35,680 bases of DNA from positions 1-35,680 of the forward strand of contig JANXYJ010000059.1 of assembly GCA_025350105.1 (NCBI GenBank). Direction: 5' to 3'. The stretch's first letter is position 1. Each line of letters starts with the position of its first letter. Under the pieces are notes generated by a model. It was given only the letters and a program-made list of their open reading frames with translations, did no database searches and had not been told where the DNA came from. The translations under genes and the position numbers were made by a program. Of this stretch, positions 1-35,680 are shown piece by piece. Origin of the DNA: Terriglobia bacterium. Its GTDB lineage: Bacteria; Acidobacteriota; Terriglobia; Bryobacterales; Bryobacteraceae.

Positions 1-127
1 CCATGCTTTTAGAAGTCTAATAGCAGGCGTCGAACAAATACATCGCCCGAAGTCCTAGGTTTTAGAAATGCGGTTGAATTTCGCTCGAAACGTCACCATA
101 GCGTCACCAGCTTTTGCTGGCGAGAGC

Positions 128-162
128 GAAAAAAACGCCAAGTGCTTTGTTTAGTATGGCGT
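128..162 (-). terminator. Candidate intrinsic terminator of tRNA-Glu
   Basis: Read on the minus strand, the last six bases of the tRNA including the encoded CCA (ACGCCA) can pair with TGGCGT 16 bases downstream, and the second arm runs directly into a seven-T tract (plus-strand A run 129-135). This looks like a short Rho-independent terminator whose first arm is the tRNA 3' end. A second hairpin, CCAGC-TTTT-GCTGG at 107-120, has no T tract. I see no gene in bases 1-156. Confidence 0.5.
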
Positions 163-233
163 CCCCAGAGGGATTCGAACCCTCGTTACCGCCGTGAAAG
201 GGCGATGTCCTAGGCCGTCTAGACGATGGGGAC
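157..233 (-). tRNA. tRNA-Glu (anticodon TTC), CCA encoded
   Basis: The reverse complement folds as a full cloverleaf. The seven-base acceptor stem starts GTCCCCA and pairs with TGGGGAC at the 3' end. The D arm contains the GTCTAGACGGCCTAGGACA region typical of bacterial tRNA-Glu, the anticodon loop is CTTTCAC with anticodon TTC, and the T arm carries GGTTCGAATCC. The discriminator G is followed by a genomically encoded CCA (157-159). The sequence closely follows the E. coli tRNA-Glu pattern, so the identity is secure. Confidence 0.97.
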
Positions 234-337
234 TTCAGGAAGGACTTTTACTACTTTAGCATTTGCGAGCGCGGGCGCGCAGCAGAAATATCTAGCCGCC
301 CCCAGCGTCTGGAATTCAACGGGTCAAATTTAGAAGG

Positions 338-676
338 TTAGAGCGACTTGAGATACGCGATCAGGTTATCTTTTTCGTCGGCCTTCATACCATCTCCCAT
401 GGGGGGCATGGCACTGGTGCCTTCGTTGATCAGCGCGCGAACGTTTTCTTCGCTTACCGGCTTGTCGTTCACCAGTTTGGCTTTCTTGAAAAGACCTTTC
501 AGGCCAGGGCCCACTTTGGCGTCGGTGCTATCGGCATTGTGGCACACGCCGCAGTTATCGTTGAAGACCGATTCGCCCTTCTTGGCGTCACCGTCGGCGG
601 CAACGGCGGGCAAGCGAAGAGCCAACATCAATCCCAATCCACAGACGCAAGCGGCAGCCAAAGTTCCTTTTTTCAT
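338..676 (-). CDS. Secreted small c-type cytochrome (class I)
   Basis: A 112-residue protein. It has an N-terminal signal peptide (charged MKK, hydrophobic stretch to about residue 26, cleavage near AVA-AD), then a single haem-binding CxxCH motif (CGVCH, residues 42-46). A methionine-rich segment near residues 90-98 (MPPMGDGM) supplies the likely distal haem ligand. Length and order match monohaem class I cytochrome c, so it probably shuttles electrons in the periplasm. The partner is unknown, because no oxidase or dehydrogenase genes are adjacent. The ATG lies 23 bp from the divergent peroxiredoxin ATG. A TAGAAT box ends six bases upstream of the start, with TTGGAG 17 bp further up, so the transcript may be leaderless. 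Confidence 0.9.
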   Translation of the reverse strand: MKKGTLAAACVCGLGLMLALRLPAVAADGDAKKGESVFNDNCGVCHNADSTDAKVGPGLKGLFKKAKLVNDKPVSEENVRALINEGTSAMPPMGDGMKADEKDNLIAYLKSL

Positions 677-699
677 ACTTGTATTCTACAATCTGCGGT
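677..699. promoter_or_regulatory. Overlapping divergent promoters, cytochrome c / peroxiredoxin
   Basis: Only 23 bp separate the two start codons. The plus strand has TACAAT at 687-692, ending seven bases before the peroxiredoxin ATG. The minus strand has TAGAAT (plus-strand 683-688), ending six bases before the cytochrome ATG, with TTGGAG as a possible -35 at 17-bp spacing inside the peroxiredoxin gene. The two -10 boxes share bases 687-688. There is no Shine-Dalgarno sequence on either side. The boxes are visible; promoter function is inferred. Confidence 0.6.
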
Positions 700-1140
700 A
701 TGGGACTCCAAGAGGGAAATGCGGCTCCGCACATTAAAACTCCTGAATTCGATTTGGCCGCGCTGAAGGGCCAGAAGGTGGTTATCTTCTTCTTTCCAAA
801 AGCAGATACGCCCGGTTGCACCAAGGAAGCCTGCGAATTCCGCGATTCGACGAAAATGTTTCAGAAGAAAAACGCGGTGATCGTGGGGATTTCGCCCGAC
901 AAAGCGGCGGCCCAAGCCAAGTTCGCCACCAAGTATGAACTTCCCTACACTTTTGTGCCAGACTCCGAACATGCCATCGCCGAGGCCTTTGAAGTGTGGA
1001 AAGAAAAGAGCATGTACGGCCGCAAGTACATGGGGATTGAGCGGACCACGTTCATCATCGACGAGAAGGGCAGGATCGCGAAGATTTTCCCAAAGGTGAA
1101 AGTGACGGGGCACGCGGCGGAGGTGCTGGGGAGTTTATAG
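700..1140 (+). CDS. bcp: Peroxiredoxin, BCP/PrxQ type
   Basis: A 146-residue thiol peroxidase that reduces hydroperoxides using a thioredoxin-type donor in the cytoplasm. The active-site segment PKADTPGCTKEACEFRD carries the peroxidatic Cys at residue 40 and a resolving Cys at residue 45. This five-residue spacing marks the alpha-helical atypical 2-Cys PrxQ/BCP group. Length is normal for the family. I chose the ATG at 700; an in-frame TTG at 679 would add seven residues that do not look like part of the fold and would overlap the promoter. The 3' end overlaps the convergent PIN toxin gene by 6 bp. Pairing with a cytochrome c suggests, but does not prove, a shared redox-stress role. Confidence 0.93.
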   Translation: MGLQEGNAAPHIKTPEFDLAALKGQKVVIFFFPKADTPGCTKEACEFRDSTKMFQKKNAVIVGISPDKAAAQAKFATKYELPYTFVPDSEHAIAEAFEVWKEKSMYGRKYMGIERTTFIIDEKGRIAKIFPKVKVTGHAAEVLGSL

Positions 1141-1569
1141 ACGCAAACGATGCATGAGGGAGATGTCGTCCAGAACGGCGATACCGATTTTTTCTAAATA
1201 GGCGCTCGCCGGTTTGGCGAAAAAATCTTCGTCGTTTGTACAAAGCGCGTCCGCTTCACCGATGATCGCTGTTTGCATGATTATGACGTCGTTTATATCG
1301 CGGATTGGCGCGAGTACAAGGGGATTCAGCCCAACAATCTCGGAGGACTGACGAAGGAAGCTGATGTAGTCGAAGACCATTTGCTCCGTCATTCCGTAGA
1401 ACTCCTGTAAACGGGGATAGCGCAGGACTCTGGCGAGTTCATGAAGCATCTCGTTTGACAGCACAAGAGAGTGTTCACTTTGAATGATCCAGAGAAGAAG
1501 TTCGCGAGCGAGCCCGTGCGATTGCTCGTTCGCTCGAACCAGGATGGTGGTGTCGAGAACGATTCTCAA
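1135..1569 (-). CDS. PIN-domain toxin, putative toxin-antitoxin ribonuclease
   Basis: A 144-residue PIN-domain protein of the putative toxin-antitoxin PIN family (COG1569-like). The fold's acidic residues are in place: Asp6 in MRIVLDTTILVRA, Glu44 in HELARVL, Asp94 in DINDVII, and Asp113/Asp115 in CTNDEDFF. PIN toxins are Mg-dependent endoribonucleases, usually held in check by a small cognate antitoxin. Here the 90-aa gene nine bases upstream is the obvious partner. The module is tail-to-tail with the peroxiredoxin gene, and the stop codons overlap. Codon use looks less GC-biased than in neighbouring housekeeping genes, consistent with mobility, though I did not compute it. Confidence 0.85.
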   Translation of the reverse strand: MRIVLDTTILVRANEQSHGLARELLLWIIQSEHSLVLSNEMLHELARVLRYPRLQEFYGMTEQMVFDYISFLRQSSEIVGLNPLVLAPIRDINDVIIMQTAIIGEADALCTNDEDFFAKPASAYLEKIGIAVLDDISLMHRLRL

Positions 1570-1578
1570 AGCAGGCTC

Positions 1579-1851
1579 TCAGCGATGCGGCCGAAATCCA
1601 GGCCGGGTACTTCGCATTGCCTCGGTCAATACTTCGTTCGCTTCCTGCGCGGAGCCATGTTTACGCCGCGTATCCAACTCAGCAAAATGTTTGCGTAACC
1701 CTTCCAAGGTTTCTCGCCGCTGTTGATCGGATAGGGCGGGGACCTCAATAGCCCGCACGCTGATAGACTCATCTTCCAACACACGGCGACCCAACAAGGC
1801 TTCAATAGCAGCCTTCTGGTCGGGTGAGAGACTTTTAGCGTTGTGGATCAT
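1579..1851 (-). CDS. Antitoxin partner of the PIN toxin
   Basis: A 90-residue acidic/basic mixed protein ending in a basic tail (STRPGFRPHR). It lies immediately upstream of the PIN toxin with a nine-base gap, the usual antitoxin-first order. The N-terminal half (LSPDQKAAIEALLGRRVLEDESISVRA) looks like the short fold seen in small antitoxins that accompany COG1569-type toxins. I do not see a clear ribbon-helix-helix or AbrB motif, so the assignment rests mainly on size and position. A CATAAT box (plus-strand 1869-1874) and an AGGA lie upstream of the ATG, so this transcript probably has a leader. Confidence 0.72.
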   Translation of the reverse strand: MIHNAKSLSPDQKAAIEALLGRRVLEDESISVRAIEVPALSDQQRRETLEGLRKHFAELDTRRKHGSAQEANEVLTEAMRSTRPGFRPHR

Positions 1852-1886
1852 CGCGAGGTCCTGTTTCCATTATGGCGCATAAGACC

Positions 1887-3344
1887 CTACCAAACCCCAA
1901 TCACCTTCCACCAGGCAAACCCCACCGTGCACCAGATCAGCAGATTCACCACGCTCACCACCGCGCCTACTTTCCACCAGGTCTTCAGCGTCACGTAGCC
2001 GTCGGCGTAAAAGATGGGGCCGGGGGTGGTTCCGAAATGCGTTAAGCCGGCGGCGAGGTTTGCGAAACACGCGAAGCCATAGACAACGATTCCGGGCGGG
2101 GCCCCTTTTGCTAACAGCACTGCGAGGAAGGGAGGGAACATGGCCACCATGTGCGCGGTGATGCTGGCGAAGCCGTAGTGCGCGTAAAAATAAATCAACA
2201 GCGCCACGATAAACAAGCCGGACCAGGTGAGGCCGCCGAATTCTTTGGCGACGCCGTCAGCGAAGGCGCGGGTGACGCCGCTATCGTTCAGCGATTGACC
2301 CAGTTTGAAGAGGCCGCCGAACCAGATGAAAACGTCCCAGGCCGCGCGCTCGCCCTTCACGTCTTCCCAGGAAAGAATGCCGGTGAGCAGCAGCAGCGCG
2401 CCGCCCAGCAAGGCCGTGACGGTGATATCGATCTTGGTCCATGACGACGAGACCCATAGGCCGCAGACCAACGCAAAGATGGTTGCCACGATTTTTTCAC
2501 TTCGGCTCATGCCGCCCATTTTTTTCAGTTCGCCGCGAGCGAACTCGGCGGCCTCGGGCGTCTGCTTCAGTTCCGGCGGATTCAGCTTCATCACGATCCA
2601 GGGAATTACGGCGAGCGAAATGGCGCCGGGAACAATCGCCGCGGCAATCCAACTCAGCCACGTAACTTTGTAGCCCACGTCCGCCGCAAAGCGCGCAGCC
2701 AATGGATTACTGGCCTGCCCGGTATAGAACATTGCCGTACTGACGCAGACGGATTGATACACCGTCGTATATAAATAGGATCCCAGCCGGTTCGCGGTAG
2801 CGCCGGGGAAACTCCCGTAAATTTCGGCGATGGAGCGGCCAATGGGCAAGATCACGCCGCCGGCGCGTGCGCCGTTGGCGGGAATCATCGCGGCCAACAC
2901 AAAATCGGAAAGCCCCAACGAATAGCAAACGCCCAACGATGTTTTACCGAACCAGCGCACGAAGGTCAACGCAATGCGGCGCGCCAGGCCGGTGTTGATC
3001 AAACCGCGGGAAAGAAAAAACGCGGTCATCACCAGCCACACGGTGCGGTCGGAGTAGCCGCCCAACGCTTGTTCAATGGGCAGGACTTGAAAGACTGCCG
3101 CCAGCGTAACCGCAATCAACACTAGCGCCGCCGCGGGAATCGGTTCGATGATCGATCCAACAATCGTTGCCAAAAACAAACCGGCAAGTCGCGGACCGTT
3201 GGCCTTAATCGTCGAGGGCCACGGGATCAAGTAGGTCACGGCGAGATAAACCGCCAGCAGAATAGCGAAGCCGCGCCCGGCGCGGGCGGGATCGTATTTG
3301 GCTTTCGGAGGTGCAGTGGACTGCGCGGTATCGGTGGGAATCAT
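1887..3344 (-). CDS. DASS-family anion/dicarboxylate transporter (2-oxoglutarate/malate translocator type)
   Basis: A 485-residue polytopic inner-membrane protein with about a dozen hydrophobic segments. It carries two family-like re-entrant motifs, IPANGARAGGVILPIGRS in the first half and FASITAHMVAMFPPFLAV in the second. These resemble the SNT-type hairpins of the divalent anion:sodium symporter family, especially the plant plastid DiT/SodiT and bacterial CitT/YflS branch. Expected substrates are C4/C5 dicarboxylates or citrate; the exact one cannot be read from sequence. I chose the ATG at 3344, ten bases after the DUF2007 stop codon. An earlier in-frame start at 3383 adds a basic leader overlapping the upstream gene. 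It is probably cotranscribed with the DUF2007 gene. Confidence 0.85.
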   Translation of the reverse strand: MIPTDTAQSTAPPKAKYDPARAGRGFAILLAVYLAVTYLIPWPSTIKANGPRLAGLFLATIVGSIIEPIPAAALVLIAVTLAAVFQVLPIEQALGGYSDRTVWLVMTAFFLSRGLINTGLARRIALTFVRWFGKTSLGVCYSLGLSDFVLAAMIPANGARAGGVILPIGRSIAEIYGSFPGATANRLGSYLYTTVYQSVCVSTAMFYTGQASNPLAARFAADVGYKVTWLSWIAAAIVPGAISLAVIPWIVMKLNPPELKQTPEAAEFARGELKKMGGMSRSEKIVATIFALVCGLWVSSSWTKIDITVTALLGGALLLLTGILSWEDVKGERAAWDVFIWFGGLFKLGQSLNDSGVTRAFADGVAKEFGGLTWSGLFIVALLIYFYAHYGFASITAHMVAMFPPFLAVLLAKGAPPGIVVYGFACFANLAAGLTHFGTTPGPIFYADGYVTLKTWWKVGAVVSVVNLLIWCTVGFAWWKVIGVW

Positions 3345-3354
3345 GCCAGTAGAA

Positions 3355-3648
3355 TTATTTCTCGCCTTCGGCTTCCGCCTCATCAGCCCCCGCCGGACCC
3401 GCTGCCAGCGCTTCGGCGATCAAGGTTTGTGCGCGTTCGGCGTCTTGCGCCGCCACCCGGATTTCCTCAGCCAGATTGGGTAACGGTGAATCGCCCACCA
3501 GGACCGTTGCGATTCCGTTGGCCTCCAGCAGCCCGCGCACGGTTTCCACTTCCATTTCGTCCGTGCCGCCCGCGGATAGCCGGAAAACCGTTACCAAGTC
3601 TTGGTCGTCTTGTTTTAGGTCGTTTTGTTTAATTGGGCCAGATTCCAT
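3355..3648 (-). CDS. DUF2007-like small protein
   Basis: A 97-residue soluble protein. Its core, VTVFRLSAGGTDEMEVETVRGLLEANGIATVLVGD without the acidic tail, follows the pattern of the DUF2007 putative signal-transducing family: a beta strand, then a helix that selects among subunits or ligands, then NGI. A strongly acidic C-terminus (ADEAEAEGEK) ends the protein. Function is unknown. The true start is the ATG at 3648, because upstream in-frame codons run into the divergent YtxH gene. A TATGCT box (plus-strand 3655-3660) ends six bases before this ATG and no Shine-Dalgarno is visible, which favours a leaderless transcript. The gene leads into the DASS transporter ten bases downstream. Confidence 0.78.
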   Translation of the reverse strand: MESGPIKQNDLKQDDQDLVTVFRLSAGGTDEMEVETVRGLLEANGIATVLVGDSPLPNLAEEIRVAAQDAERAQTLIAEALAAGPAGADEAEAEGEK

Positions 3649-3677
3649 TTGTTGAGCATACTCCCTACAATGGAGGG
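3649..3677. promoter_or_regulatory. Compact divergent promoters, DUF2007 / YtxH
   Basis: A 29-bp gap between divergent ATGs. TACAAT at 3666-3671 ends six bases before the YtxH ATG. TATGCT on the minus strand (plus 3655-3660) ends six bases before the DUF2007 ATG. GGAGGG at 3672-3677 abuts the YtxH ATG with no spacer, too close for a normal ribosome binding site, so it is better read as promoter-to-start spacer. Confidence 0.55.
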
Positions 3678-3998
3678 ATGGCACAAGACTACGAAAATCG
3701 AAGCGATCGTGACGACAGGAATAGTGGAAGTGGCCTGATTTGGTTTTTTGCCGGGGCTGCGGCGGGCGCGGCGCTGGCACTGCTGTATGCACCGCACGAA
3801 GGCGAACGCACGCGACGCATTCTGAAACAACAAGTCCGCAAGGGGCGCGATCTGGTGGCCGAACATGGCCGTGATCTGGGCCGCGATCTGATCGACAAAG
3901 GCACCGACCTGTATCGCAAGGGCCGCGACGTGGCCGAAGACGCCGCCGACATGTTGGAACACGGCCGCGGTTTGGCTGAGCGCAAACTACGCGGCTAA
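3678..3998 (+). CDS. YtxH-type small membrane protein
   Basis: A 106-residue protein with a charged N-terminus, one hydrophobic segment at about residues 19-37 (LIWFFAGAAAGAALALLYAP), and a highly charged helical tail rich in GRD/KGRD repeats. The AGAAAGAALALLYAPHEGERTRR signature is typical of the YtxH family. These are single-pass membrane proteins, often stress-induced, with no known biochemical activity. The ATG at 3678 is chosen over 3633 because a TACAAT box lies six bases upstream and the extra 15 residues overlap the divergent gene. It is followed 25 bp downstream by the P5C dehydrogenase gene. Confidence 0.83.
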   Translation: MAQDYENRSDRDDRNSGSGLIWFFAGAAAGAALALLYAPHEGERTRRILKQQVRKGRDLVAEHGRDLGRDLIDKGTDLYRKGRDVAEDAADMLEHGRGLAERKLRG

Positions 3999-4023
3999 GC
4001 CTCCATTCACCCACCAACTTATT

Positions 4024-5586
4024 ATGACGCCGGTTGCGCAGATGACTCCTTTCTCGAACGAACCGTTTGCCGATTTTTCGCAACCCCAAGCCCGCTCCGC
4101 GGCCATGGGCGCTCTGCTGAAAGTGAATGCCGCGGCAGGCCGCGAATACCGCTTGTGGCTGGCCGGTGAATGGCAAACCACAGGCGACTTGTTAACCAGC
4201 GTCAACCCGTCGCAATCTTCCCAAGTGGTGGGCCGCCAACACAAAGCCACCGCCGATCTGGCCAACAAAGCCGTGGAAGATGCTTGGGCATTTTTTCCGG
4301 AATGGTCGCAAACCCCACCCGAACGCCGCGCCGAATTTGCCTTTCGCACCGCCGCGCTGATTCGCGAACGTAAATTCGAATTCGACGCCTGGCTGGTAAG
4401 CGAGGCCGGCAAAACCTGGCCCGAAGCTGAAGCCGACGTCAGCGAAGCCATCGACTTCTGCGAATATTACGCCCGCCAGATGCTGCGCTACGCGTCTCCT
4501 GAGGCATTGCTGCAATTACCTGGCGAAAAAGACGAAATGGTTTATCTGGCCTTGGGCGTAGGCGTGATCATCCCGCCGTGGAATTTCCCCTTGGCGATCA
4601 TGGTCGGTATGACCGTTGCCGCGCTGGTTGCGGGCAACACCGTCGTCATCAAGCCCTCCAGCGAAACCCCCGTGATTGCCGCCAAGTTCGTGGAGTTGCT
4701 GCACGACGCCGGATTCCCTCCGCAAAGTTTTGCGTTGTGCGCCGGTAGCGGGTCAGTGATTGGTGATGTTCTGGTCGAACACCCGAAGGTCCGCTTTATT
4801 TCCTTCACCGGTTCGCGTGATGTTGGCTTACGCATCAACGAACTGGCGGCCAAACCCCGTGCGGGCCAACACTGGATCAAACGCGTGGTGGCGGAGATGG
4901 GCGGAAAGGACGCCATCATTGTGGATCGCGAGGCGGATCTGGAAGCCGCCATCACCGGCGTGGTGCAATCGGCGTTTGGCTATCAAGGGCAAAAATGTTC
5001 GGCGTGTTCCCGCGCGATTGTGGACGAACACGTCTACGACGAATTTCTGGCAAATCTACAAGCCCGCGTAGCACAACTGACGGTGGGACCGGCGGAAGAG
5101 TTCACCAACAACATGGGTCCTGTGATCAGTTCGTCCGCGCGGCAATCCATATTGAATTACATCGACATCGGTAAAAGTGAAGCGAAACTATTGGCCGGCG
5201 GCGGGCCCGCGCCGGGACCCGGTTTCTTCGTTCAACCAACCGTGTTCGCCGGTGTGGCGCCGAAGGCGCGCATCTTTCAGGAAGAAATTTTTGGACCCGT
5301 GCTGGCCGTTTCCCGTGCGCGCGATTTCCAACAGGCGCTCGACATGGCTAACGATTCGACCTACGGGCTAACCGGTGCGGTGTACACACAGAACCCCGAC
5401 AAGATCCGCCGCGCACGCCAGCAATTTTTCGTCGGCAATCTCTATATCAACCGCAAATGCACCGGCGCCATGGTGGGCGCGCATCCCTTCGGTGGATTCA
5501 ATATGTCCGGCACCGATTCCAAGGCTGGCGGCCCGGACTATCTGCTGCAATTCTTGCAAGGACAGTCGATCGCTGAAAAACTATAG
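4024..5586 (+). CDS. rocA: Delta-1-pyrroline-5-carboxylate dehydrogenase
   Basis: A 520-residue aldehyde dehydrogenase that oxidises glutamate-gamma-semialdehyde (from P5C) to glutamate with NAD, the second step of proline catabolism. Visible landmarks are PPWNFP (184-189) and the FTGS motif (261-264) of the NAD-binding Rossmann domain, the general base Glu291 in VAEMGGKD, and the catalytic Cys325 in GQKCSACSR. GQKCSA together with the C-terminal GGFNMSGTDSKAGGPDYL segment fits stand-alone P5CDH rather than other ALDHs. Length is close to the RocA type (about 515). No proline dehydrogenase lies nearby. I see no Shine-Dalgarno; the gene probably shares a transcript with pobA 19 bp downstream. 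Confidence 0.92.
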   Translation: MTPVAQMTPFSNEPFADFSQPQARSAAMGALLKVNAAAGREYRLWLAGEWQTTGDLLTSVNPSQSSQVVGRQHKATADLANKAVEDAWAFFPEWSQTPPERRAEFAFRTAALIRERKFEFDAWLVSEAGKTWPEAEADVSEAIDFCEYYARQMLRYASPEALLQLPGEKDEMVYLALGVGVIIPPWNFPLAIMVGMTVAALVAGNTVVIKPSSETPVIAAKFVELLHDAGFPPQSFALCAGSGSVIGDVLVEHPKVRFISFTGSRDVGLRINELAAKPRAGQHWIKRVVAEMGGKDAIIVDREADLEAAITGVVQSAFGYQGQKCSACSRAIVDEHVYDEFLANLQARVAQLTVGPAEEFTNNMGPVISSSARQSILNYIDIGKSEAKLLAGGGPAPGPGFFVQPTVFAGVAPKARIFQEEIFGPVLAVSRARDFQQALDMANDSTYGLTGAVYTQNPDKIRRARQQFFVGNLYINRKCTGAMVGAHPFGGFNMSGTDSKAGGPDYLLQFLQGQSIAEKL

Positions 5587-5605
5587 CGCCCAAAAACTTT
5601 GATCC

Positions 5606-6793
5606 ATGCACACACAAGTTGCCATTATTGGTGCCGGCCCCGCCGGCCTGTTGTTGGGACACCTGCTGCATCTGCGCGGCATCGATTCCGTCATCGTCGA
5701 AAACCGCAGCCGCGACTACGTGATTGAACGCGTTCGCGCCGGCGTACTGGAGCAGTGGACCGTCGATTTGATGATCGCCATGGGCGTGGGTCAACGCCTG
5801 CAGCACGAAGGCCTGCGGCACGAAGGCCTGTATTTCAGCTTCAACGGTCAGCGCCATCACATCCATTTAACCGAACTCACCGGCGGGAAGTCCATCACCG
5901 TCTATGGTCAGAACGAGGTGGTGAAGGACCTGATCGATGCCCGGCTGGCCACCGGACGGCCGCTGTACTTCGAAGCCGCGAATGTTGCGGTGGCAGATAT
6001 CGACAGCACGCGCCCGGTGGTTCGCTTCCAGGTTGATGGACAGGACCAGGAACTCACCTGCGACTACATCGCCGGTTGCGATGGCTTTCACGGGATTTGC
6101 CGGCCCGGTTTTCCCGCAGGCAGTCTCACCGGATTCGATCGTGTTTATCCGTTTGGCTGGCTGGGAATTTTGGCGGAAGCCGCGCCCTCTAGCGACGAAC
6201 TGGTTTACACCTATCACGAACGCGGCTTCGCGCTGTTCAGCATGCGTTCGCCGAAAGTGACGCGCCTCTATTTGCAGGTGCCGCCCGAGGAAGACATCGC
6301 CCTCTGGTCCGACGATCGCATTTGGGATGAAATGCTTCGCCGCATGAGTACAGTGGACGGCTTTAAGCCCAACGTCGGGCCCATCTTTCAAAAAGGTGTC
6401 ACGCCCATGCGCAGCTATGTGGCCGAGCCCATGCGTCATGGCCGTTTGTTTCTCGCTGGAGATTCCGCACACATCGTTCCGCCCACCGGCGCAAAGGGCT
6501 TGAACCTGGCTGCCGCCGACGTCGTCGTCCTGGCGAAAGCGCTGGGCCAATTCTACAAATCGAATTCCGCGCAAGGGCTCGACCAATATTCGGACATCTG
6601 TCTGCGCCGCGTGTGGAAAGCCCAGCGCTTCTCCTGGTGGATGACGCAAACGCTTCACCGCGCCCCCGACGAAAGCCCTTTCGATCACCGGCGTCAGATT
6701 GCTGACCTGGACTACATCACCGGCTCACGCGCCGCGATGACCAGTATGGCGGAGAATTATGTTGGGCTGCCGATGGATGTGGACCTGGGCTAG
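5606..6793 (+). CDS. pobA: 4-hydroxybenzoate 3-monooxygenase (PHBH)
   Basis: A 395-residue FAD-dependent hydroxylase that converts 4-hydroxybenzoate to protocatechuate using NAD(P)H and oxygen. The dinucleotide motif GAGPAG is at 9-14, the DG motif at 159-160 (CDGFHG), and the GD motif at 285-286 (GDSAHIVPPTGAKGLN). The residues known to bind substrate in the Pseudomonas enzyme fall at the same numbers here: Arg44, Tyr201, Ser212, Arg214, Arg220 and Tyr385 (NYVGLP). This makes the specific assignment strong within the group A flavin monooxygenases. Protocatechuate ring-cleavage genes are not in the window. It ends three bases from the convergent outer-membrane gene. Confidence 0.94.
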   Translation: MHTQVAIIGAGPAGLLLGHLLHLRGIDSVIVENRSRDYVIERVRAGVLEQWTVDLMIAMGVGQRLQHEGLRHEGLYFSFNGQRHHIHLTELTGGKSITVYGQNEVVKDLIDARLATGRPLYFEAANVAVADIDSTRPVVRFQVDGQDQELTCDYIAGCDGFHGICRPGFPAGSLTGFDRVYPFGWLGILAEAAPSSDELVYTYHERGFALFSMRSPKVTRLYLQVPPEEDIALWSDDRIWDEMLRRMSTVDGFKPNVGPIFQKGVTPMRSYVAEPMRHGRLFLAGDSAHIVPPTGAKGLNLAAADVVVLAKALGQFYKSNSAQGLDQYSDICLRRVWKAQRFSWWMTQTLHRAPDESPFDHRRQIADLDYITGSRAAMTSMAENYVGLPMDVDLG

Positions 6794-6796
6794 AAA

Positions 6797-7558
6797 TTAG
6801 AAGGACAATCCCAACAGGAAACTGGCCTCGTTCTGGTTGGTGTGAAACGCCGATCCTGCCGATCCAGCAACGATGAAGCCTGACACCGGTACAAGCGCAA
6901 GGACGCCAGTGGTAGAACCCGAGAGCGGCGAAAACCAGTGGCTGAAGCGGAATTCCGGCCGCAGGTGATGATGTAGAAGTGGCAGGTCAACGCCAGCGCC
7001 CGCGGTGAACCCCGCCAGCGTACCTCCGCCTCCGGATATATTTTGCGAGCTCGATACCGTGGTGCCTCCACTGATACCGATCGATTGGGAAGTGCCCTGA
7101 CTATTTCCTATCCATGAAATGCTCGGGCCTACTTCCGTAAACAACTTGGTCTTTGAAAGCGTCCAATTGTATTGGACTAACATCGGAAATTGCCAGCGAT
7201 TTGCGGAGGTTTGTTGAAAACTCCGGCTATAAAACAATGTCGATGTAGGTGAACTGGGAGTTGAACTCACCGTCAAGTGATCGTAATCAACACGCTGGTA
7301 AATGGCGTCGAATTCCAAGCCGAACCCTTTCGGCAGATCCACGCGAAATGCCGGGCCGATCAACAAGCGCTTGGTAACGGAATGATAGGAATCCACGGAA
7401 GACCTCGCCGCATTGCTCGAACTATAGAAACTTGACGAAAGGGTATCGGTAAACGGGACTCCGGCTTCGACGCCTACGTGAAAGCGCGGCTGGCCGAGAA
7501 CCACCGCCGGGAAACAACTGGTGATTAAAGCAATTACCGGTAAAAATCGCGAAGTCAT
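6797..7558 (-). CDS. Secreted protein, probable small outer-membrane beta-barrel
   Basis: A 253-residue protein with a signal peptide (MTSRFLPVIALITSCFPAVVLG-Q). It then has alternating polar/hydrophobic stretches (RFHVGVEAGVPF, GFGLEFDAIYQRVDYDHL, WQFPMLVQYNWT, KLFTEVGPSISWIG) and a terminal segment ending in Phe (EASFLLGLSF). That pattern is typical of 8-stranded outer-membrane beta-barrels recognised by the BAM complex. No specific family is recognised. Ser/Thr/Gly-rich loops (GGTTVSSSQNISGGGG) fit surface-exposed loops. The ATG at 7558 is preferred over 7609 because it directly begins the signal peptide and a TATACT box ends five bases before it. Confidence 0.72.
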   Translation of the reverse strand: MTSRFLPVIALITSCFPAVVLGQPRFHVGVEAGVPFTDTLSSSFYSSSNAARSSVDSYHSVTKRLLIGPAFRVDLPKGFGLEFDAIYQRVDYDHLTVSSTPSSPTSTLFYSRSFQQTSANRWQFPMLVQYNWTLSKTKLFTEVGPSISWIGNSQGTSQSIGISGGTTVSSSQNISGGGGTLAGFTAGAGVDLPLLHHHLRPEFRFSHWFSPLSGSTTGVLALVPVSGFIVAGSAGSAFHTNQNEASFLLGLSF

Positions 7559-7600
7559 GCCCAAGTATATCACGCTGTCAAACGGCTTATAATACCGTCC
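7559..7600. promoter_or_regulatory. Divergent promoters, beta-barrel / M20 peptidase
   Basis: A 42-bp gap. A perfect TATAAT at 7588-7593 ends seven bases before the M20 ATG at 7601. On the minus strand, TATACT (plus 7564-7569) ends five bases before the beta-barrel ATG. A TTGACA also occurs on the minus strand, but only six bases from TATACT, so it cannot act as the -35 of that box. Good -35 elements are not evident. Confidence 0.55.
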
Positions 7601-9118
7601 ATGAGGCATATTTGCTTTCTGTTAATCGGGACAGCGGCATTCAGCTCCGGCCAAGTATTCACGCCCAGCAACCCCGCGGCCCTGGCCGCTCGTCAATATC
7701 GCCAGCAGCACGAGCGTCCCATCGTTGACGAGTTCATTTCTCTCCTGGCGATTCCCAACATCGCCAGCGACGGCGTCAACATCAAACGCAACGCCGACTT
7801 CATCGCGCAGATGCTGCAGAAGCGCGGGATCACGCCGCGGCTGATTACCGTACCCGGAGCTAATCCCGTTGTATTCGGCGAGATCAAAACGCCCGGTGCT
7901 ACACGCACCATCGTCTTGTACGCGCACTACGACGGGCAGCCGCTGGATCCCAAGGAATGGGCCACGCCTCCGTTCACCCCGGCGCTGCGCGACAAACAAT
8001 ATGAGAAAGACGGCCAAGTGATTTCGTTGCCCGCCTCTGGGGTCCGCTTCAATCCGGAATGGCGATTGTATGCGCGCGGGGCCGCCGACGACAAAGCCCC
8101 CATCGTGGCCATAATGGCCGCGCTCGACGCGATCAAAAGCGCCGGACTGAAAACAAAATCCAATCTCAAGTTTGCGTTCGAAGGCGAAGAAGAAGCAGGA
8201 TCGCCGAATTTTGAGAAGATTCTAGCCGCGAATAGGGAACTGTTCGCCGGCGACGTGTGGCTATCCTGCGATGGCCCTCTGCACCAGAGCCGGCGCCAGC
8301 TGCTTACCTTTGGTGACCGAGGGATCAGCACAGTAGATCTCACTGTCTATGGCCCGCGCGGCGAGTTGCACAGCGGTCACTACGGAAATTGGGCTCCCAA
8401 TCCTGCGATGATGTTGGCGCGGCTATTGACCTCGATGAAGGACGACAATGGCCGCGTACTTATCGATCACTTCTATGACGGAATCGAACCGTTGAGCGAA
8501 TCGGAAAAGCGCGCCGTCGCCGAGGCCCCCGACATGGGTCCTGAATTAATGCGCGAGTTGTGGCTGGGCGCCACTGAAAACGCACCGCGAAAACTGGCGG
8601 AGCTGATCACCGTGCCTTCCTTGAACATTCGCGGCATGGCGAGCTCCCGCGTGGGTAACCAAGCATCGAACGTGATCCCCGCAACGGCCACGGCGACGAT
8701 TGACATGCGGCTAGTAAAAGGGATGAAAGCGGACCAGACGGCTAACCGCTTCATTGAACATGTTCGCAGGCAGGGGTACTTCGTGGTCGATCACGAACCA
8801 ACGGCCGAAATCAGGCTATCTCATCCAAAGGTTGCATGGATTGTGAGGGGCCACGCAGAAAACCCACATCGCCTGTCCATGGATCTGCCGGTTTTCCAGG
8901 ATGTCATCCGCACGGTGGAAAGCGCACGTGGACCAACGGTAAAGACGCCAAACTCTGGCGGCACGGGACCGGATGCTGCTGGACAAACTTTGGGAATTCC
9001 CGAAGTGTCTGTACCCATCGGCAATCACGACAACAATCAGCACAGCTACAACGAAAACCTGCGCATTCAAAATTTGTGGGATGGCATTGAACTGATGGCT
9101 GCGCTACTAACCATGTAG
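7601..9118 (+). CDS. Secreted M20-family metallopeptidase / dipeptidase
   Basis: A 505-residue protein with a short signal peptide (cleavage near residue 17) and a complete M20 dizinc peptidase layout. The metal ligands are His109 with Asp111 in YAHYDGQ, Asp163 in GAADDK, the Glu196/Glu197 pair (catalytic base and ligand) in EGEEEAG, Asp224 in LSCDGP, and a C-terminal His481 in NQHSYNE. A dimerisation (lid) domain lies between about residues 225 and 390 (LHSGHYGNWAPNP). It probably hydrolyses dipeptides or N-acyl amino acids in the periplasm; family members are too varied to name a substrate. It is followed nine bases downstream by the VOC gene. Confidence 0.88.
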   Translation: MRHICFLLIGTAAFSSGQVFTPSNPAALAARQYRQQHERPIVDEFISLLAIPNIASDGVNIKRNADFIAQMLQKRGITPRLITVPGANPVVFGEIKTPGATRTIVLYAHYDGQPLDPKEWATPPFTPALRDKQYEKDGQVISLPASGVRFNPEWRLYARGAADDKAPIVAIMAALDAIKSAGLKTKSNLKFAFEGEEEAGSPNFEKILAANRELFAGDVWLSCDGPLHQSRRQLLTFGDRGISTVDLTVYGPRGELHSGHYGNWAPNPAMMLARLLTSMKDDNGRVLIDHFYDGIEPLSESEKRAVAEAPDMGPELMRELWLGATENAPRKLAELITVPSLNIRGMASSRVGNQASNVIPATATATIDMRLVKGMKADQTANRFIEHVRRQGYFVVDHEPTAEIRLSHPKVAWIVRGHAENPHRLSMDLPVFQDVIRTVESARGPTVKTPNSGGTGPDAAGQTLGIPEVSVPIGNHDNNQHSYNENLRIQNLWDGIELMAALLTM

Positions 9119-9127
9119 GATGAAAAC

Positions 9128-9538
9128 ATGCCGCTGGGCAAACTGGATCACTATTCCGTCCGCAGCACCCGCTTACAGGAGACCGTTCAGTTCTACACGC
9201 AGGTATTGGGCCTCGAAACCGGCTATCGTCCGGAGTTCAAATTCCCGGGCGTGTGGCTCTACAACGCAGGTCAAGCGGTTGTCCACGTCGTTGGCATTGA
9301 TCGATCCAATCCTCAAGCGCTTGTCGATTATCTGGGCGAAAAAGCCTTGACCGAAGCGGACGAAACCGGAAGTATCGATCACATTGCGTTCGTCGCCCAG
9401 GATTTCGCGGGCACGAAAGCTCACTTTACCGCCGCCGGTTGCGCGTTCCGCGAACGAATGGTTCCCAGTATGAACCTGGCGCAGTTGTTTCTGGAGGACC
9501 CCAACGGCGTCACGATTGAACTGAACTTCCCTGGCTGA
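9128..9538 (+). CDS. VOC-superfamily protein (glyoxalase/dioxygenase fold)
   Basis: A 136-residue protein of the vicinal oxygen chelate fold made of two beta-alpha-beta-beta-beta modules. Candidate metal ligands are His8 (KLDHYSV), His53 (VVHVVG), His85 (SIDHIAFV) and Glu131 (GVTIELNF), the expected positions for a metal-binding VOC enzyme. It is a single domain, shorter than extradiol dioxygenases, so a small lyase/isomerase or resistance-type role is more likely than ring cleavage. AGGA seven bases upstream of the ATG gives a usable ribosome binding site. It is nine bases behind the M20 peptidase gene, so the two are probably cotranscribed. Confidence 0.83.
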   Translation: MPLGKLDHYSVRSTRLQETVQFYTQVLGLETGYRPEFKFPGVWLYNAGQAVVHVVGIDRSNPQALVDYLGEKALTEADETGSIDHIAFVAQDFAGTKAHFTAAGCAFRERMVPSMNLAQLFLEDPNGVTIELNFPG

Positions 9539-9621
9539 CCCGGCGGCCTTGCCGTTGCTTGCTCACCACTACTGCGTAAATGGGCACTCAGCCTTGGTAA
9601 GATTGCGGTGAAAAGACCCTT

Positions 9622-11706
9622 ATGATTTTTGAAGATGGATCGGACACCACTCTCGCGGCACGCCAGTTGCTCCTATCGAACAAGGACCACCTGAATTGTC
9701 CTCATCTGGAACTGCTAGGCCTGCCGCAGTTTTTGGAGCGCGCGCAAGCCGTCCGGCTCACCCGGCACGAAAAGGAAACGCTGGTGGAACAGGCCACCAT
9801 CTTGATCGATCAATTCTATGCCCACCTGCCGTTCAAGCGCGCCCGTTACGCCACCGACCCGGTGCAGCGTTTCCGCCTCTTACTCGCGCAATTGGACCAT
9901 CATCCCAACGACCGCACTTTTCACGACCAGATGATCCAGGCGTTTCTGCGCCTGCGCGATGCCCATACTTATTACGGCCTGCCCGCCCCCTATCGCGGAT
10001 CTTTTGCGTTCCTCCCGTTTCGCATGGATTGCTTCGGCGAGCCGCGCCATCGCAAATTTCTAGTCACCAATGTTCTGGATGGTTTCGATCATCCGCGTTT
10101 TGGCGTGGGCGCGGAAATCATCCTTTGGCAAGGAATGCCCCTGGAATTGGCCATTGAACGCGAAGCCGACCGCGGCTTCGGCTGCAATCGCGCCGCCCGC
10201 TTCGTGCGCGGCATGAAGCAGATGACCAAGCGCGACCTCACGCTCGCCTTGCCGCCCGACGAATATTCCGTGGTGCTGCAGTACATTCCTTACAAAGACG
10301 GGCCTAGCAAAGGCAGCCCGGAACAATTTTGCATTGCACTGCCCTGGTCCGTTGCCATGGCCTTCCTGCCGGAGATCCAACGCGTCACTTCGCGGTCCAG
10401 CCTGAATCAGTCACTGGCGGAACTGAAACAATTAAGCCAGATTCTGTTCCATCGTCAAATGATGGCGCCGGCCGCCCAGGCCAACCCCGATGCGGTCTCC
10501 CGCTTTCCGCAGGTTTTTGACTTTCAATATACCGGCGGCCTGCGCCAGCCCAACGGCATCAACCCCCAGGATTTGCGTGACCCGGCCAATCCCGACAAGA
10601 AATTCGGCTACCTGCGCATCAAAACCTTTGAACTCGATCCCGCCGACGAAAACGCCGACGCCTTCGTCGAGGAGTTTAAACGCATTCTGGAACAGATGCA
10701 GCAGAAAGCCCCGCACGGCCTGATTCTCGACGTCCGCTCCAATCCCGGCGGCGTCATCGCGGCGGCCGAGCGCATCCTGCAATTGATGACCCCCGTTAAA
10801 ATCGAGCCCGCGCGCTTTCACTTCATCAACAGCCAGTTCACCCGCCAGATTGCCTATTCCATGAAGGACGCCGAAAGCAATGTGCTCACCGAAGGTCAAA
10901 AAGAATGGCACCCTTGGGTGATGGACCTGCTGTCCTCGGTCACCAGCGGCGATTTCGTCACCGCCGGGCGCACCCTCACCGATCCCAATCTGGCCAACGG
11001 CGAAGTGCGCTGCTATCAGGGCCCGGTGACGCTGTTAATCGATGCCTCCTGCTACAGCGCCACCGATATTTTCGCCGCGGGCTTTCAGGACCACGGCATC
11101 GGATCCATCATCGGCGTGGACGAAAATACCGGCGGCGGCGGCGCCAATCGCTGGACCCATGCCGAACTCCTTGAAAAACTCCAGGGCGTTGCGCCTCACG
11201 TTCCCTTGAGAAAATTACCCCGCGACGCCCAGATCGGCGTCGCCATTCGCCGTTCTTCCCGCGTGGGCCGTTACGCCGGAAGTTTTCTCGAAGACGAAGG
11301 CGTGAAACGCGAATTCGCCCACATCGCCACGCGAAACGATATCCTGAACAATGATCAGGACCTGCTGGCCTTCGCCTGTAGCAAACTGGGAGCGGAACCC
11401 ATTCGGTCGCTGACAATCGTGAAGGCCGAAATTCTGGAGGATGACGGCGTCAGTTTGATTGTGGAAACCTTCAATCTCTTTCGCATCGATTGTTTTGTGG
11501 ATGGCTTTCAACAATGCTCTTTCGCGGTGCACGACGGCGTAAATGTATTTTGGGTTCCCACTGGCGGCCTGCCCTTTCTTCCGCCCAGCCAGATTCGCGT
11601 GGAAAGCTACGCCAAAATCACCGACGAGTTGGTGGGCGTGGAATTGAAACTGGTGGGCAACGCCACTTTCAAGTTTGTTTCGTCCACGGCGGTGGCCGCT
11701 CCATGA
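9622..11706 (+). CDS. S41-family (tail-specific-like) peptidase, apparently cytoplasmic
   Basis: A 694-residue protein with no signal peptide. The S41 core is in the middle: GLILDVRSNPGG at 366-377 is the family's central strand motif, and DASCYSATD (474-482) holds the likely nucleophile Ser479 followed by Ala-Thr-Asp, where the family usually has Ser-Ala-Ser-Glu. ENTGGGGANRW (501-511) is the glycine-rich segment after it. About 300 residues precede the core and roughly 180 follow; I recognise no PDZ domain in either, although residues 150-180 (GVGAEIILWQGMPL) resemble a degenerate one. The kinase/TPR gene starts 73 bp downstream on the same strand, so a shared signalling role is possible. 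Substrate is unknown. Confidence 0.8.
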   Translation: MIFEDGSDTTLAARQLLLSNKDHLNCPHLELLGLPQFLERAQAVRLTRHEKETLVEQATILIDQFYAHLPFKRARYATDPVQRFRLLLAQLDHHPNDRTFHDQMIQAFLRLRDAHTYYGLPAPYRGSFAFLPFRMDCFGEPRHRKFLVTNVLDGFDHPRFGVGAEIILWQGMPLELAIEREADRGFGCNRAARFVRGMKQMTKRDLTLALPPDEYSVVLQYIPYKDGPSKGSPEQFCIALPWSVAMAFLPEIQRVTSRSSLNQSLAELKQLSQILFHRQMMAPAAQANPDAVSRFPQVFDFQYTGGLRQPNGINPQDLRDPANPDKKFGYLRIKTFELDPADENADAFVEEFKRILEQMQQKAPHGLILDVRSNPGGVIAAAERILQLMTPVKIEPARFHFINSQFTRQIAYSMKDAESNVLTEGQKEWHPWVMDLLSSVTSGDFVTAGRTLTDPNLANGEVRCYQGPVTLLIDASCYSATDIFAAGFQDHGIGSIIGVDENTGGGGANRWTHAELLEKLQGVAPHVPLRKLPRDAQIGVAIRRSSRVGRYAGSFLEDEGVKREFAHIATRNDILNNDQDLLAFACSKLGAEPIRSLTIVKAEILEDDGVSLIVETFNLFRIDCFVDGFQQCSFAVHDGVNVFWVPTGGLPFLPPSQIRVESYAKITDELVGVELKLVGNATFKFVSSTAVAAP

Positions 11707-11723
11707 AGCAACTGTTCCTGCAT

Positions 11724-11763
11724 GATCGTGCCCATCACCAAACGATCGCTTGCGATCGTGCCC
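11724..11763. repeat. Imperfect 30-bp repeat with an 18-bp palindrome in the kinase leader
   Basis: GATCGTGCCC occurs at 11724-11733 and again at 11754-11763, each followed by a similar A/C-rich segment ending in CAA(A)CGA. Between them lies a perfect inverted repeat, ACGATCGC-TT-GCGATCGT (11742-11759), 20 bp upstream of the kinase ATG. It could be an operator or an mRNA hairpin close to the start codon. Confidence 0.6.
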
Positions 11764-11779
11764 GATAACCAACGAAGCC

Positions 11780-14389
11780 ATGACCGGGCGCACCATCTCC
11801 CACTACCGCATCGGCGAGCAGCTCGGCAAGGGCGGCATGGGAGTTGTGTACAAGGCTCACGACGCCCAGCTTGATCGCACCGTCGCGTTGAAATTCCTGG
11901 CGGCCGGCGCGGTGGCCGAAGTGGACCAAAAGCGCTTCATCGCTGAAGCCCAGTCCGCCGCGCGCCTGCATCATCCCAACATCTGCCCCATCTACGAAAT
12001 CAGCCAGCATGAAGGACAGATGTTCTTCGCCATGGCTTACGTGGAGGGCAAAACCATCAGCCAAATGCTCCACGCCGCGCCTTTGGGTTTCGATACCGCC
12101 GTGGACATCGCCATCCAAGTGGCCAGCGGCCTGGAAGCCGCCCACCGCAACGGCGTCATCCATCGCGATATCAAAAGCGCCAACATTGCCGTCGACGCGG
12201 ACGGCCACGCCTGGATTCTGGATTTTGGCGTAGCTTTACGCGAACACGCCGATCACCTCACCGCGCCCGGCGGGGCCGTGGGCACGCCCGCCTACATGTC
12301 CCCCGAACAGGCCCGCGGCATGGCGGTGGACCATCGCACGGACCTCTGGTCGCTTGGCATTTTGCTGTTTGAAATGCTCACCGGCCACCTGCCGTTTCAT
12401 CGCACCAGCCAATACAACGTACTGCACGCAATCGTCACCGAGGACGCCCCGCCCATCTCAACGTTGCAACCTGGTCTGCCAGCATCGGTGGGTCTTTTTC
12501 TTATTAAGGCGTTAGCAAAAGATCCCAACCAGCGTTGGCAATCGGCGGCGCAGATGACGGCCGAACTCCGCCAGCTTCGCGCCGCTCGTTCCGACGCCAC
12601 GCAAACCATGGCCAATCCCTACTACAGCGCCAGCAACATCGCGCACGCTTCGCAGGCCCCTCTTCCATCACCCGCCCTAGCGCAGCCGCCTGTGAACCAA
12701 GCACCGCCAACCAAAAAACGCTACGCCCTGATCGCCGCTCTGCTTGTTCTGGGCATTGCCGGTGGATTTCTTGCCGCCCGCTCTACGCTCTTCACGCACG
12801 CACTGCCCGAGGAAAAACGCATCGCCGTACTACCTCTTTCCGTGGTCGGCAATGACTCCGGCGTGCAGACTCTCGCCGATGGTCTGGTCGAAACCTTAAC
12901 CTCCAAGCTCAGCCAGATCGAAGAGTTTCAGGGCAAGCTGATGGTCGTGCCCGCCAGCGAAATCCGCGGCCGCCACATCACCAGCGCCGAAGCAGCCCTC
13001 CGCATCTACGGAGCCAACCTCGTCATCAGTGGCAGCGCTCAGCGTTGGAGCGATCGCATTCAGTTCACCCTCAACCTGGTCGACACCGCCACTGTGCGGC
13101 AGATTGCATCGCGCACCTTCGACTTCGACGCCACCAAACCCATCGCCCTCCGCGACGGAGCCGTCACCGGCGCCGTCCGCCTGCTCTCCCTGAAGCTCAC
13201 GCCGCAATCCACCAGCTCCCTCGACGCCGGCGAAACCTTTACACCTGGTGCTTACGCGCAATATCTGGAAGGCGTGGGCTATCTCGCGCGTTACGACATC
13301 AGCGGCAACACTGACCGCGCCATCGCCAGCCTAACCAACGCAACCCGCCTCGACGCCAACTACGCCCTGGCTTTCGCCGCGCTCGGGCAGGCGCATTGGC
13401 GGAAAGCCGAGCGGGAAAGAAGCCCAACCGAAGCTCAACTAGCGCTGGACAATATTCAGAAGGCAATCCGGCTGGACCCGAAGGGAATCGATGCCCGCGT
13501 CAAACTCGGCGGAATATACAGCCAAAGCGGCCGGACCCGCGACGCGATCCAGGAGATGCAAAACGTCCTACGTCTGGCCCCTGAAAACGCCGACGCGTAT
13601 CGCGTGATAGGACAAGCCTATGAGGCTGAACATCAGTATGATCAGGCGGAAATGGCTTATCGGGAGGCGATTCAGCGGCAACCGGCGAATTGGTTTGGGC
13701 ACGCTACGCTTGGGCTTTTTTACATCCAACGAGGTCGCAACGCCGACGCCCGTGCTGAATACGAAGCCGCGCAGAGGCTCACGCCAGACAACGAAATCGT
13801 CTATCGCAATCTCGCTGGTATCGAACTGAAGACCGGTAATTTTCAGCGCGCATCCGACATGATTAGTAAGGCGATCAGGTTTGAGCCGAAGACAGAAACC
13901 TACTCACTGTTGGGGACTGCCTACTACTATCAGCGTCGATTCAAGGAAGCTGCCGATGCTTTAAACTCGGGAATCGCGCTTGATTCGGGGCAATATATTA
14001 TTTGGGGAAATCTGGGGACCGTATACCGTCATTTACCGGGGAACCAGCAAAACGCTAAAGAGGCCTTCGAAAAGGCAATCTCACTGGCTGGAAAAACACT
14101 TCAGGTGCTAAAATCCGAGGACGATAGAACACACGCTAATCTCGCCGAATATTGGGCCAAATTAGAAAATAAATCGAAAGCGATGGCCGAAATTTCCCGG
14201 ATTCCCACCATCGCGCGGCGCGCCTATATGGATCGGATCGTACTCGCTTATGAGCTGGCGGGCAACAGGAAACAGGCCGTCGCTGCCGTAAAATCGCTGC
14301 CGCCCGATGACGCGGCACTCGTGTTCCTAAAGAGCGATCCGGATCTGGAATCGCTTTGGGGCGATCCTGCACTTGCTTCTGCTAAATAG
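11780..14389 (+). CDS. Membrane Ser/Thr protein kinase with TolB-like and TPR domains
   Basis: An 869-residue protein. The Hanks-type kinase domain occupies about residues 8-270: Gly loop GKGGMG (16-21), ATP-anchoring Lys38, HRD (128-130) within VIHRDIKSAN, DFG (148-150) and SPEQ (174-177). All catalytic residues are present, so it should be active. A Pro/Gln linker leads to one membrane span (about 315-333). Outside it follow a TolB/FlgO-like segment (RIAVLPLSVVGND... to about 450) and then roughly eight TPR-type helix pairs to the C-terminus. This kinase-TM-TolB-TPR architecture is frequent in Acidobacteriota, where the extracytoplasmic part is thought to sense or scaffold. The ATG at 11780 begins the conserved kinase N-terminus; one at 11750 adds ten residues inside the repeat. 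Codon use appears to change in the TPR part. Confidence 0.9.
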   Translation: MTGRTISHYRIGEQLGKGGMGVVYKAHDAQLDRTVALKFLAAGAVAEVDQKRFIAEAQSAARLHHPNICPIYEISQHEGQMFFAMAYVEGKTISQMLHAAPLGFDTAVDIAIQVASGLEAAHRNGVIHRDIKSANIAVDADGHAWILDFGVALREHADHLTAPGGAVGTPAYMSPEQARGMAVDHRTDLWSLGILLFEMLTGHLPFHRTSQYNVLHAIVTEDAPPISTLQPGLPASVGLFLIKALAKDPNQRWQSAAQMTAELRQLRAARSDATQTMANPYYSASNIAHASQAPLPSPALAQPPVNQAPPTKKRYALIAALLVLGIAGGFLAARSTLFTHALPEEKRIAVLPLSVVGNDSGVQTLADGLVETLTSKLSQIEEFQGKLMVVPASEIRGRHITSAEAALRIYGANLVISGSAQRWSDRIQFTLNLVDTATVRQIASRTFDFDATKPIALRDGAVTGAVRLLSLKLTPQSTSSLDAGETFTPGAYAQYLEGVGYLARYDISGNTDRAIASLTNATRLDANYALAFAALGQAHWRKAERERSPTEAQLALDNIQKAIRLDPKGIDARVKLGGIYSQSGRTRDAIQEMQNVLRLAPENADAYRVIGQAYEAEHQYDQAEMAYREAIQRQPANWFGHATLGLFYIQRGRNADARAEYEAAQRLTPDNEIVYRNLAGIELKTGNFQRASDMISKAIRFEPKTETYSLLGTAYYYQRRFKEAADALNSGIALDSGQYIIWGNLGTVYRHLPGNQQNAKEAFEKAISLAGKTLQVLKSEDDRTHANLAEYWAKLENKSKAMAEISRIPTIARRAYMDRIVLAYELAGNRKQAVAAVKSLPPDDAALVFLKSDPDLESLWGDPALASAK

Positions 14390-14487
14390 ATCCAGATCGC
14401 CCCCGCGCTAATTACTGCCGCCGCACGAGAATGCAACAGCGAATGAGAGGCTTTTAGAAATGATGGGAAGAGAAGCGGATAAGTGGG

Positions 14488-14670
14488 CTAATTCCCGATA
14501 TTCGGGTCTGGCGCCACGCCTGGCAATCCCAGAATCATCAGCAGCATATTGGCGGCTTTCACGATATCGGCCCGTACGGCTTTGGGATCAAATGCCTCTT
14601 CTCGAATCGCCTGCTGCAAAATTCCAATGGCCTGGGCAATTTTGGCTCTTTCGGTGTCGTTGGGCTGCAT
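14488..14670 (-). CDS. 60-aa orphan protein
   Basis: A 60-residue predicted protein, mainly helical (ERAKIAQAIGILQQAIREEA and ADIVKAANMLLMIL) with a Gly/Pro tail. I recognise no family. The case for a real gene is a good Shine-Dalgarno, TAAGGAGT (plus-strand 14675-14682), a few bases before the ATG, and its position alone in the gap between two same-strand kinase genes but on the opposite strand. It is divergent from the PEGA kinase and convergent with the TPR kinase. Confidence 0.6.
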   Translation of the reverse strand: MQPNDTERAKIAQAIGILQQAIREEAFDPKAVRADIVKAANMLLMILGLPGVAPDPNIGN

Positions 14671-14824
14671 ACAAACTCCTTAGCTTTGTCGTCCACTCGT
14701 CGTTGTCCATGCTTGGTCCACGCAATGCTTGGCATCGGCCAACGCGCGCTAGCAGTATAGCATCGCCGCGCAATACGCCCCAAAAACCGCGTCCCGCCCT
14801 CACGAAATAGTACCTCCAGTACGA

Positions 14825-14835
14825 TAAACTATGTA
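14825..14835 (+). promoter_or_regulatory. Candidate -10 box of the PEGA kinase gene
   Basis: TAAACT at 14825-14830 ends five bases before the GTG at 14836, giving a possible leaderless start. An ATG at 14831 is followed at once by TAG and cannot be the start. No clear -35 box is seen. Confidence 0.4.
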
Positions 14836-16479
14836 GTGAACGTGGAGCAAATCGGACGTTACCGGATCACCGGGGAACTTGGCCGAGGTGCCATGGGCGT
14901 AGTGTATTCTGCCCAGGACCCCGCCATTGGCCGGATGGTTGCCATCAAGAGTATCCGCCTGGGCGATCTCACCGATGAATCCGAGCGCGCCCGCCTGCGC
15001 GACCGCCTCTTCCGTGAAGCCCAATCCGCCGGCATTCTGTCCCACCCCAACATCGTCACGATCTACGACGTCAGCGAGGAAAAAAGCGCTGAAGGTGGCA
15101 AGGCCGGCGACGCCGGAATGGCCTACGTCTTCATGGAGCTGGTCACCGGATCGTCGCTCGATCGACTGCTCGCGAAATCCCCGCCACCCAACCGCCAGAC
15201 CCTGCTCAAGATGTTCCGCGAAACCGCCGCCGCCCTCGACTACGCGCACAAAAAGGGAATTGTCCATCGCGACATCAAACCCGCCAACATTATGTTGCAC
15301 GAGGACGGCACCGCCAAAATCACCGATTTCGGTGTGGCCAAAATAGTCTCCCAACAAATGACCCAGGCCGGCATCCTGATGGGCACCCCCAACTACATGT
15401 CGCCCGAGCAGGTACAAACCACCGAAATCACCGGCCGCGCCGACCAGTTTTCGCTCGCCGTAATTGTCTACGAGATCCTCACCGGCCAAAAACCGTTCGC
15501 CGCCGACAACCTGCCGTCGCTGCTCTTCAAAATCGTGCGTGAAGAACCCACCCCGCCGCATCAATTGAACGCGAGCATCGGCGAAGCGATCGAGATCGTC
15601 CTGCGCCGCTCTCTTTCCAAGAGTCCCGACGCCCGCTTTGAGACCTGCACCGCCTTCATCGATGCGCTCGAAACCGCGATGAAATCCAGCGCTTGGGTTC
15701 CGCTAACCATGGCGGCTGATTCCACCAGTCCACCCCCTGAAACCCTGGCCGAAACCAGCGGCGCGACGGCAACCGAACCACCACCCGCCGAAGCAGTGCC
15801 TGCGCCGGAACCGGTAAAGACAGAGCCCGCGTCCGCCAAACCCAAGCGTTTGTTCATCGGCCTAGCCGCTCTGCTTGGCCTGTTCATCATCGGCGGCGGA
15901 ACCTTCTATTGGCAAAAGATTCATCACCTTACGCCTCCGCCACCCCCGGAAGCGGCTGCGACAATCACCACCCCGCCACCAGCGCCCTCTCCCGTTGCTC
16001 CAGGCGAAAACGCGGCTCCAGAAAAAGCACCTTCGCCCGCGGCCGTCACGGAAGCGAAGAGCCCCGCCACCGCCAGCTTTCGCCTCACCACCAACCCCGC
16101 CGGTGCCGACGCCACTTTTGACGGCGACCCCGCCTCGCGCTGCACCACGCCCTGCACGATGGTGATGGCCCTGGGGCGCCACACCGTCGTTGCGCAATTT
16201 GACGGCTATCGTGATGTGGAACGCATTTTCACCTTGCCTGACGAACCCGGCTTGATCGTGAATTTAGAAGTGGCCACCGGCACACTCAGCGTCGTTACCA
16301 ATCCCGCGCGCCTCGCGGTTTTGATCGACGGCCAGGAGCAGACGCAGAAAACCCCCGCCAGCTTCACCCTATCGGTGGGATCGCACAAAGTGGAAGTGAT
16401 TCGCGGCGCCGAAAAGCAGGAGTTCAGCGTCGACATCCGCGACGGCGTCCTCACCCAAAAAAGAATTACCTGGAATTGA
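14836..16479 (+). CDS. Membrane Ser/Thr protein kinase with two PEGA domains
   Basis: A 547-residue protein. The cytoplasmic kinase domain (about 8-280) is intact: GRGAMG (16-21), Lys38, HRDIKPAN (144-151), DFG (164-166), SPEQ (189-192). A Pro/Ala/Glu-rich linker precedes one membrane span (about 339-358). A second Pro-rich stretch (366-410) then leads to two PEGA-type beta repeats, FRLTTNPAGADATFDGD (about 413-475) and LSVVTNPARLAVLIDGQ (about 483-540). PEGA domains are found outside the membrane and probably bind surface polymers or proteins. The pair Cys139-type motif RCTTPCT in the first repeat could form a disulphide. Start is GTG at 14836 or GTG at 14842; no ATG fits. It is the second STK within 3 kb, but its ectodomain is unrelated to the first. 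Confidence 0.9.
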   Translation: MNVEQIGRYRITGELGRGAMGVVYSAQDPAIGRMVAIKSIRLGDLTDESERARLRDRLFREAQSAGILSHPNIVTIYDVSEEKSAEGGKAGDAGMAYVFMELVTGSSLDRLLAKSPPPNRQTLLKMFRETAAALDYAHKKGIVHRDIKPANIMLHEDGTAKITDFGVAKIVSQQMTQAGILMGTPNYMSPEQVQTTEITGRADQFSLAVIVYEILTGQKPFAADNLPSLLFKIVREEPTPPHQLNASIGEAIEIVLRRSLSKSPDARFETCTAFIDALETAMKSSAWVPLTMAADSTSPPPETLAETSGATATEPPPAEAVPAPEPVKTEPASAKPKRLFIGLAALLGLFIIGGGTFYWQKIHHLTPPPPPEAAATITTPPPAPSPVAPGENAAPEKAPSPAAVTEAKSPATASFRLTTNPAGADATFDGDPASRCTTPCTMVMALGRHTVVAQFDGYRDVERIFTLPDEPGLIVNLEVATGTLSVVTNPARLAVLIDGQEQTQKTPASFTLSVGSHKVEVIRGAEKQEFSVDIRDGVLTQKRITWN

Positions 16480-16591
16480 ACGGAGGGTCACTTCAACCAG
16501 CACCAAGCCGCCACAGGTAAGTGTGCGGCGCTCGCATGCGCCTAAACCAATTTGTCCTGAGTTGAGGGTGACGCTCCTGCCTACCCAAACC

Positions 16592-16613
16592 GCATCGACG
16601 CTCATGTCGATGC
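16592..16613. terminator. Inverted repeat between convergent kinase and rpoD genes
   Basis: GCATCGAC and GTCGATGC form a perfect 8-bp stem around a six-base loop, 14 bp past the rpoD stop codon (minus strand) and 112 bp past the kinase stop. There is no T tract on either side, so it may be a Rho-dependent or bidirectional end rather than a classical intrinsic terminator. The rest of the 148-bp gap shows nothing else. Confidence 0.4.
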
Positions 16614-16627
16614 ATGGTTCGTGAAGA

Positions 16628-18352
16628 CTAATCGTTCGCCGTCGTATCCAAAAACGCGCGTAAACGATGGCTTCTGCTGGGATGCCGCAATTTGCGCAAG
16701 GCTTTCGCTTCAATCTGCCGGATGCGCTCGCGGGTAACCGCAAAGTGCTGGCCTACTTCTTCCAGGGTGTGTTCGCTGCCATCCTGCAGCCCGAAGCGCA
16801 TCTTGACGATTTTTTCCTCGCGTGGACTCAGCGTCTTCAGCACTTCCGCCGTCTGTTCACGCAGGTTTAAATTGATCACAGCCTCTGACGGCGACGTCAC
16901 CCGCCGGTCGATGATGAAATCACCCAAATGCGATTCGTCCTCTTCGCCCACCGGAGTTTCCAGCGAAATCGGTTCCTGCGCCACCCGCAAAACCTTGCGG
17001 ACTTTACCCACCGGCAATTCCATCTTTACGGCCAGCTCTTCGGTAGTGGCTTCGCGGCCCAGATCTTGTTGCAATTGCCGTTGCATGCGGACCAGTTTGT
17101 TGATGGTCTCGATCATGTGCACCGGAATGCGAATCGTCCGCGCCTGATCGGCAATCGCCCGCGTAATTGCCTGCCGCACCCACCAGGTTGCGTAGGTTGA
17201 AAACTTGTAGCCGCGCTGGTAGTCGAACTTGTCCACCGCCTTCATCAGGCCGATGTTGCCTTCCTGAATCAGATCCAGGAACTGCAATCCGCGATTGGTG
17301 TAGCGCTTGGCGATGGACACCACCAAACGCAGATTCGCCTCAATCAGTTGCTTCTTGGCGATCTCGGCTTCCAACTCGCCGCGTTCAACGATCTGCAGCG
17401 TCCTCCGCAACTCGCTGGCATTGGCGCCGCATTCTTCTTCCAGCTCTTGCAGCCTTTGGCTATGCGCCTTCAGTTCCTTGCGCAACGCCGCGGCTACCGC
17501 ATGCGCTTCGTTCCCCGGCGCTTCCAAATTACGCTGAATCCGTGCAATCTCGCGCTCAATCGGCCGCAGTTCGTCCACCAACGGCCGCAATTTTGCCGCC
17601 AATGACCGCCGCGTTGCGGAGCTAAACTGAATGCCCCGAATCAGCCGCGAAACCGCCACCATGCTGCGCGCCAAACTCCAGCGCACACTGCGGTGCATCT
17701 TCGGTTTCATCCCGCGCGAAATCGATTGCAGTTTCTGCTTGAACTGTTGTGCCTTGTGATAATGCTTCTCAATCTCGTCAATGGTCGCGATCAGTTCCGC
17801 CGCCCGTTCACTGCCATCGTCCTCGGTGGCACCCAACTCGGGCGAGACCAGCAATTGGTGAATCAGTTCCGGATCGGCGCGCAGTTCATTCGGCAGCGCC
17901 AAAATTTCCTGAATCACCAGCGGCGAACGCGAAAGCGCTCTGCGCACCGCTTTTTGCCCGCGCTCAATGCGCTTGGCCAGCTCAATTTCCCCTTCGCGGG
18001 TCAGCAGCGGCACCGATCCCATTTCGCGCAAATACATGCGCACCGGATCGTTGGTCTTATCCGCCAGTTCCTGGGTTAAATCCAGTTCTCCGGGCTCTTC
18101 CCCATCCGCACCTTTTTTGTCGAATTTGTCGAACTCGATCTTCGGCTCTTCCAGAATCTCGACACCCGCCGTGTCCAGTTCCGTCAGTAGCTCGTCCAGC
18201 TCCCGGCCGCCCGGAAAATCCTCCGCCAGCAGGTCGTTCACTTCGTCATAGAGGACGTAGCCTTTTTGCTTGCCCGTGCTCATGAGCTCTTTGATCCGGC
18301 CGAATTTTTCTTCTGTTGCCACGCTTACCTGACAATCCTGTTGCGATCCCAC
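16628..18352 (-). CDS. rpoD: Primary RNA polymerase sigma factor (sigma-70)
   Basis: A protein of up to 574 residues that directs RNA polymerase to housekeeping promoters. Region 1.1 is at the N-terminus ([25 protein letters not shown]). Region 1.2 starts at [22 protein letters not shown] charged non-conserved region follows. Region 2 carries [23 protein letters not shown] and [17 protein letters not shown], which recognise and melt the -10 box. Region 3 lies after it, and region 4 ([25 protein letters not shown]) is the -35-binding helix-turn-helix. Two GTG starts are possible: 18352, or ten codons inside (18322), the latter with AGGTAA just upstream. It lies 71 bp behind dnaG, as in the macromolecular synthesis operon; rpsU is not adjacent. 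Confidence 0.96.
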
Positions 18353-18423
18353 ATGCTCTTATTAACTACCAACCCCAGAACGCGCCCAATAGCCACCAGT
18401 TTACACCACCCAAACCTGGCGCC

Positions 18424-20229
18424 TCAGTCTCCGCGGCCGTTTTTGATACGATCGATCTCGGCCAACAAACCCAACACCTGTTCGTAATCGCCATCCCGCT
18501 CCGCCAGCTTCACCCGCTCCCGTAAATTGTCGATTTCCCGCTTTGCGATGTCCAACCCCAGCCGTTCAAGACAGGCCCGCGCCTGCTGTAGGCACGCGGC
18601 GTCGTCTCCTATCTCATCGGCAGTGCCAATCTCATGCAGTAGGGCTTTCGCCGGATCCGATAACCGGCCGTCCAGCTCCCCAAAACTGAACGGTTTGCCT
18701 TCAGCTTCATTGGAATGAACCTGCGCCCGCAGCGCATCCACAATTTCCCTGGTCACAAACCCCGCCGTCACTGCCGGCGTCAACTGCGGTAAAATCTCCC
18801 GCCGCGTTTCCTCGCTGGTCAGCATCGCATTAATAACGATACGCTCCAGCGCCGGAACCTGCGGTTTCGCCGCCGGCCCTGAACCCGGCCGATGACCGGC
18901 ACTCGTCCGTCCCGCACTCGTCTGCTCTTTCCTGAACCGGTCTAGCACCAGCTTGGCATCCACGCCCAAGTACCCCGCCAAATCATTGGCCACCGCCGTG
19001 CGTTCCAGCACATCCGGAATTCTCTGCACGCTGGGCAGCAGATATTTGAACGCATCCATCCGCCCATCGGTCGTCTTCATGTCGAACTTGGTCCGCGCCC
19101 GGTCCGCCAGCCAATGAAAATATCCGCTCGCCCGCGCCAGTTTCTGCTGATACGCTTCCGCCCCATTCTGTTTGGCGTATTCATCCGGATCCAGACCGCC
19201 ATCCAGCGCCACAATCTTCACATGCAGGCTCTCGTCCAGCAACAACTGAATGGCCTTCTCCGTCGCATTCGCGCCCGCATTGTCGGGGTCGAAATTCACC
19301 ACCACCGTATCCGCATGCCGGCGCATAGCCCGCACCTGGGCATTCGTCAAAGCCGTGCCGCAACTTGCCACCACTTCGCGAACTCCCGCGGCGTAAACGC
19401 CAATTACGTCCATGTAGCCTTCCACCAGCACCACCCGGTTGGCCTTCCGCATCCCATCCCGAGCCCGGTTCAGGTTGTAAAGCGTAGATGTCTTCTTATA
19501 GATAGGCGTTTCAGGCGAATTCAAATATTTTGGCTGCGGCTCTTCTTTTCCCGCTGCTTTGTCTTGCTCAGACAGCAGTGCCCTGCCCCCAAACGCAATC
19601 ACTTTGCCTTGTTCGTTGTGGATGGGAAACATCAGCCGTCCGCGAAAGGCGTCATAATAACCGCTGCCTTCCGTCCGCCACCGCACCAACCCCGACGCTT
19701 CCATCTGCTCCGGCGTAAACCGCTCCTCGGTCAACTTCCGCGTCAACGCCTGCCCTTGTGGATCAGAAAATCCCAGCTCAAAGGTTTCCGCCAACTCCTC
19801 CGTCAATCCGCGGCGCTTCAGATACCCGCGCGCTTCGGCCCCCGCGGTGCTCATCAACATCTGTTGATACAACTCGGTCGCCATCGCGTGCATCTCATGC
19901 AGCGCCCCGCGCAAGCGCGAATCCGGATTGGAATACTCATTGCGCTGCGGCATCGGAATGCCATTGCGCTCGGCCAATAGCTTCAGCGTCTCGGGAAAGG
20001 TCAGCCCGTCTACTTCCATCACGAACCTCAGCGCGTCCCCGCCCACTCCGCAGCCAAAGCACTTGTAAAACTGCCTGGTCTGATTCACATTGAACGACGG
20101 CGTCTTCTCCTGATGAAACGGGCACAAGCCCAAGTACCGCCCGGTGGCCCCAATCCGCCGCAGGCGCACGTACTCGCCTACAATTTTTACAATGTCGATT
20201 GACGACTTCAGCTGTTCGACGAAGTCCAT
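18424..20229 (-). CDS. dnaG: DNA primase
   Basis: A 601-residue primase that makes RNA primers for replication at the fork. The N-terminal CHC2 zinc ribbon has Cys36, His39, Cys57 and Cys60 (CPFH...CFGC). The TOPRIM catalytic domain shows VEGYMDV with its Glu and FDPDNAG with the metal-binding Asp pair. A C-terminal helical part serves helicase contact. The ATG at 20229 gives the standard start MDFVEQLKSSIDIV. An upstream TTG (20334), preceded by GGGGGAG, would add 35 residues containing four PV-rich pentapeptides encoded by a 15-bp repeat. I consider that extension unlikely but worth testing. It is the first gene of the dnaG-rpoD unit. Confidence 0.95.
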   Translation of the reverse strand: MDFVEQLKSSIDIVKIVGEYVRLRRIGATGRYLGLCPFHQEKTPSFNVNQTRQFYKCFGCGVGGDALRFVMEVDGLTFPETLKLLAERNGIPMPQRNEYSNPDSRLRGALHEMHAMATELYQQMLMSTAGAEARGYLKRRGLTEELAETFELGFSDPQGQALTRKLTEERFTPEQMEASGLVRWRTEGSGYYDAFRGRLMFPIHNEQGKVIAFGGRALLSEQDKAAGKEEPQPKYLNSPETPIYKKTSTLYNLNRARDGMRKANRVVLVEGYMDVIGVYAAGVREVVASCGTALTNAQVRAMRRHADTVVVNFDPDNAGANATEKAIQLLLDESLHVKIVALDGGLDPDEYAKQNGAEAYQQKLARASGYFHWLADRARTKFDMKTTDGRMDAFKYLLPSVQRIPDVLERTAVANDLAGYLGVDAKLVLDRFRKEQTSAGRTSAGHRPGSGPAAKPQVPALERIVINAMLTSEETRREILPQLTPAVTAGFVTREIVDALRAQVHSNEAEGKPFSFGELDGRLSDPAKALLHEIGTADEIGDDAACLQQARACLERLGLDIAKREIDNLRERVKLAERDGDYEQVLGLLAEIDRIKNGRGD

Positions 20230-20275
20230 GAGGAATGCCGTAGCGCCATTTGCCGCTGCATCTAGCTTAGCGAAA

Positions 20276-20326
20276 ACCGGCAAGGCGAATACTGGCTGAA
20301 CCAGAACCGGCGCTAAAAAAACTGGC
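20276..20326. repeat. Four-copy 15-bp-period repeat upstream of dnaG
   Basis: The hexamer ACYGGC recurs exactly every 15 bp, at 20276 (ACCGGC), 20291 (ACTGGC), 20306 (ACCGGC) and 20321 (ACTGGC), with A-rich or GAA-containing spacers. It lies 47-98 bp upstream of the dnaG start. The bases between copies vary, so this is an old or selected repeat rather than a fresh duplication. Confidence 0.65.
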
Positions 20327-20545
20327 CGCAACAAAACTCCCCCATTATGTTTTTTGAACCTTTTTGTTTACAGCATTGGTGCGAGGCCGGCCGCAAAACC
20401 AGCCCCACACCTTCCTCCGACTGCCAATATCTTCTAAGCGATCTGCGCTCGATTTGTCCGCCAAAATATTTCCCCAGAGCCAGCCCAAACAGTACCGCAG
20501 GTACCATCCCAAACGCCTCGCTCTCCTCAAGACCTCGCCAAAGCA

Positions 20546-20574
20546 TTGCCAGCACAAACGCAAGCGCCTATACT
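20546..20574 (+). promoter_or_regulatory. Sigma-70-like promoter of the VWFA-related gene
   Basis: TTGCCA (20546-20551) and TATACT (20569-20574) are separated by 17 bp, a near-consensus sigma-70 promoter. The -10 box ends six bases before the ATG at 20581, so transcription should begin at or next to the A of ATG. This is the best-supported leaderless start in the window. Confidence 0.65.
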
Positions 20575-20580
20575 GGCGGC

Positions 20581-22263
20581 ATGCGGATTCCGTGGAAGCT
20601 CACATCCTTTTTGTCTGCGCTTGTACTCTTGCAAGCCCAGGACCAGACCATTCGGGTCACCACCCGCCTGGTTCAGGTAGTCGCCATCGTCCGCGACAAG
20701 AAAGGTCCCGTCGCCGACCTTACCAAGAAGGATTTCGAAATCACCGACGGCGGTAAAAAGCGCGAAGTCGCCACCTTCTCCATCGCCAAGGCCAGCGAGC
20801 ATCCGCCCAAATCCGCGCTTCCGCCCAATACCTTCAGCAATCATCTGGACCAGGCCGACAAGAATAACGACCCGCCCGTCGCCGCTACGGTCCTCTTATT
20901 TGACAGCCTGAATACCACCTTCAAAGATCAAGCCAGTGCCCGGCAGCAGACTTTGACCTATCTGAAATCGATCGACCCGCAGAGTCCGATTGCCGTCTAC
21001 GCGCTGGGCAACAAACTGAACATCCTGCACGATTTCACCGACGACCGCGCCCGCCTGACACGCGCGCTGGAGCGCTACCGCAACGGCAGTTCCACCTTGC
21101 TCGCCAACTCCAACGTCGCCGGCCTGGTGAACGATTCCACCACCACCAGCTCCGGCGCCGCTGCGGCCGCCAATCCTGGCGACATCGTCATGCCCGGCAT
21201 GACCACCGACATGTTGGCCCAAATCCTGGAACCCCTCGCCACCTATTCCAACGACCGCCGCGTCGCCATGACCCTCTCCGCCATGCAGATCATCGCCAAT
21301 CGCATGTCCGGCGTACCCGGCCGCAAAAATCTCATCTGGATCTCCGGCGCCTTCCCGCTGTCGCTGGCCTTTGATCGCGGCGGACTCGCCGGTGGCGGCC
21401 AGCGGCAAGTAACCTACGCCGGTCCCATGCGCGAGGCCGCCATCGCAATGGACCGCGCCAACGTCGCCATCTATCCCGTCGATGCCCGCGGACTTCTCGC
21501 CAACGACACCATCAAGGTGGAGGTGCAGACCGCCCGCGACCAGCGAAACTTGGGCTCCGGCGCATCCAACACGATGACCACCCCCGAAGAAATGGCCGGC
21601 AGCCGTGAAATCGAAACCATGAAACTCCTCGCCGATTGGACCGGCGGCAAAGCCTTCTACAACACCAACGACATTCGCGGCGCACTGAAGCAGGCTAGCG
21701 AGGACGCCGAGGTCACCTACACTCTGGGTTTCTACGTCGACGAAAAAGATTTGGATGGCAGCTATCACGATCTGAAAGTGCGGGTCAACCGCAAAGGCGT
21801 TGACGTCCGCCATCGCCGCGGCTATTTCGCCACCGCCGTGCCCGCCGCCACTTCGCAAACCGCCTCGGACATTCTCAGCAACGCCGCCTTCGCCCCCGCC
21901 GACGCCACCGGTATTGGACTCACCGCCACCATCACGCCCAATCCCGAAAACGCCGGCAGCTACATTCTCGCGCTCGGCATGGACTTGCAGACCCTACGCC
22001 TGGAAGAGAGAAACGGCAAGTGGATCGGCGGCATTAACTTCGGCGTCATCCAACAGGCCGGCGACGGCAAAGTGGTGGACACCACGGCCAATAACATTTC
22101 GCTGAACATCACCGAAGAGAATCGCAAGATTCTGTTGCGTGACGGCCTGGTCCTGCGCCTTGCCATCACCCCCGCCCCCGGCATGACCCAAATCCGCGCC
22201 GCCGTCATGGACCAAATGAGCGGCAACGCCGGCTCCCTCCGCATCACCCCGCCGATAAAGTAA
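20581..22263 (+). CDS. Secreted VWFA-related protein (acidobacterial type)
   Basis: A 560-residue protein with a signal peptide (MRIPWKLTSFLSALVLLQA, cleavage near residue 20). RVTTRLVQVVAIVRDKKG and LTKKDFEITDGGKKREVATF follow, the hallmark opening of the acidobacterial VWFA-related domain (TIGR03436). The VWA fold itself begins near residue 95 with VLLFDSLNTTFKDQ. The usual DxSxS metal site is replaced by DSLNT, so classical MIDAS metal binding may be altered. LIWISGAFPL and VAIYPVDARGL are later core strands. A C-terminal beta-rich domain (about 430-560) is unrecognised. The protein probably sits at the cell surface or in the periplasm; its role in the phylum is unknown. An upstream ATG at 20347 gives a nonsense-like extension and was rejected. 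Confidence 0.9.
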   Translation: MRIPWKLTSFLSALVLLQAQDQTIRVTTRLVQVVAIVRDKKGPVADLTKKDFEITDGGKKREVATFSIAKASEHPPKSALPPNTFSNHLDQADKNNDPPVAATVLLFDSLNTTFKDQASARQQTLTYLKSIDPQSPIAVYALGNKLNILHDFTDDRARLTRALERYRNGSSTLLANSNVAGLVNDSTTTSSGAAAAANPGDIVMPGMTTDMLAQILEPLATYSNDRRVAMTLSAMQIIANRMSGVPGRKNLIWISGAFPLSLAFDRGGLAGGGQRQVTYAGPMREAAIAMDRANVAIYPVDARGLLANDTIKVEVQTARDQRNLGSGASNTMTTPEEMAGSREIETMKLLADWTGGKAFYNTNDIRGALKQASEDAEVTYTLGFYVDEKDLDGSYHDLKVRVNRKGVDVRHRRGYFATAVPAATSQTASDILSNAAFAPADATGIGLTATITPNPENAGSYILALGMDLQTLRLEERNGKWIGGINFGVIQQAGDGKVVDTTANNISLNITEENRKILLRDGLVLRLAITPAPGMTQIRAAVMDQMSGNAGSLRITPPIK

Positions 22264-22308
22264 CTGAGAGCATCTCCCCCAACGTACGCTAAACCGGCAC
22301 TGGTTTTC

Positions 22309-22356
22309 GGGTTCAATCGTCAACGGGTTCAGCCGTCAACGGGTTCGGCCGGCAAA
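22309..22356. repeat. Three-copy 16-bp tandem repeat
   Basis: GGGTTCAATCGTCAAC, GGGTTCAGCCGTCAAC and GGGTTCGGCCGGCAAA follow each other without a gap (22309, 22325, 22341). The copies diverge progressively from left to right. Located 46 bp after the VWFA stop codon. Confidence 0.85.
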
Positions 22357-22400
22357 AAGGCCCCACAACTTCCCGCTGCGCCGTTCCTCGCGTGAATTGG

Positions 22401-22430
22401 GTGTTTTTGAGTGCCATGTTTTTGAGTGCC
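22401..22430. repeat. Two-copy 15-bp tandem repeat
   Basis: GTGTTTTTGAGTGCC is followed directly by ATGTTTTTGAGTGCC, with one mismatch at the first base. It lies 45 bp from the 16-bp repeat but is unrelated in sequence. Confidence 0.85.
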
Positions 22431-22670
22431 AAGGCATCCCTATTTCCAATTAGCTCGGCACCATCGCATCGACCTCAGCCCTGCCCGGTAGCTCCGGCGG
22501 CTACGTCGGCGTCCGTTTTTGCGCAATCCCCGAACCGTCCCCATCTCCATTTCCCTTCAATCCAACCACTTCGCAAAAATCCCCGCCCGCGCGAAACCCA
22601 AACCGTTTACCCTTCAATCAGAAAGGAGTCCATCGCACTCTATCGTCGGAGGGCAGGGATCGGCCAAAAA

Positions 22671-23819
22671 CTACTTCACTTTCTTGATCCAAGCCAATAT
22701 CGGTCCTGAAACGGACTTGTCCGCCGTGTCAATCGAAAATACTTCCGACATATGGCTCTGTCCTTTTTCGAAAAACATCGCCGGGCAATGCTCGGGACCC
22801 ACCTTGCACAACTCATCGTGGAAGGCTTGATTGAACGCACTCATTTTGCCGTCAATCCCGGGATCCAGTTCCGCCGTCGCCAGCATAATTTTCACCTTCG
22901 TCTCTTTGTACGCCGGCAAGGTCGAGCGCCGCAGCAATTCTTCCGGGTTAATTCCCGTGCCGCCCCTTCCTCCTGGTCCACCCGGTCCACCGGGACCCGG
23001 TTCATTCGGTCCGCCCGGTTGCCCCATCGTCCGTCCCGGCAATGCGCCCTCGGTTGAATTGTTCGGGCCTTTGCCACCGCAAGTGTATCCCGCCGAACCA
23101 GGTTGTCCAGCTGGCGGACCGAACAACCCCGGCCCGGGTGGCGGCCCCGCCGGTTGCACTGGCAGTATGTTGAACTGCCCCGACATGAAGACCACGCCCT
23201 TCAATCCCACGCCCTTCGGTCCATATAATTCCGGCCGGCCAACGTAAGTTCCCAGCGGCCCATTGCCCGCCGACTGCGCCCAGGCGAAGATGCGATCCGG
23301 GTTGCCCTTATACTTGCCGATGTTGGCCTGCACCCATTGCACCAGCGTGGAAACATCCTTCGCCGGATCGTCCCAGTTAATGCCCGGATGCCGTTGCATG
23401 TTCACGAACACCATTCCGTTCTTGGTGGCCCAGCGCCCAATGTTGTCGTAGAAAGCGTTGGCTTCTTTCACTTGCAGTTCGATTTTGTTACCCGCGCCGC
23501 CAGGGACATAGATCAAAACCGTGCGATTCGCCCCGCCTTTGTCAGCCGTGAAAATATCCACGACATCTTTCGCGTGCGATCCGAAGGACACGTCGCGCGC
23601 CACCGTGATGCCCGGATACAAAGGCGTCGCATTGCCGGTGAGATTGCTGCGAATGTCATTGGCCGGCATTAACGGCCGGTACAAAATCGCGGTGCATGCG
23701 GGATCGACAATCTGCCCGATCTTACGCAACCCCGCTTCGAGATCCGCCGGCACCTGGGCCCGCAATACACCTGCACAAGCCAGCGCGATCAACCCGCTCT
23801 GTATATACTTACGATTCAT
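22671..23819 (-). CDS. Secreted alpha/beta hydrolase with Gly/Pro-rich insert
   Basis: A 382-residue protein with a signal peptide (cleavage near residue 21). The hydrolase fold is visible as strand VLIYVPGGAGN (oxyanion region, 101-111), nucleophile elbow AQSAG with Ser183, acid Asp319 (ELDPG) and His356 (GQSHMSE), the order of carboxylesterases of the BD-FAE/lipase type. The elbow is A-x-S-x-G rather than G-x-S-x-G. Between Ser and Asp lies an unusual insert of about 70 residues (222-290), rich in GPP, GGP and GPGG triplets with one Cys pair region, which interrupts the cap position. It is probably a periplasmic or surface esterase; substrate unknown. AGGTGA four bases upstream of the ATG gives a ribosome binding site. 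Confidence 0.82.
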   Translation of the reverse strand: MNRKYIQSGLIALACAGVLRAQVPADLEAGLRKIGQIVDPACTAILYRPLMPANDIRSNLTGNATPLYPGITVARDVSFGSHAKDVVDIFTADKGGANRTVLIYVPGGAGNKIELQVKEANAFYDNIGRWATKNGMVFVNMQRHPGINWDDPAKDVSTLVQWVQANIGKYKGNPDRIFAWAQSAGNGPLGTYVGRPELYGPKGVGLKGVVFMSGQFNILPVQPAGPPPGPGLFGPPAGQPGSAGYTCGGKGPNNSTEGALPGRTMGQPGGPNEPGPGGPGGPGGRGGTGINPEELLRRSTLPAYKETKVKIMLATAELDPGIDGKMSAFNQAFHDELCKVGPEHCPAMFFEKGQSHMSEVFSIDTADKSVSGPILAWIKKVK

Positions 23820-23893
23820 TCTTCACCTTTGTTATCACGTTTAGCCAAAGCATAGAATGCCCGCCCCCGTGGGCGCAATGGCCGTTTGGGAAA

Positions 23894-25336
23894 CTAATTC
23901 TGGCTGGCCACTTTAACGGCCACGCCATAGGTTTGGCGTTTTTCCCAGTCCAGCATTGGCTGGTCCTGTGCGTAGTACCGCGACAATATGGCCTTGCCTC
24001 CACCCAGATTCAATTTCAGCGCCTCCTGCATAATCCGGCGGTCGTCGTCGTTGCTCAGTTTGCCGAAAATAGCCCTGCCGTCTTTATCCCGAAGCGCATT
24101 GTTTTGCAGCCTGGCCAAGAGCGCATTCAAATCCTTCTCCGCCTTCGCGCGATTGCGGGCCTGGTCCTGGCTTTCCAGAAACGCGGGAATTTCAGACTTG
24201 TCAGCGAATTCCACCAGATCGCTTCTATAGTGCGTCCCTTGTCCTGCGCTTTTGTAATACCCCACCGGCAAACAGTGCCCGCTGGTATTCAGAAATCTGG
24301 GAGCCGAATAAGCCGCCAGCGGATTTGCGCCGGCGTGATTGCGAACCAGAATGTCTCCGAAGTGTAAGGGCGAAACCTGATCCTGCAGTGCCTTCAAAGC
24401 ACGCACCAGATTGCTCACCGAAGGCCGATAGTGACCACTACCATTATCGATGTAGCCCACAATGCCATTGCTGATTCCAATGTTGCCCGCACACATCACC
24501 GGCCGCCCCGAAAGAAAACTGCAATGGTTCAGGATGCCGCCTCCGTGGTTCGACGTCTGGGTATAGAACACTCCATCCTCGTCCACCGCATAAGGGGATG
24601 TACACAAGTTGTCAAAGCCGCTGGTGGTAATGGGCCGGCTTTCCTGCAACATCAGGCCACCGCTGGCGGCATTCCGCTCGCAAGCCAATCCCTGGCCGGA
24701 AAACACCACTTGATATTTCCACTTTTCGGAGTCCTCAATATACAGCACATTATCGGGATTATTCTCCTCGGCCCGTACTTTGCGGAGATGTTCGAAAAGG
24801 TACTTTTCGCCGGACCCGCCCGGGTCTGGGTTCGCGTGCGCCTTGGTTAGCCACTCATCCGGATCCAGCGGCGCGTTGGGATCATGACCCACTCGCGCAT
24901 GCCCAGGCGAATGCATTTCCGACCACACATGCTGCACCATCGGCTTCATCCCCGGCTTGTACCCGCCAGTGACCTCCTTGAGTTTTTTCCAGCGCAAGCG
25001 CGCTAGCGTCACGTCCGTCTGGCGCTTTAGCATATACACCGCATCCAGACGCTGCTGCTTGTGCCCGCGCGGCGTGGCCAGATAGACTTCCACTGCTGCC
25101 AGCAAATTTACCGCCGCCTGCCACAGATCCGCCGTGGACGAATTATTCAGGGCCGCCAGTTTGGAATAGGCCTCGACACAAGTGTCAATGGCGCGGATCT
25201 CCGGAGTGCCACGCCGATCCATGAATTGAAACCGCGCCGCCGAACTGGCCGCCAGCCATTCCTGCAAGGTCGGAATCTCAGCATCGGGCCGGTACAGAGG
25301 ATTGTAGTTCTTTGGATCGTATTGGACGTCCTTCAT
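23894..25336 (-). CDS. Unrecognised 480-aa protein with HSSFLAG/SGHYRP-like motifs
   Basis: No signal peptide or membrane span is seen. Residues 45-120 are a helical, charged region (DTCVEAYSKLAALN, QRLDAVYMLKRQTDV). Residues 195-320 contain the most family-like part: an edge strand (VLYIEDSEKWKYQV), DEDGVFYTQ (252-260), HCSFLSG (271-277), PVMCAGNIGISNG and YIDNGSGHYRPS (295-306). From memory, similar FLAG...AGEI...SGHYRP segments occur in large uncharacterised bacterial and eukaryotic proteins, some in toxin or effector contexts. This is a weak recollection, not a search result. The C-terminal 100 residues are helical. The ATG at 25336 is chosen for its strong AGGGAGG ribosome binding site; 25414 is the frame's first start. 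It is 74 bp upstream of the hydrolase gene on the same strand. Confidence 0.75.
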   Translation of the reverse strand: MKDVQYDPKNYNPLYRPDAEIPTLQEWLAASSAARFQFMDRRGTPEIRAIDTCVEAYSKLAALNNSSTADLWQAAVNLLAAVEVYLATPRGHKQQRLDAVYMLKRQTDVTLARLRWKKLKEVTGGYKPGMKPMVQHVWSEMHSPGHARVGHDPNAPLDPDEWLTKAHANPDPGGSGEKYLFEHLRKVRAEENNPDNVLYIEDSEKWKYQVVFSGQGLACERNAASGGLMLQESRPITTSGFDNLCTSPYAVDEDGVFYTQTSNHGGGILNHCSFLSGRPVMCAGNIGISNGIVGYIDNGSGHYRPSVSNLVRALKALQDQVSPLHFGDILVRNHAGANPLAAYSAPRFLNTSGHCLPVGYYKSAGQGTHYRSDLVEFADKSEIPAFLESQDQARNRAKAEKDLNALLARLQNNALRDKDGRAIFGKLSNDDDRRIMQEALKLNLGGGKAILSRYYAQDQPMLDWEKRQTYGVAVKVASQN

Positions 25337-25528
25337 GGTGCGCCTCCCTGTTTGAGATTCTAGCCCAGTTAGCCGGCAAAGAGTGCGGGGGGCCGCGACT
25401 CGATCAAGAAACACTGCCGCCGCACTCCGTTCCGCCCGCTGTTACCTGGAAGGATTAAGTGGCTTGGCTGCTATGCGTTTCAAAGGCCGGAGGCTACTGA
25501 ACTGGCGGCACAAGGTACTTAGTTCACT

Positions 25529-25546
25529 TTCTAGGCTATTCTAGAA
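25529..25546. promoter_or_regulatory. Candidate operator of the Phd/VapC module
   Basis: TTCTAG-GCTATT-CTAGAA is a perfect 6-6-6 inverted repeat ending 14 bp before the antitoxin ATG. A further CTAG follows at once (25547-25550). A TATTCT in its centre (25537-25542) could be a -10 box. Phd-type antitoxins usually bind such palindromes over their own promoter. Confidence 0.5.
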
Positions 25547-25560
25547 CTAGGCAAACCGAG

Positions 25561-25794
25561 ATGAAAAGCATCAACATGCACGACGCCAAAACCAATCTTT
25601 CGCGTTACGTCGCGAAGCTGGCGCCTGGCGATTCGCTGGTCCTGTGCAATCGCAACCAACCGGTAGCAGAGATCCGTTTGTTGGCCGGCAAATCCAAGAA
25701 ACCACGCATTGGCGCGGCCAAAGGACTAAAGGTTCCGGATTCATTCTTCGACCGGTTACCGGAGTCGGTATTAAAAAAGTTTTCTGGCGAATGA
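25561..25794 (+). CDS. Phd/YefM-family antitoxin
   Basis: A 77-residue antitoxin. The N-terminal INMHDAKTNLSRYVAKLAPGDSLVLCNRNQPVAEI is a clear Phd/YefM DNA-binding domain, and the remaining tail (KGLKVPDSFFDRLPESVLKKF) should wrap the toxin. Its TGA overlaps the toxin ATG as ATGA, so translation is coupled. A palindrome sits just upstream, consistent with autorepression. Confidence 0.9.
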   Translation: MKSINMHDAKTNLSRYVAKLAPGDSLVLCNRNQPVAEIRLLAGKSKKPRIGAAKGLKVPDSFFDRLPESVLKKFSGE

Positions 25795-26177
25795 AGATCC
25801 TATTGGACACCTGTACGTTTTTGTGGATCGCGGCGGATTCCGCGCAGCTCAGCAATACGGCACGCACCGCTTTTTTGGACCCCGGAAACGTTCGCTATTT
25901 GAGCACTGCCGCTGCTTGGGAAATTGCCATCAAGTATGCGTTGGGCCGGCTCCCGTTGCCGCAAAAACCAGAAATTTTTGTGCCCAAGATCCGCGATCAA
26001 AGTGGCATTGAATCTTTCGCGATCGACGAAGAATCTGCGTTACACAGTTCTAAGTTGCCACCGCTGCACAACGACCCATTCGACCGCATCATCGTGGCCC
26101 AGGCAGTGGTTCATGGAATGACGATATTGACCCCGGATGACGCCATCGCGCAATACGCCGCGCGTGTGCTCTGGTAG
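25791..26177 (+). CDS. vapC: VapC-type PIN-domain toxin
   Basis: A 128-residue PIN ribonuclease toxin that should cleave RNA and arrest growth when freed from its antitoxin. Acidic catalytic residues are Asp6 (MKILLDTCTFLW), Glu44 (AAWEIAIK), Asp98 (HNDPFDRI) and Asp116/Asp117 (TPDDAI). The HNDPFDR motif marks the COG3744 branch that partners Phd-type antitoxins, matching the gene just upstream. It is unrelated in detail to the other PIN toxin in this window (1135-1569). The gene ends two bases from the convergent permease stop codon. Confidence 0.92.
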   Translation: MKILLDTCTFLWIAADSAQLSNTARTAFLDPGNVRYLSTAAAWEIAIKYALGRLPLPQKPEIFVPKIRDQSGIESFAIDEESALHSSKLPPLHNDPFDRIIVAQAVVHGMTILTPDDAIAQYAARVLW

Positions 26178-26179
26178 GT

Positions 26180-27697
26180 TTATACTCCGGCCACTCGCTT
26201 CCGTCCATATAAGAAATAGATCGCCAGGCCAATCGCCAACCAGACAAAAAAGCGGATCCACGTCTCCAGCGGCAAGCTGAGCATCAACACCAGACAACAC
26301 AGCATCGATAGCGCCGGGAGAAATGGCACCCAGGGAACACGGAAACTGCGTGGACGATCCGGTTGCGCGCGGCGCAGAATAATCACTCCGGCCGACACCA
26401 CCATGAACGCAAACAGCGTGCCGATGTTGGTGAGATCGCCCAGCGTTCCAATATCCCAAATGCCCGCCGGAATGCCCACCAGGAAACCGGCGATCCAGGT
26501 GCTGATGTGCGGGGTTTCATACTTGGGATGAATGCGCGAAAACAGATCTGGCAATAGCCGGTCACGAGACATGGCAAACCAGATGCGCGCCTGCCCGTAC
26601 TGAAACACCAGCAGCGAACTGATCATCCCCAGCAGGGCGCCCACCGTAACGATCAGCCGCAGCCGGTTATAGCCCAAAGCCTTCAGCGCGTTCGCCACCG
26701 GCGCGTCGTTATTCAGTGATTGCCACGGCGCAATGCCCGTCAGTACCAAGGCGACGCCGGAATAGAGCAGCGCGCAAGCCACCAACGTAATCAAAATGCC
26801 CAAGGGCATATCGCGCTGCGGGCGCTTGCACTCTTCCGCGGCCGTGGAGACGGAGTCGAACCCGATGTAAGCAAAAAACACAATCGCACCGCCGGTGAGC
26901 ACGCCACCAAAACCGTTGGGCATGAACGGATGCCAGTTGGAAGTTTTCACGGCGCCGGCGGCGCCAAAAATGAAAAGCAGAATCGCGACGACTTTAATCA
27001 CCACCATCGTACTATTGGCATTGGCCGATTCCTTCACGCCACGCACCAACACCCAGCTCAGCAGCATCAGCAAGACGAACGCAGGAACGTTGAAAATAGC
27101 GCCGGTCCATTTCCCCTCCACCAGCACCGGTCCGGAAAGGGCCATGGGCAAATGAAAACCGAAAAGGTTATCCAGCAGATCATTTATATACGCGCCAAAG
27201 CCCACGGCAACCGCCATGTTGGAGACGGCATATTCCAGAATCAAATCCCAGCCGATGATCCACGCGAAGATTTCGCCCAGCGTCGCATAGGCGTAGGTGT
27301 AGGCGCTGCCCGCCACCGGAATCATGGAAGCCAGCTCTGCATAACACAGCGCCGCAAAACCACAGGCAATGGCCACCAGGATGAAGGAAAGTGAAATGGC
27401 GGGACCGGCACCAGGGCGGCCAAACGTGCCCACCGCGTGGCGGCCGCTGATGATCAAATCGAGCACCGGCGCTTTGAAGATGGAAGGGTAATCAAACTTC
27501 AGCCCCGCCGCCGCCGTGCCCGTAAAAGTAAAAATACCCGAGCCAATCACCGACCCAACGCCCAACGCCACCAAACTGCCCAGGCCCAGCGTCTTGCGTA
27601 AACGCCCGTGCGTGGTTTCCCCAGCGGCGATCAGCGATTCAATACTCTTGGTGCGGGTCAGGCTGGTTCCCCGATAGCGATGTGAAGAAGTGGGCAT
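26180..27697 (-). CDS. APC-superfamily amino acid permease
   Basis: A 505-residue inner-membrane transporter with about 12 to 14 hydrophobic segments. The first helix carries GVGSVIGSGIFTFTG, the G-S/A-G-I-F unwound substrate site of the APC superfamily. Further signatures are FAALCYAELASMIPVAGSAYTYAYATLGEI (quoted in part: ELASMIPVAGSAYTYA) and FFAYIGFDSVSTAAEECKRP. These fit the cationic amino acid/YfnA-type permeases; the substrate cannot be fixed from sequence. The ATG at 27697 gives a short polar N-terminus; the frame also opens at 27790, but that part is the tRNA. The gene begins 63 bp after tRNA-Leu on the same strand and may be reached by read-through from it. Confidence 0.88.
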   Translation of the reverse strand: MPTSSHRYRGTSLTRTKSIESLIAAGETTHGRLRKTLGLGSLVALGVGSVIGSGIFTFTGTAAAGLKFDYPSIFKAPVLDLIISGRHAVGTFGRPGAGPAISLSFILVAIACGFAALCYAELASMIPVAGSAYTYAYATLGEIFAWIIGWDLILEYAVSNMAVAVGFGAYINDLLDNLFGFHLPMALSGPVLVEGKWTGAIFNVPAFVLLMLLSWVLVRGVKESANANSTMVVIKVVAILLFIFGAAGAVKTSNWHPFMPNGFGGVLTGGAIVFFAYIGFDSVSTAAEECKRPQRDMPLGILITLVACALLYSGVALVLTGIAPWQSLNNDAPVANALKALGYNRLRLIVTVGALLGMISSLLVFQYGQARIWFAMSRDRLLPDLFSRIHPKYETPHISTWIAGFLVGIPAGIWDIGTLGDLTNIGTLFAFMVVSAGVIILRRAQPDRPRSFRVPWVPFLPALSMLCCLVLMLSLPLETWIRFFVWLAIGLAIYFLYGRKRVAGV

Positions 27698-27760
27698 TCG
27701 CGTTCCGCCAAAACTATTATGGTAACGAGGTTGGAGAACGAACGGCGAGGGGGGCGTAGT

Positions 27761-27849
27761 TGGTGCCGGAGGTGGGACTTGAACCCACACGCCCAGTGAA
27801 GTGCGCCGGATTTTGAGTCCGGTTCGTCTGCCAATTCCGACACTCCGGC
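27761..27849 (-). tRNA. tRNA-Leu (anticodon CAA), CCA encoded
   Basis: The acceptor stem GCCGGAG/CTCCGGC, D arm with TTGGCAGACG, anticodon loop CTCAAAA (anticodon CAA), a long variable arm (GCGCACTTCACTGGGCGT) and T arm GGGTTCAAGTCCC all fit a class II tRNA-Leu. Discriminator A is followed by an encoded CCA (27761-27763). The long variable arm together with CAA rules out other identities. Confidence 0.97.
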
Positions 27850-27868
27850 ATTAACGGGCTTTTTCTAT

Positions 27869-27926
27869 TCTAGCCGATTTCGCCAGCGAAATCAGAATCT
27901 AGCCGATTTCGTTTGCGAAATCAGAA
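27869..27926 (-). repeat. Tandem 29-bp palindromic repeat forming a doubled tRNA-Leu promoter
   Basis: Two tandem copies (27869-27897 and 27898-27926) differ at three bases. Copy 1 has the perfect palindrome GATTTCGC-CA-GCGAAATC. On the minus strand each copy supplies a -10-like box, TAGAAT (plus 27867-27872) and TAGATT (plus 27896-27901), each preceded by CTGATTT about 16 bp up. The inner TAGAAT is placed 17 bp before the tRNA 5' end, right for a tRNA promoter. Confidence 0.65.
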
Positions 27927-27953
27927 AAGTTCCCCGGAAGTTCGCTGAATGGT

Positions 27954-28889
27954 TCAACGGCGCGGCGCGGGCGCTCCACCGGGTGCGCGCACCGTTGAAT
28001 TCAGATTGCAATCGAGCAGAACCGTGCAGACGCAGAAGCGTTCGCAGTGGGCCGGTTGCGTGGCGGGTTTGGCCATGGTCTTACGGTATTCCGGATACAT
28101 GGTCTGCGCGCCGCCGCGGGTGGCCTCATTCGGCAATCCGTACCAGTCAGAAACTTCGCTGAGAAACGTATTTTTGCCAATCAAATGATGCGGAACTGAG
28201 CCCACCGGCGCAGGCACTTCCGGAACATACTCGCAGTACACTTGCACGTCGTGTTGGCCGGGGTCCAGGTACCAGTTTTGGCTGCGGACAAGCGGCTCAG
28301 TTAGAAAAACGGGGTCTTCGGTAACGACGACCACAGTGAGGAAATCGCCATGGCGCGTCCAGTGTTCGGTGATGATGCGCTTATCGCTACTGGGAATTCC
28401 GTTGCGGCGCAGGTAGTTGGGCTTGAGATTCGTGGTGGTGATAGTCAGCATATTGCCCTCCCACACACCGGTGGAAAATCCCTGAAAGGTATACGCTTCG
28501 TTGTCATCGGGACGAGGCCGCCCATCCATCCAGATCGTGCGCACACTGCCCCAAGCCGGCATGTAGGTACGAAAAGCGGTGACGTCCTGGTTCATGCTAT
28601 TGATGTCGCGCCACACGCGCAAATTGCCCAGGCCGCGCATTCCGTAATCGGATGAGTGGGGCCGGCATTGGTATTCCTGCACCACCGAAATGCGGTCGGC
28701 ATCGTAGCTATCCGCGCGTAAACGGGCCGCGTCATTCAGCGGCATGCCCATGTAGTCGCCCAGTTCGGGACCGGGCAAGCGTTCCGGTCCATCTTCGTGA
28801 TAAAGCGGCGCCCATTCGCCGGTGAAATCGACCTGGGCTAACAGCGGCAAACCTAACCCAAACGCGATAAAGAAACTGAGTGTTCGCAT
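27954..28889 (-). CDS. Secreted protein of unknown function, paralogue of the next gene
   Basis: A 311-residue protein with a signal peptide (MRTLSFFIAFGLGLPLLA-Q) followed by VDFTGEWAPLYHED, a start shared in form with many secreted acidobacterial proteins. It resembles the neighbour at 28905 in segments such as TNLKPNYLRRNGIPSS versus ANLRPGFLRKNGIPYS and in a C-terminal EDPVFLTEPLVRS versus RDPLYLTGPWVTS, so the two are paralogues. Four Cys near the C-terminus (HCERFCVCTVLLDC) suggest disulphides or metal binding. I chose the ATG at 28889, with AGGAA just upstream; 28901 is possible. It is the last gene of a three-gene run. Confidence 0.7.
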   Translation of the reverse strand: MRTLSFFIAFGLGLPLLAQVDFTGEWAPLYHEDGPERLPGPELGDYMGMPLNDAARLRADSYDADRISVVQEYQCRPHSSDYGMRGLGNLRVWRDINSMNQDVTAFRTYMPAWGSVRTIWMDGRPRPDDNEAYTFQGFSTGVWEGNMLTITTTNLKPNYLRRNGIPSSDKRIITEHWTRHGDFLTVVVVTEDPVFLTEPLVRSQNWYLDPGQHDVQVYCEYVPEVPAPVGSVPHHLIGKNTFLSEVSDWYGLPNEATRGGAQTMYPEYRKTMAKPATQPAHCERFCVCTVLLDCNLNSTVRAPGGAPAPRR

Positions 28890-28904
28890 ATTTTTCCTCA
28901 TGTA

Positions 28905-29672
28905 TTAACGCGCCGAACACGGCGAGGGATCCCACTTCGATCCGTCGCGCTCCTTCTTGAAATCGGAACTGGTCACCCAGGGTCCAGTGAGATATAGCGG
29001 GTCGCGCACAATGCTGGTGACGGTGAACCACTCATCGCCATTGCGTTCTTTGTGGTAATCGTAATATTCGTTCAACACGGCGCCGGCGCTGTAGGGAATA
29101 CCGTTTTTGCGCAAAAAACCGGGCCGCAGATTCGCGGTGATCACTTCGAGCGACCTGCCATGCGTGCCATCACGAGTGGCGAAAATAGGAAACAGATCGG
29201 GTAGATTGCTGCCGCGCGGAGGCCGCTCCCAATTGGCGATGGAATAGCCTTGCCAACTCTGCTCTCCTGCTTGTCCCGCTTTGCCGTCAAAGTGAAACAA
29301 GCGCGTTTGCGTGCCGTAGTCGGTCTCCAGCTTCAACGTGTTGTCGTCCTGCCAAGTGAAGCGAACGCGGCCAGGCAAACGCATGATGGCCGGCGCGCCG
29401 TAGGCTTTGCATTGCGTGTCCGCCGCTTCCTCTTTTGCCGGGTCCCAGGCTTCGCCCACTTTGCGCGCTTCTGCGGTGACCGGTATGCTGGCGAAATCGC
29501 CCTTCAAGGGGGTCACCATCCGCCAACGCCAATCTTCCGAGATGACCGAGACCCAGGTGCCGGTGAGATCCACAGGCGCAGCGGCTTTCGGCGAGCGGGG
29601 AGGTTGCGGCGGGCCGGGTGGCTGGGCGAAAACGAGTGGCGCAAATGCCAGCAAAAAGACTGCGCTTTTCAT
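28905..29672 (-). CDS. Secreted protein of unknown function (EDWRWRM family)
   Basis: A 255-residue protein. Signal peptide MKSAVFLLAFAPLVFA-Q, a Pro-rich linker, then VDLTGTWVSVISEDWRWRMVTP, a sequence pattern I recall from a widespread uncharacterised family in Acidobacteriota and Proteobacteria. Later segments are RVRFTWQDDNTLKLETDYGTQTR cut by strands, FHFDG and NGIPYSAGAVLNEYYDY, indicating a lipocalin-like or beta-rich fold (inference). An in-frame ATG at 29687 overlaps the previous stop as TAATG; the two possible starts are both preceded by GGGGGCAAGT because of a 13-bp duplication. Fifteen bases separate it from the hydrolase gene. Confidence 0.75.
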   Translation of the reverse strand: MKSAVFLLAFAPLVFAQPPGPPQPPRSPKAAAPVDLTGTWVSVISEDWRWRMVTPLKGDFASIPVTAEARKVGEAWDPAKEEAADTQCKAYGAPAIMRLPGRVRFTWQDDNTLKLETDYGTQTRLFHFDGKAGQAGEQSWQGYSIANWERPPRGSNLPDLFPIFATRDGTHGRSLEVITANLRPGFLRKNGIPYSAGAVLNEYYDYHKERNGDEWFTVTSIVRDPLYLTGPWVTSSDFKKERDGSKWDPSPCSAR

Positions 29673-29686
29673 GTAACTTGCCCCCA

Positions 29687-30619
29687 TTACTTGCCCCCCA
29701 AACTTTTGTAGACAGACTCGACGAAGACGTCGCCGGACCCGTAGCGCGTATCGTAATCTAGCGTCAACTTCTCCGCTTTCACTTGGGAAAGATTCAGGCC
29801 GCGCTTAAGCGCATCACGCACACGATCGCGGATGATGGTGACCATATCGCGGTATTCCACCACGTCGGCCTCATCGCAAATGCGGCCGTGGCCGGGCACC
29901 ACTTTAGTTCCGCCTTCCTGCAGTTGTTCGGGAACGGTCAGGTGCAGGATCTGATTGAGCGCCGCGATTTCTCCATCGATGCTGCCGCCGCGGGCGAGGT
30001 CAATGAACGGGTAGCGCTCGGGAGTAAAAATATCGCCGGTGCTTAAGACGTCCGACCGGCGGAAGAACACCATGGTGTCGCCATCGGTATGCGCCTTGGG
30101 TGCGTGAATGAGAATCACGGCCTCGCCGTTGAAGGAAAAATCTTTGGTCGGCGTATCGTATTCGTGATTGGGCAGACCGGTTTGCTTTTCGGGAGTCTGC
30201 TTGCCAGTGACGGGCTGAGTCATGCGGTTCAGCACATTTTCGTGCGCGATCACAGTGGCCCCGCGGCCTTCGCCGGGCGAGAGGCCGGTGGCCCCCATTT
30301 TTTCAAGCGGTTCATTGCCGCCCACGTGATCAGGATGGATATGTGTATCGATGATGATGCGGATAGGCAACGGGGTCAGCTTCTTTACCTCGGCTGCAAT
30401 GCGCGGGGCCAAAGGCGCGAACATGGTGTCTACCAGAAGCGCCCCATCCTTGCCCACTTGAATGGTGATGTTGCCGCCAGGGCCGAACAGCGTGTACACG
30501 TTGCCCTGCACCGGCAGCACCTTCAGCGGAGCGGTTTCCAGATTCGGCGGCTGCGGTTGGGCTGGCAGGGCAGCTTGTACCGCCAGCAGCAACGGGATCA
30601 CAAAAGAGATTCTTGGCAC
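29687..30619 (-). CDS. Secreted metallo-beta-lactamase-fold hydrolase
   Basis: A 310-residue protein with a signal peptide (MPRISFVIPLLLAVQAALPA-Q). The MBL metal-binding set is complete: HIHPDH (His93, His95, Asp97, His98), His177 in KAHTDGD, Asp196 in STGDIF and His244 in VPGHG. It resembles the secreted MBL-fold hydrolases that accompany secreted oxidoreductases rather than true beta-lactamases. It is the first gene of the run with the two paralogous secreted proteins, so a common extracytoplasmic pathway is likely. Start is GTG: at 30619, with TAAAAT ending seven bases before it, or at 30643, adding MARSKIWN. I prefer 30619 for its clean signal peptide. Confidence 0.85.
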   Translation of the reverse strand: MPRISFVIPLLLAVQAALPAQPQPPNLETAPLKVLPVQGNVYTLFGPGGNITIQVGKDGALLVDTMFAPLAPRIAAEVKKLTPLPIRIIIDTHIHPDHVGGNEPLEKMGATGLSPGEGRGATVIAHENVLNRMTQPVTGKQTPEKQTGLPNHEYDTPTKDFSFNGEAVILIHAPKAHTDGDTMVFFRRSDVLSTGDIFTPERYPFIDLARGGSIDGEIAALNQILHLTVPEQLQEGGTKVVPGHGRICDEADVVEYRDMVTIIRDRVRDALKRGLNLSQVKAEKLTLDYDTRYGSGDVFVESVYKSLGGK

Positions 30620-30626
30620 GTTCCAT

Positions 30627-30632
30627 ATTTTA
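30627..30632 (-). promoter_or_regulatory. Candidate -10 box of the MBL operon
   Basis: TAAAAT on the minus strand ends seven bases before the GTG at 30619. If it is a true -10 box the transcript would start at or next to the GTG, and the longer start at 30643 would not be transcribed from it. No good -35 element is seen. Confidence 0.4.
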
Positions 30633-30721
30633 CTCCGCGCCACCGCCTTGGCGATACGGCCGAAAGAGGAATTGCGTCACATTCAGGGCAAATTGATGGG
30701 CGGGGCAAATTTATGCGTGGG

Positions 30722-30775
30722 TGCTAAACAAAGAAACGGGCCGCGCCTTCACCGAAGTGGTGAGAACGCGGCCCG
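30722..30775 (-). terminator. Intrinsic terminator after rpoC
   Basis: CGGGCCGCG and CGCGGCCCG form a 9-bp stem (plus strand 30737-30745 and 30767-30775) enclosing an inner TCACC...GGTGA hairpin, followed on the minus strand by TTTCTTTGTTT. It lies 25 bp past the rpoC stop and should end the rpoB-rpoC transcript. Confidence 0.85.
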
Positions 30776-30799
30776 CTGGTTGGTTGGTGTTTTTGGTAA

Positions 30800-35026
<4,227 letters not shown>

Positions 35027-35116
35027 AATTTATCTCCTATTTGCCTTTTGCCAAACACGCCACAAACAACACGACACACACGACATGAGACACATGACTT
35101 GACACACAACAGCGCG
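35027..35116 (-). other. rpoB-rpoC spacer with GT-rich low-complexity tract
   Basis: Between the rpoB stop and the rpoC ribosome binding site lie about 65 bases made mostly of GTGT/TGTC/CATG words on the coding strand (plus 35050-35112: CACGACACACACGACATG-like). The tract has no stable hairpin. It contains no gene. Confidence 0.6.

Positions 35117-35680
<564 letters not shown>

Follow-up and report, generated by a model that had tools for sequence, protein, structure and literature searches.

The 23-bp gap that separates divergent genes for a cytochrome c and a peroxiredoxin, near the left end of the window (the whole 35,680-nt stretch of DNA analysed here), is most likely a bidirectional core promoter of the housekeeping-sigma class that gives rise to two leaderless mRNAs and that is older than the gene pair it now separates. 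The AT-rich decamer ATTCTACAAT (AKTYTACAAT in relatives) would hold a -10 element for each strand, the two overlapping at a palindromic TA, and RNA polymerase could load onto it either way round. One orientation would place the transcription start on the A of the peroxiredoxin ATG or right next to it, and the other would place it on the first base of the cytochrome ATG, approximately 23-24 bp away, such that two leaderless mRNAs would arise from 23 bp. The cytochrome orientation would additionally use a -35 element located in codons 3-4 of the peroxiredoxin gene, and the peroxiredoxin orientation would draw chiefly on its -10. Both genes would be expressed off the one element as long as activity is at its ordinary, low level, and strong activation of one direction would lower the other. 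The element would predate the cytochrome/peroxiredoxin pair, having served the cytochrome across much of the family while the divergent partner was swapped.

Bidirectional promoters are already known as a kind, and the founding paper on those of bacteria is reportedly dated 2021. Those described in two reports come from start-site maps (PMC12825309; PMC10268837), the class being defined by starts 7-25 bp apart and reciprocally overlapping -10 positions (PMC10268837), and its starts lying preferentially 18, 10, or 23 bp apart (PMC12825309).

Gene Pair and Geometry of the Gap

The features of the locus are as follows, in order of position.

338-676, minus strand: small c-type cytochrome, 112 aa (Pfam PF13442, E 1.9e-12; PF00034, 2.7e-10)
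676, minus strand: predicted cytochrome c transcription start at the A of the ATG, 7 nt from the last -10 base
677-699, no strand: whole intergenic gap, read as a probable bidirectional core promoter from its conservation in genus and family
679-691, no strand: perfect dyad TTGTA-TTC-TACAA with 5-bp arms, seen by eye
683-688, minus strand (read 688-683): TAGAAT, -10 box of cytochrome c, 6 nt 5' of the ATG at 676
687-688, no strand: TA dinucleotide common to both -10 boxes
687-692, plus strand: TACAAT, -10 box of peroxiredoxin, 7 nt 5' of the ATG at 700
699-700, plus strand: predicted peroxiredoxin transcription start, at the ATG or 1 nt before it, 7-8 nt from the last -10 base
700-1140, plus strand: PrxQ/Bcp-type peroxiredoxin, 146 aa (Pfam PF00578, E 2.4e-33)
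706-711, minus strand (read 711-706): TTGGAG, candidate cytochrome c -35 element, 3/6 to consensus, 17-bp spacer, in peroxiredoxin codons 3-4

The cytochrome, which begins with the ATG at 676 on the minus strand, carries a CGVCH haem motif and, as judged by eye, a signal peptide; its top NCBIfam match is NF045930, cytochrome c6, at 39.2 bits and thus under the cut-off of 135. The peroxiredoxin scores 139.9 bits against NCBIfam PRK09437 (cut-off 140), and its ATG at 700 was preferred as the start over a TTG at 679 because homologues begin at the ATG.

The intervening sequence, ACTTGTATTCTACAATCTGCGGT, had been described in the initial annotation as a 23-bp gap in which TAGAAT on the minus strand and TACAAT on the plus strand have two bases in common, and this description is exact, the two bases being the TA at 687-688. 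Each box matches the -10 consensus at 5/6 positions. The key -10 positions on opposite strands overlap reciprocally, as in the definition given in PMC10268837, and the start-to-start distance predicted from the -10 positions, 23-24 bp, would fall within the 7-25 bp of that class. By our own arithmetic, a separation of 23 bp combined with a 7-nt spacing dictates that the boxes share exactly TA.

A single match to the strict layout CAT-N5-9-ATTNTANAAT-N5-9-ATG was obtained over the 945,092 bases of this genome, at the gap described here, and 10 dinucleotide shuffles gave none. Genome-wide counts of two intermediate overlapping-box patterns (1 each, against means of 0.5 and 0.3) and of any ANNNTANNNT (12, against 7.8 expected) did not differ significantly from expectation; the single sequence is therefore weak evidence, and the case rests on conservation. 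Under a further criterion of our own, outside the published definition, by which the symmetric overlapping -10 should exceed chance, both the strict layout and the family composite described below do so. A standard sigma-70 scan of positions 1-2000 requiring at least 9/12 matches returned no promoter, a blank that we attribute to poor -35 elements.

Predicted Leaderless Transcripts

Neither ATG is preceded by a Shine-Dalgarno sequence (ACAAGT stands before the cytochrome and CTGCGGT before the peroxiredoxin), and a TANNNT signal lies approximately 12 bp upstream of each, with its first T at -12 for the cytochrome and -13 for the peroxiredoxin. Since the boxes end only 6 and 7 nt from their respective start codons and Shine-Dalgarno sequences are lacking, the mRNAs of both genes are probably leaderless.

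A leaderless setting in this bryobacterial lineage is real. In this genome, TANAAT precedes a possible start by 5-9 nt in 33/644 predicted genes, compared with 7-17 genes in each of the other nine 5-nt spacing bins, and this genome-wide peak of the TA signal has the same spacing as is found at both ATGs of the pair. TACAAT-N5-9-ATG occurs at 72 sites in this genome against 22 in the reversed control, and at 1589 sites against 371 in 23 genomes of the genus. Leaderless genes were reported in 3/3 Acidobacteria surveyed, with a mean of 13.3%, in the accessible text of PMC3160421.

The distance from the minus box to the cytochrome ATG varies among the 16 loci of the genus that hold the divergent pair (pair loci, below). 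It is 6-7 nt, with no Shine-Dalgarno sequence, in 11/16, and 20-58 nt in the remaining 5/16, four of which have a Shine-Dalgarno-like motif. The motif stands at an ordinary distance from the cytochrome ATG in L004, L010, and L016, and at approximately 24 nt from the chosen ATG in L006, where it is closer to an upstream in-frame ATG; the fifth, L014, has a 20-nt leader free of such a motif. These leader lengths are roughly as would be expected if the minus box fixes the transcription start.

Other compact arrangements of the same signals were seen in the course of these counts. A second divergent pair of leaderless type (L179; genome G000, contig 73, 7425-7497) has outward TACAAT boxes on both strands approximately 42 bp apart that do not overlap, and back-to-back TACAAT boxes 9 bp apart, with an ATG after each, occur on contig 100 of the same genome (3412-3452), a possible second compact divergent leaderless promoter. 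Among the TACAAT-N5-9-ATG sites listed for genome G005, the identical string TACAATGGGTGCATG appears eight times, several of them close to contig ends (examples are C6:143-157, C73:66-80, and C74:143-157), and may reflect a mobile element that is present in several copies and whose first gene is leaderless.

Conservation of Both Boxes Within the Genus

In 20 of the 23 genomes of the genus that were searched, a peroxiredoxin locus similar to the query was recovered; G002, G017, and G018 gave weak peroxiredoxin matches only and were excluded from the genus counts. TACAAT lies 6-9 nt before the peroxiredoxin ATG in all 20 of these loci. The initial annotation had proposed comparing the gap among relatives, and in the 16 same-genus loci with a divergent cytochrome both boxes proved to be conserved, the minus box being TAGAAT (as in the window), TAGACT, or TAAACT (the latter two matching the consensus at 4/6 positions) in 16/16. 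In the four loci without the pair, the minus box is kept in L012 and absent from L011, L015, and L019 (16/16 versus 1/4, Fisher p 0.0035, in which common descent of the loci overstates independence, as it does for the other p-values given here). Locus L015 (genome G007) is instructive: no cytochrome was found on it, a tRNA-Glu adjoins the peroxiredoxin, and TACAAT is intact where the AGT of the minus half reads GCG. Conversely, in L124 (G017, contig 213) the peroxiredoxin frame is lost after approximately eight codons, and both boxes remain together with CTCCAA, in whose two codons the cytochrome -35 would be written; in L129 (G018) both boxes are kept on a 3.3-kb locus with no peroxiredoxin.

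The AGTY preceding TACAAT is found in 15/16 pair loci, the window having ATTC instead, and at only 21/1572 other TACAAT-N5-9-ATG sites of the 23 genomes (38 AGTY sites minus 17, over 1589 minus 17, where the 17 are the peroxiredoxin or its remnant). It is also found in 0/33 leaderless-type genes of this genome, and AGTY as a general extended -10 of plus-strand promoters was rejected on these two counts.

The perfect dyad at 679-691 raises the question of whether TTGTA-N3-TACAA is instead the operator of a redox regulator governing both genes, one of which is a peroxide-defence gene. The arms are perfect over 5 bp in the window, but the left arm TTGTA is kept in just 1/16 pair loci, and the operator reading was rejected for this reason. 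The conserved columns, moreover, fit two -10 boxes rather than a palindrome, and unrelated genes are paired with the same element elsewhere in the family. An operator is thus highly improbable, and the dyad is probably a by-product of the two -10 boxes that the bidirectional promoter would comprise.

Divergent Partners Across the Family

Relatives of the cytochrome were found in 168/200 genomes of the family, the genus included, and upstream regions were compared for 81 loci from 63 other genera, of which 60 were picked to spread over genera and the 21 added ones were best matches, so that some genera are represented more than once. The box was chosen blind by its minus half alone, as AKTYTA lying no closer than 5 nt to the cytochrome start. 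This minus motif is present in 52/81 loci, where 5.4 would be expected from mononucleotide shuffles, and the composite AKTYTACAAT in 27/81, where 0.03 would be expected; the 29/81 loci in which the blind minus motif is absent were omitted from the plus-box comparisons.

Among the 52 loci, the plus-strand TANNNT accompanies a close divergent gene. It is present in 19/19 loci where a divergent start lies no more than 25 nt away, compared with 17/33 others (p 0.00013) and, taken separately, with 6/11 tandem loci (p 0.003). With one locus per genus, the contrast persists for TANNNT (15/15 close versus 13/25 others, p 0.0011) and for TACAAT (13/15 versus 9/25, p 0.003). The strict TACAAT, over all loci, occurs in 15/19 with a close partner, 6/22 with a far plus-strand gene, and 5/11 tandem loci; the close class differs from all others (p 0.003), and under the automatic classification it does not differ significantly from the tandem class (15/19 versus 5/11, p 0.11). 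Moving by hand L273 and L303, which the script had apparently misfiled, gives 17/21 versus 3/9 (p 0.03); the orientation of neighbours was taken from a codon score and short motifs rather than annotation, so other loci may be misfiled as well. A first table of 60 loci, with orientation assigned partly by eye, had given p 0.006 and is superseded by the automatic 81-locus table, which is the weaker of the two for strict TACAAT against tandem loci.

These comparisons bear on the possibility that only one promoter is real, whether that of the cytochrome (minus strand, ATTGTARACT, with CAAT as upstream context) or that of the peroxiredoxin, and that the other box follows from the symmetry of the -10, which is described as inherent in the available part of PMC12825309. 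Tandem loci do keep TACAAT in 5/11 cases and TAC in 10/11, which suggests a possible minus-strand role for at least the C. A single promoter is nonetheless unlikely given the absence of AGT in three of the four genus loci without the cytochrome, the association of TANNNT with a close plus-strand gene, and the start codons at leaderless distance on the plus side throughout the genus and on the minus side in 11/16 pair loci. Each box tends to be conserved together with its own gene, and the comparison as a whole suggests selection on both.

The identity of the divergent gene differs across the family. In 16 of the 19 loci with a close divergent start, the partner carries the motif found at the N terminus of TIGR04282-family glycosyltransferases, an identity confirmed by family search for two proteins (L048 and L284), and in L022, L023, L048, and L049 the glycosyltransferase gene is followed by a peroxiredoxin. 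The partner is an ArsA-family ATPase in L312 and a peroxiredoxin in L283. On the simplest history, the cytochrome promoter would be old, and loss of the glycosyltransferase in the genus of the window would have brought the peroxiredoxin into its place.

A Candidate -35 Element Within the Peroxiredoxin Gene

According to the initial annotation, the -35 elements of both promoters should lie inside the opposite coding regions. This expectation is supported for the cytochrome, for which the candidate TTGGAG falls in the peroxiredoxin gene, and is not supported for the peroxiredoxin, for which a search of the genus loci at 16-18 bp spacing revealed nothing conserved within the cytochrome gene. A TTG-type hexamer (TTGGAG, TTGGAT, TTGAGA, or TTGAGT) is found 17-18 bp upstream of the minus box in 14/16 pair loci, the exceptions being L018 and L020; among the four non-pair loci it is present in L015 only. 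TTGGAG matches the consensus at just 3/6 positions, so the hexamer alone proves little, and codon usage in the peroxiredoxin gene was also considered.

In codons 3-4, leucine is encoded by CTC in 9/9 and glutamine by CAA in 12/12 cases, compared with genome-wide usage in predicted genes of approximately 11% of leucine codons for CTC and 43% of glutamine codons for CAA. When synonymous conservation was scored over 16 genes (L017 contributing 39 codons only), the three highest-ranked of 146 three-codon windows were those that begin with codons 1, 2, and 3. Codon 104 lies above codons 3 and 4 taken singly, and among two-codon windows the one at codon 104 ranks first, followed by those at codons 2 and 3. 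A cytochrome c -35 element is thus probably written inside peroxiredoxin codons 3-4, and constraint at the start of a leaderless message could add to the codon conservation observed.

Possible Competition Between the Two Directions and Relation to Known Promoters

The claim that polymerase cannot occupy both promoters at once, made in the initial annotation, agrees with the steric constraint stated for the class, namely that a shared -10 cannot be bound both ways simultaneously (PMC12825309, available text). Its corollary, mutually exclusive expression of the two genes, is overstated. According to that report, five E. coli bidirectional promoters that were tested had too little basal activity for the two directions to compete substantially, and antagonism emerged once one direction was strongly activated (PMC12825309). 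Low-level expression of both genes, rather than mutual exclusion, would therefore be expected here.

A dedicated switch that sets respiration against peroxide defence, as proposed in the initial annotation, is accordingly given very little probability, despite the steric exclusion stated for the class (PMC12825309, in part) and the retention of the pair in 16/20 genus peroxiredoxin loci. It is opposed by the low basal competition in the E. coli examples, by the turnover of partners across the family, where the cytochrome faces a TIGR04282 glycosyltransferase or an ArsA-family ATPase, and by the four genus loci that retain the TACAAT promoter of the peroxiredoxin with no adjoining cytochrome.

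As far as the available portions of PMC12825309 and PMC10268837 describe it, the 23-bp bidirectional class has in common with the present gap the reciprocally overlapping -10s and the divergent genes, and also a start separation of 23-24 bp and two mRNAs, both predicted here from sequence. The gap differs from that class in that its mRNAs are predicted to be leaderless, a -35 of the cytochrome likely lies within the coding sequence of the partner, and the element is kept over much of the family opposite a variety of partner genes. The leaderless genes with a TA-like signal of PMC3160421, again as described in part of that text, offer a second likeness, namely TANNNT approximately 12 bp before a start that lacks a Shine-Dalgarno sequence, found here on both sides, and Acidobacteria, the likely host phylum, are among those reported; here, in distinction, two such genes stand head to head with part of the signal in common.

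No family-wide conserved bidirectional promoter was recognised in a literature search judged at title level. Searches judged by titles and abstract openings gave nothing to the point that joins leaderless genes with bidirectional promoters, and a search combining leaderless, Acidobacteria, promoter, and genome-wide gave nothing. Within the literature searched, the predicted expression of two leaderless genes off one 23-bp gap and the conservation of both halves across much of a family thus appear to be new, as do the loss of a half where its gene is missing and the exchange of partners. To what start-site maps have provided, the present case adds sequence evidence that both halves are under selection, together with apparent losses in nature that affect either side, a partner swap, and a likely -35 in coding sequence. 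The practical lesson is that, where a lineage has leaderless genes, even a very short gap between divergent genes can make up a whole double promoter.

It is conceivable, if doubtful, that a two-way core promoter has been selectively kept through the history of the family as a portable unit made up of the cytochrome and the shared -10, with any newcomer on the opposite side becoming leaderless. If true, the sharing of polymerase itself, through dose limiting or noise damping, would be the selected function, and this would run counter, for at least this one locus, to the published view that bidirectional promoters tend to be eliminated in the course of evolution. The locus lends itself to a test of whether sharing the polymerase brings a benefit or is simply tolerated.

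Further Observations at the Locus

A tRNA-Glu(TTC) gene lies just past the 3' end of the cytochrome gene (157-233, minus strand) and was alone in reaching the gathering score in a search of positions 1-2000 for RNA elements. It is present on all 16 pair loci and on L015, L124, and L129, and absent from L011, L012, and L019. Downstream of the peroxiredoxin, two adjacent minus-strand ORFs (1135-1569 and 1579-1851) resemble, as named by eye, a PIN-domain toxin (MRIVLDTTILVRAN...) and its small partner.

Peroxiredoxin matches in several further genomes are each marked with one TGA. In L017 (G016) and L025 (G031), an in-frame TGA stands exactly in place of the conserved Cys in TPGCT (TPG*T), with the reading frame continuing beyond it; a TGA at this catalytic site likely represents a putative selenocysteine.
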